Below are positions 1-48,170 of a DNA stretch of 48,170 nucleotides, piece by piece. The notes under the pieces are model-generated. The model saw only the letters and a program-made list of their open reading frames with translations. It was not told the origin of the DNA and made no database searches. Position numbers and translations under genes: made by a program. The stretch is taken from the NCBI GenBank assembly GCA_017518975.1, contig JAFWTH010000099.1, positions 1 through 48,170 on the forward strand, read 5' to 3'. How positions within the stretch are numbered: position 1 is the first letter of the stretch; each line of letters starts with the position of its first letter. Source of the stretch: Clostridia bacterium (GTDB lineage: Bacteria; Bacillota; Clostridia; Oscillospirales; CAG-272).

Positions 1-12
1 ACCTGATCTCTC

Positions 13-720
13 TCATTCTGAAATAAAGTCGAAAAACACGACTTCCGGCGGGTTGTTGATCCTCGGGAAGGGCGTTCTGTTTCCGATCCCCCGTCCGACG
101 AAAAGCCGTCCTCCGTCGTAGAATCCGGAGGTATACTTCGGGAAAAGGCCCTGCCCCGGAGCGATGATCCCGCGGCCGAAAAACCGCCACTGTCCCCCGT
201 GCGCGTGACCCGAAAGAGTCAGGTCCACGGGGTATTTTTTTATGATATCGCCGTAATAATGCGGGTAGTGGCTGAGAAGCAGGCGAAATCCGTCCTCGCG
301 CGAAAACCGCTCGAGAAAAGCGGCGTCCGGGTCCCTGCCGCGCGGGGTGAGCCCGCCGATCAGAACGCCGCCGAATCGGACGAAACTGTCGCATAGAGGT
401 ACGGCGCCCGTTTTTTCAACGTCTGCGGGCGTGGTCTTTGAATCCTTCTCGTGATTGCCGAAGCTGACGAAAGTCGGGAACGTCTCCGCGGACAGGCGCA
501 AAAATGAAAGTCCGGGTTCTCTGACCCTCACGCTGTGGGTAAAGTCGCCGCAGACGAGGACCGCGTCGGGCTCCCCTTTTTTTATCGCTTCGATGACCGG
601 GCCGTTCGGCGCACCGTGAAGGTCCGAAACGAATGCGAAGCGGACGGAGTCCGCAACGGGCGCTTTGACCTTATAAAACGCCGCCGCGAGGCCCCGCCCG
701 CGATTTTTCGCTTTCATCAT
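13..720 (-). CDS. Calcineurin-like metallophosphoesterase (YkuE-like)
   Basis: A 235-residue protein with the full set of dinuclear-metal phosphoesterase motifs: SDLHG (residues 32-36), GDFTH (58-62), GNHE (88-91), a central His in LLSHYPH (~148-154) and GHAHGGQ (171-177). These ligands place it in the calcineurin-like superfamily, nearest to YkuE/YaeI-type enzymes. Unlike many of those, it has no obvious N-terminal membrane segment, so it is probably cytoplasmic; the substrate is unknown. Its start overlaps the stop of the DUF1667 gene by 4 bases (ATGA), which makes it the last gene of a minus-strand operon behind two flavoproteins. A link to their redox role is only inferred from position. 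Confidence 0.85.
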   Translation of the reverse strand: MMKAKNRGRGLAAAFYKVKAPVADSVRFAFVSDLHGAPNGPVIEAIKKGEPDAVLVCGDFTHSVRVREPGLSFLRLSAETFPTFVSFGNHEKDSKTTPADVEKTGAVPLCDSFVRFGGVLIGGLTPRGRDPDAAFLERFSREDGFRLLLSHYPHYYGDIIKKYPVDLTLSGHAHGGQWRFFGRGIIAPGQGLFPKYTSGFYDGGRLFVGRGIGNRTPFPRINNPPEVVFFDFISE

Positions 721-1073
721 CGTGAAACGTCCTTCGTCGCTACGACGGGGACTCCGGTCCCGGCGGCGTCGGGGACGATCACGTCTCCGATCCTCACAGG
801 AAGGGACGGTTTCGCCTTCTTGACGTCGCTCACGACGGCAAAGATCGCACCTTTAGGGACGGTCCCCGCCGTCTTTACGGGAACGGGGACGCCGTCCTTT
901 GAAAGCGCGGTCGAGGTGACGGTCCTTTTCGGCGCCGTGACCTCTTCCTCCGCGTATTTTTTGCCTATGGGGCAGGTATTCCCCGTGACCGAGACGGGGA
1001 CTCCGTTCTCAAGATCGACCGACAGATCGCAGCCCATGGGGCATCCGATGCAGATAAGTTTTACGGTTTCCAT
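717..1073 (-). CDS. DUF1667 family cysteine-rich redox protein
   Basis: A 118-residue protein opening with a Cys cluster (C8, C11, C15, in CIGCPMGC) and a further Cys in GNTCPIGKKYAEEEV (C34). This is the pattern of DUF1667 proteins, which nearly always sit beside a GlpA-like dehydrogenase and an NAD(P)/FAD oxidoreductase, as here. The four cysteines suggest an iron-sulfur or other metal site and a role as a small electron-transfer subunit of the complex made by the two upstream genes. It starts one base after the oxidoreductase stop and overlaps the phosphoesterase by 4 bases. Family assignment is firm; the biochemical role is inferred. Confidence 0.85.
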   Translation of the reverse strand: METVKLICIGCPMGCDLSVDLENGVPVSVTGNTCPIGKKYAEEEVTAPKRTVTSTALSKDGVPVPVKTAGTVPKGAIFAVVSDVKKAKPSLPVRIGDVIVPDAAGTGVPVVATKDVSR

Positions 1074-1074
1074 A

Positions 1075-2337
1075 TCACACCCCCGCGATCGATACCGTGA
1101 CGGGGCCCGTCACGTCTTTGAGGTCCGTTTTTTTCAGGATCACGTCCTCCATTTCGGAGGGAACGGTGATCCTTCTCTTTTTGGTGAGGATCGTCCGTCC
1201 GTTCGAGGATACGACGATCGCGCAGGATCTGTAAACGTCCCTTACGCGGAATCTCAGATGGATGAGATCGTCGCAGAACTCCCGGTCCACGGTCGACGGA
1301 ACGGTATATCTGACGCCGTCGCCGGGTTCGATCTTCACGACGCTTTCCTCCGATTTTTCGGCGGATCCGCCGAGATATCTCGCGGCGGCGGCTCCGGCTC
1401 TTTCCGACTCTTCGGAGACGAAGTCGACGAGGTCGTGAACGTGCAGGACGTTTCCGCACGCGAAGACGCCTTCCACGTTCGTCTCGAGCCGGTCGTCGAC
1501 GAACGGGCCGTTCGTGACCGGGTTGAGCTTTACGCCCGCAGTGAGCGACAGCTCGTTTTCGGGGATCAGCCCGCACGACAGAAGGAGAGTGTCGCACTCG
1601 ACAAACTCCTCCGTCCCCGGAACGGGAACGCTGTTTTTGTCGACTTCGGCGACGGTGACGCCCTCGAGTTTGCGTTTTCCTTTGATATCGACGACGGTAT
1701 GTGAGAGCAGAAGCGGGATCCCGTAGTCGTCGAGACATTGAACGATATTTCTCTTGAGCCCGCCCGAATAAGGCATGAGCTCCGCGACGAGTTTGACCTC
1801 GGCGCCTTCGAGCGTCATCCTTCTCGCCATGATCAGCCCGATATCGCCCGAGCCGAGGATGACGACCTTTTTGCCCGGGATGAATCCGTCGCAGTTGACG
1901 AGCTTCTGCGCGGCTCCCGCCGTGTAGATCCCCTGCGGACGGGTACCGGGGATGTTGAGCGCCCCGCGGGGACGCTCGCGGCAGCCCATCGCGAGGATGA
2001 CGGCGTCCGCTTCGATCACGAACAGACCGCGCGCGCGGCTCACCGCCGTGATCTTCTTGTCCTCCGAGATCGAGAGGACCATCGTCCCCGTCTCGTATCT
2101 TATTCCGAGTTCCTTGACGCGCTCGATATATCTGCTCGCGTATTCGGGGCCGGTGAGTTCTTCCTTGAACGTGTGAAGACCGAATCCGTTGTGTATGCAC
2201 TGGTTGAGGATCCCTCCGAGCTCCGTATCGCGCTCGAGGATCACCATATCGCGGACTCCCGCTTCATACGCGCCGATCGCCGCGGCCATCCCGGCGGGAC
2301 CGCCGCCGATGATCGCGAGTTTTACTCTCTCAGCCAT
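1075..2337 (-). CDS. NAD(P)/FAD-dependent oxidoreductase (GlpB-position subunit)
   Basis: A 420-residue flavoprotein. It has an N-terminal FAD dinucleotide fold (GGGPAG, residues 11-16, with the Glu-ended strand VILERD after it), a second NAD(P)-binding fold (GSGDIG, ~160), an AMGCRERPRG segment between them, and a C-terminal FAD motif (VFACGNVLHVHD). This is the pyridine-nucleotide-disulfide-oxidoreductase architecture without the classical CxxxxC active site. It overlaps the end of the GlpA-like gene by 8 bases and precedes DUF1667. In this three-gene arrangement it is commonly annotated as part of an anaerobic glycerol-3-phosphate dehydrogenase-like complex, but the true substrate here is not proven. 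Confidence 0.85.
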   Translation of the reverse strand: MAERVKLAIIGGGPAGMAAAIGAYEAGVRDMVILERDTELGGILNQCIHNGFGLHTFKEELTGPEYASRYIERVKELGIRYETGTMVLSISEDKKITAVSRARGLFVIEADAVILAMGCRERPRGALNIPGTRPQGIYTAGAAQKLVNCDGFIPGKKVVILGSGDIGLIMARRMTLEGAEVKLVAELMPYSGGLKRNIVQCLDDYGIPLLLSHTVVDIKGKRKLEGVTVAEVDKNSVPVPGTEEFVECDTLLLSCGLIPENELSLTAGVKLNPVTNGPFVDDRLETNVEGVFACGNVLHVHDLVDFVSEESERAGAAAARYLGGSAEKSEESVVKIEPGDGVRYTVPSTVDREFCDDLIHLRFRVRDVYRSCAIVVSSNGRTILTKKRRITVPSEMEDVILKKTDLKDVTGPVTVSIAGV

Positions 2338-3742
2338 TCTTCTTCACCTCCCCGTACGGGATACCGAGTTCCCGCGAGAGGATCGCGATAACGCGGGGCG
2401 AACAGAAACCGGACTGACATCTGCCCATTCCCGCGCGGACGCGTCTTTTCACTCCGTCGAGCGTCGTCGCTCCGAGGGGACGCCTTATCGCGTCGAGGAT
2501 CTCTCCCTCGCTCACGCCTTCGCAGCGGCATATTATCTGACCGTAATCGGGTTTTTTCTTTATATATTCCGCGCGTTCCGCGTCGCTCATATGGGACAGA
2601 CGCGGGACCCCGCGCCTGACGGGATCGAAGTTTTCGTTTTCTTCAAGCGACAGCGCGTCGCAGACCGTTTTCGCGACCGCGACGCCTATGGCGGGAGCGG
2701 ACGAGAGTCCGGGGGACTCTATGGCAGCCGCCTCGAAATAACGCTTTACCTTTTCGTCCTCGCGGATGATGAAATCGCCCGTGTCGCCCGTCGCGCGCAG
2801 ACCCGCGAACGACGTGATGACGAGTTTGTACGGTATATTTTTCACGTTGAGCGCGCTTTGTTCCTTCAGTTTGCCGATCCCCGCGCCCGTCGTCGCCGTG
2901 TCCTCCGGATCGTCGACGGCCTCGGCGGTCGGACCGACCATAAGGTTCCCGTGGACCGTCGGAGTGACGAGAACGCCCTTGCCCTGTTTCGACGGCGTGC
3001 CGAATACGGTGTGCGAGACGGTCCCGCCGGCGTTTTTGTCGAGGAGGAGATATTCGCCCCTTCTCGGAGTTATCGTATAGTCGGGCTCCGCGATCATTTC
3101 TCTGATCTTTGCGGCGAACACGCCCGCGCAGTTGACGACGGCGCGCGCCCGGTATTCGTTACCCGCGGCGGTGAGCGTGAATCCGTCTCCGTCGCGTCCG
3201 ATCGCGGTGACTTCGCTGTTGAGTCTGAAGACGACGCCGTTCTTTACGGCGTTCTCGGCAAAGCCGAGCGTCAGCTCGAACGGGCAGACGATACCCGACG
3301 AGGGGCAGAAAAGAGCGGACGTGACATCGTCCGACAGACCGGGCTCGATTTCTCTCGCCTCGTCGCCGGAGAGGATCCGGAGATCCTTTACTCCGTTTTT
3401 CTCCCCGCGTCCGAAAAGTTCTCTGACCGTTTCGTCTCCTTCCTCGGAACGGGCGACGACGAGCGCGCCGATCCTCTTGAAAGGAACGTCGAGTTCTTCG
3501 GATATTCTGTCCATCATCGCGTTGCCCTCGACGTTGTACTTCGCCTTGAGCGTGCCGGGCAGAGCGTCGAAACCGCCGTGGATTATGGCGCTGTTCGCCT
3601 TGCTCGTCCCCTCGCAGACGTCGCTTTCGCGCTCGAGCACGAGGATACGCGCTCGACGGCGGGAAAGTTCTCTTGCGACGGCGCATCCGATAACGCCCGC
3701 GCCGATCACGGCGACGTCGAAGAAGTTTTCTTTATCGATCAT
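2330..3742 (-). CDS. GlpA-like FAD-dependent dehydrogenase with BFD-like [2Fe-2S] domain
   Basis: A 470-residue protein of the DAO/GlpA family. It has an N-terminal FAD fold (VIGAGVIGCAVARELSRR, from ~13) followed by the substrate-binding DAO region (GFDALPGTLK, NCAGVFA). A C-terminal bacterioferritin-associated-ferredoxin-like domain carries four cysteines (C405, C407, C442, C447, in CRCEGVSEGE and GRCQSGFC) for a [2Fe-2S] cluster. The length and domain order match anaerobic glycerol-3-phosphate dehydrogenase subunit A and its many uncharacterised paralogues. It is the first gene of the operon, with an AAGGA-type ribosome site before ATG. No glpK or glpF lies nearby, so glycerol-3-phosphate as substrate is uncertain. 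Confidence 0.85.
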   Translation of the reverse strand: MIDKENFFDVAVIGAGVIGCAVARELSRRRARILVLERESDVCEGTSKANSAIIHGGFDALPGTLKAKYNVEGNAMMDRISEELDVPFKRIGALVVARSEEGDETVRELFGRGEKNGVKDLRILSGDEAREIEPGLSDDVTSALFCPSSGIVCPFELTLGFAENAVKNGVVFRLNSEVTAIGRDGDGFTLTAAGNEYRARAVVNCAGVFAAKIREMIAEPDYTITPRRGEYLLLDKNAGGTVSHTVFGTPSKQGKGVLVTPTVHGNLMVGPTAEAVDDPEDTATTGAGIGKLKEQSALNVKNIPYKLVITSFAGLRATGDTGDFIIREDEKVKRYFEAAAIESPGLSSAPAIGVAVAKTVCDALSLEENENFDPVRRGVPRLSHMSDAERAEYIKKKPDYGQIICRCEGVSEGEILDAIRRPLGATTLDGVKRRVRAGMGRCQSGFCSPRVIAILSRELGIPYGEVKKNG

Positions 3743-3789
3743 ACGGTTTTTTCCTTACATTGAAATTAATACGGTCATCCGCAACTATT

Positions 3790-3795
3790 ATTATA
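3790..3795 (-). promoter_or_regulatory. Possible -10 element of the flavoprotein operon
   Basis: On the minus strand a TATAAT lies about 50 bases upstream of the GlpA-like ATG. No good -35 is present (only a T-rich stretch), but a CACGTG palindrome sits just upstream of the -10. This is weak as a promoter call. Confidence 0.35.
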
Positions 3796-3864
3796 CACTA
3801 TTTCACGTGAGAAAAAAAGGGGTAAAACGCGCGCGGAGACGAAAAAGCGGAGTATCCTTCGCGG

Positions 3865-3893
3865 TTGACTTTGAGGGCGGTCTGATTTATAAT
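3865..3893 (+). promoter_or_regulatory. Sigma-A promoter of the RND/MMPL exporter
   Basis: TTGACT (3865-3870), a 17-base spacer and a perfect TATAAT (3888-3893). Transcription would start near 3900, only about 6 bases before an ATG at 3906 and about 40 bases before the first possible start in the exporter frame. Confidence 0.75.
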
Positions 3894-3940
3894 GTTTTTG
3901 ATAAAATGAATGAAAACCGTCGGGGAGGGAGGAGATCGAA

Positions 3941-6196
3941 ACGGATAACGAAGTCCGGAAAAAAGGAACGGCATCGGCGGCTTTGCGCCGCGTTTCCGCA
4001 GCGATAATAAAAGGCCGCTTCATCGTCATCGCGCTCTTCGTTCTGGCGGTCGTTTTCTGTATCTTCGCGATGAAATGGGTCAGGGTCAACGCTGAGCTGA
4101 CCTCGTATCTGCCCCCGTCTTTCGAGACCCGCCGCGGTCTTTCGATAATGGATGAGGAATTTCCCGCGACGTTCGCCGCGGATTTCATGGTAAAAGACGT
4201 CACGCTCGAAGAAGCCGGTGAGATCGCGGAAAAGATCAGAGGGACGGAGCGCGTTCTCGCCGTGGTTTTCGACGGGACGGAGGACGACTATAAAGAGCCG
4301 TACGCGCTTTTTGCCGTCACGTTCGACGGCCCCGAGACCGACCCGGGGATCAAGGACGCGGTTCGTTCGGTGAGAGCGTGCGCGGACGGGAAGGAGATCT
4401 GCGAGTATTCAGGTCTTACCTCCGCATATTCCGACACGCTCGCGCGCGAGATGATCCCGATCGTCGCGATCGCGGTCGCCGTGATCGTCGCGGCGATCGT
4501 ATTCACGTCGCGCTCGTTCTTTGAGATCGCGCTTTTCGCGGTCGTCTTCACGGTTGCCGCCGTTCTGAACATGGGAACGAATTTCATATTCGGAGAGATC
4601 GGCGCGATCACCAACTCCGTCGCCGTTATCCTCCAGCTCGCTCTCGCGATCGACTACGCGATAATCCTTACCCACAGATATCAGGACGAGGCGAAGGAAA
4701 AGGGGTACGGAAAAGAGGCGCTGATCGAGGCGCTTTCCCGTTCGATCGTCGAGATATCGTCGTCGTGTCTCACCACCGTCGCGGGTCTGCTCGCCCTTAC
4801 TCTGATGCAGTTCCGCCTCGGTTACGATCTCGGTATCGTGCTTGCAAAGGGCATCCTCTGCAGTATGCTGACGGTCTTTCTCCTTATGCCCTGCCTTATC
4901 TCTCTCACTTCACGGGCGATCGAGAAAACGCGTCACAGATCGTTCGTTCCCGACGTTGGGCGGTGGGCGCGTTTCCTTTCGAAGCGCGGGATCGTCTTCG
5001 TGGTGATATTCGCTGTACTTCTTCCGCTCGCGGCGTTTTTCTCCTCGCGGGTCGGTTACGCGTTCTCGAACAAGACGGTCGATCCGGTCGCGGGCCGCGG
5101 GAGGGACGAAGGCGCCGTTATCGACTCCGTTTTCGGTTACAGGACGCCCGTTGCGATCCTCGTTCCGGGCGGGGACTATGAAAAAGAAAACGAACTTGTC
5201 GGGCTGATCGGTGAGATCGACGGCGTAAGATCCGTCGCGGGTCTGCCCAACGTCGGCGCGGAAGGGGTATATCTCACCGATCCGGTGTCGGCGGACGAAC
5301 TCGCATCGCTCGCCGGAGTCGGCGCGGAGGAGGCAAAGACGCTTTTCTCCCTTTACGGGAGATCGAAAGGACTCGCCGGGGACGCCTTTGAAGTCCCGCT
5401 TTGCGACCTGCTTTCGTTTTACTTCAGGAATTTTGAACTCCCCGAGGGCGAAGCGGGCGATCTTGCGTCTCTCGTGAGATCCGCGCTCGCTCTTATGAAA
5501 GGAGAACGCCACGACAGGATCGTCCTGACCGTCTCTCTCCCGGTCGAGGGAGAGGACAGCCGCGCGCTCGTCGACGCTTTGCGGGATCGCGGCGACTCTC
5601 TGTACGGAGAGGGCGAGACGGTCGTGATAGGCGATATCACCAGCGCGCGCGACCTCGAGGATTCTTTCCGGAGCGACCGCGTCCTGATCGGGGTGCTCTC
5701 CGTTTTCTTCGTTCTCGCGGTCCTGCTCTTCACGTTCAGATCGGTCGCGGGATCCGTCCTCCTCGTCGCGGTGATCCAGGGGAGCATCTGGCTCGGGTTC
5801 GCCGTTTCATACTTTACGCGGACCCGCGCCGTGTTCGTGACGGAGATGATAACGACCGCCGTGCAGATGGGCGCGACGATCGACTACGCGATCGTCCTGA
5901 TGAACAGATATCTTCACAACCGCGAGTCGCTCCCGAAAAAAGACGCAATGATCGCGGCGCTCCGCGAGAGCTTCCCGACCGTCCTGACGTCGGGGACGAT
6001 AATGACGGTCGCCGGTTTTCTCATAGCGTTCGGTATCAGCGACGTGTACGTCGGACATATAGGGCTCGCGGTAGGGCGCGGAGCGGCGATATCCGCCGCC
6101 GTGGTGCTTACCGTTCTGCCTCCGCTGCTCGTCCTTTTCGACCGCGCGATAATTGCGACGACGTTCTCAAAAAGGCGGAAAACGTTCAAAAAATAA
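3941..6196 (+). CDS. RND-superfamily MMPL-type exporter
   Basis: A membrane protein of about 740-750 residues with the duplicated RND plan: one N-terminal membrane helix, a large outside loop, five helices, a second loop and a second five-helix bundle. The repeated signature in the second helix of each bundle is clear (ALAIDYAIILTHRYQDE in half one, QMGATIDYAIVLMNRYLHN in half two). MMPL/HpnN relatives move lipids, drugs or peptides; no substrate can be read here. The start is abnormal. There is no ATG or GTG in frame; the only standard start is TTG at 3983, without a good ribosome site. A strong GGAGGGAGGAG (3924-3934) sits correctly for ACG at 3941, which is used here provisionally. A -1 frameshift from the ATG at 3906 is another option. 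Confidence 0.85.
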   Translation, partial: TDNEVRKKGTASAALRRVSAAIIKGRFIVIALFVLAVVFCIFAMKWVRVNAELTSYLPPSFETRRGLSIMDEEFPATFAADFMVKDVTLEEAGEIAEKIRGTERVLAVVFDGTEDDYKEPYALFAVTFDGPETDPGIKDAVRSVRACADGKEICEYSGLTSAYSDTLAREMIPIVAIAVAVIVAAIVFTSRSFFEIALFAVVFTVAAVLNMGTNFIFGEIGAITNSVAVILQLALAIDYAIILTHRYQDEAKEKGYGKEALIEALSRSIVEISSSCLTTVAGLLALTLMQFRLGYDLGIVLAKGILCSMLTVFLLMPCLISLTSRAIEKTRHRSFVPDVGRWARFLSKRGIVFVVIFAVLLPLAAFFSSRVGYAFSNKTVDPVAGRGRDEGAVIDSVFGYRTPVAILVPGGDYEKENELVGLIGEIDGVRSVAGLPNVGAEGVYLTDPVSADELASLAGVGAEEAKTLFSLYGRSKGLAGDAFEVPLCDLLSFYFRNFELPEGEAGDLASLVRSALALMKGERHDRIVLTVSLPVEGEDSRALVDALRDRGDSLYGEGETVVIGDITSARDLEDSFRSDRVLIGVLSVFFVLAVLLFTFRSVAGSVLLVAVIQGSIWLGFAVSYFTRTRAVFVTEMITTAVQMGATIDYAIVLMNRYLHNRESLPKKDAMIAALRESFPTVLTSGTIMTVAGFLIAFGISDVYVGHIGLAVGRGAAISAAVVLTVLPPLLVLFDRAIIATTFSKRRKTFKK

Positions 6197-6220
6197 AAGG
6201 ACCGGGGATGTCCCCGGTCC
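6189..6220 (-). terminator. Intrinsic terminator of mscL
   Basis: A perfect 10-bp stem (6199-6208 / 6211-6220) lies 12 bases past the mscL stop. On the minus strand it is followed by a T-rich run (TTTTATTTTTT). It also lies just past the stop of the convergent exporter gene and may serve both. Confidence 0.8.
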
Positions 6221-6232
6221 TCGTGAGGAATC

Positions 6233-6679
6233 TTATTCCTTGTCTTTCTTGAGCAGATCCCTGATCTCGGAAAGGATCTCTTCGGTAGTTTCCTTCTCCT
6301 CTTCGGGTTCCGACTCTTCTTCTTTCTTCTTCTTCGCTCTCGCGCGAAGGGTGTTCATTCCCTTGATCATAAGGAATATGATGATCGCCAGGATGATGAA
6401 CGTGATGATGCTGGATATGAAATCTCCGAATTTCAGGTAGTTGACGACTTTCTCGCCGGTCTCCGGATCGATCTTGTCGCCGAACAGGGAGGGAAGAGCG
6501 ACCTTCCAGGACGTGAAATCGACGCTGCCGGTAAAGATGCCGATGATCGGCATAATGACGTTGTTGGTGAACGATGCGACGAGATCCTTGAAAACGCCGC
6601 CGATCAGAACGCCGACCGCCATGTCGAAGAGATTGCCCTGAAGCGCAAACTCTTTGAATTCCTTTGCGAGTTTCTTCAT
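6233..6679 (-). CDS. mscL: Large-conductance mechanosensitive channel MscL
   Basis: A 148-residue protein, the normal family length. It has the amphipathic N-terminal helix and the first pore helix (FALQGNLFDMAVGVLIGG), the conserved FKDLVASFTNNVIMPIIG segment, a second membrane helix (FISSIITFIILAIIIFLMI) and a charged C-terminal helix ending in EEILSEIRDLLKK. MscL opens under membrane tension to release solutes during hypo-osmotic shock. It is a single gene with its own promoter and terminator. The start is ATG behind an AAGGAAAA ribosome site. Confidence 0.98.
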   Translation of the reverse strand: MKKLAKEFKEFALQGNLFDMAVGVLIGGVFKDLVASFTNNVIMPIIGIFTGSVDFTSWKVALPSLFGDKIDPETGEKVVNYLKFGDFISSIITFIILAIIIFLMIKGMNTLRARAKKKKEEESEPEEEKETTEEILSEIRDLLKKDKE

Positions 6680-6717
6680 TTTTCGTTTTCCTTTCTGAAA
6701 AATCAGATTACGCCATT

Positions 6718-6746
6718 ATTCTACCATTCACTCAAACGGTTGTCAA
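6718..6746 (-). promoter_or_regulatory. Sigma-A promoter of mscL
   Basis: On the minus strand: TTGACA (6741-6746), 17-base spacer, TAGAAT (6718-6723), ending about 40 bases before the ATG. Confidence 0.8.
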
Positions 6747-6770
6747 TAAAAAAACAAGGAGTGTTGACCT

Positions 6771-7316
6771 ATGAAAATCGATCTCGGAGACTTTTTTACG
6801 TCTCAGCAGAGCGTATTTCCGCTCGATCTGTCTTTTTCGCCCGACGACGCGAACGCAACGGGGATGATCCCCGCGGATATGAAGATTAAAGAGGACGGGA
6901 TCGTCATTTCGGGCGAGATCCGGAGCGTCGGGGACTATCTGTCGCTCGTCTCGACCGTAACCGTGAGGTACGGCGCGCTGTGCGACCGGTGCCTTTCACC
7001 TTTCGACGGCGAGTTGACTTTTGAGTTTGACCGCCAGATCGTCGCCTCACAGAAACGCGGGATCGCCCTGAATAAAGACGGGGAAGAGGAGCTGCTCGCC
7101 GTCGAGGAAGGGAAGATCGACCTCACCGAACCGCTCTCAGAGGCGATCGCGCTTGAGGCGCCGACCGTCCATTTGTGCCGCGTCGACTGTCCCGGTCTCT
7201 GCCCGAAATGCGGGAAAATGCGCGACGATCCGACCTGCAAATGCGCCGAAAAAAAAGAAATCGATCCCCGGCTTGAGATTTTGAAAAAAATACTTGATAA
7301 ATCCGACGAAGTGTAG
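6771..7316 (+). CDS. yceD: YceD/DUF177 family protein
   Basis: A 181-residue DUF177 protein placed directly before rpmF, the usual bacterial arrangement. Four conserved features are visible: the CDRCLSPF pair (~62-69), an acidic central loop, a Cys-rich segment (CRVDCPGLCPKCGK, ~141-154) and a final CKC. YceD proteins bind 23S rRNA in bacteria and plants and are tied to ribosome assembly; the mechanism is not fully settled. The cysteines probably bind zinc. The ribosome site AAGGAG lies about 10 bases before ATG. Its last bases contain the rpmF promoter. Confidence 0.92.
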   Translation: MKIDLGDFFTSQQSVFPLDLSFSPDDANATGMIPADMKIKEDGIVISGEIRSVGDYLSLVSTVTVRYGALCDRCLSPFDGELTFEFDRQIVASQKRGIALNKDGEEELLAVEEGKIDLTEPLSEAIALEAPTVHLCRVDCPGLCPKCGKMRDDPTCKCAEKKEIDPRLEILKKILDKSDEV

Positions 7317-7322
7317 TATAAT
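7294..7322 (+). promoter_or_regulatory. Sigma-A promoter of rpmF at the end of yceD
   Basis: TTGATA (7294-7299), 17-base spacer, TATAAT (7317-7322). It overlaps the yceD stop codon and gives rpmF its own transcript in addition to read-through from yceD. Confidence 0.75.
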
Positions 7323-7386
7323 AATCTGTACTCGCGTAAAAATGCGTAAAAAAGTGACGTTATATATATGGTAGGAGGTGTAGATC

Positions 7387-7572
7387 ATGGCAGTACCGAA
7401 GGGTAAGGTATCGAAGGCTCGCAGAGATAAGAGACGTTCCAACGTTTGGAAACTGGGTCTTCCCGGTATGGTAAAATGCTCCCATTGCGGAGAGTACAAT
7501 CTTGCGCACCGCGTTTGCAAGGCGTGCGGCTGGTACAACGGCGAGCAGATCGTCAACAAGGAAGAGGCGTAA
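7387..7572 (+). CDS. rpmF: 50S ribosomal protein L32
   Basis: A 61-residue zinc-ribbon L32. It has the basic N-terminus ([17 protein letters not shown]) and two CxxC pairs (CSHC at ~31-34, CKAC at ~44-47) that bind zinc in the C+ form of L32. It has a strong AGGAGGTG ribosome site at 7372-7379, its own promoter and a strong terminator. In many Clostridia plsX and fab genes follow; here they are replaced by unrelated genes. Confidence 0.98.
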
Positions 7573-7587
7573 GACAAGTTATGCCCG

Positions 7588-7627
7588 GACCGTGGCGTCA
7601 TCAAATGACGCGGCGGTCTGTTTTTTT
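7588..7627 (+). terminator. Intrinsic terminator of yceD-rpmF
   Basis: A 14-bp stem with one mismatch (7588-7601 / 7605-7618, loop CAA), then TG and seven T residues. The T-run leads directly into the ribosome site of the next gene, so 7645 onward is probably transcribed separately or by leak-through. Confidence 0.88.
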
Positions 7628-7644
7628 GAGAGGCTGGTGAGCGG

Positions 7645-8235
7645 ATGAAATATTCACCCGGATCGGGCGGCGGAAGAGTATCGGTTTCGGCGATCCTCCT
7701 CCTCGTCGCCGCGGCGATCACGTTTATGCTCCCGAATATCCCCGCCGTCTCGGCGTCCGTTCCGACGTCCGTCGTTCAGTTCGCCGCTCTCGTCATCGCG
7801 GTCGCGGGCATTTTTATCCTCGTCAGATTCAGGTTCGTCACGTTCACGTACGTTCTCGATCTTCGCGGGGACGGGACCGACCCCGACGCGGCGCTCGCTT
7901 ACGAGGGCGAAACGAACGTTCTGCGTATCCCGCGCGATATGCTCGATTTTACCGTGTTCAAGACGCAGGGGAGCAGGGACGCGATAAAGGAATGCGTGCT
8001 CGGGATCGATTCCCTCGAGGCGGTGAGGAGTTTTCCGGGACGGCGCGGTATCGCGCGAACGCTCCGCCGCGAGTACGGCGAGATCGCTTATTTCGACTAC
8101 ACCGCGTCGCCGAGGCCTGAGGGCGTCACGGTTCTGATCTTCTCGGAACCGGAAAAAAAGATCGCTCTTTCCGTCGAGTGCGGCGGTGAGATGAGGGACG
8201 CTCTGATCTCTCTTTCCGACGGAGGTATCTCTTGA
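7645..8235 (+). CDS. Unknown two-helix membrane protein
   Basis: A 196-residue protein that I do not recognise. Two membrane helices lie near the N-terminus (about residues 11-30 and 43-62, separated by a short loop with PNIPAVSASVPTS). A soluble, probably cytoplasmic domain of about 130 residues follows (LDLRGDGTDPDAALAYEG, then CVLGIDSLEAVRSFPGR). There are no catalytic motifs. The gene follows the rpmF terminator closely, and the next gene starts inside its stop codon (TTGA overlap), so the two products are made together and may form a complex. Confidence 0.75.
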   Translation: MKYSPGSGGGRVSVSAILLLVAAAITFMLPNIPAVSASVPTSVVQFAALVIAVAGIFILVRFRFVTFTYVLDLRGDGTDPDAALAYEGETNVLRIPRDMLDFTVFKTQGSRDAIKECVLGIDSLEAVRSFPGRRGIARTLRREYGEIAYFDYTASPRPEGVTVLIFSEPEKKIALSVECGGEMRDALISLSDGGIS

Positions 8236-8807
8236 CAGTTTTCAAAAAGATCGTAAAATACTTTTTCATTTCGGTTATCGCGCTCGCTAACGCGATAATC
8301 ATTTTCCGCGTCGTTCTGACGCTCAACAAAAACGAACTGAAGTCGATAGAGCCGACGGACTCTCTCGCCGCCGCGTACGCGGAGAACGGAGACCTTGAAG
8401 TTCTCACGAACAAATTCGTGAACGACATATCGACGAACAGATCGTTCACCGCGTATTCGTTTGCCTACGTTCCCGCCGCGGGCGAGGCGCAGATCACTGT
8501 GCGTATCAACAGGGGCGAATACAAAAAGGTCTCTCTCGGCGAGGGCGGGGAATTCTCCTTCGCTCTGCGCGACGCGAAGACCGACGAGCTTACCGGCGGC
8601 GAGATCCTCGCGGTCAAGGACTGGATGATGTACCGCTATTTCAGGGTCTCCTTCCCGTGCGGGGAGCTTAAAGAGGACGGCAGTTACGGCTTGATCCTGC
8701 TCGCGAACGGCGGGGCGGAGGACGAGCTGATCGTCCATCACAAGGACCAGGATTTTTCATCGCGTTCGCTCACGTCGGGCGAGCAAAAAGCGATTTCACA
8801 GAATTGA
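8232..8807 (+). CDS. Unknown membrane-anchored protein
   Basis: A 191-residue protein with one N-terminal membrane helix (about residues 7-29, FFISVIALANAIIIFRVVL) and an outside domain of about 160 residues rich in beta-strand pattern and lacking cysteine pairs. No family is recognised. It starts with TTG, supported by GGAGGT seven bases upstream and by the 4-base overlap with the preceding gene. The helix lacks a clear cleavage site, so it is more likely an anchor than a secreted signal. Probable partner of the upstream two-helix protein. Confidence 0.72.
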   Translation: MTVFKKIVKYFFISVIALANAIIIFRVVLTLNKNELKSIEPTDSLAAAYAENGDLEVLTNKFVNDISTNRSFTAYSFAYVPAAGEAQITVRINRGEYKKVSLGEGGEFSFALRDAKTDELTGGEILAVKDWMMYRYFRVSFPCGELKEDGSYGLILLANGGAEDELIVHHKDQDFSSRSLTSGEQKAISQN

Positions 8808-8813
8808 GGTAAT

Positions 8814-9683
8814 ATGAAACAGATAAAAGGCCGTGAGTTTTCGGAGGAACGCGCTTTTTTCGGCGCGAAGGACGTCGTCGTATCGGAATGTGTAATTAAG
8901 ACGGGAGAATCGCCGTTCAAGCATTCGGAAGGTATCACTTTCGAGGATTCGACGGTCAGTTCGAAATATCCGTTCTGGTATTCGGAAAACGTACGGGTAA
9001 ACGGATGCGTCTTCGAGCCCGGCGCCCGCGCCGGGATATGGTATTCAAAGGACGTCTTTATCGGAAATACGAAGATCCTCTCTCCGAAAATGTTCCGCAG
9101 ATGCGAAGGCGTCGAACTCGACGGCGTCTCGATCCCGGACGCCGGGGAGACCTTCTGGCAATGCTCCGGGATAAAGCTGCGCGGCTTTGAAGCGGCGGGA
9201 GCCGACTATATTTTTATGAACTCGTCGGGTATCGATATCGACGGGATGACCCTTGACGGGAAATACGCTTTCGACGGCGCGTCCGATATCGTCGTCAGAG
9301 GCGCGAAGATCGATACGAAGGACGCTTTCTGGAATTCGAAGAACGTCACGGTGTACGATTCGACGATATCGAGCGAGTACATCGGATGGAACTCCGAGAA
9401 TATCACCTTCGTCCGCTGCACGATAGAGAGTTTGCAGGGCTTCTGTTACATAAACGGGCTGAAGCTCGTCGACTGCCGCCTGCCCGGAACGACGCTCGCG
9501 TTCGAGTATTCTACCGTCGACGCGGAGGTGAAGGGCGAGATCGGGAGCGTTCTCGACCCGGCGGGGGGCGTGATAAAGGCGGACTCGATAGGAACGCTGA
9601 CCGTCAGAGACAGATACGTCGACCCGGACGCGACGCGGATAGACGCCCGCGTTGAAAGAACAGCGGAAGAGCCCGAGTTCTGA
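8814..9683 (+). CDS. DUF3737 family right-handed beta-helix protein
   Basis: A 289-residue protein made almost wholly of short repeated turns such as FWYSENVRVNGC, IWYSKDVFIGN, FWQCSGIKLRG and FWNSKNVTVYDS. Each has an aromatic/Trp, a Ser/Asn turn and a valine-rich strand, the pattern of DUF3737 solenoids. The N-terminus (MKQIKGREFSEERAFFGAKDV) is typical. There is no signal peptide, so it is cytoplasmic. DUF3737 genes are often found next to MalY/PatB-type aminotransferases, and here one follows after 23 bases. The function is not established. Confidence 0.88.
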   Translation: MKQIKGREFSEERAFFGAKDVVVSECVIKTGESPFKHSEGITFEDSTVSSKYPFWYSENVRVNGCVFEPGARAGIWYSKDVFIGNTKILSPKMFRRCEGVELDGVSIPDAGETFWQCSGIKLRGFEAAGADYIFMNSSGIDIDGMTLDGKYAFDGASDIVVRGAKIDTKDAFWNSKNVTVYDSTISSEYIGWNSENITFVRCTIESLQGFCYINGLKLVDCRLPGTTLAFEYSTVDAEVKGEIGSVLDPAGGVIKADSIGTLTVRDRYVDPDATRIDARVERTAEEPEF

Positions 9684-9706
9684 AATATCAAAAGGGAGGG
9701 GATTGT

Positions 9707-10870
9707 ATGAGTTACGATTTCGATTCCGTGATCGAGAGAAGAGGGACCGATTCGATAAAGTGGAACGTCGGAGAGGGAGAACTCCCGATGTGGGTCGCCG
9801 ATATGGATTTCAAAACGGCTCCGGAGATAACGGAGGCGATCCTCTACCGCGCCGAACACGGCGTTTACGGCTACAACGAAGTTCCCGACATCTGGTACGA
9901 TTCGTATATCGGATGGTGGGCGCGTCGCCACGATCTCACGATGAAGAAGGACTGGCTCGTCTTCTGCACCGGAGTGGTCCCGGCGATCTCCTCGGCCGTC
10001 AGAAAGCTGACGACGCCGGGAGAGAACGTCCTGATACAGACCCCGGTCTACAACGTTTTCTTCAATTCGATCCTCAACAACGGATGCCGCGTCGTCGAGA
10101 ATCCGCTCGTTTTTGAGGACGGCGAGTACCGGATGGACCTTGACGATCTCGAAAAGAAACTTTCCGACCCGCAGACGAATCTGATGATCCTCTGCAACCC
10201 GCACAATCCTGTCGGAAAGATATGGGATAAAAAGACGCTCGCGAGCGTCGGCAAGATAGCGGCTCGATGCGGAGTCACGGTGATCTCCGACGAGATCCAC
10301 TGCGATCTGACTTCTCCCGGGACCGGATACGTCCCGTTCGCGTCGGCTTCCGACATCTGCCGAGAAAACAGTATCACCTGTATCGCTCCGACGAAGGCGT
10401 TCAACCTTGCGGGACTCCAGACGGCGGCGGTCTGCGTTCCCGACGGCAGACTCCGCCATAAAATCACGCGGGCCCTCAACACCGACGAGGTAGCCGAGCC
10501 CGGCACGTTCGCCGTGACGGCGGCGGTCGCCGCTTTCGAGCGGGGCGAGGCGTGGCTCGACGAGCTGAGAGAGTACCTTTACGGGAACAGAAAAGCCGCG
10601 TGCGATTTCATCCGCGAGAGGATCCCGTCTCTCGTTCCGGTGGACGGCGACGCGACGTATCTGCTCTGGGTGAACGTCGCGGGTACGGGACTCTCCGGCA
10701 AGCAGTTCGCCGCCGGACTCAGAGAGAAGACGGGTCTGTTCGTCACCCCCGGCGCCGCGTACGGCGCGGCGGGCCGCGACTTCTTCCGGCTCAACTTCGC
10801 CTGCCCGCGCTCCGTTCTCGAAGACGGGCTTCACCGCCTCGAGAGTTTCGCGAATTCAATAAACGAATAA
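9707..10870 (+). CDS. MalY/PatB-type PLP-dependent C-S lyase
   Basis: A 387-residue fold-type-I PLP enzyme. The N-terminus (YDFDSVIERRGTDSIKW, then MWVADMDF at ~30) is diagnostic for MalY/PatB. NPHNPVGK (~165-172), SDEIHCDL (~194-201) and the PLP lysine in APTKAFNLAGLQ (~225-236) are intact. Members cleave cystathionine, cysteine S-conjugates or related C-S bonds to give pyruvate, ammonia and a thiol; some are also aminotransferases. The ribosome site is AAAGGGAGG. It pairs with DUF3737 and ends at a strong terminator. Confidence 0.92.
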   Translation: MSYDFDSVIERRGTDSIKWNVGEGELPMWVADMDFKTAPEITEAILYRAEHGVYGYNEVPDIWYDSYIGWWARRHDLTMKKDWLVFCTGVVPAISSAVRKLTTPGENVLIQTPVYNVFFNSILNNGCRVVENPLVFEDGEYRMDLDDLEKKLSDPQTNLMILCNPHNPVGKIWDKKTLASVGKIAARCGVTVISDEIHCDLTSPGTGYVPFASASDICRENSITCIAPTKAFNLAGLQTAAVCVPDGRLRHKITRALNTDEVAEPGTFAVTAAVAAFERGEAWLDELREYLYGNRKAACDFIRERIPSLVPVDGDATYLLWVNVAGTGLSGKQFAAGLREKTGLFVTPGAAYGAAGRDFFRLNFACPRSVLEDGLHRLESFANSINE

Positions 10871-10892
10871 AGTGCCTGAACGGCACAAATCT

Positions 10893-10927
10893 CGACTCCC
10901 GCGACGATTCGTCGCGGGAGTCGTTTT
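10893..10927 (+). terminator. Intrinsic terminator of the DUF3737/C-S lyase operon
   Basis: A near-perfect palindrome of about 15 bp per arm (10893-10923), followed by TTTTC. It lies 22 bases after the lyase stop. Confidence 0.85.
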
Positions 10928-10944
10928 CTGTATGGTGCGGACGC

Positions 10945-11092
10945 CTGAGAGGCGTCCCTACGGTTATAAATTTTGATACCGGAAGTTCCGGAGGCGTCAA
11001 GGGGATGCCTCCCTACGGCGGTGTCAATAACGATACCGCTGATCCCGTAGGGAGCGATCCCGAGTGTTTCACGGAACGTGGGACACGATGAT
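10945..11092. repeat. Interspersed CCCTACGG repeat
   Basis: An intergenic stretch with three copies of a CCCTACGG module: GAGGCGTCCCTACGG (from ~10951), CTCCCTACGG (11009-11018) and the inverted CCGTAGGGAG (11045-11054). The last two are exact inverted repeats that enclose a smaller GGTGTC...GATACC stem. No ORF is supported. It looks like a non-coding interspersed repeat rather than a gene. Confidence 0.6.
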
Positions 11093-11115
11093 CGCTCCGA
11101 TCTTTATTTCCTGCT

Positions 11116-12216
11116 TTATTTCAGTATTCCGAGGACTTCCTGAAATTCAGGTTTTGCTTTGAATTCGTCAGACATAGGATAGTGTTTTGTCATTAACTCA
11201 TACATACGTTCCCTCAAACTCAGATCACGAAAACGTTCCTCGCGCTCATAGAACATAGAGATTCTTTCCGCTTCGGGAAGAGCGTCAAACAGCACGGCTT
11301 GTTCGGCTGAGAGACGAAGATAATGAATCGCCTTTTCATTATCACCGATTTCGGCGTACAAGTGACCAAGATGACCGTAATTGTAGATCATATGAACTCT
11401 GTTTTTCGACGGACGGTTTTCGGTATCGGTAATCCGAAAGATACCGTTCATATGACTAATGACGTCGATCTTGTATTCCGGTGTAAAGTTTTTATCATAA
11501 TAATAATAACTGATTATCGTATTCTGCAAAAGGTATGACAATTCTTCAATCGTGCGCTGCCTGTTTTCATACCATTTTGAGTAGTTGTGGTTTTTCGGGT
11601 CGAAGTCAAGCTCGGGCAGAACGAATTCTTTTGAATCGCTCATTGAAGGTAAACTGTCAGCGATGGATTTTGCCTGTTGCAAATATTCGTTATTGAATCC
11701 AAGACATTGATACTTATGCATAAGGTTTTCGATTATCAAACGTTTTGCGCGGATTCGGATCGCGTCGTCCGTACAGTATTTTTGTATCTTCTCATAAGAA
11801 GCGATCATTTGATTTGAGATCCATTCGCGATCCTGTTTCATCTCGTCGCTTTTTACAATTTGCAGCAGTTCCATATATCGAACGAGGATCGTATACTCGT
11901 TTGGAAATTCTTTAACTGCTTTTTTGTATTCTTTCAAGACAGAGTGAACGTCTTTCAACTTCATATTGTCAAACAAATCAATGAGCTTTTGTATTTTTTC
12001 TTGGGTACGTGCTTTATCTGTTCCGAGCAAAAAATCGACAGAAACGCCAAAGAATGAGGAGATGATGGGCAGAATGGAAATATCCGGGTAACTTTCGCCT
12101 CGTTCCCACTTGCTTACTGTCTGAAAAGAAACGCCGATTACGTCCGCGATCGCATCCTGAGTCATATCTTTTTGTTTTCTTAAACGCTTAAAGTTTTCGC
12201 TGAAATAGATGTTCAT
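11116..12216 (-). CDS. XRE-family regulator with C-terminal helical (TPR-like) sensor
   Basis: A protein of about 366 residues. The N-terminal Cro/C1-type helix-turn-helix (FSENFKRLRKQKDMTQ, then GVSFQTVSKWERGESYPD) covers residues ~3-60. A helical region of about 300 residues follows, including GHLGHLYAEIGDNEKAIHYLRLS, a TPR-like repeat. Such proteins often sense peptides or cell state. The start is set at the ATG at 12216 because GGAGGGA lies just upstream; the longer frame has no ribosome site. The gene is clearly AT-richer than its neighbours, which suggests recent acquisition. A shorter relative is encoded at 26515. Confidence 0.85.
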   Translation of the reverse strand: MNIYFSENFKRLRKQKDMTQDAIADVIGVSFQTVSKWERGESYPDISILPIISSFFGVSVDFLLGTDKARTQEKIQKLIDLFDNMKLKDVHSVLKEYKKAVKEFPNEYTILVRYMELLQIVKSDEMKQDREWISNQMIASYEKIQKYCTDDAIRIRAKRLIIENLMHKYQCLGFNNEYLQQAKSIADSLPSMSDSKEFVLPELDFDPKNHNYSKWYENRQRTIEELSYLLQNTIISYYYYDKNFTPEYKIDVISHMNGIFRITDTENRPSKNRVHMIYNYGHLGHLYAEIGDNEKAIHYLRLSAEQAVLFDALPEAERISMFYEREERFRDLSLRERMYELMTKHYPMSDEFKAKPEFQEVLGILK

Positions 12217-12263
12217 ATTTTCCCTCCGTTTTAATTGAGTGTTCGGGAGTATCATCTGATCAA

Positions 12264-12292
12264 ATCATACCGTATAATCAACGCCTAATCAA
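12264..12292 (-). promoter_or_regulatory. Sigma-A promoter of the XRE regulator
   Basis: On the minus strand: TTGATT (12287-12292), 17-base spacer, TATGAT (12264-12269). Just upstream, at 12320-12342, lies an 11-bp-arm AT-rich palindrome (TTTTGAAGAAT and its complement around one T) that could be an operator. Confidence 0.6.
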
Positions 12293-12374
12293 TAACGACC
12301 TCGTTGAATTAATTCTCTATTTTGAAGAATTATTCTTCAAAACCGATAATTTATAATCCGTTTGTTGAAACATA

Positions 12375-12408
12375 ATACGGTGCGGCATCGCAAAATGCCG
12401 CACCGTAT
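12375..12408 (-). terminator. Hairpin at the end of the tgt-lipoylation operon
   Basis: A perfect 14-bp stem with a 6-base loop, 4 bases past the ligase stop on the minus strand. The following T-run is weak. Its core (ACGGTGCGGC and complement) is shared with the terminator at 36675. Confidence 0.65.
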
Positions 12409-12412
12409 CTTT

Positions 12413-13393
12413 TCACATATCTTTCGTTACTTCCTGTGCGAGGGCGGCGTTGTCGACGCCCCAGATAGAGAGGGAGGAGTTTTTGATCTTCGCGCAGACG
12501 GCGTCCTTTTCAAACGGCGTGCCGATGAGGGCGCGCAGCGCGTCCGTGCCGTCCCCCGAGAAGAAGTCGCCCTGTGCGGCGACGTCTTTTATCACTCCGT
12601 TTTTCACGGAAAACAGGAGTTTCACCGTTCCTCCGGGGAGGTGGCAGACCTTTTCGACGTCAAACGCAGGGGAGTGAAGAAAGACGGAATCGCGGTCGCG
12701 AAAATGCGCGTCCGCGAGTTCTTCGATCCGCTTTCGGTCTTCCGCCGTCAGCTCATACCTCTCCATACCGCCCGATACTTCGGCGATCCGCCGGACGAGC
12801 TCGTCGGCGAAACGCTCCGCAGTCATATCGAGCCCCGCCGCTTTCTTTATGTTCGTCACGCGGTCGCGGACCGATTTGATGCTTTTGGACGTTATCTTGT
12901 ATTCCGGCGGTCTCGACGCCCGTTCCATCATATCGAGGTCCGTGTCGAAGAGGAGGGAACCGTGGTGGACCGTCTTTCCGCCGAGCTTGAACTGCGCGTT
13001 GCCGGAGATCTTTTTGCCGTCGAGGAGCATATCGTTGCGCCCGCTTATCTCCGCCGGCACGCCCATTCTTCTCAGCGCCTCCGCGACGGGTCTCATATAC
13101 TCCGAAAAATCGATCAGCTCGCCGCCTTTTTCGATAAAGGTGTACTGAAAACCGCCTTCGTCAGTGTATATCGTCCCGCCGCCCGAAAGACGGCGCGTTA
13201 TTTTTATTCCCTTCTCACGCGCAAAGGCGAGATCGACTTCCTCGAAAACGTTCTGGTACTTGCCTATCATCAGCGTCGGCGCCGTCGACCAGAGCATGAA
13301 GACGGGCGCGAGAAGATCGCGCTCCGCGGCGAAATAGTATTCCGCTCCGAAGTTGAAGGCTGCGTCACGCGAGCCGGTGTCAACGAAGATCAT
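12413..13393 (-). CDS. lplA: Lipoate--protein ligase
   Basis: A 326-residue ligase of the BPL/LplA fold. The lipoate-binding RRLSGGGTIYTDEG loop (~67-80) is present, as is the catalytic lysine in GKKISGNAQF (K129), followed by HHGSLLFDTDLD. A C-terminal accessory domain of about 80 residues matches bacterial LplA1-type enzymes that activate lipoate with ATP and transfer it to a lipoyl-domain lysine. It is the last gene of the cassette; its start overlaps the lipA stop by 4 bases. A second, divergent ligase lies upstream in the same operon. Confidence 0.92.
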   Translation of the reverse strand: MIFVDTGSRDAAFNFGAEYYFAAERDLLAPVFMLWSTAPTLMIGKYQNVFEEVDLAFAREKGIKITRRLSGGGTIYTDEGGFQYTFIEKGGELIDFSEYMRPVAEALRRMGVPAEISGRNDMLLDGKKISGNAQFKLGGKTVHHGSLLFDTDLDMMERASRPPEYKITSKSIKSVRDRVTNIKKAAGLDMTAERFADELVRRIAEVSGGMERYELTAEDRKRIEELADAHFRDRDSVFLHSPAFDVEKVCHLPGGTVKLLFSVKNGVIKDVAAQGDFFSGDGTDALRALIGTPFEKDAVCAKIKNSSLSIWGVDNAALAQEVTKDM

Positions 13394-14265
13394 TTCGCTT
13401 CATTCCTTTTATGTTCCGCTTCCCTCAGCATATCGCCCGCCATATACGACGACCGCGCGAGCGGATGCGCAGTCACGGATAAGAACCCGAGCGAGAGGGC
13501 GTATTCTTTGTATTTCTCAAACGTCCCGGGCGTCACGTATTCCGCGACCGGAACGTGCTCCGCCGTCGGCGCGAGATACTGACCGAGTGTGAGCAGATCG
13601 CATCCGGTCGCTCTGACGTCGCGGATCAACTCTTTTACTTCGTCTTCCGTTTCGCCGAGTCCGACCATGAACGCGGTTTTTATAAAGCTCTCTTTCGAGT
13701 AGGCTTTCAGATATTTGAGGACGGCGAGCGATCTTTTGTATACCGCCTGAGGCCTTGCGGCGGGGTAAAGGCGTCTCACCGTCTCGACGTTGTGGCCGAT
13801 GACCTCGGGGCGCGAGGTGATCACGGTATCGAGCGCCGCCTCGTCTCCACTGAGATCGGGTATCAGAACTTCGACCGTCGCGCCGACCGTCTTTTTTATT
13901 TCGCGGACGCAGTCGGCGAAGACGGACGCTCCGCCGTCCGGCAGATCGTCTCTCGTCACGCTCGTGACGACGGCGTGAGAGAGACCGAGCGTCTTCACCG
14001 CCTCGGCGAGGCGGCGCGGCTCGCCGGGATCGGGCGGGGCGGGCGTGCCGTGGTCGACCTCGCAGAAGCGGCAGTTTCGCGTACAGTATTTTCCGAGGAT
14101 CATAAACGTCGCGCTGCCGCACTTTGAGCATTTTCCGATATTCGGGCAGCCGCTCTCGCGGCATACCGTGTTGAGCTCGAGCCGGTCGGCGAGATCGTAT
14201 ACCGAGCGCACCTCGCTCATGTTATAACTGACTCTGAGCCAGTCGGGTTTCTTCATATCCTTCAT
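13390..14265 (-). CDS. lipA: Lipoyl synthase
   Basis: A 291-residue radical-SAM enzyme. It has both cluster motifs: the auxiliary C35-x4-C40-x5-C46 (CRESGCPNIGKC) and the SAM-binding C61-x3-C65-x2-C68 (CTRNCRFC). The C-terminal ARSSYMAGD supplies the RSSY serine that ligates the auxiliary cluster. LipA inserts two sulfurs into a protein-bound octanoyl group. It overlaps the lipoyl-domain gene by 4 bases and lplA by 4 bases. No lipB octanoyltransferase is present in the window, so octanoate may be attached by one of the two ligases. Confidence 0.96.
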   Translation of the reverse strand: MKDMKKPDWLRVSYNMSEVRSVYDLADRLELNTVCRESGCPNIGKCSKCGSATFMILGKYCTRNCRFCEVDHGTPAPPDPGEPRRLAEAVKTLGLSHAVVTSVTRDDLPDGGASVFADCVREIKKTVGATVEVLIPDLSGDEAALDTVITSRPEVIGHNVETVRRLYPAARPQAVYKRSLAVLKYLKAYSKESFIKTAFMVGLGETEDEVKELIRDVRATGCDLLTLGQYLAPTAEHVPVAEYVTPGTFEKYKEYALSLGFLSVTAHPLARSSYMAGDMLREAEHKRNEAK

Positions 14266-14504
14266 TCTGCGGTCTCCGCCTCGAAAAGCGGCGCGCCGAC
14301 GGCGACCTCGTCGCCCTCGTCGGCGAGCAGACGAACGACCGTGAGGTCTTCTTCCGCCTCGACCGCGCTGACCGCCTTTTCCGTCTCGGTCTCGAACAAC
14401 TCGAAGCCCTTTTTGACTTTCTGTCCCTCTTCGACGTTCCAGCGGCAGAGGACGGCGGAGGTCATTCCCTTTTTGAGTTCAGGCATCGTGACCGTTATTT
14501 TCAT
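14262..14504 (-). CDS. Free-standing lipoyl (biotinyl/lipoyl-attachment) domain protein
   Basis: An 80-residue protein that is a single lipoyl domain from end to end. MKITVTMPELKKGM opens it, the modified lysine is in the hairpin ETEKAVSAVEA (K43), and EGDEVAVGAPLFE closes it. It matches the N-terminal domain of 2-oxoacid dehydrogenase E2 proteins but lacks linker, subunit-binding and catalytic domains. The start is ATG at 14504, with AAGGAG upstream; a longer reading of the frame runs into the preceding gene and lacks support. It sits between a ligase and lipA, whose start it overlaps. It may be a lipoyl carrier for a complex encoded elsewhere or an assembly platform. Confidence 0.88.
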   Translation of the reverse strand: MKITVTMPELKKGMTSAVLCRWNVEEGQKVKKGFELFETETEKAVSAVEAEEDLTVVRLLADEGDEVAVGAPLFEAETAE

Positions 14505-14536
14505 ATTTCTACTCCTTAATAGGCAACTGTCAAATA

Positions 14537-15487
14537 TTAAATTTTCCCCGTCAGAACGAATCTTTCGAGGAGCTCGGCGTCGGTCTCTCCGACGCCTGAC
14601 CCGATAAGCGCGCTGTACGTCGCGCCCGGAGCGAGCGGCGCTCCGGCGAGTTTGTTTATCTGCTCGGCGAACGCGCCTTCGGCGCGGACCTCGGTGATCG
14701 CGCCTTTTCCCGACTCGTAAGAGAGAGTCAGCGCGCCGCGCGCCGTTTCGCACTTTCCCGAAAAAGTGAATTTCGGGTTTTCGCCGTACGTCCGGCTGTC
14801 GGATGTGTACTCCCCGGCGAGGTCAGAGACGGCGAAGAGATCGAAGCCGTCCTCCGTCTGCCATCCGTACGCCCCGCCGAGCGCGGCTTTGACCTCCCCG
14901 ACGAACTCATCCGTCGAAGTACCCGGCAGAAAAGCGGAAACATTCGCGACGGGTGATTTCCGGCTTGCGATCCCTCCTGAGACGAACGCGTCGCCCGATA
15001 CCGACGACGTCAGCGAGCGAAGAGCGTCGAGGTCCGTGTCGAACAGAAGAGTCGCGTGGTGGATCTCACGGTCTCCGACCGCGGCTCTCGCGCTTCCGGA
15101 GATCTTATACCCTCCCGCCGTGACGTCCGAGCCGCCGCCGACTTCCGCGGGGATCCCGATCCTGCGGAGAGCAGCCGCGAGTTTTTCGGGCAGAAGGAGC
15201 GTGTCGATCCCGTCGGGTCCTTTGCGGGTGATATACGATACGTTTACGTTTCCTTCGTCGTGGTATACCGTCCCGCCCCCGGTGATCCGGCGCAGGACCG
15301 GGACGCCTCGATCCCTCGCCGCGATCACGTCCGTCTCGCGGAAAACGTTCTGAAATCTCCCGCAGACGACCGCGGGAGAATCACGCCAGACGATGAGGAC
15401 TTCGTCGCTTCCCGTATTGCGTGCCATGTATTCTTCAAACGCGAGGTTGAAAGCGGGATCGCGCCGCGTCGATTCGATCTTTTTCAT
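14537..15487 (-). CDS. Second lipoate--protein ligase family protein
   Basis: A 316-residue LplA-family protein with RRITGGGTVYHDEGN (~67-80), lysine K128 in GYKISGSAR and HHATLLFDTDLD. It is similar in length and layout to the product of 12413-13393 but clearly diverged from it. Both copies keep the catalytic lysine, so neither looks dead. Possible roles are a division of labour (lipoate versus octanoate, or different acceptors). It lies one base after the tgt stop and heads the cassette. Family firm, specificity unknown. Confidence 0.9.
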   Translation of the reverse strand: MKKIESTRRDPAFNLAFEEYMARNTGSDEVLIVWRDSPAVVCGRFQNVFRETDVIAARDRGVPVLRRITGGGTVYHDEGNVNVSYITRKGPDGIDTLLLPEKLAAALRRIGIPAEVGGGSDVTAGGYKISGSARAAVGDREIHHATLLFDTDLDALRSLTSSVSGDAFVSGGIASRKSPVANVSAFLPGTSTDEFVGEVKAALGGAYGWQTEDGFDLFAVSDLAGEYTSDSRTYGENPKFTFSGKCETARGALTLSYESGKGAITEVRAEGAFAEQINKLAGAPLAPGATYSALIGSGVGETDAELLERFVLTGKI

Positions 15488-15488
15488 A

Positions 15489-16631
15489 CTAATCCGGATT
15501 CCTCTCGGCGACGAGGTCGTGATACTCGTTGTAGAAGGACTCGAACCGGTCTTTGTCCATCGCCTCTCTTATCGAGCGGGTGAAATCGTTGTAGAAGTGG
15601 ATGCTGTGCGTGACGGCGAGGCGCATCCCGAGCGCTTCCTTCGCCTTGATAAGGTGGCGGATATACGCGCGGCTGTGGTTCCGGCACGCCTCGCACGTGC
15701 AGTTCTCGTCTATCGGACGCGGATCGCGCGCGTATTTTTCGTTCAGAAGATTCATCTTGCCGTGCCACGTGAACACGTTTCCGTGGCGCGCGTTGCGCGA
15801 CGGCATGACGCAGTCGAAAAAGTCGATCCCGCGGTGAACCGCCTCGATTATGTTCTGCGGCGTTCCGACGCCCATCAGATATCTCGGCCGGTCCTCGGGC
15901 ATAAAGGGCTCGACCTGTTCGATCGTTTCGTACATCTCCTCGACCGTCTCGCCGACGGCGAGGCCTCCGATCGCGTATCCCTCGCAGGGGATCTCGCGGA
16001 TCCGTTTCATATGTTCGATCCGCAGATCGGAGTACGTGCTTCCCTGATTGATACCGAAAAGATACTGTCCGGGGTTGACCGCGCCCTCTTCCGCTTTCAG
16101 CCGGTCGAGCTCGGCGCGGCACCTCTCGAGCCAGCGCGCGGTGCGCTCGCAGGACCTTTTCGTGTAATTATATTCCGCGGGGTTCTCTATGCACTCGTCG
16201 AACGCCATCGCGATCGTCGAGCCGAGGTTCGACTGGATCCGCATGCTTTCCTCCGGACCCATGAAGATGCGCTTTCCGTCGATATGGGAGGCGAAATAGA
16301 CGCCCTCCTCTTTGATCCTGCGGAGCTTCGCGAGCGAGAAGACCTGAAAACCGCCGCTGTCTGTGAGGACGGGGCCGTCCCATCCGGTGAATTTCCGTAT
16401 GCCGCCCATGTCGCGGACGAGCTCGTCGCCCGGACGAAGGTGAAGATGATACGTGTTCGAGAGCATCACGCGGCAGTCGTTGTCCTTGAGGTCGAACGCC
16501 GAAAGGCCGCCTTTTATCGCGGCGCACGTGGCGACGTTCATAAAGACGGGCGTTTCGATGTCGCCGTGCGGAGTCTTCAGCACTCCGCGCCGCGCTCTTG
16601 AATTTTCTTCTTTCTTCTTCAGAATGAACAT
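15489..16631 (-). CDS. tgt: tRNA-guanine transglycosylase
   Basis: A protein of about 380 residues, the normal bacterial Tgt length. The active-site VLTDSGGFQVFSL, the CVMPSRNARHG segment and the zinc site (CTCEACRNHSRAYIRHL, near the C-terminus) are all present. Tgt exchanges guanine-34 for preQ1 in tRNAs for Asp, Asn, His and Tyr. The start is the ATG at 16631 (MFILKKKEENSRARRGVL) behind AAGGAAAT. The open frame extends upstream, but that part lies in a non-coding repeat and is rejected. No queA is seen; the lipoylation genes follow. Confidence 0.96.
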   Translation of the reverse strand: MFILKKKEENSRARRGVLKTPHGDIETPVFMNVATCAAIKGGLSAFDLKDNDCRVMLSNTYHLHLRPGDELVRDMGGIRKFTGWDGPVLTDSGGFQVFSLAKLRRIKEEGVYFASHIDGKRIFMGPEESMRIQSNLGSTIAMAFDECIENPAEYNYTKRSCERTARWLERCRAELDRLKAEEGAVNPGQYLFGINQGSTYSDLRIEHMKRIREIPCEGYAIGGLAVGETVEEMYETIEQVEPFMPEDRPRYLMGVGTPQNIIEAVHRGIDFFDCVMPSRNARHGNVFTWHGKMNLLNEKYARDPRPIDENCTCEACRNHSRAYIRHLIKAKEALGMRLAVTHSIHFYNDFTRSIREAMDKDRFESFYNEYHDLVAERNPD

Positions 16632-16669
16632 AGAAATTTCCTTACAAACTATTTGTATTCTTTTTTGCG

Positions 16670-16918
16670 TCACCTCAATCAGCCCGCATTGCTTCGCAAT
16701 GCCGACGGCTTCTGCCTTCCGCCTCTTTGCGGAGCAAAAAGAGGGAAGACTTTGAGATTCTTCGACTTCACTCGCGTTGCTCGTTCCGCTCAGAATGACA
16801 CGGTAATGAAGAAAAGGCGTCATCCTGAGTGAAGCGGAACAAAGTGGAGCGGAATCGAAGGATCTACTATTCTCGAGCCGAATACTCTGCTTGCAGAGCA
16901 AGCAGACGGGTGAGGTGA
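16670..16918. repeat. TCACCTCA-bounded interspersed repeat between mutL and tgt
   Basis: A non-coding stretch of about 250 bp with short inverted ends (TCACCTCAATC at the left, GGTGAGGTGA at the right). Inside are TCATTCTGAG/AGAATGACA-type modules and small hairpins such as GCATTGCTTCGCAATGC. The same end motif bounds the repeat at 21486-21829, and parts recur at 41.0-41.6 kb. No ORF is supported. This resembles MITE-like repeats that are widespread in clostridial genomes. Confidence 0.7.
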
Positions 16919-16929
16919 GAAACCAACGA

Positions 16930-18825
16930 TTACTCAAGTCTGCCGAACTGGCGGTCGATCGACGAGCGTTTTATCTCAAACGCCACCGGTCTGCCGTGCG
17001 GGCACGTACGAATGACCGAGCCGCCCGGGTTCTTGACGAACAGCCGGTCGCAGATCCATTTTATGTGTTCGATGCCGTATCTTCTGCCGCCCTTTATCGC
17101 CGCCTTGCACGCGGACTGGAAGAGGCGCGACTCGAAGAACTCGGCGTATGCGGAATCGATCGACGCCGTCGTGTCGGAGAGCTTTGCCACGAGCGTCGAG
17201 AACAGCTCCCGCGCCTCCGCGGAGTCGAGCTGCTCGGGGATCGCCGTGACCTTGACGGTCGTGCGGTTTCCCTCGTCCTTCGCCGTGAACTCGAAGCCGA
17301 GCGAGCGGACGTCGTCCGAATAGTCGCGGAGCGTTTCACCCTCCCAGGCGGGCACGTCGAGGACGATCGGCGTCATGAGAAGCTGCGCGTTTTTCTCCGC
17401 GCTCCTCGCGTTTCGGCAAAGCTCGTCGAAGATTATCCGCTCGTGGGCGGCGTGTTTGTCGACGAACGTGATCCTGTCCTCGAACTGGACGATGACGTAG
17501 CAGTTGTACGCCTCGCCGAGGATGATGTATTCGGGCGGGTCGATCGGGCCCGGGTCCGTTATCGCCGGGCGGTCCTCGCCGCCGTCTTCGGGGACGGCGG
17601 GCGCCGGCGCGGGCGCCTCTTTTTTCGCGGGTGGCGGGGAGTCGTATATCTTTACCTGTTCGGTCTTCGTTCTGTGCGTGTCGGCGGGAACGAAAGCGTT
17701 GAGAAGCCGTCTCGCTTCCTCTCCGTCGATCCAGAAATCGTCTTTGCTTTCTTTTTTCGGCGGGAATGAGGCGGGCTCGCTCCCCTCGCAGGGGATATCC
17801 GCCCCGGTACCCGCGAATTTGAGTTCCGGTCTCACCGTTTCGGACTGAAGCGCGCTGAGTACGGCGTAGTAGACCGAGTCGAAGATGACTTTTTCGTCGG
17901 AGAATTTTACCTCGAGCTTCGCCGGGTGGACGTTCACGTCGACGGCGGAGAGATTGAGATCGACGTTCAGGACGCAGACGGGGAACTTCTCCGCCGGGAT
18001 CCGCGAACGGTACGCCTGCTCGACCGCCGCCATTATCGTGCGGCTCTTGACGAGACGGCCGTTGACGAAGAAGACCTCCATGTTCCTGTTCGATTTGTAA
18101 AGGTCGGGCTCGGAGATGAAACCGGTTACGGTAACGCCTCCGTCCGTGCGCTCGACTCTGATCGAGCGGTTAGCGCACTCCCTGCCGAAGACGGAATAGA
18201 CCGCTTCCTTCAGGTCGCCGCTTCCCGTCGTTACGAATTTAACTTCTCCGTCGGAGATGTATTTGATCTCGACGTCGGGGCGCGAGAGGGCGATCCTCTC
18301 GACGACTGCGCTGACCGCCGCGGCTTCCGTCGCGTCTCTTTTCAGGAATTTGCGCCGCGCGGGGACCGAGTAGAAGAGATCCTCCACGACTACGGTCGTT
18401 CCCGTCGCGCACCCCACCTCGCTGAGGGAGGTGACGCGGCCCGCCTCGCATTCGAGGAGCGTGCCCATCTCGTTTGCGGCGGGTTTCGAGAAGATCCTCA
18501 TTTTCGACACCGACGCGATCGCCGCGAGCGCCTCGCCGCGGAAGCCGAGCGTGCCGATCTCGGAGAGATCCCTCGCCGTTTTGATCTTGCTCGTCGCGTG
18601 GCGGAGGATCGCCACGGGGAGATCGTCCGGCTCCATTCCGCACCCGTTGTCGGTGACGCGGATCAGAGTGACGCCTCCGCTTTGTATTTCGGCTGTGACG
18701 GAGGTCGCCTCCGCGTCTATCGAGTTTTCGAGCAGTTCCTTGACGACGGACGCGGGTCTGTCGACGACCTCGCCCGCGGCTATCAGGTTGGCGACGTCAA
18801 AACCGAGTACGTTTATCTTTCCCAC
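16930..18825 (-). CDS. mutL: DNA mismatch repair protein MutL
   Basis: A 631-residue MutL. The GHKL ATPase motifs are near the N-terminus (AAGEVVDRPASVVKELLENS, then DNGCGM, TLGFRGEAL and GTTVVVEDLFYSVPAR). A Pro/Ala-rich linker lies at about 345-430. The C-terminal dimer domain has the metal site of endonuclease-active MutL (DKHAAHERIIFDE, plus CPHGRP near the end), so nicking activity is expected. It starts with GTG, fixed by AGGAGG seven bases upstream. It follows mutS by 32 bases on the same strand. Confidence 0.97.
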   Translation of the reverse strand: MGKINVLGFDVANLIAAGEVVDRPASVVKELLENSIDAEATSVTAEIQSGGVTLIRVTDNGCGMEPDDLPVAILRHATSKIKTARDLSEIGTLGFRGEALAAIASVSKMRIFSKPAANEMGTLLECEAGRVTSLSEVGCATGTTVVVEDLFYSVPARRKFLKRDATEAAAVSAVVERIALSRPDVEIKYISDGEVKFVTTGSGDLKEAVYSVFGRECANRSIRVERTDGGVTVTGFISEPDLYKSNRNMEVFFVNGRLVKSRTIMAAVEQAYRSRIPAEKFPVCVLNVDLNLSAVDVNVHPAKLEVKFSDEKVIFDSVYYAVLSALQSETVRPELKFAGTGADIPCEGSEPASFPPKKESKDDFWIDGEEARRLLNAFVPADTHRTKTEQVKIYDSPPPAKKEAPAPAPAVPEDGGEDRPAITDPGPIDPPEYIILGEAYNCYVIVQFEDRITFVDKHAAHERIIFDELCRNARSAEKNAQLLMTPIVLDVPAWEGETLRDYSDDVRSLGFEFTAKDEGNRTTVKVTAIPEQLDSAEARELFSTLVAKLSDTTASIDSAYAEFFESRLFQSACKAAIKGGRRYGIEHIKWICDRLFVKNPGGSVIRTCPHGRPVAFEIKRSSIDRQFGRLE

Positions 18826-18857
18826 GGTGGGACCTCCTTTCTGTTTTCGTTATCGGA

Positions 18858-21455
18858 TCAATCGACGAGTTTTTTCCACTCGAAGATCAGGTTCATCGCC
18901 TCTATAGGCGTTATGGTGTTCAGATCGCATTCGGCGATCTTCCGTTTGAGTTCTTCCGTCAGCGAGTCGGTCATCGGGATAGCGAGCTCAAAGTCGTCGG
19001 ATCCCTTAACGGCGTTTGCCCTCGCGAACGTGACGGGTTTGCCTTCCGATTCGAGATCGGCGAGGATCCTCTTCGCGCGTTTCGTGATCTCGGAGGGGAC
19101 CCCGGCGAGTTTGGCGACCTCGATCCCGTACGAGTCGTCCGTCGGGCCCTTTACGATCTTGCGTAGGAAGATTATATCGTCGCCGCGCTTCTTTGCGGCG
19201 ATGTTGTAGTTGACGAAGCCGGGGATCTCGTTCTCGAGGGACGTCAGCTCGTGATAGTGCGTCGCGAACATTGTCTTCGCGCCGAGCTTGTTCGACGCCG
19301 TGTACTCAGCGACGGCGCGCGCGATGCTCATACCGTCGTACGTGCTCGTCCCGCGGCCGATCTCGTCGTAGATTATAAAGCTCTTTTTCGTCGCGTGGTT
19401 CAGAATGTATGCGACTTCTCTCATTTCGAGCATGAAGGTCGACTGACCGGACGCGAGGTCGTCGGACGCGCCGACGCGGGTGAACAGTTTATCGACGATC
19501 CCGACACGCGCGTAGGAGGCGGGGACGAAAGAACCGATCTGAGCGAGAAGAACGATCAGCGCGGTTTGTCTCATATATGTGGATTTTCCCGCCATATTCG
19601 GGCCGGTGATCAGCGCGAGGCGGTTGTCCTTCGTGTCAAGGTACGCGTCGTTCGGGACGAAATACGCGTCGCGGACGAATTTTTCGACGACGGGGTGCCG
19701 TCCGTCGCGAATCTCGATAACGTCGCTTGCGTCGACGGTCGGGCAGACGTAGCCGTTCTGCGCTGCGACCTCGGACAGCGCGATGAAAACGTCGAGCCGC
19801 GCGAGCGCGGACGCGGTCGTCCTGATCCTGTCCTCCGCCTCGCCGACTTTGTCGCGCACGGCGCAGAAGAGACCGTATTCAAGATTTTTCAGCCGTTCCT
19901 CGGCTCCGAGAACGGTCGATTCCATCTCTTTCAGTTCGTCGGTGATATACCGCTCTTTGTCGGAGAGCGTCTGCTTTCTGATATACCCGTCGGGGACCGA
20001 TCCCGCCGCGGAGCGGGGGACTTCTATGTAGTAACCGAACACGCGGTTGTATCCGATCTTCAGGTTCTTGATGCCGGTCTTTTCTCTTTCCCTCGTCTCG
20101 GCGTTTTTGATGAAGTCGCGTCCTCCGTTCATGATGGAGCGGAGCTCGTCGACCTCGGCGTTGTATCCCTCGCGGATCATTCCGCCGTCCCTTACGGTGA
20201 AGGGCGGCTGATCGACGATCGCTCCGTCGATGAGAGCGCGGACGTCCTCGAGTTCGTCGAGTTCGCCCCGGATCACGGATAACTCGCCGCCCGATACGTC
20301 GGCGAGAAGTTTTCTGACTCTCGGTACGACCGACGCGGTCTGCGATATCGCGCGCAGGTCGCGCCCGCCCGCCGTGCCATATGTGACGCGGGTGATCAGC
20401 CGCTCGAGATCGAGTACGTTCTCCATCTCGGCACGGAGTTCTTCGCGGAGCATCAGATTACCGAACAGCTCGGTCACCGCCTGCTGCCGTTTAGTGATCG
20501 CGGCGGGACGGGTGAGCGGATGCTCGACCATGAATTTCAGAAGGCGCGCGCCGGGCGACGTCGACGTCTTGTCGAGTACCCAGAGCAGAGAGCCCCTCTT
20601 GTCCTTCGTCAGCATCGTCTCGGTCAGTTCGAGATTGCGTCGTGTCGACACGTCCATTTCAAGATATTCCGACGAGTCGTAGGACGACAGCCGCTTGAGA
20701 TACGAGATATCCTTCATCTGCGTTTCGGCTATGTATTTCAGCGCCGCGCCCGCTGCTACGAGAGCAGCGCGGGGGATGCCGACCGTTCCTTCCGCGCCGA
20801 AACGTTCCGAGGTACGCGCGAGGCATTCCTCCTCGTCGAAGTGCGCGGTCGATCTCTCCGTCACGAGCGCGCCGAGACGGTCCTTTACGACCGCGGCGAC
20901 GGCGGGACGGCTTTTCATCGTCACGTTCGTCACGATCTCGCGCGGGGCGAAGGTCGAAAGCTCGTTCACCACGGCGTCGTCGGAGCCGGAGGCGTCGACG
21001 GCGGTGGCGCAGATATACGCGGTCGAGATATCGGAGAAGCAGAGGCCCACTGTCGGGCCGTCGCAGTACATCGTGCAAAGGTAGTTGTTGCGGTCCTCGG
21101 AGAGCAGATCGGATTCTATCAGCGTGCCGGGAGTGATGACCCTGATGACCTCGCGCTTGACGAGCGTTTTCGTTTTCGACGGGTCCTCCGTCTGCTCGCA
21201 GATCGCGACTTTATAGCCCTTCGAGATGAGTTTCCCTATATACGGCTCGCACGAGTGGTACGGAACGCCGCACATCGGCGCGCGCTCCTCCTCGCCGCAG
21301 TCGCGTCCGGTGAGAGTCAGGTCGAGTTCCTTCGAGGCGATCTGGGCGTCCTCAAAGAACATCTCGTAGAAGTCTCCGAGACGGTAAAACAGGATATAGT
21401 CGCGGTACCTGTCCTTGATCTCAAGGTACTGCTGCATCATGGGGGTCACGGCCAT
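18858..21455 (-). CDS. mutS: DNA mismatch repair protein MutS
   Basis: A full-length 865-residue MutS. The mismatch-binding N-terminal motif is present (LFYRLGDFYEMFFEDA; the Phe-x-Glu is FYEM), followed by connector, lever and clamp domains. The ABC-type ATPase has Walker A GPNMAGKST at about 613-621, a signature near LASGQSTFMLEM, Walker B SFIIYDEIGRGT and the switch His in FATHYHEL. It binds mismatches and recruits MutL, encoded directly downstream. A repeat of about 350 bp separates it from miaB, the usual upstream gene in Clostridia. Confidence 0.98.
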   Translation of the reverse strand: MAVTPMMQQYLEIKDRYRDYILFYRLGDFYEMFFEDAQIASKELDLTLTGRDCGEEERAPMCGVPYHSCEPYIGKLISKGYKVAICEQTEDPSKTKTLVKREVIRVITPGTLIESDLLSEDRNNYLCTMYCDGPTVGLCFSDISTAYICATAVDASGSDDAVVNELSTFAPREIVTNVTMKSRPAVAAVVKDRLGALVTERSTAHFDEEECLARTSERFGAEGTVGIPRAALVAAGAALKYIAETQMKDISYLKRLSSYDSSEYLEMDVSTRRNLELTETMLTKDKRGSLLWVLDKTSTSPGARLLKFMVEHPLTRPAAITKRQQAVTELFGNLMLREELRAEMENVLDLERLITRVTYGTAGGRDLRAISQTASVVPRVRKLLADVSGGELSVIRGELDELEDVRALIDGAIVDQPPFTVRDGGMIREGYNAEVDELRSIMNGGRDFIKNAETREREKTGIKNLKIGYNRVFGYYIEVPRSAAGSVPDGYIRKQTLSDKERYITDELKEMESTVLGAEERLKNLEYGLFCAVRDKVGEAEDRIRTTASALARLDVFIALSEVAAQNGYVCPTVDASDVIEIRDGRHPVVEKFVRDAYFVPNDAYLDTKDNRLALITGPNMAGKSTYMRQTALIVLLAQIGSFVPASYARVGIVDKLFTRVGASDDLASGQSTFMLEMREVAYILNHATKKSFIIYDEIGRGTSTYDGMSIARAVAEYTASNKLGAKTMFATHYHELTSLENEIPGFVNYNIAAKKRGDDIIFLRKIVKGPTDDSYGIEVAKLAGVPSEITKRAKRILADLESEGKPVTFARANAVKGSDDFELAIPMTDSLTEELKRKIAECDLNTITPIEAMNLIFEWKKLVD

Positions 21456-21485
21456 ATTGAGCCTCCGATAGGATAATTTTTCTTG

Positions 21486-21829
21486 TCACCTCATCAGTCA
21501 ACTCTATTGCTTCGCAATTTGAGTTGACAGCTTCCCCTCAAGGGGAAGCCTCAATTTCGCCGTTCGTCATTGTGGCTCGACGATAGCAGATCCTTCGACT
21601 CCGGTTTTCGACCTGCGCTCAGGTCGTCATTGATCCGCCTTTCGGCTGATCAATGACGGATAAAATACCTTCTCCGGATTAACCGGAATCCGGTATTTTA
21701 CGGAATATCTTTTTCCGTGTCATTCTGAGCGAAACGAGCGGAGCGAGTGAAGTCGAAGAATCTGAAGCCTTCCCCTTGAGGGGAAGGTGGATTTGAGGGT
21801 CGAAAGACCCGAAAAGACGGATGAGGTGA
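21486..21829. repeat. TCACCTCATC-bounded interspersed repeat between miaB and mutS
   Basis: A non-coding block of 344 bp with exact 10-bp inverted ends (TCACCTCATC at 21486-21495, GATGAGGTGA at 21820-21829). It contains CTTCCCCT(C/T)AAGGGGAAG hairpins, TCATTCTGAGCG modules and several nested small stems. It shares its ends with 16670-16918 and with 41.0-41.6 kb. The structure suggests a non-autonomous mobile repeat inserted between two genes of the mismatch-repair cluster. Confidence 0.75.
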
Positions 21830-21852
21830 GATAAATGTTTAAGTTTAATACC

Positions 21853-23277
21853 TTAGTCGATTATTTCTCCGCCGACCCAGAACGCGCCGGCGCTTTTTAT
21901 CTTCACGTTTACGAATTTGCCCGTCAGTTCCTCCCCGCCGGGGAAGTGCACGGGCCGCGCGGGCGAGCCGCGCCCGGTCATCATCCCGGGGTCCGTGCGG
22001 CTGACGCCGTCGGCGAGAACGCGGAGCGTACGGCCGACGAAGCGGGAATTCCTTTCCTCGGACAGTTCCGTCCCGAGGGCGAGCAGCCGTTCCATCCGTT
22101 CCGCGGAGACCTCGCGCGGAACGCGCGGCTCCATCTTCGCGGCGGGCGTGCCGACGCGCGGGGAATAGATGAACGAGAAGATCATATCGTATCTCACGCG
22201 GCGCATCAGGTCGAGCGTGCCCTCAAAATCCGTCTCCTCCTCGCCGGGGAAACCGACGATGATATCGGAGGTCAGCGTCACGTCCGGGACGCGCGCGCGG
22301 AGCTTGTCCACGACGGAGAGGTATCTCTCCCTGTCGTAATGGCGGTTCATCAGTTTCAAAATCCTGTCGGAGCCCGACTGCACCGGAAGGTGGAAATGTT
22401 TGACGATCTTCGGCTCCTCGGCGATAGCGTCGATCAGCTCGTCCGAGGCGTCCTTAGGATGGCTCGTCATGAAGCGGAGCTCGAAGTCGCCGTCGATCGC
22501 GCAGATGCGGCGCATCAGCTCGGCGATATCGCAGCAGCCGTCTGAGTCCTTTCCGTAGGAGTTCACGTTCTGACCGAGAAGCGTTATGTTTTTCGCGCCT
22601 CCGTCGACGAGGCGCTTCGCTTCCTCGATTATATCGTCCGGTCTGCGGCTCCGCTCGCGTCCTCTGACGTAGGGGACGATGCAGTAAGAGCAGAAATTGT
22701 TGCAGCCGTACATCACGGAGAGCCATACGGAGTGGGAGTTTTCCCTTACGGTCGGGACGCCTTCGGCGATCACGTCGCCGCACTCGCGGATAAAGCGCCG
22801 CCGACCTCCCATCGCGTCCTTCACGAGGGAGGGGAGGGAATAGGCGGAAGCGGGCTCGAACACGAAATCGACGTACGGGTAACTCATCTTGAGCGTGTTC
22901 GCACGGTGTTCCTCCGCCGCCATACAGCCGCCGACGCCTATGACGACGTCGGGATCGGCGTCCTTTACGTGCTTGAACGAGCCGATTATCGAGAGCGCCT
23001 TTTTCTCGGCGTGCTCGCGGATCGCGCAGGTGTTAACGAGGATCAGCTTCGCCGCTTCGGGAACGGGAACGGGGGAGTATCCCATCGTCTCGCAGAGACC
23101 GGCGAGCCGTTCGCTGTCCGCCTCGTTCTGCTGACAGCCGAAGGTACGGATGAAATACCCCGGCGCGCGCTCGCCGACAAGGCCGCGCGAAGCGAAGCCT
23201 TCTTTTATTTCCCGGGCGGTCTCAAGCTCGGAGGAGACCTCTTCGGGATCGCGGAAACGACGTGATTCTGCCGCCAT
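21853..23277 (-). CDS. miaB: tRNA-2-methylthio-N6-dimethylallyladenosine synthase
   Basis: A 474-residue methylthiotransferase. The N-terminal UPF0004 domain has its three cluster cysteines (in TFGCQQNE, VNTCAIRE and GVGGCMA). The radical-SAM motif is CNNFCSYC (C-x3-C-x2-C), and a C-terminal TRAM domain (~410-474) binds tRNA. MiaB adds a 2-methylthio group to i6A37 of tRNAs. The ribosome site is AGGAGGATATC before ATG. It has its own promoter and heads the mutS-mutL direction. Confidence 0.96.
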   Translation of the reverse strand: MAAESRRFRDPEEVSSELETAREIKEGFASRGLVGERAPGYFIRTFGCQQNEADSERLAGLCETMGYSPVPVPEAAKLILVNTCAIREHAEKKALSIIGSFKHVKDADPDVVIGVGGCMAAEEHRANTLKMSYPYVDFVFEPASAYSLPSLVKDAMGGRRRFIRECGDVIAEGVPTVRENSHSVWLSVMYGCNNFCSYCIVPYVRGRERSRRPDDIIEEAKRLVDGGAKNITLLGQNVNSYGKDSDGCCDIAELMRRICAIDGDFELRFMTSHPKDASDELIDAIAEEPKIVKHFHLPVQSGSDRILKLMNRHYDRERYLSVVDKLRARVPDVTLTSDIIVGFPGEEETDFEGTLDLMRRVRYDMIFSFIYSPRVGTPAAKMEPRVPREVSAERMERLLALGTELSEERNSRFVGRTLRVLADGVSRTDPGMMTGRGSPARPVHFPGGEELTGKFVNVKIKSAGAFWVGGEIID

Positions 23278-23325
23278 GAGATATCCTCCTTTCGCGATTC
23301 CACATATTACTCCATTATATTAGAT

Positions 23326-23354
23326 ATTATACACTATACGGGGGGATCAAGTCA
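23326..23354 (-). promoter_or_regulatory. Sigma-A promoter of miaB
   Basis: On the minus strand: TTGACT (23349-23354), 17-base spacer, TATAAT (23326-23331), about 50 bases before the miaB ATG. Confidence 0.75.
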
Positions 23355-23434
23355 ACGCGGAGCGAGTAATTTCGAGCCTTTTTTCGCCCCGGACCGGACG
23401 GCTCCGGACGGGCAAAAAAATTCTCAATTTGTTG

Positions 23435-23463
23435 TTGACAAAAGGACGTGGTTATAGTATAAT
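23435..23463 (+). promoter_or_regulatory. Consensus sigma-A promoter of tRNA-Leu
   Basis: A perfect TTGACA (23435-23440), 17-base spacer, perfect TATAAT (23458-23463), 30 bases before the tRNA. This is as expected for a strong stable-RNA promoter. Confidence 0.88.
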
Positions 23464-23493
23464 ACACTTTGCCGACGGGAAACCGGGGGCAAT

Positions 23494-23575
23494 GCGAGAG
23501 TGGCGGAACTGGCAGACGCGCACGTTTGAGGGGCGTGTGGTTCACACCGTACGGGTTCAAGTCCCGTTTCTCGCA
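23494..23575 (+). tRNA. tRNA-Leu (anticodon GAG)
   Basis: A complete class II tRNA of 82 bases. The acceptor GCGAGAG pairs with TTCTCGC; U8, the D-arm (GGAACTGGCAGAC), anticodon stem CGCAC/GGCGTG-type and loop with GAG, a short variable stem typical of Leu, the T-arm with TTCAAGT and discriminator A are all present. CCA is not encoded. Its own promoter precedes it and a terminator hairpin follows. Its 3' part is copied in inverted form just downstream. Confidence 0.95.
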
Positions 23576-23578
23576 TAG

Positions 23579-23608
23579 AAAAAGGGCACTCGAAGAAGTG
23601 CCCTTTTT
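23579..23608 (+). terminator. Intrinsic terminator of tRNA-Leu
   Basis: A 12-bp stem (23579-23590 / 23597-23608) with a 6-base loop and terminal T-run. The pairing continues outward without interruption into the tRNA acceptor sequence, giving 23 bp per arm (23568-23590 / 23597-23619). Confidence 0.88.
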
Positions 23609-23771
23609 CTATGCGAGAAATTGAACACGGGACTTGAAGGCGCCGCGTGTAAGCAAACAGTCCGGGGGACTGTTTGCCCGCGGCGTGACCGAGGGAGCGT
23701 CAGCATTTCGTATTTTGCGAAATGCTGACCCGCGCGACCGAGAACAAGTCCCGTCCGTACCGAAGGTACGG
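23597..23771 (+). repeat. tRNA-linked structured element, copy 1 (tRNA-Leu)
   Basis: After the terminator comes an inverted copy of the tRNA-Leu acceptor 3' strand (to 23619) and of its T-loop/T-stem (12 exact bases, 23627-23638), separated by 7 inserted bases. Then follow: hairpin 1 (23653-23663 / 23667-23677) inside an outer stem (23641-23647 / 23679-23685); a TGACCGAG box (23686-23693); hairpin 2 with loop TATTTTG (23699-23710 / 23718-23729); GAGAA and a direct 10-base copy of the T-arm (23745-23754); and hairpin 3 with a 3-base loop (23755-23761 / 23765-23771). The same order occurs beside tRNA-Ser. Confidence 0.8.
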
Positions 23772-23827
23772 CAAAAAGCGGATGAAACTTCAATTTGAGT
23801 TATTTTCAGATTTGAATGACAGTCCGG

Positions 23828-24022
23828 GGGTTGCGGACAGATAAACTTTTCCGTAATCGTTCGATACTGCTGTCCGCTCGAGTTTTGCGCATGAAGCGCA
23901 AAACTCCGGAAGAAACTGTATCTCTTCAGCCGAGCCCTGACCGAGCGCCCGTCATCCTTTCGTATTTTGCGAAAGGATGACTCGCGGGCGCGAGAATCAA
24001 GTCCCCCGCGCCAAAGGCGCGG
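23828..24022 (+). repeat. tRNA-linked structured element, copy 2 (no adjacent tRNA)
   Basis: A second, more diverged unit. It has a GCGGACAG/CTGTCCGC stem and a GAGTTTTGCGC hairpin, then a TGACCGAG box (23938-23945). Hairpin 2 has the same TATTTTG loop but a different stem (23951-23962 / 23970-23981). GAGAATCAAGTCCC follows, matching part of the Leu T-arm, then hairpin 3 (24006-24012 / 24016-24022). No tRNA precedes it, so it looks like a duplicated or orphaned copy. The left edge is uncertain. The 640 bases between tRNA-Leu and the next gene hold nothing else I can support. Confidence 0.65.
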
Positions 24023-24127
24023 CGAACTTGAGTTGCAGTAACCTTCATTTTGAGTATCAGAGTTTTTGTCCCGCTCCCCGCGCAGCGGGCAGAACCGAAA
24101 GAAATACGGAAAACTATTTTACCCCCC

Positions 24128-24156
24128 TTGACAACCTCATTCTCTTCAAGTATAAT
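24128..24156 (+). promoter_or_regulatory. Consensus sigma-A promoter of the NTase/HEPN pair
   Basis: A perfect TTGACA (24128-24133), 17-base spacer, perfect TATAAT (24151-24156). Transcription would begin near 24163, about 50 bases before the preferred ATG. Confidence 0.85.
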
Positions 24157-24213
24157 ACAACGATTTAACGAAAACGTTGAATGGGCGGCATGGGCGAAGA
24201 AAGGAATTACTAT

Positions 24214-24879
24214 ATGTTCGAACTCGTCTATGAATCAGAGTACAGACCCTATCGGAAAAAATGCGCCGAAATTCTGACAAAAGTTTGTAAAATGCTGAAA
24301 GATGAAAAAAGCATCATAGCTCAGTTTACTCTCATCGGAAGCGGCGCGCGGAATTTGGTTACCCGGAACGGAAACGGCCATTTTGATTTGGATTATAATC
24401 TTGTTATAATCAAAGCGCCTGATGAGTATTGGGACAATCCGAGAAAACTCAAGGAAACAGTACGTGTATATCTTGACAGAGCAAGCGGACCCATGAGTTT
24501 TGCGCGATCTCAAAATTCAACGGTTGCCTTGACAGTTCTTTTGTTCTCTTTTAATGAAAACGTTGCATTCAAATTTGACGTTGCATTGATAAGGCGAAAC
24601 AGAAACGGTACTCTTTGCAGATTGGTCAATAATAAGCAATGGTATTTCAAAGGTATTCAGGGTCAATACGTATGGAATGAAATACCGGATTCTCATAACG
24701 TCAAAGAGAAAGCTGACAGAATAAAGAAAGCCGGAAAATGGAACCTCGTTCGCGAAAGATATGTTGAACTGAAAAACGATTATCTTTCCATACAAGATAA
24801 CGACCACCCCTCATTCATTGTTTACGTCGAAACTGTTAATGAGATATACGGTCAACTATTCCCAAATCAAAAACGTTGA
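24214..24879 (+). CDS. Polymerase-beta-superfamily nucleotidyltransferase
   Basis: A protein of about 221 residues with the three catalytic acids of a Pol-beta-fold nucleotidyltransferase. IGSGARNLVT (41-50) gives the GS helix start, DLDYNL gives D58 and D60, and FKFDVALI gives D122. The C-terminal half is helical (HNVKEKADRIKKAGKW, then HPSFIVYVETVNEIYG). It is larger than a minimal MNT antitoxin and may be closer to OAS/CD-NTase-like enzymes. The start is ATG 24214, because AAAGGAAT precedes it; ATG 24181 lacks a site. The gene is markedly AT-rich against the window. It forms an operon with the HEPN-like gene 9 bases downstream. Function not proven. Confidence 0.8.
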   Translation: MFELVYESEYRPYRKKCAEILTKVCKMLKDEKSIIAQFTLIGSGARNLVTRNGNGHFDLDYNLVIIKAPDEYWDNPRKLKETVRVYLDRASGPMSFARSQNSTVALTVLLFSFNENVAFKFDVALIRRNRNGTLCRLVNNKQWYFKGIQGQYVWNEIPDSHNVKEKADRIKKAGKWNLVRERYVELKNDYLSIQDNDHPSFIVYVETVNEIYGQLFPNQKR

Positions 24880-24888
24880 GGAATCCAT

Positions 24889-25425
24889 ATGCGTAACATA
24901 GAATCAAAATATATCGACCTCTACAAATCCGTCGACTCCGTTTGCAAGGATATCTTCCGAAGCGAACGTTTATTCAACGACCGCGGGGAAGAAGTATTCG
25001 GCGTAAGCGCTTACGTTGAAACAATGGCGCGTGACCGTTATTCCATGGCGTCGCGCCCGCCGGACTGGGACGCGAAGTATAAAACGCTGAAGCGTCTGCG
25101 TTGGCTTCGCAACACGATAGTACATGATCCCGGCGCGTCCGAATGCGATGAAGAGGATTACGACGATCTGAAACGGTTTTACAACGAGTTGATGAGCGGA
25201 AACGATATTCTCGCCCGCGCGCGCCGGATGAGGTCTGCGGCATCCGCCCGAAAAAGAGCGCCTGCGTCCGACGCCGCTCAGCGTGCGGCGTACGTCGCCG
25301 TACAACGTCCGACGCCCGGTTGGAATCAAGCACCGAAGATAAAGTCTTACGTCGGATGGGCGGTTTTCGGTATCGTCGCGGCGGTCGCGGCGGCGGGGCT
25401 TATTTTTTTCTTTTTTGTGAAATAA
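24889..25425 (+). CDS. HEPN-like protein with C-terminal membrane anchor
   Basis: A 178-residue protein. The N-terminal ~110 residues are helical and contain RNTIVH (R74 to H79), the Rx4H motif of HEPN ribonucleases, in the context LKRLRWLRNTIVHDPG. A basic, alanine-rich linker follows (~115-150). A single membrane helix ends the protein (about 155-175, then a final FFFFVK). It has a GAGGAA ribosome site 9 bases after the NTase stop. NTase + HEPN is a known toxin-antitoxin pairing, but here the HEPN-like partner is tail-anchored. The HEPN call rests on the motif and helical pattern only. Confidence 0.65.
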   Translation: MRNIESKYIDLYKSVDSVCKDIFRSERLFNDRGEEVFGVSAYVETMARDRYSMASRPPDWDAKYKTLKRLRWLRNTIVHDPGASECDEEDYDDLKRFYNELMSGNDILARARRMRSAASARKRAPASDAAQRAAYVAVQRPTPGWNQAPKIKSYVGWAVFGIVAAVAAAGLIFFFFVK

Positions 25426-25428
25426 CGT

Positions 25429-25460
25429 GAGGCGGGGGGGGGGAGTCCCCCGCCTCGTTT
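25429..25460 (+). terminator. Terminator of the NTase/HEPN operon (GAGGCGGGG family)
   Basis: A 10-bp G/C stem (25429-25438 / 25447-25456), then GTTT. It is the first of four related GAGGCGGGG hairpins in the 25.4-31.9 kb block. Confidence 0.75.
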
Positions 25461-25479
25461 GACTGTGAATGATCCGTTT

Positions 25480-25506
25480 CTCTCACCGGCGGTGAGAGTT
25501 TTTTCT
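25480..25506 (+). terminator. Second intrinsic terminator after the NTase/HEPN operon
   Basis: A perfect 9-bp stem around one G (25480-25498), then six T residues. Together with the preceding hairpin this forms a tandem terminator. Confidence 0.8.
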
Positions 25507-25538
25507 TAGACCCTACATTTCGATACCGTCCGTTCGGT

Positions 25539-25628
25539 TTTCAATCGCCGGTTGAAGCGTAGAGCGGAGACCCGCCGCCGCGTTTCAATAACCGGTTGAT
25601 TGACGGCGCGTCCGGCGCGTGGTACGAT
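25539..25628 (+). promoter_or_regulatory. Promoter with two direct-repeat operators for an XRE regulator
   Basis: Two near-identical 17-base boxes, TTTCAATnnCCGGTTGA (25539-25555 and 25583-25599), are spaced 44 bases start to start. They lie immediately upstream of TTGACG (25600-25605), a 17-base spacer and TACGAT (25623-25628). The second box abuts the -35. This suggests autoregulation by the XRE protein encoded at 25670. Confidence 0.6.
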
Positions 25629-25669
25629 TAAAGCGTCGGCCGACGAAACAAAACAAAGGAGAAATCAAA

Positions 25670-26335
25670 ATGTTCAATATGTCAGAAGTATCCGAGCGGA
25701 TAATGCTCGCGAGAAAAAACAAAGGGATGACTCAGATGGAGTTGGCTAACGCGCTCGGGATCTCTTATCAGGCGGTCTCGAACTGGGAGAGAGGAGTTTC
25801 GATGCCCGATATCTCGAACCTTGAGCCGCTCGCCTCGGTCCTCGGCGTGACCGTCGACGAGATCCTGTCCGACAAAAAGATCGCGTCTCTGATCAAGGAC
25901 GGCGAAATACCCGATGAGATATCGGCTGCGGAATTCAACGCCGTATCTCCGCTTCTCGGACCCGAACAAAACGAGGAGTTGATCAAAAAAATAAACGTGG
26001 TAGACAGCGCAGACGAAGAGATTAACACAGAATCGCTGTGCAAAACGAGAAAAGAGTGTGAGGAGCTTGCTCTGAACGCCTATGAAAACGGACAGATGCC
26101 GGTTTTCGCCATGTTCATCTCCCGTTGTTCCGGGGAATTCATCGAATCGCTCGCAGACAGGACGTTCGATGAAGGGAAAATACCCTTTTTCGCCATGCTC
26201 AGATCCCGTATCCCGGATGAAAAAAGAGCGTCGCTTTTAAAGCGAGCCGTTGAAAGAGGGGATATGCCCTTCACGGCGATCCTTTCCCCGCGCCATCGCT
26301 CAAAAGATCCGGATGATTCCGACGACGAAGACTGA
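25670..26335 (+). CDS. XRE-family regulator with short C-terminal repeats
   Basis: A 221-residue protein. The N-terminal helix-turn-helix (MFNMSEVSERIMLARKNKGM, then LGISYQAVSNWERGVSMPD) covers residues ~1-62. VTVDEILSDKK follows, then a segment (GEIPDEISAAEFNAVSPLL) that resembles one unit of the 30-residue repeats in the protein at 29023. The C-terminal half has two or three copies of a motif like NGQMPVFAMFISRC / EGKIPFFAMLRSRI / RGDMPFTAILSPR. The start is the ATG at 25670 behind AAAGGAG; the longer frame runs through the promoter. It has its own promoter and candidate operators. Confidence 0.85.
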   Translation: MFNMSEVSERIMLARKNKGMTQMELANALGISYQAVSNWERGVSMPDISNLEPLASVLGVTVDEILSDKKIASLIKDGEIPDEISAAEFNAVSPLLGPEQNEELIKKINVVDSADEEINTESLCKTRKECEELALNAYENGQMPVFAMFISRCSGEFIESLADRTFDEGKIPFFAMLRSRIPDEKRASLLKRAVERGDMPFTAILSPRHRSKDPDDSDDED

Positions 26336-26365
26336 TCTGATATTCAACAAAAGAACCTAAAAATC

Positions 26366-26389
26366 GAGGCGGGGATCGTTCTCCGCCTC
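26366..26389. terminator. GAGGCGGGG-family hairpin after the XRE gene
   Basis: A GAGGCGG...CCGCCTC stem 30 bases past the stop at 26335. There is no T-run on the plus strand, so termination strength is doubtful. Related to hairpins at 25429, 27285 and 31865. Confidence 0.5.
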
Positions 26390-26442
26390 AAATAACACAA
26401 TCGACTCTCATTTTTGTTTATTTATTCAATCGAAATGATTGC

Positions 26443-26471
26443 TTGAAGTTGTATTATCTGAATGATATAAT
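26443..26471 (+). promoter_or_regulatory. Sigma-A promoter of the XRE gene at 26515
   Basis: TTGAAG (26443-26448), 17-base spacer, perfect TATAAT (26466-26471), 43 bases before the ATG. Confidence 0.72.
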
Positions 26472-26514
26472 CCAGTCGTAAGCTTACAAATATCTTTTTT
26501 GGAGGATAAAAAAC

Positions 26515-27276
26515 ATGGAATCGTTAAGCGAAAGGCTGAAAACTCTGCGTAAAGCGAAGGATTTGACGCAGGAACAACTCGCTGATTATATGGGCGTTTC
26601 GCCTCAGGCGGTCAGCCGTTGGGAAACCGGCGCGACTTCCCCCGACATATCAGCTCTGCCACAACTTGCCGATTTGTTTGGCATTTCAATCGATGAATTG
26701 CTCGGATATGATGAAGCAGAACGGCAAAAAGAGATATTGTCGGTGATTGCTGACGCGGAGGAGCAGATCAATCAGAATATAACGGAGAAACCTATCATAG
26801 ATCTACGACGGGCACTGAATAAATATCCGAACTGCGACAGACTTCTTACCTGTCTGATGTACGCGCTTTATGTGGCGAGCGAGGATGAGGATCTTTGCCG
26901 GAAATACGATCCGGAAATCATTTCGATATATTATCGGATACAGAGGTATTCGACCGATAATTATTGCAGAAACGAAACGCTGAGGGTGCTTTTCAGGCAT
27001 TACTGCGATACCGGCAGGAAAACGGAAGCAAAGCAACTCGCGGCAAGTATGGCAAGCGCCGAGGCTTGTTATGATTACAATATTTACTGGGCGCTTGAAG
27101 GCAAAGAAAGGATAGACTTTCTGAAAGACCGGATGAGAGCCGACCTGCGTCAGTTATTGTGGGATATCTGGGCGTTTTCGACGCACGCGGAAATCAATGA
27201 CGACGAAGAACAGCAGTTGAACGATTTACGCCGGGAGATCGAATTAAGAGTAAAAAGCAGTTTTCACTTGGAATGA
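26515..27276 (+). CDS. XRE-family regulator with helical C-terminal domain
   Basis: A 253-residue protein. The N-terminal Cro/C1 helix-turn-helix (LSERLKTLRKAKDLTQEQL, then GVSPQAVSRWETGATSPD) spans residues ~3-60, followed by LADLFGISIDELLGYD. The remaining ~180 residues are predicted helical, with a YNIYWALEGKERIDFLKDRM segment, and resemble the helical sensor part of the regulator at 11116. The ligand is unknown. The ribosome site is TGGAGG ahead of ATG. It is AT-richer than core genes in the window. Confidence 0.85.
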   Translation: MESLSERLKTLRKAKDLTQEQLADYMGVSPQAVSRWETGATSPDISALPQLADLFGISIDELLGYDEAERQKEILSVIADAEEQINQNITEKPIIDLRRALNKYPNCDRLLTCLMYALYVASEDEDLCRKYDPEIISIYYRIQRYSTDNYCRNETLRVLFRHYCDTGRKTEAKQLAASMASAEACYDYNIYWALEGKERIDFLKDRMRADLRQLLWDIWAFSTHAEINDDEEQQLNDLRREIELRVKSSFHLE

Positions 27277-27284
27277 AGCAAAAC

Positions 27285-27309
27285 GAGGCGGGGACGACGT
27301 CCCCGCCTT
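27285..27309 (+). terminator. GAGGCGGGG-family hairpin after the second XRE gene
   Basis: A 10-bp stem of GAGGCGGGGAC type with loop GAC (27285-27308), 9 bases past the stop. It also faces the end of the convergent sigma gene. Confidence 0.65.
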
Positions 27310-27330
27310 GATGCGTTATTGTGGTAACTC

Positions 27331-28956
27331 CTAACCCTCCGGAAGCACGTCGCTGAACATGATGAGGTTCGCGGTGACGCGTTCTTTATCCGTCAGGGGT
27401 TTGAACGTACCGTTTTCATAAAGTATTTCAAGCGCCATTATGGCGGTCATGTTGTCGATGAACGCGCCCGCGTTCCAGTCGACGACCAGATCCTGCATCT
27501 GAGGAGGATATCTTTTCGCGGTCTGCATGGCGTATTCAAGCGCATAATCGGCAAACCGTTCCTTGATTTTGCCGTCAAGAGGCGGGATCCGGTCGTAGAA
27601 ATCGGTATCGTCGCCCCTATAAACCATGATCATGACCTTGCCGTCGTCGTCGATGAATCCGCGTTCTTTCAGACGGGCGAGCTTTTCGGCGTTCGTCACC
27701 CGGTCGGTCAGTTTACCGTTTATCAACTCGTATACGTACTCGTAATCCTCGCCCTGATTGTTTTTCCACGTTCCAGTCCTTGTGTCAAAACGGCTGTCTA
27801 TCGCCCACGCTTTTACGGCGGGATATTTGTCCGATGCTCTCCACATATTCCCGCACGACGAATATTCCCCGTTTATTTTTGATATGTAATCCGGGTCGGT
27901 GCACTCGGAGGCAAGGTTGACGCATGCTATATACGTTCCTCCGTCAAGTGTTGAAACACGGTACTTCGCCATATCGTGCTTGACCGAATCGAAGTCTATC
28001 GTACACTTATTCGCGATACCGTAAAAGATCGCCGCCGCTTCAAGCAGCTGCCTGTTGCCGCTCGGGATATAAACGTCTTTCATTCCCTCCACGGCGCGTC
28101 TGATCGACGGGACGTACTCGGAGAGGAGTATTTTCGCCGCTTCGCGTTTCTTTCCCCACGCGGCGTCCGTTTCCTCGTTTGAATACGTGCGGGGGGAGAA
28201 TTTCACGTAGGTCGTGTACCTTCCGCCTTTCGTTTTTACGATGAAGCCGTTGTTCTCGAGCAGCTTGATCCTGTCCTCGATAAACACCGGGGTCACGCCG
28301 AGTTCTTCGGCGATCTCGCTCTGGTTTTTCGGCTCAAAGTAAACGCTGTATACGATATTCAGGTTCAGTTTGTCGCCGAGATAGTATTCCGGGCCGCCGT
28401 GCTCTCCCGGAGTTCCGCTGTGCCCGAAATCCACGGCTTCAACGGGGTGGATGCCGAGTTCTCCGATCTTTCTTTCCATAGCAAAACCTTCTTTCAGTTC
28501 GTTTCTCGCCTTGTTCAGATGCCACTTCACGGTGCCGACGGGTACGGCAAGCCGCGACGCGATCGACCTGATCGGCTCATTCTTGTAGTAAAAACGGAAA
28601 ACGATCTCGCGCCTTTGCGAGGAGAGGAAAGCGATCTCTCTTCTCAGCCGATCGGTCTCGCCCTCATCGTCCGCGACCTCGTCGAAATACGGGATATCGC
28701 CCATCTCGTCTATCGAGACGCCGCTTTGCTTTTTTACCCTCGACACGTATTTCGCGTACGTATGCTCGCAGATCCGCCAGATATATCCCTCCGGATTGAC
28801 GACTTCCCCGCTGCCGCGCAAAGCGCGGTAAACCTCGGACGTCATTTCAGCGGCGAGCTCTTCCGCCTCGTCGTACGAGAAGGATTTTTTGTAGGCGAAA
28901 CCGTATATCTTCCCGAGATAATCGGTTATCAGGGCGTCTGCTTTCTCTTTTTCCAT
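27331..28956 (-). CDS. ECF-type sigma factor with long C-terminal regulatory extension
   Basis: A 541-residue protein. Residues ~1-175 are a sigma-70 ECF factor: region 2 (DALITDYLGKIYGFAYKKSF, then GYIWRICEHTYAKYVSR) and region 4 (RREIVFRFYYKNEPIRSIAS, then VPVGTVKWHLNKARNEL). About 360 residues follow. These begin with a winged-helix-like segment (~205-260, QSEIAEELGVTPVFIEDRI, then LLENNGFIVKTKGGRYTTYV) and continue with an alpha/beta domain with no motif I know. Standard ECF factors end near 180-200 residues, so this is a fusion that could sense its own signal. No anti-sigma gene adjoins it. A decayed second copy lies at 31.9 kb. Confidence 0.85.
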   Translation of the reverse strand: MEKEKADALITDYLGKIYGFAYKKSFSYDEAEELAAEMTSEVYRALRGSGEVVNPEGYIWRICEHTYAKYVSRVKKQSGVSIDEMGDIPYFDEVADDEGETDRLRREIAFLSSQRREIVFRFYYKNEPIRSIASRLAVPVGTVKWHLNKARNELKEGFAMERKIGELGIHPVEAVDFGHSGTPGEHGGPEYYLGDKLNLNIVYSVYFEPKNQSEIAEELGVTPVFIEDRIKLLENNGFIVKTKGGRYTTYVKFSPRTYSNEETDAAWGKKREAAKILLSEYVPSIRRAVEGMKDVYIPSGNRQLLEAAAIFYGIANKCTIDFDSVKHDMAKYRVSTLDGGTYIACVNLASECTDPDYISKINGEYSSCGNMWRASDKYPAVKAWAIDSRFDTRTGTWKNNQGEDYEYVYELINGKLTDRVTNAEKLARLKERGFIDDDGKVMIMVYRGDDTDFYDRIPPLDGKIKERFADYALEYAMQTAKRYPPQMQDLVVDWNAGAFIDNMTAIMALEILYENGTFKPLTDKERVTANLIMFSDVLPEG

Positions 28957-28985
28957 TTTTACAGGTCTCCCGAGCGCTCTTGACT

Positions 28986-29013
28986 ATACAGTGCGCCTTT
29001 TTGAAAGAAGGTT
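28986..29013 (-). promoter_or_regulatory. Putative ECF-type promoter of the extended sigma factor
   Basis: On the minus strand: AACCTT (29008-29013), 16 bases, CTGTAT (28986-28991). The same pair with the same spacing is kept upstream of the sigma remnant (31983-32010), which suggests autoregulation by this sigma factor. No sigma-A promoter is obvious here. Confidence 0.55.
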
Positions 29014-29022
29014 GGAGATTAT

Positions 29023-30042
29023 TCAGTTTTTTTTCTCATTCCGGCGAAGTTCCGCTTGCTTGCGTATTCCCCGGAACACTTTTTCATTGATTTTACTGAT
29101 TAAATCGGCTGCTTTTTCCGGCGTAAGGGACTGATCGCCCGGAGGAAAGCTTCTTATGTCGTGAACTCCCGTAATACCCGCGCGGTCGAGAAGTTCACCT
29201 ACTTTGTGAGGAGGCAGGAACGCGGCGATAGCATGTACCTCATCGAGCCCGAAGTCATCCGGGATGCTCGCGCGGTCGACGAGCCCTGCGAGTTTATTCG
29301 AAGGGAGAAACGCCCCGAGACCGATCAGTTCCTCGACGCTGAATTCCTCGTCCGGGCTTATCCGGTCGGCGAGTTCGCCGAGTTTGTACGACGGAAGAAA
29401 AGGGGCGAGAGCGTACATTTCCGCGATCCCGAAACTATCCGGTATCTTTGCGCGGTCAACGAGCTCGGCGAGTTTGTCATGCGAGAAAAACGGGGCGAGA
29501 TCCATCAAGTCTTCAAGATCGAAGCTTTGACAGGGGTTTATCCGGTTGACCAGCTTTCCGAGATCGTACGACGACAAAAACGGCGCGAGCGCTTGAAGTT
29601 CGTTGATCCCGTAATCGTCCGGGACGTTCGCGACCCCCACGAGTTCGGCAAGTTTTTCTCTTGTCAGAAAAGGGGCGAGCGCCGCGACCTCGTAAATGCT
29701 GACTTCTGCTCCGGCGCTACTTTCAACTCTGCTTTCGAGTTCGCGAGGCGGGATGATGGGGGCGATCTTAGCCGTTTCGCTGAGCGAGATCGGCTCGCCT
29801 CCCATAACCTTTTTTACCGCGTCGGCTTCTTCACGTTTGTCGCCGAGCAGTTCGTCAAGCGTCAGCCCGAGTACGTCGCACAGGTCGTTGAATTTGGATA
29901 TATCAGGCATGGAACGGCATCGTTCCCAATTCGATACCGCCTGATAGCTGACTCCCATCTTGTCGGCGAGTTCGGTCTGGGTCATATTCTTTTCGATCCT
30001 TGCGGCGCGGATCTTGTCCGCAATTTTTTGAATATCAAACAT
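29023..30042 (-). CDS. XRE-family regulator with tandem 30-residue repeats
   Basis: A 339-residue protein. The N-terminal helix-turn-helix (IADKIRAARIEKNMTQTEL, then GVSYQAVSNWERCRSMPD) covers ~5-65. From about residue 125 at least five tandem 30-residue units follow, each like LAPFLPSYKLGELADRI plus a 13-residue tail (often IPDDFGxxExxA). Partial units flank them at both ends. The pattern suggests a helical solenoid for protein binding. The paralogue at 25670 carries about one such unit. The ribosome site AGGAGAACC precedes ATG. Confidence 0.85.
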   Translation of the reverse strand: MFDIQKIADKIRAARIEKNMTQTELADKMGVSYQAVSNWERCRSMPDISKFNDLCDVLGLTLDELLGDKREEADAVKKVMGGEPISLSETAKIAPIIPPRELESRVESSAGAEVSIYEVAALAPFLTREKLAELVGVANVPDDYGINELQALAPFLSSYDLGKLVNRINPCQSFDLEDLMDLAPFFSHDKLAELVDRAKIPDSFGIAEMYALAPFLPSYKLGELADRISPDEEFSVEELIGLGAFLPSNKLAGLVDRASIPDDFGLDEVHAIAAFLPPHKVGELLDRAGITGVHDIRSFPPGDQSLTPEKAADLISKINEKVFRGIRKQAELRRNEKKN

Positions 30043-30169
30043 TTTCGGTTCTCCTTTGCGTTTTTTGAGCAGGGGGCGCCGCCCTGCGCTTTCAGTCTAA
30101 CATTCAAGCCGCAGCCGGTCAATCAAGAGGTGCTTGAGTTTGATCGCGCGTTCAGAGTTGCATTTGTTT

Positions 30170-30781
30170 TCACTTCGGCTCGTAAAGTTTGAACTCTGAT
30201 TCCGTCATCACGACGACGCAGGCTTTTCCCAGTGCTCTTTCTCTCTTCGCAGACAGCCAAATCCCCTCGTCGAGCCCCTCGATCATCGCGGGCTTGCCCT
30301 TGATAACGACAATCACAGACTCGTCCGTCTTTTTCTCCGGTCTTACGAGAACGTATTTTTCGACGGACGGCTTCGTTACTCCGCCCGCTATGTGATACTG
30401 TTTCCAGTAAACGGACCCGTCAACGTCGCAACAGATATTCGTCGCTTTTGACGCCGCCCTCTTTGAGAAATAGACGGTATAGTTTCGGTTACCGAAAACA
30501 AATCCGATCTTTTTGACTCTCTCGTTCTCTTCTATTTGCTTGCCGTATGCGCGGCAATAACGATAGAGCGAAAGGGTGTTTTCATCGACGCATTCCATAA
30601 TACTCCCGACGTCGCACGAAAGGGCGGCGCAGATCTTCGAGAGCGTGTCCGTCGTGACCGTCTCGTTCTTCACGAGTTTACCTATCACGCGGGAACTGAG
30701 GCCCGTCAGTTCCATCAGGTCGGATTTTGACAGTCCTTTCTCCGCCAACAGTTTCCACAGTTTGGAATAATCCATACACAT
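30170..30781 (-). CDS. XRE-family (Cro/C1, HTH_26-type) regulator
   Basis: A protein of about 203 residues. The N-terminal domain (YSKLWKLLAEKGLSKSDLM, then LTGLSSRVIGKLVKNETVTT and LCD-type SKICAALSCDVGSIME) is a Cro/C1 helix-turn-helix of the HTH_26 type. The C-terminal ~130 residues form an unrecognised beta-rich domain (GFVFGNRNYTVYFSKRAAS, then KYVLVRPEKKTDESVIVVI). The start is taken as ATG 30781, because GGAGG lies 8 bases upstream; a GTG at 30790 overlaps that site and is less likely. Confidence 0.8.
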   Translation of the reverse strand: MCMDYSKLWKLLAEKGLSKSDLMELTGLSSRVIGKLVKNETVTTDTLSKICAALSCDVGSIMECVDENTLSLYRYCRAYGKQIEENERVKKIGFVFGNRNYTVYFSKRAASKATNICCDVDGSVYWKQYHIAGGVTKPSVEKYVLVRPEKKTDESVIVVIKGKPAMIEGLDEGIWLSAKRERALGKACVVVMTESEFKLYEPK

Positions 30782-30803
30782 ATTCGTCACCTCCGCATAC
30801 TAT

Positions 30804-30831
30804 ATTATACTCGAAAGCACGTAATAGTCAA
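30804..30831 (-). promoter_or_regulatory. Sigma-A promoter of the XRE gene at 30170
   Basis: On the minus strand: TTGACT (30826-30831), 16-base spacer, TATAAT (30804-30809). The next ~150 bases toward relB are very AT-rich, with no gene seen. Confidence 0.72.
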
Positions 30832-30966
30832 TAAAAAATTTACTATAGTAAATATTTTAATGCAAATTAGAAAACAATAATGGCATTATAATAGCATGAT
30901 TTATAGATTAAAATATAATATTGCAAAACAATGCAAAACAAATTACTAAAAATAAATGACAATGTG

Positions 30967-30995
30967 TTGACAACCAACCGGATTTAGGGTATAAT
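30967..30995 (+). promoter_or_regulatory. Consensus sigma-A promoter of relB
   Basis: TTGACA (30967-30972), 17-base spacer, TATAAT (30990-30995), 31 bases before the ATG with GAGGAGGTG between. Confidence 0.85.
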
Positions 30996-31025
30996 AATAC
31001 TGCCCTTTTGTGAGGAGGTGCTTTT

Positions 31026-31307
31026 ATGGCCACAACAAATATCAACGTTCGTGTCGATTCCGAACTGAAACAGTCGGCCGAGGCCTTGTTTGACGATCTC
31101 GGCCTCAATATGTCCGCCGCGATCACGATGTTTTTGAAAAGCGCTGTCAGCCATGACGGTATCCCGTTTGAGGTCAGGCGCTTTACTCCTAACGCAGATA
31201 CCCGCGCGGCACTGGCGGAGTATGAAGAGATGAAGAAAAACCCCGGGAAATACAAACGTTACGATTCTTTTGACGATCTGATGTCCGAGGTGGTTTCGGA
31301 TGCGTAG
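31026..31307 (+). CDS. RelB/DinJ-family antitoxin
   Basis: A 93-residue ribbon-helix-helix antitoxin. The N-terminal strand and helices are diagnostic of RelB/DinJ (TNINVRVDSELKQSAEALF, then DLGLNMSAAITMFLKSAV), followed by GIPFEVRR and a toxin-wrapping C-terminal tail. Such antitoxins block a YafQ/RelE mRNA interferase and repress their own operon. Its current stop codon is made by the MITE insertion: the T and A are the target site and the G is the first element base. Only a few residues at the end can therefore differ from the ancestral protein. Confidence 0.92.
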   Translation: MATTNINVRVDSELKQSAEALFDDLGLNMSAAITMFLKSAVSHDGIPFEVRRFTPNADTRAALAEYEEMKKNPGKYKRYDSFDDLMSEVVSDA

Positions 31308-31847
31308 GGTAACAGGAGCTATCCGGACCCGGTTTTGACGGGTTGATTTTCGCCCCTGCTTCGTTATCACCCTCGCAGGTAGGTGGCGCTACCTGCTTCG
31401 GGCACTGCCTTGCCGGGACAAAAATCATCTCCGGCAAAACTCTTCGACCCCGAGCGGATGATTATACGAGCAGATTCTAGCGCCGAGGACGAAGCCTTAT
31501 AAAAATAAGGCAAGGACGAGAAACGAAAATATGCCGTATAGGCGCCGCTCCGGGCGGGCTCAGATAACTCCTGTTACCCTATAATAGTATCGTCCAATCA
31601 GTTCAAGAAGGACTTGAAACTTGCGGTCAAGCGCGGACTGAAGATCGAAAAACTTCGTGACGTCGTCAACTCGCTTGCCGGACAGGAGACCCTCGACGAA
31701 AAATTCCGGGATCACGTTCTTACCGGGGAGTACCGCGGTTTTCGAGAATGCCATATTGAACCGGACTGGCTGCTTGTTTATCGGGTGGATGAGGGAGAAC
31801 TTGAGCTTTTTCTGTTCAGAACGGGAAGCCACTCGGATCTGTTTTGA
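31300..31847 (+). pseudogene. YafQ-family toxin split by a MITE
   Basis: Removing bases 31305-31579 restores a continuous frame. It starts at the ATG at 31300, which overlaps the end of relB, reads MRIIVSSNQFKKDLKLAVKR and runs to GSHSDLF at 31847. The rejoined protein is about 90 residues and keeps the YafQ core, including HIEPDWLLVYR and the catalytic-type His in GSHSDLF. The MITE entered after the second codon. What is left downstream lacks a proper ribosome site; a TTG at 31614 is the only start in the track of codons and would lose the first strand. Toxin activity is probably lost. Confidence 0.85.
31307..31579. mobile_element. MITE with 18-20 bp terminal inverted repeats and TA target duplication
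   Basis: An element of 273 bp. The left end GGGTAACAGGAGCTATCCG and right end (read on the minus strand) GGGTAACAGGAGTTATCTG differ at two positions. TA flanks both sides (31305-31306 and 31580-31581), as for IS630/mariner-type transposition. Inside are several stems (for example GCAGGTAG...CTACCTGC) and no transposase frame. It splits the yafQ toxin gene. Confidence 0.88.
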
Positions 31848-31864
31848 TCATCGGACGAAGAACT

Positions 31865-31902
31865 GAGGCGGGGAAATCAATTCCTCGCCTCGTAGTATTT
31901 TT
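31865..31902 (+). terminator. GAGGCGGGG-family terminator after yafQ
   Basis: An 11-bp stem with one mismatch (31865-31875 / 31881-31891), followed by GTAGTATTTTT. It ends the relB/yafQ operon and is related to the hairpins at 25429, 26366 and 27285. Confidence 0.75.
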
Positions 31903-31979
31903 AAACCTCAGGCGGCGCGTCGCTGAACATGATGAAGTTCGCGGTGACGCGTTCCTCATATCGCAGCGGTTTATAATAA
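31901..31979 (-). pseudogene. Remnant of a second extended ECF sigma-factor gene
   Basis: The minus strand encodes KPLRYEERVTANFIMFSDAP plus PEV and a stop. This aligns with the C-terminus of the intact sigma protein (KPLTDKERVTANLIMFSDVLPEG). Directly upstream, at 31983-32010, lies the matching sigma promoter region. About 1.5 kb of coding sequence has been deleted between them. No start or sigma domain remains. Confidence 0.85.
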
Positions 31980-31982
31980 TGA

Positions 31983-32010
31983 ATACAGCGCGCCGCTGTG
32001 AAAGAAGGTT
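31983..32010 (-). promoter_or_regulatory. ECF-type promoter remnant matching the extended sigma promoter
   Basis: On the minus strand: AACCTT (32005-32010), 16 bases, CTGTAT (31983-31988). It matches the promoter at 28986-29013 in both boxes and spacing, and the sequence around the -35 (CCAACCTTCTTTCA) is identical. Confidence 0.55.
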
Positions 32011-32025
32011 GGGGATTTTTTCATT

Positions 32026-32057
32026 TTTTTGCCGCCGGATCTCTCCGGCGGCAAAAA
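32026..32057. repeat. Symmetric hairpin past ogt
   Basis: A perfect 14-bp stem (32026-32039 / 32044-32057) with loop TCTC, 5 bases past the ogt stop. T residues lie on the 5' side and A residues on the 3' side in both orientations, so a classical U-tract terminator is not formed; it may still stop transcription weakly. Confidence 0.5.
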
Positions 32058-32061
32058 TGCA

Positions 32062-32580
32062 TTATAAAGGACCAAGGTGCGCGCCGCGTCCCTTTTTCTC
32101 GATCTCCAGCAGCGCGGATTTGCGGCCGAGACCGCCGCCGTAGCCGACGAGGGCTCCGCCCGCGCCGACGACTCTGTGACACGGCACGATTATCGCGATC
32201 GGGTTGCGATGGACCGCGCTCCCGACCGCCTGCGCCGCCATACGCGGTATGCCGCGCTCCCGTGCGACCGTCTTCGCGATCGCGCCGTAAGTCTCCGTCT
32301 GCCCGTACGGGATCGTGAGAAGGATCTCGCAGACTCTTTTGCAGAACGGTGTCGAGTCGATCCGCAGGGGAGGGGTGAAATCGGGGATCTCACCGGAGAA
32401 ATAGACCTCGAGCCACCTTTTCGTCTGCGCGAAGACGGAGAGCTCGGGCGACTCGTCGGGGCGGGGCGGACCGTCCCGCTCTTCGAATTTCAGCCCCGTG
32501 AGGACGTCGCCGTCGCTCTCGAGGGTGACCGTCCCGAGGGGGGAAGAAAAATAGTTTATGAGACGCCGATCGTCTTTCAT
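32062..32580 (-). CDS. ogt: Methylated-DNA--protein-cysteine methyltransferase
   Basis: A 172-residue protein of the Ogt/MGMT type. It has the DNA-binding helix region (FCKRVCEILLTIPYGQTETYGAIAK) and the active-site motif PCHRVVGAGGALVGYGGGL, with the acceptor Cys in PCHR. It removes alkyl groups from O6-alkylguanine by one-time transfer to that Cys. The start is ATG 32580, overlapping the upstream stop by 4 bases (ATGA); the frame extends upstream only as a shadow of the preceding gene. Its presence behind a glycosidase-like gene looks like a chance operon. Confidence 0.95.
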   Translation of the reverse strand: MKDDRRLINYFSSPLGTVTLESDGDVLTGLKFEERDGPPRPDESPELSVFAQTKRWLEVYFSGEIPDFTPPLRIDSTPFCKRVCEILLTIPYGQTETYGAIAKTVARERGIPRMAAQAVGSAVHRNPIAIIVPCHRVVGAGGALVGYGGGLGRKSALLEIEKKGRGAHLGPL

Positions 32581-34145
32581 TCCGTGACCGCCTCCACGCC
32601 TTCTCCGACGACGATCGGCTCGCCGCGGCTGACGACGCGGTTCCGCCGCAGAACGGCGCGCTTCGTATCCTCGACTATGATCCCGTGCTCGCATTTGGGG
32701 CAGACGATCTCGTTGTCCTCGATCACGACGGTCCCGTGCGCTCTTTTTTTCACCTCGGCGTCCATATAGACGGCGATCCCGCCGCAGATATCGTACCTGC
32801 GGCCGTTGTTATAAAACCGGCAGTTCCTCACCGTGACGGATTCCGAGTTGATCCCCTCCGCCCATCCGGACTCCGCCGCCACCTTGACGCCGAGCTCGAA
32901 AACGTCGGAGAACTCGCAGTTTTCGATCAGAGCCTCGCGCGATTTGATGAGGACCGAGCGGGCGAAGTGGTTTCTCGCTTTGCAGTTGACGAACTCGACG
33001 CGCGGTACCTGGTCGGGATCGGCGAAGAGCATTCCGCCGAGATACTCCGGCGGTTCGCGGTCGAGCGTGACGCGGCATTTATTCTCTCCGATGACCGCCG
33101 CTTCCTCGACGCGGTACGTGTCGAGCGGAGCGCACGACGACGCTTCGGTCAGCTCCATCCTGTCGCCTTTTTGCGGGCAGTCGGTCTTCTGTGTGTGCGT
33201 TCCGTCGGGCGCGCGGACCTCGAGCGTCACGGTGCGCCCGTCGCGCTCGCAGATCGAATAGTAATACGTGTGGACGTTGATCGAGTCGTCCCCCTGACCG
33301 TCGAACTCGCACCCGTCGAGACGGACGAGACCTCGGCACGACGCAAAGTGCGTCGCGTCGGTCGTGGTTGAAAAATGCTCGCCGACAGACGGAACGACGC
33401 GCAGGCGGTCGACGGTCACGTTTGTCGCGTGGAACGCCGTGACCCCCATGCCCGGATGAGTATGGATCGTTATATCCTCGAGGAGCGTATTCTCCGCCTC
33501 CTCGATAAGGACGGCGGGTCTGCCGTGGAACACGTGACTGATATACAGTTCGTCGCCCTCATTGAGAACGCCGTCGGCGGACGGGACGCCCGTCGCGCGG
33601 TGAGGCCCTTCGTATCTGAAATCGCCGATACCGCACTCGTTGCGCGGGAGCAGTCTTCCTTTTTCCCGCGAATAGACCGCCGAGCGCAGGAAAGGCATCG
33701 TTTCCGTGATCCCGTCAGCGAACTCAAAGACGGCGCGGCCGCCGTCGAACCCGGTCACGACGCCCTTTGAGTACGGTTTTCTTTTCAGGTCGACCGTGAA
33801 TCCCCGGACGGTCACGCCGGAGCATTCGCGGATCGAGATCTCCTCCATGAATCCGTCGACGAGGAGCGTCGCGCCGTACGCCTCGACGGTCGAGTTTACG
33901 TGACCCTTGAAGTCGAGTCCCCGGTCGTATACGTAATCCGGGGTGAACATCACCTTTTGCGGGTCTTCGCCGTATTCTCCCGCCATAACGGCGCGCTGCG
34001 CCTCGCGGGCGCGGGCGGTCGTGAGATCGTAGACTCCCGGTTCGACGGTGAGCGTCGTTCCCGGGTTGTCCTTCATGAACGAGAGCGCGGAGGCGAACCG
34101 CTCGCGGCAGTCGCCGCCCGTGAAATCGGAAAGAGTTATTTTCAT
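32577..34145 (-). CDS. Right-handed beta-helix protein, GH110-like
   Basis: A 522-residue protein. The N-terminus (DNPGTTLTVEPGVYDLT) is the entry turn of a parallel beta-helix, and many helix coils follow (ISIRECSGVTVRGFTVDLK, LLEDITIHTHPGMGVTAFH, VTVRNCRFYNNGRRYDICGG). The segment THFASCRGLVRLDGCEFDGQ followed by GDDSINVHTYYYSI strongly resembles the catalytic-region signature of family GH110 alpha-1,3-galactosidases, including the paired Asp. There is no signal peptide, so it should be cytoplasmic. It overlaps the flavoprotein by 4 bases upstream and ogt by 4 bases downstream. The exact substrate is not known. Confidence 0.8.
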   Translation of the reverse strand: MKITLSDFTGGDCRERFASALSFMKDNPGTTLTVEPGVYDLTTARAREAQRAVMAGEYGEDPQKVMFTPDYVYDRGLDFKGHVNSTVEAYGATLLVDGFMEEISIRECSGVTVRGFTVDLKRKPYSKGVVTGFDGGRAVFEFADGITETMPFLRSAVYSREKGRLLPRNECGIGDFRYEGPHRATGVPSADGVLNEGDELYISHVFHGRPAVLIEEAENTLLEDITIHTHPGMGVTAFHATNVTVDRLRVVPSVGEHFSTTTDATHFASCRGLVRLDGCEFDGQGDDSINVHTYYYSICERDGRTVTLEVRAPDGTHTQKTDCPQKGDRMELTEASSCAPLDTYRVEEAAVIGENKCRVTLDREPPEYLGGMLFADPDQVPRVEFVNCKARNHFARSVLIKSREALIENCEFSDVFELGVKVAAESGWAEGINSESVTVRNCRFYNNGRRYDICGGIAVYMDAEVKKRAHGTVVIEDNEIVCPKCEHGIIVEDTKRAVLRRNRVVSRGEPIVVGEGVEAVTE

Positions 34146-35278
34146 TTTCCGCCTTCCTTGTATCCTCTGTATATTTCGAGCGCGTTCGAGTACGAATAGT
34201 TCATCTCGGAGATCATATTGTCGCAGAAAAAGCCGGTGAAGGCGTCCCTTCCGCCGATCACGCGGCGGAAGAGCGCGGCGGGCGCGTTCTTCAGGTATTT
34301 TTCGCGGAATCTGTCCGTTTCTTTAACCGCTTTCGCTATCGGGCCGACTTTTTCAAGATACGCTTTTTTGAAATCCGCCTCCGCCGCGGACAGCCCCGCG
34401 GCGACCCCGCTCGAGAGGGCGAAATAGATCCCCTCGCCCGTGACCTGGTCGACGAATCCGGCGGCGTCGCCCGCGAGGACGGCGAAGTCCGGTCCTTTTC
34501 TCTGATCGACCGGTTTTCCGAAAGGCAGAAACGCGCCTCTCATTTTGTATTTATCCGGGTCGGCGCCGAGCGAGGCGAGGTATTCCTTCAAGAGATCGTC
34601 GTACCGACGGTCCTTTTTGCTCTTGCCGCCGAGGCCGATACAATAGTCATCCCCCGACGGGAAGACCCACACGTAACCGTTTTTCACGAATCCGAAGTCG
34701 ATCACGACTCTTTCTTCGATATCGAGGTCCGCTTTCGGGACGTACGTCTCGGTGCAGAACGCAAGCTCCGGCGTCTCGAAGCCGAGCGTCCGTCTTGTCG
34801 GGCTCAGCGCGCCGTCGGCGACGACGAGACGTCGGTATTTTACCGTGCCGCCGCCCGAGAGGGCAAGCGTCCGGCTTTCGGTATCGATGCTCTCGACGGT
34901 CGTCTCTTCGAGCAGCGTCCCGCCGATAGACCTGTATTTTTTTACGAGATAATCGTCGAACGTGACGCGTCTCACGGAGCGCAGTTTTTTCGCGACTTTC
35001 GACCCGGCAAGCCGCTCGCCGCCGTAGTAAAGATCAAGCCGTTCGCTCACGTCGCGGAAAACGCCCCCGAGATCCGATCCGTCGACGGGATCGGTAAGAA
35101 GCGTCTTTGTCAGGACGCGGTACGTTTTCTCGGTGAGAAGGCCGCCGCACGTTTTGTTGCGCGGAAAGCGGCTTTTATCGATAAGGATATTCGTTATCCC
35201 CGCCTTCTGCAGGGTGATACCGCACGCCGACCCGGCGGGTCCCGCGCCGATCACGGCGACTTCAACGTCGTAATTCAT
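34142..35278 (-). CDS. Geranylgeranyl-reductase-family FAD oxidoreductase
   Basis: A protein of about 378 residues. The N-terminal FAD fold (VAVIGAGPAGSACGITLQKA), the PRNKTCGGLL loop and the second FAD motif (AVLAGDAAGFVDQVTGEGIYFAL, GD at ~285) define the geranylgeranyl reductase/FixC-like family. The PxxYxWxFP-type segment (VKNGYVWVFPSGDDYCIGLG) is also typical. Members reduce isoprenoid chains or halogenate/oxidise other substrates. The start is ATG 35278 with GGGAGAA upstream. It is first in an operon with the GH110-like gene and ogt. Confidence 0.88.
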   Translation of the reverse strand: MNYDVEVAVIGAGPAGSACGITLQKAGITNILIDKSRFPRNKTCGGLLTEKTYRVLTKTLLTDPVDGSDLGGVFRDVSERLDLYYGGERLAGSKVAKKLRSVRRVTFDDYLVKKYRSIGGTLLEETTVESIDTESRTLALSGGGTVKYRRLVVADGALSPTRRTLGFETPELAFCTETYVPKADLDIEERVVIDFGFVKNGYVWVFPSGDDYCIGLGGKSKKDRRYDDLLKEYLASLGADPDKYKMRGAFLPFGKPVDQRKGPDFAVLAGDAAGFVDQVTGEGIYFALSSGVAAGLSAAEADFKKAYLEKVGPIAKAVKETDRFREKYLKNAPAALFRRVIGGRDAFTGFFCDNMISEMNYSYSNALEIYRGYKEGGK

Positions 35279-35311
35279 TTTATTCTCCCGTTTCGTTGAC
35301 TTCTTACCTAT

Positions 35312-35340
35312 AGAATAACACACGATCCGCCTTTTTTCAA
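35312..35340 (-). promoter_or_regulatory. Sigma-A promoter of the reductase/GH110-like/ogt operon
   Basis: On the minus strand: TTGAAA (35335-35340), 17-base spacer, TATTCT (35312-35317). Confidence 0.65.
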
Positions 35341-35371
35341 CAAAAGACGGCGGTTTACGCTGCGTAAATCG

Positions 35372-35400
35372 TTGAAATCGGCGCGTGGATATGGTATACT
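35372..35400 (+). promoter_or_regulatory. Sigma-A promoter of the STAS-kinase gene
   Basis: TTGAAA (35372-35377), 17-base spacer, TATACT (35395-35400), divergent from the promoter at 35312. Confidence 0.68.
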
Positions 35401-35472
35401 TATACGGTAAAGCACCGACGCCTGAAAAGAGTACGGATCACTTCCCTATAAACTTTTTATAAGGAGCTAATA

Positions 35473-36663
35473 ATGGCTGATATAAGATTTGAAACCAAAG
35501 ACGGCGTTCTCACGATCTTCCTGACGGGGAGAGTCGATTCCCAGAACGCGGCGGCCGTCGGCGACGAACTCGACGCGATCAGAGCGGAAAACCCGTGCGG
35601 CAAGCTCGTGATAGACCTCGGCGATCTTTCCTATATTTCGAGTGCGGGGCTTCGTGTTCTGCTCAGAGAGAAAAAGGCTGTCCCCGACACGCACGTCATA
35701 AACGCCTCGCCCGAGGTGTACGAGATCCTCGATATGACCGGATTCACCGAAATGCTTAACGTTACCCGCGCGTACCGTACGATCTCCGTAGAGGGATGCG
35801 AGGTCATCGGGCGCGGAGCGAACGGCGAGGTCTACCGGATCGATCCGGAGACGATCGTCAAGGTCTATCTCAATCCCGATTCGATCGACGAGATCACACG
35901 CGAGCGCGAGCTGGCGCGCACCGCTTTCGTTCTCGGGGTGCCGACCGCTATCTCCTATGACGTCGTAAAAGTCAAGGAAGGCGGATTCGGCTCCGTTTTT
36001 GAACTTCTCAACGCGAAAAGCTGCGCGAAGTTGATGAAGACCGGCGAAAAGACGGTCGCCGAGGTTGCGAAAATGAGCATAGATCTGCTGAAGACGATCC
36101 ACTCGACGGTCGTAAAGCCGGACGCAATGCCGTCGATGAAAGAGGTCGCCCGGGGGTGGGTAGACTGCGCGAAGCGCGCGCTTCCCGCCGACGCTTACGA
36201 AAAGTTCGCGGAGCTTATGGACGCGCTTCCCGAGGATCTTCATATGATCCACGGAGACTACCATACCAACAACGTCATGTATCAGAACGGCGAGACGCTT
36301 CTGATCGATATGGATTCGCTCTCCCACGGAGACCCGGTTTTTGAGTTTGCCGGGATCTACAACGCAAACGTCGGTTTCTCCGAGCTCGATCACAAGAATA
36401 TCGAGGGCTTTCTCGGTATCACGTTCGAGCAGGGAAAGGAGTTCTGGCGCAAGTCTCTCGAGCTGTACTTCGGCACGGAGGACGACGGCGTTATCCGCGC
36501 GGAGGAGGACAAGGCGAGAGTTATGGCGTACGCCCGAATGATACGCCGCGTTTACGCCCACGGATGGGAGAATTCGGAAAGCGGAGCGGCGACGCTCCGG
36601 AACTGCGTCGGCAATATGGCAGAAATACTGCCCCGGGTCGATTCGCTTTCAATGAGAGAATAA
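35473..36663 (+). CDS. STAS domain fused to an APH-type kinase (TIGR02172-like)
   Basis: A 396-residue two-domain protein. Residues ~1-105 are a STAS/anti-sigma-antagonist domain (IFLTGRVDSQNAAAVGDEL, then LVIDLGDLSYISSAGLRVLL); the Ser-Ser after YI is the usual phosphorylation site. Residues ~110-390 are an aminoglycoside-phosphotransferase-like kinase: glycine-rich VIGRGANGEVYRI, catalytic MIHGDYHTNNVMY (HGDxxxxN) and metal-binding LIDMDSL. This resembles the TIGR02172 kinase family, here joined to a STAS switch. The substrate is unknown; self-phosphorylation of the STAS domain is one possibility. AAGGAG precedes ATG. Confidence 0.88.
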   Translation: MADIRFETKDGVLTIFLTGRVDSQNAAAVGDELDAIRAENPCGKLVIDLGDLSYISSAGLRVLLREKKAVPDTHVINASPEVYEILDMTGFTEMLNVTRAYRTISVEGCEVIGRGANGEVYRIDPETIVKVYLNPDSIDEITRERELARTAFVLGVPTAISYDVVKVKEGGFGSVFELLNAKSCAKLMKTGEKTVAEVAKMSIDLLKTIHSTVVKPDAMPSMKEVARGWVDCAKRALPADAYEKFAELMDALPEDLHMIHGDYHTNNVMYQNGETLLIDMDSLSHGDPVFEFAGIYNANVGFSELDHKNIEGFLGITFEQGKEFWRKSLELYFGTEDDGVIRAEEDKARVMAYARMIRRVYAHGWENSESGAATLRNCVGNMAEILPRVDSLSMRE

Positions 36664-36710
36664 AAGAAAAAAGGGCACGGTGCGGCGGCAGGCCGCACCG
36701 TGCTTTTTTT
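36663..36710. terminator. Bidirectional terminator
   Basis: A 12-bp stem (36675-36686 / 36692-36703). Seven T residues follow on the plus strand (end of the STAS-kinase gene). An A-rich left flank gives a T-run on the minus strand (end of the SLH gene). Confidence 0.88.
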
Positions 36711-36714
36711 GTTA

Positions 36715-39435
36715 TCAGTATCTTCCGATAAGCTCAAACGGGATATTCTCAAAGTCCGCGTCGCCGCGCATGCGGTAGTCGCCTACGGTCGGGTTGATGA
36801 AGAAAGGATTCTCGTCGACGGTATACGCTTTCTCGTTCGAGATATCGGAGTAGAGGAGTGCCTGATCGTAGTAGTTGACCGTTGCGCCCGCGACATTGAT
36901 CTCCGCGTTGTTTCTTATCGTCGCCGACGAGTTCATGCAGAAATCTTTATCAAACATCCGGTCAAGGTCGCACGTTACGTCGAGCAGACCGGGCCACAGT
37001 TCGGCGACTTTCGCCTTGTACTCGGGATGCGCGTCGTAGTTCTCGAGCGCGCTCTTCCAGTACGCGTAGCACCAATCCTCGGTAATGATGCTGAGATCGT
37101 CCTGTTCCAGAGCGTAGTTGACTATATCGACGCCTTCGGAATGGATTGTTGCGAGCGCGCCCTTCGTCGAGGAGGGATTGACGACGATATTGTCGTGAAT
37201 GAAGTTGCGCTTGCTCGTCCCGTTGTTCATAACTCCGCAGGCGACTTCGAAGAAGATATTATTACATACTTCGCAGCCCCACGAGCCGTCGAGATACAGG
37301 CCGTATCTGCCGTTCGTTCCGCCCCGGATGTTGAGGAACAGATTACGGCGGACGACAGAGCCCTCCGAATCGCTCATGGCGCGGAACGTCTGCATGGCGC
37401 CGGTGTCGTCGCCGTTATAGCACGATTGCTCGAATACGTTGTACTCCGCGACGAGGTTCGGGGCGTGGCGAAAGTCGATATCTTCCCAGTAGTTCTTATA
37501 GAAATGATTGTGTGAGACACGCGCGAACGGCGCGGAGATCCTGACTGCTCCGTTACATCCGTACCTCAGGCACGTGAGGGTGAAATAGTTGTTATCCACG
37601 ATGACGTTCGTACCCGACGTGAATCTGTCTTCAATATTGAAATCCGCTTCGATCCAGAGCGCTATCCCGGCGCATACCGAGAACTCGCATCCGGTGACGG
37701 TGACGTCGAGCGGGATCCCGCCCGGATCGCCTTCGATAAAGATCATCGTATCTCTTGCGCATCCGGAGAAGGCGCACCGGTCGATCGTCAGTCCGCGCGG
37801 ATGGCCCGACGCCCACATGATATGTTCGTCGGAATTCCTGAAATCGAGGCCGAGGAGCGTGATATATTCGGCTCCGATCAGCGTCAGCATCGTATCGTCG
37901 CCGCCGGTGAAGTGATAGTCGCCTGAGGGTTCCATAACGTAGAACGTCGATGTCGATTCGTCGACCCAGTACTCGCCCGCTCTGTCAAGTTCTTCGGAGA
38001 CGTTGACGACCGCCGTCTGATTCCACCATTCGCTGTCGAATTCGGGAAGGAAACGGAGTTTGCCCATTCTCGCCTGGTTCGGATAGGGGATACGGATAAG
38101 TCCGGTATCGGGATCGTAATCCGCCGTCGTGAGCAGATCCTTGTACCAGCCGGTCGTGATATAGCCGTAGATCAGCATCCCGTCCCAGGTATGGTACTTG
38201 TCGATCCTGCTTTTGAGGTACCCCTCCTTGAACCGGAAATGGTTTTCGTCGGGGATTAACCCCGTCCCGGCTATCAGCTGATCTGTCCCGTCTTCATATT
38301 TGTTCGGGAAGCGCGCGAGCGTCATCTCTCCCTCGTCGCTGAGCACGAGGCACGTGCGCGGGTCGTATTTCGTAAGTTTGCCCGAAAGGTCGGCTTTTTT
38401 GATCTTGCCGGCAACGGAGGCGCGGAACATCGTCTTTTCTTCTTCCGAGAGATCGGTGAAGTCGGACTCCGCTACGTCGAATCCGTCGTTGAATATGACG
38501 TCGCCGTCGCCGTATGCGCAATAGACGATCCTCTGTTTTTCCGAGCCGGAGTCCTCTTCTCTCATCTTGACGTTGATCGGACCGTAATCGCCCGCGAAGA
38601 ACGCGACCTTGATATCGCCCTCGGTTTTAGTCGTTTTGAGGACTCTGACCGCCTCGAGCGCGCGATCCCACGTTCTGAAGGGATGATCTTTCGAGCCGTC
38701 GGCGTTGTCGTCGCCGTCGATCGCGACGTAAAAGTCGGCGTCGTCGACGAGCGGATATTCCGGTTCGGTGTAAGTTGAACGGACGACGGGTTCGTTATAC
38801 TTGAGCATGAAAGTGCTGTCGAAACGCTCGACTATCGCGGCGAACTGTTCGCGCGTCGCGCCCTCCGAAGGGGCGAGGCGATTTCCGTCTGTGCCGTTGA
38901 CGATTCCCGCCTCGACCGCCCACTCGAGCGATTCTTTCGCCCAGGCCGACACTTTTTCGTCGTCGGAAAACGGGGTGAGGTCGGCGCGTTCCGGCACGGA
39001 TACCGGAGCGCCCGACGAGAAACGGAACAGCATCGTTGCGAGCTGTTCGCGCGTTATGTGTGCGTTGGGACCGAACGTTTTGTCCGTCAGACCCATGACT
39101 ACGCCGGCCTCTTTTGCCCACGCCACGGCGTCGGCGTACCACGCGCCGGCGGGGACGTCGACAAAACCGCTCGGGGCGGCCGGAGCGGGAGCACCTTCAC
39201 GCCTCCACAGGACGGTCGCGACCATTCCTCTCGTCAGGTGGCCGGAGGGATCGAATTTGCCTTCGCCGACTCCGTTCATATAACCTGCTTGAACGGCGTA
39301 ATCGATGGACCGATAGCTCCATCTTGATTCCGGCACGTCGGAGAAAACAGTTTTTGCAGCCGACGCGGGAAGGATGGCGGCGAACGCCGACGCGATCATA
39401 ACGGCCGCGAGAAGGGAAGCGAGCAGTTTTTTCAT
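36715..39435 (-). CDS. SLH-domain surface protein with right-handed beta-helix
   Basis: A protein of about 906 residues. A signal peptide (MKKLLASLLAAVMIASAFAA, cleavage near ASA at ~26) is followed by three S-layer-homology domains: ~30-80 (VFSDVPESRWSYRSIDYAVQ), ~90-145 (FVDVPAGAWYADAVAWAKEA) and ~155-205 (PFSDDEKVSAWAKESLEWAV). From ~225 a long parallel beta-helix follows (DDADFYVAIDGDDNADGSKD onward, with coils such as YITLLGLDFRNSDEHIMW). SLH domains attach it to cell-wall polymers, so it is displayed outside and probably binds or cleaves a polysaccharide. The start is chosen at the ATG giving the signal peptide. Confidence 0.9.
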   Translation of the reverse strand: MKKLLASLLAAVMIASAFAAILPASAAKTVFSDVPESRWSYRSIDYAVQAGYMNGVGEGKFDPSGHLTRGMVATVLWRREGAPAPAAPSGFVDVPAGAWYADAVAWAKEAGVVMGLTDKTFGPNAHITREQLATMLFRFSSGAPVSVPERADLTPFSDDEKVSAWAKESLEWAVEAGIVNGTDGNRLAPSEGATREQFAAIVERFDSTFMLKYNEPVVRSTYTEPEYPLVDDADFYVAIDGDDNADGSKDHPFRTWDRALEAVRVLKTTKTEGDIKVAFFAGDYGPINVKMREEDSGSEKQRIVYCAYGDGDVIFNDGFDVAESDFTDLSEEEKTMFRASVAGKIKKADLSGKLTKYDPRTCLVLSDEGEMTLARFPNKYEDGTDQLIAGTGLIPDENHFRFKEGYLKSRIDKYHTWDGMLIYGYITTGWYKDLLTTADYDPDTGLIRIPYPNQARMGKLRFLPEFDSEWWNQTAVVNVSEELDRAGEYWVDESTSTFYVMEPSGDYHFTGGDDTMLTLIGAEYITLLGLDFRNSDEHIMWASGHPRGLTIDRCAFSGCARDTMIFIEGDPGGIPLDVTVTGCEFSVCAGIALWIEADFNIEDRFTSGTNVIVDNNYFTLTCLRYGCNGAVRISAPFARVSHNHFYKNYWEDIDFRHAPNLVAEYNVFEQSCYNGDDTGAMQTFRAMSDSEGSVVRRNLFLNIRGGTNGRYGLYLDGSWGCEVCNNIFFEVACGVMNNGTSKRNFIHDNIVVNPSSTKGALATIHSEGVDIVNYALEQDDLSIITEDWCYAYWKSALENYDAHPEYKAKVAELWPGLLDVTCDLDRMFDKDFCMNSSATIRNNAEINVAGATVNYYDQALLYSDISNEKAYTVDENPFFINPTVGDYRMRGDADFENIPFELIGRY

Positions 39436-39486
39436 TTTTATACCTCTTGATAATTGTTTCCGCGACATACGTATTACTCAACAGAA

Positions 39487-39515
39487 AATATATATCAAAA
39501 AGGACAAAAAGTCAA
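39487..39515 (-). promoter_or_regulatory. Sigma-A promoter of the SLH protein gene
   Basis: On the minus strand: TTGACT (39510-39515), 17-base spacer, TATATT (39487-39492), about 50 bases before the ATG. Confidence 0.72.
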
Positions 39516-39534
39516 GCAAAGGGCTGTAAACAAA

Positions 39535-39577
39535 CAGAAACCGTCATTTGCCCTACCGGGCAAAAAGACGGTTTCTG
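39535..39577 (-). terminator. Hairpin at the end of the sigma/DUF4367 operon
   Basis: An 11-bp outer stem (39535-39545 / 39567-39577) encloses a second TTGCCC/GGGCAA hairpin. It lies past the DUF4367 stop on the minus strand. The T-run is weak. Confidence 0.6.
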
Positions 39578-39620
39578 AATATGGAGAACTGTGAAAAGGT
39601 TAGCTCGTAAGCGCAGGGAT

Positions 39621-40367
39621 TTACCAGACGACGCTTTCGGCTATCGCGACAAGTTCGTCTATGCTTATACCGTATCCGGATACCGTAACCATTACGTCGC
39701 TGTCCCCGAAAATGATCTCTCCTCCTTCAATGTCGTCAAGATCGATTCCCCACTGTTCATATTGCTTTTTGAGTTCTTCATCTTCGTCGAGAGCCTTCAC
39801 GTAATAGTCATGTTCGTCATAAATAAATGCGTCCATCCCTCTGATCGTTGTCGGCGTGAAACGATCTTCAAACGCATCCGCCGGGTGGATCTTCGCTTCA
39901 TAAAGTCTCGAAGAATAGATATAGATCATTACACCCCGGGGAGCATTATTATACGGATCCTCCGCCGTTTCGTCCAACAGATCGATTACCCTGGATTCCT
40001 CATATTGATAATCAGGGTCACAAGCGGGATTATATTCCTTCACGGTAAAACCGTCCGGTACGTATCCGACGGTGGCGTCGAAAACGGTTTTGGGTTCGGC
40101 GGATTCATCTGCGGAATCCGGATCTGCGAATTTCACGACGGTAAGGTCGTCATCCGTATGCCATATGAACACGCCGAGAACTGCGGCTCTTACGTTCGCG
40201 TTCAGCATAAGCAAGCCGCATACGGTGAGTACGACGGCGAGAGCTATGACCGCGACGCGCTTGAAGCCGAGCGATTTGCGCGGAGTTTTAACGGGTTCCG
40301 CGTCTGCGCTTTCGACGAGCCGCGGGTCGATCCCGCCGATGGCGCGCCTCATTACGTCTTTCTTCAT
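39621..40367 (-). CDS. DUF4367-like membrane protein, probable anti-sigma factor
   Basis: A 248-residue protein with a cytoplasmic N-terminal ~35 residues and one membrane helix (about 37-54, VAVIALAVVLTVCGLLML). The outside domain (VGYVPDGFTVKEYNP, then GEIIFGDSDVMVTVSGYGIS near the end) resembles DUF4367. This topology, together with its 4-base overlap with the ECF sigma gene, marks it as the likely anti-sigma factor. The inhibitory N-terminus is short and lacks a zinc-binding motif. The signal it senses is unknown. Confidence 0.78.
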   Translation of the reverse strand: MKKDVMRRAIGGIDPRLVESADAEPVKTPRKSLGFKRVAVIALAVVLTVCGLLMLNANVRAAVLGVFIWHTDDDLTVVKFADPDSADESAEPKTVFDATVGYVPDGFTVKEYNPACDPDYQYEESRVIDLLDETAEDPYNNAPRGVMIYIYSSRLYEAKIHPADAFEDRFTPTTIRGMDAFIYDEHDYYVKALDEDEELKKQYEQWGIDLDDIEGGEIIFGDSDVMVTVSGYGISIDELVAIAESVVW

Positions 40368-40921
40368 TTCAAATAACCTCTTTCTTTCAGGTATCGGGCG
40401 AGGTCGTCCCTCGTCCTTTTGAGCATCATGAGAACCTTGCTTTTTCCGAAGCCGTATCTTCTGCAGATATTTTTTACCGGGTCGTAGAACCAGTATCTTC
40501 GGATAAAAACGTTTCTCTTGTCTTCGTCGACGGAAAAAAGGAACCGTGAGATCTCCCGGGACAGCTCTGCTTCTTCAAATTCCGCGTCGGGATCGCCGCC
40601 CGAAACGATCTCTTCGATCTCGTCGAGAGACCTCACCAGGTCAGACCGGATCCGCTTCCCGCTCGTGTTTCTGCGCCAGCGGCTTATCGCGATCTCCCGC
40701 GTAAGCTTGCCGAGATACGTTTTGAGATTGTCGGGATTTTGCGGCGGGATGCTCTCCCACGCGGCGAGAAGCGCGTCGGAAACGCATTCTTCCGATTCTC
40801 CCCGGTCGTGAAGAACGTTGTTCGCGATATACGCAAGATACTTTTCGTATTTTTCTTTTGCTGCCGCGAGAGCGTCTTCGTCCCGGTCCCGGAACATCTG
40901 AACGATCAGGTGGTCATCCAA
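40364..40921 (-). CDS. ECF-family RNA polymerase sigma factor
   Basis: A 185-residue sigma-70 factor. Region 2 reads DEDALAAAKEKYEKYLAYIA and then ECVSDALLAAWESIPPQ; region 4 reads NVFIRRYWFYDPVKNICRRY and then FGKSKVLMMLKRTRDDLARY. The length is standard for ECF factors. Upstream on the minus strand is a CCGGTTTTTTTGCGGGTATAA stretch of ECF-promoter look, so autoregulation is possible but unproven. The strong AAGGAGGT site lies a little far from the ATG. It is cotranscribed with the DUF4367 gene. Confidence 0.9.
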   Translation of the reverse strand: MDDHLIVQMFRDRDEDALAAAKEKYEKYLAYIANNVLHDRGESEECVSDALLAAWESIPPQNPDNLKTYLGKLTREIAISRWRRNTSGKRIRSDLVRSLDEIEEIVSGGDPDAEFEEAELSREISRFLFSVDEDKRNVFIRRYWFYDPVKNICRRYGFGKSKVLMMLKRTRDDLARYLKERGYLK

Positions 40922-41016
40922 GGTTTACCTCCTTTCCGACTGAAAGGCCTTTCACCCTTATACCCGCAAAAAAACCGGATTGATCACATTTTTTGAAAAA
41001 TAAGGTTATAAGTGAC

Positions 41017-41590
41017 GTTTTTGAATGAGGTGACTGCATTCTGAGCTGGCTGATACTGCGTGGCGGAGGAGGCTTCCCCTTGAGGGTAGCGAAGCGCACG
41101 GCGCGGTGGTGAATGACTGCGAACATATAAGGACACTGTATTTTGCAGTCACCGATGTTCGCTTGAAGTTTGCGCAGGAGCGCAAACTTTCGAAAGTATC
41201 CGTAATTGGTCAGAGCCGCTTTTGCAACAACCGCAGATCGCGGAAAGATCGACGCGAGGCGTCGATCTTCGGCAGACAGACGGTAACAATGAAGTACGCT
41301 TTTCTTTATTCTGTTTTTGCAACAACCGCAGATCGCGGAAAGATCGACGCGAGGCGTCGATCTTCGGCAGACAGACGGTAACAATGAAGTACGCTTTTCT
41401 TTATTCTGTCTGCAACCGAACCCCGCAGGGTAGACAAGGTGTCGCCGATAGGCGACGGATGAGGTGAGAAAGGGTACTGCATTTTGAACATGCCGTGCCT
41501 GCGGCGCGGAGTTAAGCCTTCCCCTTTGAGGGGAAGGTGTCGCCGATAGGCGACGGATGAGGTGAGAAAGGGTACTGCATTTCGAGCAGG
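41017..41590. repeat. Cluster of interspersed and tandem repeats upstream of tRNA-Ser
   Basis: A non-coding region with several layers. AATGAGGTGACTGCATT lies at its left edge. A 95-bp unit occurs twice in tandem (41221-41315 and 41316-41410), nearly identical and containing an AGATCGACGC/GCGTCGATCT hairpin. A GGTGTCGCCGATAGGCGACG block ending in GATGAGGTGAGAAAGGG occurs twice, 98 bases apart (41438 and 41536). A CTTCCCCTTTGAGGGGAAG hairpin lies between them. The GATGAGGTGA ends are the same as at 21820. No ORF is supported between 40922 and the tRNA. Confidence 0.75.
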
Positions 41591-41591
41591 C

Positions 41592-41779
41592 TGATCCTGC
41601 AAAGCAGGATCAGAGGGATTCGATTCTCAGGGGCGCGAAGTCAATTTTCGCAAAATGCGAAAATTGACGCCCCTTCGGTCACGGCGCGGTTCTGACAGCC
41701 CCCCGGGCTGTCATTCATTACCGCACCGCTTCGAATCCCTCCCTTGCTCTCTCCGAAAGGAAAAAGGAGCCCACTTCGT
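41592..41779 (-). repeat. tRNA-linked structured element, copy 3 (tRNA-Ser)
   Basis: Read on the minus strand from the tRNA. First comes the right half of the terminator palindrome with an inverted acceptor copy (41747-41771). Then an inverted T-arm copy (12 exact bases, 41730-41741) and an outer stem (41720-41727 / 41683-41690) around hairpin 1 (41693-41713, loop 3). A GTGACCGA box follows, then hairpin 2 with loop CATTTTG (41640-41650 / 41658-41668). GAGAA and an 11-base direct T-arm copy come next (41613-41623), then hairpin 3 with a 3-base loop (41592-41612). Order and spacing match the tRNA-Leu copy while stem sequences differ. Confidence 0.8.
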
Positions 41780-41790
41780 GGCTCCTTTTT
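41759..41790 (-). terminator. Intrinsic terminator of tRNA-Ser
   Basis: On the minus strand a GGAGCC...GGCTCC hairpin is followed by five T residues. The pairing extends outward into the tRNA acceptor to give 25 bp per arm (41747-41771 / 41780-41804). Confidence 0.85.
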
Positions 41791-41795
41791 CCTTT

Positions 41796-41884
41796 CGGAG
41801 AGAGAGGGATTCGAACCCTCGAAACCGTTTTGCGATTTACGCGATTTCCAGTCGCGCGCCCTCGACCAACTAGGCGACCTCTCC
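41796..41884 (-). tRNA. tRNA-Ser (anticodon GGA)
   Basis: A complete class II tRNA of 89 bases on the minus strand. Acceptor GGAGAGG pairs with TCTCTCC, the D-arm is GCCTAGTTGGTCGAGGGC, the anticodon stem CGCGA/TCGCG has loop CTGGAAA (GGA), the long variable arm is typical of Ser, the T-arm has TTCGAAT and the discriminator is G. CCA is not encoded. Confidence 0.95.
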
Positions 41885-41907
41885 GTGCCCCCAATCGGAC
41901 GAGTGGT

Positions 41908-41936
41908 ATTATATCACAGTTTCTTTTATTTTGCAA
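41908..41936 (-). promoter_or_regulatory. Sigma-A promoter of tRNA-Ser
   Basis: On the minus strand: TTGCAA (41931-41936), 17-base spacer, TATAAT (41908-41913), 24 bases before the tRNA 5' end. Confidence 0.78.
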
Positions 41937-41944
41937 CCCTTTTT

Positions 41945-43171
41945 TCAAAAAACCGGACCGTTCCCGCCGCCGCCGAACCGGCGTCTGAAGCCGGGAAGAG
42001 CGATGAAGGTCAGAGCGCATCCGACGGCCGCGATCGCGCACCAGAGAGCGACCGTAGCAGACCAGTCTCCGCCTCCTGCGACGATCGGGACGAGCCACAC
42101 CGACGCCGCGCTGCCGATATACGTGCACGTGTTCAGCGCGCCGGACACGAACGCCACCTTGCCCGTCCCGCGGAAGAATCCGGGGACCATGCAGACGAGG
42201 ATCAGGTTGACTCCGTGCATCGCTCCGGTGAGCGCCGCGGAGAAGAGCACCGACCCGACCGTCGTCCTGCCGGTCGCGAAGTACAGGCAAGCCGCCGAGA
42301 CGACGCCGAAACCGAATATAACTCCTCCGCACGTCATCGGGTTTTTGAGAACTTTAGAGTAGAGCGCCCCCGCGAGTTTAAGGCAGAGCATTCCGAACAG
42401 CGGAAGAAGAACTCCGGTGAGTATCGCCGCCGCCGTGCCGAGCGAGTACGTCTCCGATATATACGACGGCATCCACGTCGTCACGCCGTCGCGCAGCGCG
42501 CCCTGACAGACGATCGCCGCCATCAGCGCCATCATCACCGGCGAGAAGACGAGCGCCCATCCGCCGCGTTTTTTCTCTTCCGTTACGACGCCGTTCTCCT
42601 CTTTCGTTTCGCTTTCCGTCTTTGGGCAAAACCTGAAAACGAGAGCGGACGCGACGAGGCCGACGAACGCCGAGGCGATGAAGACGGCGCGCCATCCGGA
42701 GAGCGTGATGATCAGCGGACTGACGAGGTATACGAGGATCGTCCCCGTCGTGATACCGTACGATACGATGACCGTGCTCTTTTTGAAATCGTCCTTTGTC
42801 ATCCTGTTCGCCGTGAGCCGGACGATCGGCGGCCAGAGAAACGCTTGCGCGAGACCGTTCACGCACCAGACCGCCGCCATCGCGACGGGGTCGGAGAGCG
42901 ACGCAGTAACGAGGTTCATCGCCGAGGAGACGAACAGGCCGAGCGAGAGCAGATACTTCGGCTGAACGCGGTCGCCGAGCCACCCCGAGAGCAGCTGACC
43001 CGCGCCGTACGTGATGAACGCGCCTGTCAGCGACCACGACAGCGCGTCCTTCGACAGGCCCGTTCCGGCGACCATTTCCGCGACGATCGCGCCGAAGTTG
43101 ATCCGCGTAACGTAACTTGACGTGTAGACGCACATCAGAAAGAGCGCGAGTTTTCTTGACTTCTTTTCCAT
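41945..43171 (-). CDS. MFS transporter, OPA (organophosphate:phosphate antiporter)-like
   Basis: A 408-residue protein with about 12 membrane helices in two bundles, joined by a charged central loop (KTESETKEENGVVTEEKKRG, ~190-210). WCVNGLAQAFLWPPIVRLTA in helix 4 and SYGITTGTILVYLVSPLI in helix 5 resemble the OPA family (GlpT/UhpT type), which exchange phosphate esters for phosphate. The length is slightly below the usual 430-450. The substrate cannot be set from sequence. It is a single gene with its own promoter, its 3' end close to the tRNA-Ser promoter. Confidence 0.85.
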   Translation of the reverse strand: MEKKSRKLALFLMCVYTSSYVTRINFGAIVAEMVAGTGLSKDALSWSLTGAFITYGAGQLLSGWLGDRVQPKYLLSLGLFVSSAMNLVTASLSDPVAMAAVWCVNGLAQAFLWPPIVRLTANRMTKDDFKKSTVIVSYGITTGTILVYLVSPLIITLSGWRAVFIASAFVGLVASALVFRFCPKTESETKEENGVVTEEKKRGGWALVFSPVMMALMAAIVCQGALRDGVTTWMPSYISETYSLGTAAAILTGVLLPLFGMLCLKLAGALYSKVLKNPMTCGGVIFGFGVVSAACLYFATGRTTVGSVLFSAALTGAMHGVNLILVCMVPGFFRGTGKVAFVSGALNTCTYIGSAASVWLVPIVAGGGDWSATVALWCAIAAVGCALTFIALPGFRRRFGGGGNGPVF

Positions 43172-43204
43172 ATATTCTCCCCGTCGGGCTGAATTCCTGA
43201 CGAT

Positions 43205-43233
43205 ATATTATCACAACGGGGCGGGGCAGTCAA
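43205..43233 (-). promoter_or_regulatory. Sigma-A promoter of the MFS transporter
   Basis: On the minus strand: TTGACT (43228-43233), 17-base spacer, TAATAT (43205-43210). Confidence 0.7.
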
Positions 43234-43242
43234 ACGTAACAC

Positions 43243-43271
43243 TTGTGAGAACGGTCCCGATATGGTAAAAT
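43243..43271 (+). promoter_or_regulatory. Sigma-A promoter of hslO
   Basis: TTGTGA (43243-43248), 17-base spacer, TAAAAT (43266-43271). The transcript would begin only a few bases before the GGAGG at 43281-43285. Confidence 0.6.
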
Positions 43272-43284
43272 ATATCAAACGGAG

Positions 43285-44202
43285 GTGATAAAAACGGCAA
43301 GCGAAAGATCTCTGGTCATAAGGGCGATCTCGACCGACGGGTCGGCGAGGATCGTATTCTGCGACAGCACGGCGATCGTAAGGCGCGCGTGCGGGATACA
43401 CAAAACGGCAAAGACGGCGACCGCCGTCCTCGGGCGCGCTCTCACAGCCGCCTCGATGATGGGCTCGCTTCTGAAAGACAGCGACGACTCCCTGACTCTT
43501 CGCTTCGACGGCGACGGACCCGCGGGTCACGTCGTATGCGTCAGCGACTACAAGGGAAACGTTCGCGGATATATGGACAACCCGTCCGTCGAACTTCCGC
43601 CGAACAAGGCGGGCAAGCTCGACGTGGGCGGGGCGATAGGGAAGGGATCGCTTTACGTGATCCGCGACCTCGGACTGAAGGAGCCGTACGTCGGCGCGTC
43701 CCCGATAGTCACCGGGGAGATCGGAGACGACGTGACGGCGTATTTCGCGAATTCCGAGCAGGTGCCGACGGTTTGCGCCGTCGGAGTGCGCGTCGACCGG
43801 GACAATATGTGCTTCGCTTCGGGCGGATTCCTCATCCAGCTTCTTCCGGGAGCCGACGACACGGCGGCGGAGATCATTGAGAAAAACGTGAGCGGAATGA
43901 AAAGCGTCTCGGAACTGATCGCGTCGGGCGTATCGGGCGACGAGATAATCGCGCAGGCGTTTTTCGGGATGGAATACGAAATGTTTGACGAATTCGACGT
44001 CGGTTACGTCTGCAAGTGCTCTCGCGGCAGATATCTTTCCGCGCTCGCGTCGCTCGGACAGAGCGACCTAGACGAGTTGATCGCGGACGGCGGTCCCGTC
44101 GAGACAGGATGTATGTTCTGCGGGAAAAAATACGTTTTCACTCCCGCCGAGGTCCTCGCAGAGAGGGAGAAAAAGAAAAAGGAGAAAAAGGAAAATGAGT
44201 AA
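43285..44202 (+). CDS. hslO: Hsp33 redox-regulated chaperone
   Basis: A protein of about 300 residues matching Hsp33. The N-terminal core (LVIRAISTDGSARIVFCDST, then TATAVLGRALTAASMMGSLL) is intact. The C-terminal zinc redox switch has CKC (~258-260) and CMFC (~290-293). Oxidation releases zinc and activates the holdase. The start is unclear. The in-frame GTG at 43285 overlaps the GGAGG ribosome site, and no ATG exists. ACG at 43294 (8 bases after GGAGG) would give MASERSLVIRAIS, which fits Hsp33 N-termini well. Its end overlaps the cyclophilin start by 8 bases. Confidence 0.93.
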   Translation: MIKTASERSLVIRAISTDGSARIVFCDSTAIVRRACGIHKTAKTATAVLGRALTAASMMGSLLKDSDDSLTLRFDGDGPAGHVVCVSDYKGNVRGYMDNPSVELPPNKAGKLDVGGAIGKGSLYVIRDLGLKEPYVGASPIVTGEIGDDVTAYFANSEQVPTVCAVGVRVDRDNMCFASGGFLIQLLPGADDTAAEIIEKNVSGMKSVSELIASGVSGDEIIAQAFFGMEYEMFDEFDVGYVCKCSRGRYLSALASLGQSDLDELIADGGPVETGCMFCGKKYVFTPAEVLAEREKKKKEKKENE

Positions 44203-44695
44203 AATAAGACACGTTGTACTCACCGTTAAGGATTACGGCGAGGTGAAGCTTGAACTGGACGGAAACGCGGCTCCTCTGACCGTCGACAATTTCGTGAAAC
44301 TCGCGGAAAGCGGATTTTACGACGGGCTGACCTTTCACCGCATCATCGACGGATTCATGATCCAGGGCGGCGACCCGGAGGGAACGGGCTACGGCGGCTC
44401 CGACGAGAATATCAAGGGCGAGTTCAGGGCGAATGGCGTCGACAATCCGATCTCCCACGAGGCGGGCGTTATCTCGATGGCGAGGTCGTCCGACCCGGAC
44501 AGCGCGTCCTCGCAGTTCTTCATCACCGTCGCCGACGCGACGTTCCTCGACGGTCAGTACGCGGCGTTCGGACGCGTCACCGACGGCTTCGATTCCGTCC
44601 GCCTTATCGCGCGCGACGCGCGGCCGATCGACGGCAACGGAACGGTCCCGAAAAAGGATCAGCCCGTGATCGAGAGCGTCCGCGTGATCGACTGA
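44195..44695 (+). CDS. Cyclophilin-type peptidyl-prolyl isomerase
   Basis: A 166-residue cyclophilin domain. FVKLAESGFYDGLTFHRIID includes the catalytic Arg (FHRII) and is followed by GFMIQGGDPEGTGYGG; MARSSDPDSASSQFFITVAD and LDGQYAAFGRV complete the active site. It catalyses proline cis/trans change during folding. There is no signal peptide, so it is cytoplasmic. The gene overlaps hslO by 8 bases, which couples two folding factors. Confidence 0.96.
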   Translation: MSKIRHVVLTVKDYGEVKLELDGNAAPLTVDNFVKLAESGFYDGLTFHRIIDGFMIQGGDPEGTGYGGSDENIKGEFRANGVDNPISHEAGVISMARSSDPDSASSQFFITVADATFLDGQYAAFGRVTDGFDSVRLIARDARPIDGNGTVPKKDQPVIESVRVID

Positions 44696-44716
44696 TAAAT
44701 ATCACAGATCATAAAT

Positions 44717-44760
44717 CCCCCTCGCGCCGCGTAGAATTAAAGCGACGCGAGGGGGTGCTT
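44717..44760 (+). promoter_or_regulatory. Hairpin that covers a ribosome binding site
   Basis: A 10-bp stem (44717-44726 / 44746-44755) that extends by 3 more bp inside. The right arm contains the GAGGGGG ribosome site of the GTG-started gene at 44764, and a short T-run (CTTTTC) follows. It may act as the cyclophilin terminator, or hide the ribosome site on read-through transcripts. Confidence 0.6.
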
Positions 44761-44763
44761 TTC

Positions 44764-45054
44764 GTGACGGAATGGGGAAGAAAACAAAACGGAGACGAGG
44801 GGCGCTTCCGGCGCGGCTTTTTTGCCGTCGGAGCGATCCTGATCGTTCTCGGGCTCGCCGCTCTGTCGCAGGGAGACGCCGCGCCGCGCGGAGGGAGCGC
44901 TCTTCGCCGTGAGGAAGCCGCCGCCGCGGCTCTGATCGCAGGAGCGGACTCCGTACCCGCCGAAACGGAGGAAGCGCCCGGGTATCTCAACGGAAAGTGG
45001 AATCTGTGGGAATACATCGGCGACGCGCTCGCCTCACTCATAACGGGAAAATGA
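44764..45054 (+). CDS. Small single-pass membrane protein, partner of the M50 protease
   Basis: A protein of about 96 residues. A short charged N-terminus is followed by one membrane helix (~20-37, FFAVGAILIVLGLAALSQ), an Ala/Glu-rich region and WNLWEYIGDALASLITGK at the end. No family is recognised. It starts with GTG 44764 after GAGGGGG; its stop overlaps the ATG of the M50 protease (ATGA). In the sporulation locus of Bacillus the membrane protein SpoIVFA occupies this position before SpoIVFB, but this protein is shorter and no shared domain is visible. A regulator role is inferred only from position. Confidence 0.65.
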   Translation: MTEWGRKQNGDEGRFRRGFFAVGAILIVLGLAALSQGDAAPRGGSALRREEAAAAALIAGADSVPAETEEAPGYLNGKWNLWEYIGDALASLITGK

Positions 45055-45647
45055 AGCCTCAAAAAAAGCGCGGGGTCGACGCAGCGTCAGGTCCCGCGGG
45101 CTTTTTGTCTTTTTTTCTCTCCTTCGCGCTCGTTTTTGTACTCGGCGGAGCTGCCTATCCGCTCGCCGTGGGCGCCGCGCTCCTCGTTCATGAGACGGCG
45201 CACTTTCTGACCGCGGCGGCGCTCGGAGTGAAGCTCTCGTCGGTGCGGCTTGGCGCGTGGGGGATCAATACCGTCTTCGATTACTCCTCCGCTTCCGCGG
45301 GAAGAGAGATCGCGGTGCTCCTCTCCGGCCCCGCCGCGAATATCGCGGCTGCCCTCGCCGTGATAAAAACGCCGCTCACGGACGTGCCGGGCGGCGTTTA
45401 TTTCGTTCTGACCTCTTTCGCGCTCGGCGCGGTGAACCTGCTCCCCGTCCGGGGACTCGACGGAGGGGCGATCCTTTCAGCCGCCGTGGGCCGATTCGTT
45501 CTGCCCGACCGCGCGTGGAGGATATGTACCGTCACGTCGCGCGTTTTCTCTTTCGCTTTCTGGGGGATCGCCGTCGCTGTTCAGGCGGCGGGATTCAGTT
45601 GGTCCCTTCTTCTTCTGTCTCTTTATTTTCTGGTTCGGGCATGGTGA
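45051..45647 (+). CDS. M50-family intramembrane metalloprotease (SpoIVFB-like)
   Basis: A 198-residue membrane protein with the site-2-protease core. HETAH (47-51) in the second hydrophobic segment supplies HExxH, and NLLPVRGLDGG (~131-141) supplies the third metal ligand Asp (D139). The size and lack of a PDZ domain match SpoIVFB-type enzymes, which cleave pro-sigma-K inside the membrane. The start ATG overlaps the preceding stop. The 3' end overlaps the convergent AAA+ gene by 53 bases. Confidence 0.85.
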   Translation: MKPQKKRGVDAASGPAGFLSFFLSFALVFVLGGAAYPLAVGAALLVHETAHFLTAAALGVKLSSVRLGAWGINTVFDYSSASAGREIAVLLSGPAANIAAALAVIKTPLTDVPGGVYFVLTSFALGAVNLLPVRGLDGGAILSAAVGRFVLPDRAWRICTVTSRVFSFAFWGIAVAVQAAGFSWSLLLLSLYFLVRAW

Positions 45648-46671
45648 ATCCGAGCGCGGTGTTCACGTCGTCCGCGGTCAGGAGCATGAGATCGTCTTTC
45701 GTCACCGTTTCCATTTCCGCGAGACGGTCCGCTTGAGCGGAAAGGATCTTCTCGAACACGTTCCTGACCCCGCGGGCGTTGCCGAATTCTCCCGCATCTT
45801 CCGCGGCGGCGGCGAAGTAGCCGCGCAGTATCTTTTCGGCGTCGTCCGCAACCGTATAGCAGCCCTTCTTGCATCTGAATACGAAAATGTCGGCCATCTC
45901 GTCGCCCGTGTAGTCCGCGAAGTCGACGTATTTGTTGAAACGCGAGCGCAGACCGGGGTTCGAGTCGATGAAGTCCTCCATAAGCTCGGTGTACCCGGCG
46001 ACGATTACGACGAGGTCGTCGCGGTGATCCTCCATATATTTGAGGACCGTGTCGACCGCCTCGAGACCGAAGTCGTTCTCCGTCTTGTTCGTCAGGGAGT
46101 ACGCCTCGTCGATGAAGAGCACGCCTCCGAGCGCGCTCTCGAGCACTCCGGTCGTCTTGATCGCGGTCTGACCGATATATCCCGCGACCAGGCCGCCTCT
46201 GTCGCACTCGACGAGCGTCCCCTTCGAGAGGATGCCGATCGAGCGATAGACTCTCGCCATGAACCGCGCGATCATCGTCTTTCCCGTTCCGGGATTGCCC
46301 GAGAACACCATATGGAGGGACACGTCCTCGACCGGCAGATCGTGTTCACGGCGGAGTTTATAGACCTTCGCCATGTTGATGAGCCCGCGGACTTCTTTTT
46401 TGACCTCCCCGAGTCCTATGTATGAGTCGAGCTCTGCGAGCAGATCGTCGAGATTTTCCGGCGGCGGAGTCTCTTCCTTTTTCTCCTTTTCGGGAGCGGC
46501 GTCGTCGCCCGCCGATTTTGCCGCCGGCGGCTTTTTTTTGCCCGCCGCGTCCTTTTCGGAGACGGACGGAACTCTGCCCCAGATATCGTCTCCGAGACGG
46601 CGTATGTTGTTCTCCGTCATCTGACGGATCAGTTCTATCTGAGAGGCGATTATTTCGTCTTTTTTGTCCAT
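45595..46671 (-). CDS. AAA+ ATPase, CbxX/CfqX (SpoVK-like) family
   Basis: A protein of about 358 residues. A helical N-terminus and a charged Lys/Glu/Pro linker (~36-72) precede a CbxX-type AAA+ domain. LDSYIGLGEVKKEVRGLINM leads in, Walker A is GNPGTGKT (125-132) and Walker B is LFIDEAYS (185-192), followed by sensor and arginine-finger regions (NPGLRSRFNKYVDFADYT). SpoVK of Bacillus acts in spore maturation; other members are rubisco activases or type VII secretion ATPases. The start ATG 46671 has AAGGAG upstream. It is followed closely by a FucU gene upstream on the same strand. Confidence 0.88.
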   Translation of the reverse strand: MDKKDEIIASQIELIRQMTENNIRRLGDDIWGRVPSVSEKDAAGKKKPPAAKSAGDDAAPEKEKKEETPPPENLDDLLAELDSYIGLGEVKKEVRGLINMAKVYKLRREHDLPVEDVSLHMVFSGNPGTGKTMIARFMARVYRSIGILSKGTLVECDRGGLVAGYIGQTAIKTTGVLESALGGVLFIDEAYSLTNKTENDFGLEAVDTVLKYMEDHRDDLVVIVAGYTELMEDFIDSNPGLRSRFNKYVDFADYTGDEMADIFVFRCKKGCYTVADDAEKILRGYFAAAAEDAGEFGNARGVRNVFEKILSAQADRLAEMETVTKDDLMLLTADDVNTALGFTMPEPENKETEEEGTN

Positions 46672-46696
46672 TGTGAATACTCCTTGCAAAGAGAGA

Positions 46697-47119
46697 TTAT
46701 TTGACTACTCCCTTTTTGAGTATAACGTTTGCGTAGATCGCGCTCTCGCCGGTCACTACGACGGCGTACGCCTTTTTCGCTCTTTCATAGAACTCGAATC
46801 TCTCGAGAAAGACGGGCTCGCGGTCGGTGTGATCCGCCACGATCTTTCTGTACTCGTCCCAGATCTCGACCTTCAGATCGCGGTCCTTTTCCGTCTTGTC
46901 CATCAGGTACACGTTGTTGTCGTACTCGTCGAGAGGGAAGAGTTCGAGAATGGCGGACAGGAGTTCCGGCACTCCGGTGCCGTCGCTGCGCAGGACTATG
47001 CGGCCGATGCTCTCGCCCGGGAAGTTGCCGTCGGAGAGGACGATCTCGTCGCCGTGGCCCATTTTGGCGAGGACTCTGAGCAGATCGGGGGAGATGATCT
47101 TGTTGATGCCTTTTAACAT
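46697..47119 (-). CDS. RbsD/FucU-family sugar mutarotase
   Basis: A 140-residue RbsD/FucU protein: MLKGINKIISPDLLRVLAKM at the start, then GHGDEIVLSDGNFPGES with the catalytic-type His, and YANVILKKGVV at the end. Length and pattern fit FucU (L-fucose mutarotase) better than RbsD. No fucose genes adjoin; it lies 17 bases after mtnN and 26 before the AAA+ gene on the same strand. It may act in general sugar anomer exchange, for instance on ribose from the MtnN reaction, but this is inference. Confidence 0.88.
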   Translation of the reverse strand: MLKGINKIISPDLLRVLAKMGHGDEIVLSDGNFPGESIGRIVLRSDGTGVPELLSAILELFPLDEYDNNVYLMDKTEKDRDLKVEIWDEYRKIVADHTDREPVFLERFEFYERAKKAYAVVVTGESAIYANVILKKGVVK

Positions 47120-47135
47120 ATCGGATACCTTCCTT

Positions 47136-47831
47136 TTATAAAGATTCGATGAATTTGAGAACGATTGCGGACGACTTTTTCGCCGTTTCTTTGACGAACT
47201 CCGGGTAAGTGTCCGGAGCGTCGCCGTCGGCGCTGTCGGAGATCGCGCGTACCACGCAGAACGGAACGTTGTTCGCGGTACAGACGTGACCGATCGAGGC
47301 GCCCTCCATCTCGCACGCGATGGCGGAGAACGTCGAGATGATCTCTGCCTTTCTTCCCGCGTCGCAGATGAACTGGTCGCCGGACGCGATAGGACCGACG
47401 ACGGTATTGATCCCCGCCTCGCGCGCGATCTCGGCGATTCGTCCGACGGTCTTTTCGTCGGCGGGAATATGGGCGCCCTCGACGCCGGGGATCGTCACCG
47501 CGCCGGGAGCGTCGCCGATCGCGGTCGTGTCGAAGTCGTGGTGGCACACGGACGACGATACCGCTATATCGCCGATCGACAGTTTGTCAGTCAGTGTGCC
47601 CGCAACGCCCGTGTTTATGATGAGGTCGGGCAGAAAGCGTATTATCATCGCCTCCGCGCAGATGGCTGCCCACACTTTGCCGACTCCGCAGACGGCGAGT
47701 ACGACGTCGCTTCTTCCGATTTTCCCGGTGACGTAACGGACGGAACCGACGGTCCCTTCTCTTTTGTGCGTCATCTCCTGTTTGATGAGTTCCGCTTCCG
47801 CTTTCATGGCGGCGATTATTCCGATTTTCAT
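47136..47831 (-). CDS. mtnN: 5'-methylthioadenosine/S-adenosylhomocysteine nucleosidase
   Basis: A 231-residue nucleosidase: MKIGIIAAMKAEAELIKQEM at the start, NTGVAGTLTDKLSIGDIAVS in the middle, and the catalytic end CEMEGASIGHVC plus VVRAISDSADGDAP with the Asp acid. It cleaves MTA and SAH to adenine and a thioribose, which clears inhibitors of SAM enzymes such as LipA and MiaB in this window. The start is ATG 47831 behind AGGACG. It has its own promoter and may drive the FucU gene. Confidence 0.96.
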   Translation of the reverse strand: MKIGIIAAMKAEAELIKQEMTHKREGTVGSVRYVTGKIGRSDVVLAVCGVGKVWAAICAEAMIIRFLPDLIINTGVAGTLTDKLSIGDIAVSSSVCHHDFDTTAIGDAPGAVTIPGVEGAHIPADEKTVGRIAEIAREAGINTVVGPIASGDQFICDAGRKAEIISTFSAIACEMEGASIGHVCTANNVPFCVVRAISDSADGDAPDTYPEFVKETAKKSSAIVLKFIESL

Positions 47832-47862
47832 ATTATCACGTCCTCTTATGATTCTGTAAACA

Positions 47863-47891
47863 ATGATACCACGGTTTGGGTGCGCAGTCAA
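47863..47891 (-). promoter_or_regulatory. Sigma-A promoter of mtnN
   Basis: On the minus strand: TTGACT (47886-47891), 17-base spacer, TATCAT (47863-47868). Confidence 0.72.
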
Positions 47892-47925
47892 TAACCGGAC
47901 GGCCCCTTGAAATGATCCGTACCGC

Positions 47926-47954
47926 TTGACACGGGACGGGCGAGGTGATAAAAT
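47926..47954 (+). promoter_or_regulatory. Sigma-A promoter of asd
   Basis: A perfect TTGACA (47926-47931), 17-base spacer, TAAAAT (47949-47954), 35 bases before the ATG. Confidence 0.78.
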
Positions 47955-47989
47955 ATTCGTGTTTTTGAATGAAAAAGGAGATTTTCCTC

Positions 47990-48170
47990 ATGGCAGATAA
48001 AATGAAAGTATGCGTAGTCGGAGCGACCGGCATGGTGGGGCAGAGATTCGTCACCCTTCTCGACGGTCATCCGTATTTCGAAGTGACCGCGGTCGCCGCG
48101 AGCGCTCGGAGCGCGGGCGGAAAGTACGCCGACGCTGTCGCGGGCCGCTGGAAGATGAAGACGGCGATAC
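47990..48170 (+). CDS. asd: Aspartate-semialdehyde dehydrogenase, 5' part
   Basis: The first 60 residues of Asd, cut by the window edge. The NADP-binding turn [18 protein letters not shown] is at ~7-24, followed by [15 protein letters not shown], the typical phosphate-binding stretch. The enzyme reduces aspartyl phosphate to aspartate semialdehyde on the route to lysine, threonine, methionine and diaminopimelate. The start is the ATG at 47990 behind AAAGGAG. Confidence 0.93.

Follow-up and report, generated by a model that had tools for sequence, protein, structure and literature searches.

A probable gene-less mobile cassette at the T-loops of tRNA genes in rumen and gut Clostridia

Four described systems resemble, in part, the sequence that we report here. 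Integron cassette arrays (attI/attC) are tandem, take up new cassettes beside a fixed site with the last to enter lying nearest to it, and have sites that fold as single strands, with complementary outer arms closing the fold. The elements that target tRNA genes, i.e. phages, ICEs and tycheposons, insert in the 3' half of the gene, re-supply a functional 3' end and leave the displaced end as a direct repeat; one integrase normally serves one tRNA. MITEs and the REPIN/PATE elements are short, gene-less, hairpin-rich, dispersed and probably moved in trans. Template-switch (quasipalindrome) mutations produce perfect reverse-complement copies and concerted changes of hairpin arms, and hairpins are known to arise and to be perfected by template switching (PMC8794818). 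In Methanopyrus kandleri a palindrome also follows tRNAs, but it is a short fixed motif and differs from the cassettes described below (PMC5217627). We found no description of these cassettes in the open-access literature.

The locus lies in a window of 48,170 nucleotides, i.e. the whole stretch of DNA that was analysed, and its parts are listed in Table 1. The original prediction was that the acceptor 3' strand of tRNA-Leu forms a perfect palindrome with the terminator, and that an inverted 12-base copy of the T-loop and T-stem lies past it, set off by some extra bases. Both elements were recovered by the repeat search, which gave perfect palindrome arms of 24 bp (23567-23590 and 23597-23620, loop of 6) and a 12-bp inverted T-arm pair of 100% identity (23556-23567 and 23627-23638), with 6-7 extra bases (ATTGAAC) separating the two inverted copies. 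The structure had been read as a single long palindrome; it is real, but is made of two layers. One is a terminator palindrome that has grown into the acceptor strand; the other is the left arm of the cassette proper. A homologous position for this left arm was found in relatives, in which direct copies of the right-arm type, cognate to their own tRNA, also occur. An automated terminator scan fails on the Leu terminator because its T-tract (23604-23608) sits inside the stem, in the right arm of the palindrome.

Table 1. Parts of the two cassette-bearing tRNA loci of the window
Feature	Coordinates	Strand	Basis
Sigma-70-like promoter of tRNA-Leu (TTGACA, 17 nt, TATAAT)	23435..23463	+	12/12 consensus match
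tRNA-Leu(GAG)	23493..23576	+	ARAGORN, sequence
3' half of tRNA-Leu duplicated by the cassette family (T-loop start at 23556)	23556-23576	+	sequence
Terminator palindrome of tRNA-Leu, including acceptor 3' strand	23567..23620	+	repeat search, sequence
Cassette 1, left arm (R''-like), reverse complement of own T-loop and T-stem 3' strand	23627..23638	+	100% over 12 nt
Cassette 1, core	23639..23744	+	fold z = -7.2, repeats, homologues at many tRNAs
Cassette 1 core, hairpin 1	outer stem ~23640-23685, inner 23653-23677	+	
Cassette 1 core, linker TGACCGA	23686-23692	+	
Cassette 1 core, hairpin 2	23699-23729	+	
Cassette 1 core, GAGAA	23740-23744	+	
Cassette 1, right arm (R'-like), direct T-loop/T-stem copy CAAGTCCCGT	23745..23754	+	inverted match to 23627-23636
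Older second cassette of tRNA-Leu, split by another repeat	23790..24005	+	self-repeat, own-genome match 23930-24026
End of older cassette, GAGAA then TCAAGTCCC	23992-23996, 23997-24005	+	
tRNA-Ser(GGA), second cassette-bearing tRNA of the window	41795..41885	-	ARAGORN, Rfam RF00005
Terminator palindrome of tRNA-Ser, 25-bp perfect arms into acceptor	41747..41804	-	repeat search
Ser cassette, left arm GAGGGATTCGAA, reverse complement of own T-arm	41730..41741	-	sequence
Ser cassette, core (two hairpins)	41624..41729	-	sequence, fold z = -6.3
Ser cassette, right arm TCGAATCCCTCT, direct copy of own T-arm	41612..41623	-	sequence

Three further features were absent from the original prediction: the direct T-arm copy that ends cassette 1 at Leu, the conserved core of ~105 nt, and the tRNA-Ser locus, which repeats the Leu layout of palindrome, inverted T-arm, two-hairpin core and direct T-arm. 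From the sequence comparisons set out below, we consider it likely that what is seen at Leu is the end nearest the tRNA of a small mobile cassette that has no genes and inserts at tRNA T-loops. Other repeats were seen in the window. The apical loop of hairpin 1 holds a nested repeat (GTGCGGACAGAT...CTGTCCGC...) in several cassettes (window 23826-23925 and two other loci). Behind the Ser cassette, the intergenic DNA has a 95-nt sequence duplicated exactly in tandem and a near-repeat of 67 nt (41220-41409 and 41436-41600), and at 29190-29682 a 43-nt unit occurs six times at an exact spacing of 90 nt within the minus-strand ORF 29023-30042, which probably encodes a repeat protein.

The host genome (G000; 2.51 Mb in 180 contigs) has 36 distinct tRNA loci according to ARAGORN. 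Inverted copies were searched for in this genome and in shuffled sequence, using a strict automatic rule that required at least 10 of 12 bases of the reverse complement of a tRNA's own T-loop/T-stem within ~130 nt downstream. Ten of the 36 tRNAs passed, whereas 300 shuffles gave 0.19 on average and never more than 3/36; the same rule gave 0/26 tRNAs in G004, of the same genus, and 7/34 in the sister species G003. When the downstream sequence was inspected by eye, ~16 of the 36 tRNAs carried a cassette. At least 12 of the host tRNAs had a Leu/Ser-type core (Thr-GGT, Gly-CCC, Gln-TTG, Gln-CTG, Tyr, Glu-CTC, Arg-ACG, Val-CAC and others), and four further ones (Pro-CGG, Arg-CCT, Trp and Ala-CGC) had other cores between their T-arm copies, again by eye. 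A displaced tRNA-Ser 3' half with a tandem pair of cassettes was present on contig C136.

Several neighbouring arrangements were recorded alongside these counts. The Arg-CCT, Trp, Ala-CGC and Met tRNAs have other cores, of type B (GGCGATG/GCGTTGCG stems), between their T-arm copies. Downstream of a tRNA-Met(CAT) on contig C103 of the host the anticodon arm has seemingly been copied, giving CTCCGGGTTATGAG, 11 nt, AATAACCCGGAGGT and then a core-like stretch. A second repeat family directly follows (distal) tRNA 3' ends at five loci, and consists of its own A/T-flanked terminator followed by a mosaic of small hairpins with the borders GATGAAATC, TGATATCC and AATGATGTT. On contig C89 (17683-18482) an integrase gene lies directly 3' of tRNA-Ser(TGA), and the arrangement around C136:29448, a tRNA-Ser 3' half followed by two cassettes, fits an island integrated between the tRNA and its cassette. 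Outside tRNA genes, type A cores occur at one constant junction in an abundant palindromic repeat (CTTCCCCTTGAGGG..core..AAGGTG) of G000 and G038 and in a few viral contigs; no tRNA duplication was seen at these cores.

The unit, i.e. tRNA 3' half, terminator, inverted T-arm, core and tRNA 3' half again, is found in 20+ rumen and gut Clostridia, and many loci hold it as tandem arrays; all of the genomes are draft MAGs, and the arrays sit so often at contig ends that the counts are lower bounds. The inverted copy therefore recurs both in relatives and at other tRNA loci of the host, and is not the one-off rearrangement that had been considered as the alternative to a recurring feature. The core (linker, GTGAATGAC, GAGA) is conserved, on the same strand, across families of the order, and the T-loop is the breakpoint in all type A loci. 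Most relatives have only the 12-nt T-arm copy, placed behind an AT-rich spacer, and no inverted acceptor part. We searched GTDB contigs with a pattern that combined one T-loop type with the core, and obtained 51 stretches, which all bore the label Clostridia, Oscillospiraceae or Ruminococcaceae and came mostly from ruminant digestive tracts. A tRNA on the same strand lay at most 450 nt upstream in 41/57 pattern matches, mostly 30-70 nt away; the remaining matches mostly began at a contig end or lay behind a truncated tRNA 3' half, with 2-3 lacking any trace of a tRNA. A strict pattern matched 16/295 genomes in an order-wide sample and 1/398, the host genome only, in a phylum-wide sample, and a reversed control pattern gave zero matches in both samples.

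A distal tRNA 3' half matching at 15/16 positions or more was present at 37 loci, with two or more such halves at 6 of these, and in the host genus the distal copy is often reduced to the T-arm. From 3' half to 3' half the units mostly measure 137-190 bp at intact loci, and reach about 230 bp. The terminators of the distal and proximal copies are near copies at 10/37 loci and unrelated at 21/37, and consequently no one simple duplication model fits all loci; if the target's 3' half and terminator had merely been duplicated, only about a quarter of the loci would be accounted for.

Comparison of related genomes indicates how the units arrive. At tRNA-Gln(TTG), the sister species G003 has an empty site in which the tRNA and its terminator are directly followed by the next gene. 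The flanks on either side align with those of G000 (752-1576 on one side, 1851-2909 on the other); only in G000 does the 23-nt 3' half TTCAAATCCTGATATCCCTGAAAAA occur twice, with ~230 bp between its copies. Judged from this alignment, the one case (n=1) in which an empty site was aligned on both flanks, the comparison shows what appears to be a clean insertion at the T-loop, and the inserted unit is tRNA-proximal. The Leu locus is occupied in G000, G001, G003, G006 and G007 and empty in G004 and G005; G010 has a different insert behind an uninterrupted inverted copy, and G008 and G009 have partial inverted copies. G003 has a single Leu cassette, and its counterpart by alignment is the distal cassette of G000 (352-507 after the tRNA in the G000 sequence); the newer unit is therefore the one adjoining the tRNA. 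These arrangements are what would be expected if a cassette inserted at the T-loop and brought with it a full tRNA 3' half, restoring the gene, together with a terminator, an inverted T-arm and the two-hairpin core. The old 3' half would then stay downstream as a direct repeat, and new cassettes entering beside the tRNA would displace older ones outward and so build tandem arrays.

Direct repeats of a tRNA 3' half are the hallmark of att sites, and the tRNA pieces might have been left behind by phages or conjugative elements of the usual tRNA-integrating kind. This reading has in its favour that an integrase does sit at tRNA-Ser(TGA), while a displaced 3' half elsewhere carries a cassette. It is nevertheless very unlikely in our judgement, since more than 10 tRNA species of a single genome bear related cores while integrase matches numbered only 4, of which two are fragments, and since the units contain no genes. 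An inverted T-arm copy is, moreover, not known as a part of att sites.

The arms of the cassette are cognate to the tRNA that it adjoins. The distal arm matched its own tRNA at 9.3/12 bases (positions 62-73; permuted maximum 6.8) and the inverted arm at 3.4/5 (permuted maximum 3.1), in a set of loci that had been found without use of tRNA identity. In a held-out, order-wide set the values were 15.5/16 for the distal arm (permuted maximum 12.9) and 11.2/12 for the inverted arm (permuted maximum 10.4). Moreover, four tRNA species (Thr, Val, Met and Glu) in different genomes share a near-identical core, flanked in each case by different arms that fit the tRNA concerned. Either the arms were copied from the target at insertion, or the cassette entered an inverted pair that already existed. 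In the first case, the insertion itself or a coupled step of repair or template switching might copy the arms. We put forward tentatively, as somewhat less than an even chance, that every insertion generates new ends from the 3' half of the host tRNA, one copied in inverted and the other in direct orientation, which would allow one core to enter any tRNA gene harmlessly. Ends written in this way may use a hairpin-capped break or fold-back copying in place of a fixed-sequence recombinase. One of the two readings first offered for the locus, a scar left by some element able to copy the 3' ends of tRNAs, is supported by the recurrence at many tRNAs and in many species, by the empty site and by arms that are cognate at each tRNA.

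Both units of the window fold far more stably than shuffles (z values in Table 1). The minimum free energy structure of the Leu unit is a three-way junction closed by the two T-arm copies; that of the Ser unit lacks this closure, the folded stretch having omitted part of the left arm. We suggest, by analogy with folded integron sites, that the inverted and direct arms would pair and close a three-way junction which could be the recombining form. In an alignment of 20 sequences, 12/23 predicted pairs had changed on both sides, with one-sided changes nearly absent and almost no G-U pairs; because the units had been selected on the agreement of their outer arms, the outer pairs carry a bias that the inner stems do not. 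Between G000 and G001 both arms of hairpin 2 have changed in concert within a stretch that is otherwise nearly identical. Both this change and the scarcity of G-U pairs suggest that a constraint or a mutation process acts on the DNA. This bears on the other reading first offered for the locus, a regulatory trailer: RNA made by read-through would base-pair with the 3' half of the tRNA and so govern how it folds. The tRNA plus trailer does fold as a long hairpin (z = -8.4). However, covariation without G-U pairs is expected of a constraint on DNA and not on RNA, and the T-tract lies inside the palindrome and precedes the complementary part, so that a normally terminated transcript would stop short of the acceptor and T-arm complements, which only read-through would produce. 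Sibling genomes lack the trailer at the same tRNAs, and the inverted acceptor copies are not conserved, being absent from most relatives. We regard a regulatory trailer as scarcely credible.

A DNA-level process is also suggested by the terminators. The median terminator arm was 11 in G000 vs 6 in G004 (p about 1e-5), and arms measured 19 at tRNAs with an inverted T-arm vs 10 at those without (p about 3e-4). Full, uninterrupted inverted copies exist at tRNA-Thr of G003 (28-bp arms) and tRNA-Leu of G010. We infer that the growth of the terminator stem into the acceptor strand reflects palindrome extension at the DNA level, by template switching, and not selection on RNA. The same process could in principle account for the whole locus without any mobile element, if replication switched template at the terminator hairpin and the near-palindromic T-loop, copied the 3' half in both inverted and direct orientation and captured abundant genomic repeats at the switch points. 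Long and perfect terminator arms in the bearers, the concerted hairpin changes, the uninterrupted copies and the known ability of template switching to create perfect hairpins all fit such an account. Random capture should, however, yield varied inserts and breakpoints, whereas the T-loop breakpoint, strand and core are constant across families and most relatives have the 12-nt arm alone. We therefore consider template switching unlikely as the full explanation.

An inserting cassette of this kind would presumably be moved in trans, and we searched for the enzyme. The Y1 transposases (IS200/IS605, REPIN/RAYT) were rejected, as PF01797 is absent from G000, G001, G003, G006, G007, G011, G022, G038, G050 and G054; it is present in G005 and G008, both of which lack core matches. 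Also rejected were the IS110/IS1111 DEDD transposases (PF01548 in only 1/14 genomes, G003), serine recombinases (PF00239 absent from G000, G001 and G006) and reverse transcriptase (PF00078 absent from G022, G038, G050 and G054, all with core matches). Few tyrosine recombinases were found, and the only one in nearly all of the genomes compared is Xer-like and of ~350 aa; it also occurs in genomes without core matches. The acting route must be this Xer-like recombinase, a family other than the five examined, or replication/repair. That these searches gave no dedicated recombinase counts against the mobile cassette, as do the type A cores away from tRNAs and the frequent reduction of the distal copy to the T-arm in the host genus. 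Two further readings of the unit were set aside. For a hammerhead-like three-way junction (TGACCGA, GAGAA), conservation of the linkers breaks down in several families, and there is no Rfam match. For a primer-binding site of reverse transcription, the arm matches the T-arm and not the acceptor end, and several bearers lack reverse transcriptase. Comparison of the core with Rfam gave no convincing family at gathering or permissive thresholds, the matches being to tRNA or sub-threshold and due to chance.

If the cassette reading is correct, the tRNA genes of rumen and gut Clostridia would harbour an undescribed cassette system, with the T-arm as a universal safe harbour, and a gene-less element would have spread over more than 10 tRNA species without breaking them. 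For annotators, the tRNA flanks of cassette-bearing genomes would be mobile sequence, and extra tRNA 3' halves would not be pseudogenes. The system would also tie tRNA integration sites to folded integron-like sites and offer a concrete target for a new recombination mechanism.

The comparison with known systems can then be drawn as follows. That many species have a conserved core, placed at a fixed position of the tRNA, is left unexplained by template-switch mutations. Unlike MITEs and REPIN/PATE elements, the cassettes have ends cognate to each target, and their bearers in the host genus lack a Y1 transposase; the constant terminal inverted repeats and target duplication of a MITE were not found, the cassette arms being inverted but varying with the host tRNA. 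Unlike the tRNA-targeting elements, the cassettes are gene-less and of about 150-230 bp, occupy many tRNA species per genome and carry an extra inverted T-arm and a terminator of their own; they encode no integrase, for which the units are too short, and they share the direct 3'-half repeat at both ends (37 loci and the empty site). In contrast to integrons, the fixed site is the tRNA T-arm, many tRNAs are used at once, and there is neither a cargo gene nor, apparently, a linked integron integrase. The R''/R' motifs of attC (RYYYAAC / GTTRRRY) are absent and the outer arms are instead the T-loop and T-stem of the host tRNA, while the entry of new cassettes beside a fixed site, as in integrons, was found both at Leu (G003/G000) and at Gln-TTG.

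Follow-up and report, generated by a model that had tools for sequence, protein, structure and literature searches.

The window analysed here, a stretch of 48,170 nucleotides from a Clostridia bacterium (Oscillospirales; contig JAFWTH010000099.1 of assembly GCA_017518975.1), carries three copies of a hairpin unit, two on the plus strand downstream of a tRNA-Leu(GAG) gene and one on the minus strand behind a tRNA-Ser(GGA) gene. The tRNA-Leu gene (23493-23576, called by ARAGORN, with T54 to the 3' end at 23556-23576) is followed by its terminator hairpin (23577-23610, from the sequence), the reverse complement of the 3' end of the tRNA acceptor (acc', 23611-23619), a spacer ATTGAACA (23620-23627), which has ATTGA-like counterparts in many copies, and an antisense copy of the tRNA-Leu T-loop and 3' T-stem (T'', 23628-23638) that ends exactly at T54. 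The core of the first copy, referred to below as E (23639-23744, from the covariance-model match and covariation), comprises hairpin 1 (HP1, 23639-23685), the linker TGACCGA (23686-23692), hairpin 2 (HP2, 23693-23739) and GAGAA, and it is succeeded by a direct copy of the tRNA-Leu T-loop and 3' T-stem (CAAGTCCCGT, 23745-23754) and by hairpin 3 (23755-23771). Copy 2 starts with a left remnant of HP1 (23814-23830), in which a different palindromic element (GCGGACAG...CTGTCCGC, 23831-23929) is nested, and its remainder (23938-24005, a covariance-model match) consists of the linker, HP2 (23945-23991), GAGAA and the direct T copy (23997-24005), with hairpin 3 at 24006-24022. On the minus strand the tRNA-Ser gene (41795-41885, ARAGORN) precedes its terminator hairpin (41757-41794), acc' with the spacer CAAGGG (41741-41756), the antisense copy of the tRNA-Ser T-loop and 3' T-stem (T'', 41730-41740), E (41624-41729, a covariance-model match), the direct copy of the same part of tRNA-Ser (TCGAATCCCTCT, 41612-41623) and hairpin 3 (41592-41612).

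A first-pass annotation had described three units with a shared order of parts, and inspection of the sequence confirmed both the order and the positions, as well as perfectly paired HP2 stems with the loop TATTTTG or CATTTTG. A covariance model built from 23 relatives, with units 1 and 3 of the window in the training set and the interrupted unit 2 outside it, found exactly these three in the window (23630-23754 on the plus strand, 41614-41738 on the minus strand and 23908-24006 on the plus strand; E-values 1e-13 to 1e-36) and no fourth match with an E-value below 0.01. The description needed amendment in three respects. The stem-loop ascribed to the start of each unit holds for units 1 and 3, and unit 2 lacks an intact HP1 because the different palindromic element, at about 23831-23929, splits it. 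The HP1/HP2 units are real, but the module is larger than had been supposed, the antisense T-arm copy to the left of units 1 and 3 having been missed. The three hairpin 3 stems are present and perfect, but hairpin 3 is variable and is missing from most relatives outside the genus, where the direct copy is followed without a break by the acceptor end with CCA and then by a second terminator; it is adjacent to the conserved element and lies outside it. The palindromic element that splits unit 2 (GCGGACAG...CTGTCCGC plus a hairpin) has repeatedly become nested in HP1 or HP2 of E, at four further loci (L007, L002, L062 and L077) as well as in the window.

Comparison of tRNA flanks in the window's genome and in its relatives gave a rule for the layout of a locus: tRNA, terminator, in some cases acc', a short spacer (often ATTGA), T'', E and the direct T copy. 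The element is a folded stretch of roughly 70-110 bases of DNA, the core of which can be written as HP1, a YGACCRA linker, HP2 and GAGA or GCGA, with HP1 first in every copy inspected. In T'' the T-loop and 3' T-stem of the tRNA immediately upstream recur in reverse-complement form, so that E lies between an antisense and a direct copy (T3') of the same part of its own tRNA, and these two can therefore pair and close a three-way junction.

Structure, tailored flanks and distribution

The first-pass annotation had taken the paired changes as the mark of a selected single-stranded structure, and the stems do covary above shuffled controls. In the HP1 outer stem the count of own pairs was 6.19 of 7, against 4.94 (sd 0.15) for shuffled pairings, and the corresponding figures were 5.15 pairs against 3.96 (sd 0.17) for the HP2 outer stem and 7.04 of 8 pairs against 5.92 (sd 0.17) for the HP2 inner stem, the significance being overstated to some degree by the shuffles because the sequences are related. 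Double compensatory changes occur in 14 of 28 pairs (RNAalifold), most copies have a tandem G-A/A-G pair in the HP2 outer stem, where three have Watson-Crick pairs instead, and a G-to-A change in the linker is linked to the change of GAGA to GCGA (18 and 7 of 26). These observations support selection on a folded single strand, RNA and DNA not being distinguished by them. The module could not be matched to a named family at first pass, nor did comparison with Rfam 15 yield one, the score staying below the gathering threshold for every family; at a relaxed threshold only tRNA reached its gathering score, and the terminator region gave sub-threshold matches to microRNAs and sRNAs. The three-way junction and the CUGA..GA - stem - GA core of E recall the core of the hammerhead ribozyme, but E has extra core nucleotides, no NUH cleavage site and no Rfam match, and hammerhead identity was rejected on the last two grounds.

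The agreement between flanks and local tRNA was assessed at 52 non-identical tRNA-linked loci, selected by HP1 and not by their flanks, by shuffling the tRNAs among the loci 200 times. The antisense match to the local tRNA had a mean length of 11.7 nt, compared to 6.5 nt in the shuffles (sd 0.28, maximum 7.3), and the direct match a mean of 14.2 nt, compared to 6.4 nt (sd 0.15). The antisense copy ended at position 51-54, within 3 nt of T54, in 43 of 48 loci and the direct copy started at position 55-59 in 44 of 50, which puts the borders of the element at the 7-nt T-loop or slightly inside it, in inverted orientation. An exact 10-nt T'' was found within 200 nt behind 32 of the 112 tRNAs of four E-bearing genomes (G000, G001, G003 and G007) and behind none of the 61 tRNAs of two genomes without E (G004 and G005). 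Several loci of the genus are consistent with T'' having been copied by a complete fold-back of the tail across the terminator. Such copying is not general, because in many loci of relatives the stretch between the terminator and T'' is an unrelated A/T-rich spacer. At one tRNA-Ser(CGA) locus of G003 (L128) terminator, spacer and T'' are present and E is absent.

With the covariance model, 77 of the 245 genomes sampled from the order, belonging to 42 of 127 genera, proved to carry the element, and several orthologous positions are kept among relatives. The placement 3' of tRNA genes anticipated at first pass was upheld across the order, 20 of the 29 loci retrieved from other genera having a tRNA directly upstream in the sense orientation. 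By itself the 21-bp HP1 core is found across many phyla and is not specific to tRNA loci, its 128 distinct matches having 23 tRNA neighbours in sense and 2 in antisense; a Burkholderiales locus (L196) likewise follows a tRNA-Ser and repeats 19 nt of its tail as a direct copy, but has no clear T''. Several copies of E occur away from tRNAs, in CTTCCCC...GGTGTCAGCGAAGC-type repeats (L046, L049 and L051). At two loci (L050 and L052) an E-like sequence (HP1-like hairpins, GACCGA, an HP2-like hairpin and GAG) stands in frame near the start of an ORF, which we take to be TnpV-like, as if inserted into a coding gene, and the same 21-bp HP1 hairpin was seen in Rhodobacter/Paracoccus contigs (L201, L223, L234 and L236), by eye within an apparent ORF (..KQSGGLF..).

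Shared cores, filled and empty sites, and arrays

A near-identical E core lies behind tRNA-Thr, tRNA-Gln(CTG), tRNA-Val and, in interrupted form, tRNA-Gln(TTG) in the window's genome, and each copy is flanked by the T'' and direct copy of its own tRNA. Core similarity was 0.91-0.94 for the Thr, Val and Gln copies of G000 and 0.87-0.93 for the Leu, Ser, Glu and Arg copies of G007. Similarity among E cores follows both genome and tRNA, and different E types are found at the same tRNA among relatives. At tRNA-Leu(TAG), E is present in G003 (L056), where the tail and terminator are duplicated over 47 bp, and G000 has a simple site; at tRNA-Gln(TTG), E is present in G000 (L021) and the simple site is that of G003 and G007. 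There are also arrays, in which the repeated unit, R, consists of the tRNA tail, terminator, spacer and T''. The tRNA-Ser(TGA) locus of G007 (L152) reads R-E-R with a 77-bp R, a second array, at a different locus (L384), reads R-E-R-E-R', its last R' being devoid of spacer and T'' and running into unrelated sequence, and a third (L394) has two different E with a near-identical R between them.

Shared cores, filled and empty sites and arrays, taken together and as far as sequence comparison can indicate, favour insertion with duplication of R. Gain of E would be the parsimony reading, because empty sites could also come from recombination between two tails. It is possible that gene conversion homogenises E within a genome, and deletion between repeats is possible for single cases.

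Arrangements of a related kind were seen with other sequences. A different element forms tandem arrays behind elongator tRNA-Met (L099, L103 and L095), and in G003 the tRNA tail and terminator occur there in triplicate. Still other, unrelated palindromic elements have a direct copy of the adjacent tRNA's tail at their end (L026 and L138, Pro; L131, Asn; L027, Arg-CCT; L031, Trp; L039, Ala). The logic may therefore be common to several families.

Explanations and candidate enzymes

The findings favour a mobile element over a fixed regulatory RNA. In Clostridia E is probably a short, structured and presumably non-autonomous mobile element that uses T-loop half-sites to insert downstream of tRNA genes. 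Its copies seem to have spread from one tRNA to the next, with the tRNA tail doubled at each step. As to how this might happen, a nuclease or integrase may nick one strand 5' of T54 and the opposite strand at the inverted T-loop half-site. E, possibly in the form of a folded single strand held closed by T''/T3' pairing, would be joined to the ends so produced, and gap filling would then duplicate R, in the logic of CRISPR repeat duplication or casposon insertion, and thus leave the tRNA intact. For a tRNA that previously had no T'', the simplest idea is that T'' would arise as a short fold-back copy of the nicked T-loop. A fuller version, in which a transposition system moves a folded single-stranded element into tRNA T-loops, writes a target-complementary T'' at each insertion and so builds arrays resembling those of CRISPR, in which the tRNA tail serves as repeat, is put forward more tentatively, as a possibility that may well prove wrong in part or whole.

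The main rival is integration of small circles by T-loop tyrosine recombinases. The T-loop is one class of tRNA att sites, and the loci could be relics or satellites of tyrosine-recombinase elements. On this view small circles carrying E together with the 3' half of a tRNA and its terminator would recombine into the T-loop by a 7-nt crossover, tandem arrays would result, and E would correspond to the att-arm region. Element borders at T54 and within the 7-nt T-loop agree with such a class of sites, and the tandem R-E arrays with direct tRNA-tail copies at their far end resemble attL and attR. However, a fixed attP cannot give one E core at several tRNAs of a genome with flanks of its own at each, and E cores common to different tRNA isotypes are evidence against such circles; both flanks of E are, moreover, inverted half-sites, an integrase gene was seen in none of the units inspected, and units of about 70-160 nt leave no room for one. 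We regard this explanation as unlikely.

Still less probable is that E is a resident functional RNA of tRNA loci, for instance a regulatory RNA or trailer whose T'' segment has either the tRNA or the distal T copy as its pairing partner, multiplied by ordinary tandem duplication and gene conversion. The strong covariation, the conserved tandem G-A pairs, the linked change in the linker and GAGA/GCGA and the retention of several orthologous positions would all suit a resident RNA, but a DNA search gave no match to E in 6 of the 12 genomes of the genus, the same tRNA is occupied by different E types in relatives, E lies beyond the terminator, and copies away from tRNAs exist.

Two known kinds of mobiliser were considered, each with very little to commend it as a general explanation. 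In the first, E would be a retroelement moved in trans by a UG26 reverse transcriptase (RT), a bacterial analogue of a SINE. Within the genus the association is complete in one direction, all 6 genomes with E having an RT of moderate RVT_1 type (UG26 in those tested), and of the 6 genomes without E 4 lack an RT, the RVT_1 matches of the remaining 2 being stronger; this pattern can, however, be shared ancestry. Outside the genus UG26 fails as a universal mobiliser, being found in 1 of 22 other genomes with tRNA-linked elements, one whose element and RT match are near-identical to those of G001, and RVT_1 of any kind is missing from 15 of the 27 element-bearing genomes, some of which are incomplete metagenome-assembled genomes (MAGs). 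The RT that tracks E in the genus (L330-L335, e.g. L333 at 1114-2382, minus strand; UG26 where tested) adjoins a small ORF without a Pfam match in several genomes, and the G000 copy (L335) looks frameshifted; a separate G003 locus (L336) is a likely diversity-generating retroelement, with an RT beside an ORF that has, by eye, a lectin-like variable end. The second, that E is an ordinary REP palindrome mobilised by RAYT (IS200/IS605-like) transposases, would accommodate the short palindromes, the one GTAG-containing subtype and the intergenic and possibly intragenic positions, but it is scarcely credible and was rejected as a universal account, given that Y1 transposase shows no link with E among genomes of the genus and is missing from 16 of the 27 element-bearing genomes (some of them incomplete MAGs), that the Y1/RAYT genes retrieved all lacked an intact HP1 in their flanks, and that target-matched flanks do not appear in the available part of a REP survey (PMC3733652). 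MAG incompleteness weakens single absences, but not the overall RT/Y1 pattern.

Relation to known systems

By kind E is a short palindromic mobile element, and its tRNA anchoring, tailored flanks and repeat arrays separate it from REP, MITE and Rickettsia palindromic elements. In the part of the survey available, REP/REPIN and Rickettsia palindromic elements appear as short, structured, non-coding palindromes in multiple copies, sometimes within genes (PMC3733652). E shares the small size, structure, non-coding nature and copy number, but it differs in being anchored at tRNA T-loops, in its target-matched antisense and direct flanks, in its arrays and in the lack of a RAYT link, where a REP system has a cognate RAYT gene in the genome, usually with the repeats on either side of it. 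REP palindromes bear a GTAG or CGTC tag at one end; in E, GTAG is seen only in one subtype, within the HP1 internal loop. Like CRISPR arrays, those of E alternate near-identical repeats (R, with inverted ends) with inserted units, R being duplicated per unit, and have a degenerate last repeat and a fixed upstream anchor; unlike them, the repeat is a tRNA tail and terminator, and the units belong to one homologous structured family instead of being variable foreign spacers. Casposons likewise insert at a tRNA 3' end with target duplication, but their duplication is about 14-15 bp, whereas that of E is variable and about 47-83 bp, and E carries no enzyme gene. The neisserial NIME/dRS3 arrays also consist of short units separated by inverted repeats, but are neither tRNA-linked nor tailored to a target, and elements using tyrosine integrases at T-loops share the boundaries within the 7-nt T-loop, whereas E is not specific to one tRNA and has no integrase gene. 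Searches of open-licence papers brought up no description of palindromic elements behind tRNAs, although an earlier description may well exist elsewhere, and we know of no short bacterial palindrome for which target-matched flanks and repeat duplication at many different tRNAs have been described.

Since roughly one in three of the genomes sampled from the order contains the family, it bears on the annotation of tRNA loci and on genome plasticity. If the mobility reading is true, a novel enzyme would read the conserved T-loop and leave the tRNA functional, and the family may represent an independent parallel to the duplication of repeats in CRISPR and casposon systems.

Follow-up and report, generated by a model that had tools for sequence, protein, structure and literature searches.

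The palindrome that follows the serine tRNA gene of the window (by which we mean the whole 48,170-nucleotide stretch of DNA analysed here) belongs to a family of repeats inserted in tRNA genes between nucleotides 55 and 56 of the T-loop, with duplication of the 3′ part of the tRNA, and bearing an inverted copy of the T-arm of the tRNA that they follow. Our tentative reading, to which we attach a little less than an even chance, is that we are looking at a copy of a palindromic, non-autonomous repeat which enters the T-loops of tRNA and tmRNA genes by fold-back (template-switch) synthesis. In the general order of the element, the 3′ part of the tRNA (D) is followed by the terminator hairpin, the inverted cognate T-arm (X′), a core of about 50 to 400 nt and a second direct copy of D. 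The core carries a perfect hairpin, P3, with the tip CCGGKGG, and the tRNA-linked copies have no recurrent mobility gene.

At the serine locus, all parts lie on the minus strand. The target gene, tRNA-Ser(GGA), occupies positions 41795–41885 (ARAGORN; Rfam RF00005, 54.9 bits), its 3′ part D, from the T-loop to the end, covering approximately 41795–41815. Read 5′ to 3′ on that strand, D closes the tRNA and is followed by a terminator hairpin that shares its end, the inverted acceptor strand, a 6-base break, X′, a two-hairpin core and X, a second direct copy of the T-loop and the 3′ strand of the T-stem. The terminator palindrome (41747–41804; inverted repeat and fold) includes the tRNA 3′ end and consists of two 25-nt arms, 41747–41771 and 41780–41804, which are 100% complementary and enclose an 8-nt loop; positions 41748–41755 match the inverted 3′ acceptor strand, a part of the inverted D (D′), at 8/8 bases. 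The interruption, GCAAGG on the minus strand, is a 6-nt gap at 41742–41747 that separates the two inverted parts, and X′ at 41730–41741 is the exact inverse of 41804–41815 (12/12 bases), a match that sits within a 15-nt pair at 93%. The core (41624–41729), delimited by alignment with 22 other copies and by structure prediction, comprises hairpin P3 (TGACAGCCC-GGG-GGGCTGTCA, 41693–41713; sequence and alignment) and hairpin P4 (41640–41668; inverted repeat and fold). These results uphold what the first-pass annotation had described here, namely the serine identity of the tRNA, the palindrome arms, the 12-base inverted T-arm copy and the roughly six inserted bases; it had overlooked the third, direct T-arm copy, X, a direct repeat at 41612–41623 that pairs with X′. 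Folded as single-stranded DNA, the terminator together with X′ gave a z of −10.0 and the X′-core-X unit a z of −9.4, none of 200 shuffles being as good in either case.

The layout recurs, as had been noticed, at a leucine tRNA, where the same order is found on the plus strand from 23493 to 23754. Here tRNA-Leu(GAG), the second target gene of the window (23493–23576; ARAGORN), is followed by a terminator palindrome of which the tRNA 3′ end forms part (23567–23620; inverted repeat and fold), an ATTGAAC interruption between the inverted acceptor strand and the inverted T-arm (23620–23626), X′ matching tRNA-Leu at 12/12 bases as an inverted repeat (23627–23638), a core defined by alignment and structure prediction (23639–23744, with P3 at 23653–23677 and P4 at 23699–23729) and X, the direct cognate copy (23745–23754). 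A second, tandem and partly rearranged core follows on the plus strand (23819–24005) and ends in a direct cognate copy at 23998–24005. The terminator with X′ and the X′-core-X unit, folded as above, reached z values of −12.5 and −8.1, respectively, again with 0/200 shuffles as good. The two tRNAs, which had been called unrelated, are indeed different tRNAs, but their sites hold copies of one repeat family.

As queries against the window's own genome, the leucine core found 16 matches and a shorter core from tRNA-Thr found 42 at E ≤10. Of 396 genomes of the order, 92 contained the P3 pattern, whereas none matched the reversed control pattern. A scan of named genomes for the T-loop-plus-P3 pattern yielded at least 120 stretches, the counts derived from it being those of samples; among the matches listed, most came from Oscillospiraceae, Ruminococcaceae and other Clostridia of guts and rumens. 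The sequences are mostly metagenome-assembled; one of the sources, Angelakisella massiliensis, is a named species. The matches listed, taken together with six viral contigs, comprised 131 occurrences, 80 of which lie within 260 nt after a tRNA, and these tRNA-linked copies span at least 28 kinds of tRNA. The other 51 have no usable upstream tRNA call, several of them being tmRNA or split tRNAs. Indeed, tmRNA also serves as a host, since ARAGORN finds one in five of the six loci tested; three of the five share a tag peptide and thus probably represent one species. In the surroundings of the pattern on the six viral contigs, at least two show tRNA 3′ ends, and we recognised no phage-borne version there. 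Two metagenome genomes labelled Planctomycetota (L317 and L354) contain a T-loop-like sequence with the P3 pattern and no tRNA called upstream.

Occupied and empty versions of the same gene document the insertion. The tRNA-Leu(TAG) gene is empty in genome G000, and in its congener G003 an insert of 172 bp stands behind nucleotide 55 of the T-loop. Beyond this insert, the two genomes can be aligned from the distal D across the terminator and on into the neighbouring gene, and the insert itself finds a match of at most 8 bases at the empty site. The flanking direct repeat of 47 nt runs from the T-loop through the terminator and ends just past the T-tract. At tRNA-Gln(TTG), where G000 is occupied and G003 empty, the flank beyond the terminator aligns likewise. 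The clearer of these two pairs shows duplication through the terminator. A regenerated tRNA with a displaced 3′ fragment, as in tRNA islands, is found in both pairs and in 56 of the 80 tRNA-linked copies, which have a direct copy of at least 18 nt starting mostly at positions 55–59. The direct copy reaches 49 nt or more, through the terminator, in 11 copies; in 45 it measures 18–28 nt and extends to about the end of the tRNA, a further 14 have a shorter one, and 10 have none within reach. At least 7 of the 8 bases of the inverted acceptor strand are preserved in 21 of the 33 genus copies (shuffles: mean 3.9, maximum 9) and in 7 of 76 copies elsewhere (shuffles: mean 0.5, maximum 4). The inverted middle copy is complete in a tRNA-His copy (L378), with all 23 nt inverted, and interrupted in most, including the recent Leu(TAG) insert. 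An ATTGAA/ATTTGA spacer separates the inverted acceptor from X′ in 19/33 genus copies, and this insert has one as well. The sequence turns at the terminator hairpin and the T-arm and, as judged by eye, rarely elsewhere (at the anticodon arm of tRNA-Met and the variable arm of tRNA-Ser(GCT)). We dropped the notion that the inversion always stops at T54, as some subfamilies invert the whole T-arm. Template-switch triplications show this same succession of direct, inverted and direct copies, turning at short inverted repeats.

The first-pass annotation had proposed that each copy reproduces the 3′ end of its cognate tRNA in inverted form, and that the DNA downstream of every tRNA in the genome and its relatives should be compared with its own and other tRNAs. 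In the four carrier genomes of the genus (G000, G001, G003 and G007), an inverted 12-mer with at most 2 mismatches to the cognate tRNA follows 33 of 117 tRNAs (9/35, 8/30, 9/34 and 7/18, respectively), compared with 1 of 65 in two congeners lacking the repeat (0/31 in G004 and 1/34 in G005), tRNAs with fewer than 120 nt downstream and two without a recognised T-loop being left out. In 30 of the 33, no 12-mer differing from the cognate at three or more bases fits as well, and the matches to random tRNAs that had been named as a refutation were not seen. In the 80 copies that follow a tRNA, X′ has no mismatch to the cognate tRNA in 33, one in 21, two in 19, three in 3, four in 3 and eight in 1, the last being a mis-called tRNA (L346). 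Omitting this one and three near-identical rows, we compared 76 copies from outside the genus with label shuffles. Observed matches at positions 59, 60, 62, 63, 64 and 65 were 74, 74, 71, 68, 46 and 45 of 76, against shuffled means of 33.6, 55.5, 51.9, 45.2, 22.4 and 24.3, and at these six of the seven positions 59–65 none of 2000 shuffles reached the observed match; position 61 is nearly invariant and thus uninformative. The cognate rule is therefore supported both within and outside the genus. It is true that the near-universal T-loop TTCGA makes about half of the 12-mer (positions 54–58) uninformative, as one would stress if these were ordinary long terminators with a chance resemblance to the T-arm, but the shuffles at the remaining positions and the near absence of cognate 12-mers in the congeners lacking the repeat refute this explanation, to which we give practically no credence.

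The comparison of cores indicates where X′ comes from. The tRNA-Thr and tRNA-Val cores of G000 are alike at 58 of 60 positions, and yet each X′ matches its own tRNA at 12/12 bases and misses the other by 3; similarly, the G003 Leu(TAG) core most resembles the Glu core, the X′ of which would leave 5 mismatches with tRNA-Leu. Near-identical cores with different, each time cognate, X′ imply that X′ is set by the target, so that cores travel and X′ does not. A carried-guide model, in which X′ would already match in the donor, is disfavoured by the same core comparison. In G007, a T-loop change of tRNA-Arg (TTCGAGT for TTCGAAT) is repeated in both X′ and X. Compared with MITEs, the terminal repeats X′ and X derive from the target and not from the element, and no autonomous copy was found among the ORFs of 126 loci.

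Of the two readings offered by the first-pass annotation, a mechanism and a function under selection, our results point to the former, in the shape of an insertion mechanism. We infer that the inverted copy originates in fold-back synthesis of DNA. A strand with its 3′ end in the T-loop, its last bases being the target's own X′, would prime on a donor core at the conserved TTCGAA; the primed strand would copy the core, fold back through the X′/X stem and re-copy the target's D, and a second fold-back at the terminator hairpin would rejoin the gene, producing direct, inverted and direct copies (a micro inverted triplication). Because the target strand itself would be copied, X′ and X would be cognate by construction and the tRNA would remain intact. 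Fold-back would also account for cores moving without X′, for the T-loop boundary and for the rare turns at other arms; the stem pairing described below, which fits DNA better than RNA, speaks for it too. Against it stand the failure of both enzyme candidates, UG26 and Y1 (below), the conserved ATTGAA/ATTTGA spacer, which simple fold-back does not predict, the 69 of 76 copies outside the genus with less than 7/8 of the inverted acceptor strand, several recent non-genus copies in which the bases between the terminator and X′ are not tRNA-derived, and many copies whose distal terminator differs from the proximal one despite an identical D. The split between carriers and non-carriers within the genus means that either the core itself is required as a donor or an enzyme is. 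It is possible, if doubtful, that we are dealing with a new class of mobile DNA that would, at each move, take up a complementary copy of the site that it enters, one core serving any tRNA or tmRNA T-loop through a dedicated reaction that makes the cognate arm and restores the tRNA.

The inverted copy could also be the work of a dedicated but unrecognised transposase or integrase that moves the core as a micro-element, cutting the T-loop on one strand and the tRNA or terminator end on the other, the duplicated target being filled in and X′ copied within the enzyme's reaction. The sharp left boundary at 55–57, the conservation of the core across the order, the distribution of 33/117 against 1/65 tRNAs between members of one genus and the non-tRNA copies at a fixed place within another repeat all speak for such an enzyme, as does the fact that the integrase crossover sites given for Islander in the available text of PMC4383910 (anticodon loop, T-loop and T/acceptor junction) are the same three places where copies turn or break. 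Nevertheless, we consider it somewhat unlikely, since a carried attachment site would retain the donor's tRNA end, and X′ and D are cognate, and since no gene recurs beside the copies: clustering of 1181 ORFs around the 126 loci revealed no common mobility gene, with the exception of a serine recombinase at four tRNA-less loci, and a coding relative beside the copies was rejected on that basis. Duplications of 46–67 nt are, moreover, unusual for transposases. A Y1/RAYT transposase was likewise rejected, as Y1 matches show no association with P3 over 396 genomes (37/92 with P3, 117/304 without; p 0.81); G003 and G007 carry copies without a Y1 match. At the four loci with a large serine recombinase gene near the copies (L319 and three others), the tRNA is reduced to a 3′ fragment; serine integrases are said, in the available text of PMC4383910, not to target tRNA genes.

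An RNA route would have a reverse transcriptase copy an element RNA at a T-loop nick, jump to the 3′ end of a pre-tRNA past the terminator and copy back to the T-loop, which would leave the duplication. Consistent with it, the direct repeats of G003 Leu(TAG), L395 and L360 stop at the terminator T-tract, where the transcript has its 3′ end, or no more than a few nucleotides away, and a UG26-family reverse transcriptase is present in the four genus carriers and G014 and missing in the two non-carriers. This link, striking within the genus, is gone over 396 genomes (UG26 in 4/92 P3 genomes and 11/304 others, p 0.76; any reverse transcriptase caught by the UG26 model in 26/92 and 90/304), so that the route through UG26 was rejected; besides, the enzyme of G000 is frameshifted, G022 has the element with no RVT_1 match, the inverted X′ goes unexplained and the stems lack G-U pairs. 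Regarding the latter, 16 of 27 predicted core pairs stay Watson-Crick with changes on both sides, and the 28 non-canonical pairs among 204 distinct P3 hairpins include 2 G-T and 0 A-C, an argument weakened by the many P3 stems preset by the search pattern. Conservation of this kind leans towards hairpins acting as DNA and not as folded RNA, without being proof. Altogether, the RNA route appears very unlikely. The UG26-group gene itself is single-copy and chromosomal and adjoins the same small gene in the four carriers and G014 (L228–L232).

Selected function, which we regard as quite unlikely, would make the element a tRNA-linked regulator in which X′ pairs with either the tRNA 3′ half or the distal X and could thereby switch read-through, 3′ processing or antisense transcription, selection keeping X′ cognate. 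The predicted folds do include two mutually exclusive stable hairpins that share X′, X′ follows the T-loop change of the G007 tRNA-Arg, and all seven element-bearing tRNAs of G007 also have the element in G000, although at Ser(TGA) what is left there is a split remnant. Yet the parts lie downstream of the terminator, so that a sense transcript should rarely reach them, 84 of the 117 tRNAs in the same genomes do without the element, the core type at the same tRNA varies between species, and the element itself scores below the cut-off of every Rfam family. Scanned with the Rfam 15 covariance models, the window reached the gathering score for tRNA only, and six loci reached the cut-offs for tRNA and T-box only.

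Elements that target tRNA genes mostly carry a single, fixed tRNA end. Here, one core type follows at least 28 tRNA kinds and tmRNA, nearly always with the right tRNA's sequence, and the elements must either write the target into themselves on insertion or be held to match it. To our knowledge, the palindromic hairpin elements of mitochondria have no known enzyme. According to the available text of PMC4478555, these elements (yeast GC clusters and double-hairpin elements) resemble ours in being short, GC-rich, palindromic, gene-free and sporadic, with modules that merge, but they are not described there as tied to the T-loop or as carrying an inverted target copy. Genomic islands in tRNA and tmRNA genes likewise leave the target gene intact, displace a 3′ fragment to the far end and use the T-loop as well as the anticodon loop (PMC4383910, available text), whereas our element measures about 60–330 bp, has no genes or integrase, carries an inverted cognate copy and hits many tRNAs with one core; as Islander, according to the same text, rejects candidates below 2 kb or without an integrase, it would not list this element. 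Template-switch inverted triplications share the direct-inverted-direct order and the turns at short inverted repeats (available text of PMC10766183) and differ from ours, in which the copies are only a few tens of bp long and recurrent, with a conserved core in one turn. Bacterial REP/RAYT and MITE-like repeats are, in the available text of PMC2229807, many-copy intergenic palindromes as well, unlike ours in that our element shows no link to a Y1 transposase, targets tRNA and has target-derived arms. In the literature texts available to our search, we found no published description of the element, and the three P3 stem sequences tried were not found in print there. If fold-back is the true origin, these copies are a natural, datable record of bacterial template switching; if a dedicated enzyme is, its targeting principle is one that we did not find in the same texts.

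Several neighbouring or related arrangements were also observed. Two copies of a CTTCCCC..GGGGAAGGTGTCGCCGATAGGCGACGGATGAGGTGA repeat lie beside the serine element, at 41480–41590 and 41420–41460 of the window; elsewhere in this genome, at sites remote from tRNAs, the repeat also contains inserted P3 cores, at a single fixed position. Window positions 41230–41420 hold a tandem pair of repeats of about 100 bp (GTCTGTCTGCCGAAGATCGACGCC...), a relative of which splits the core of the element behind tRNA-Gln(TTG) in this genome. The P3 hairpin also occurs within a longer multi-hairpin repeat in other genera, away from tRNAs (AAAGTTTTCGCCCGCC...CAGTCCGGTGGACTG...GGGGTTCCCC; near base 1500 of loci L262, L263, L267, L269 and others), for which no Rfam match was obtained at the one locus searched, L262. 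In the genome of the window, tRNA-Ser(TGA) and its element are separated (L044 and L053, on contigs C89 and C136): an intact tRNA is followed by an integrase-like sequence, and a 3′ fragment is found on a different contig together with the terminator, X′ and two cores. Finally, tRNA-Cys in G005 (L129), a congener without P3, is followed by a direct-inverted-direct layout with an unrelated 30-base middle.
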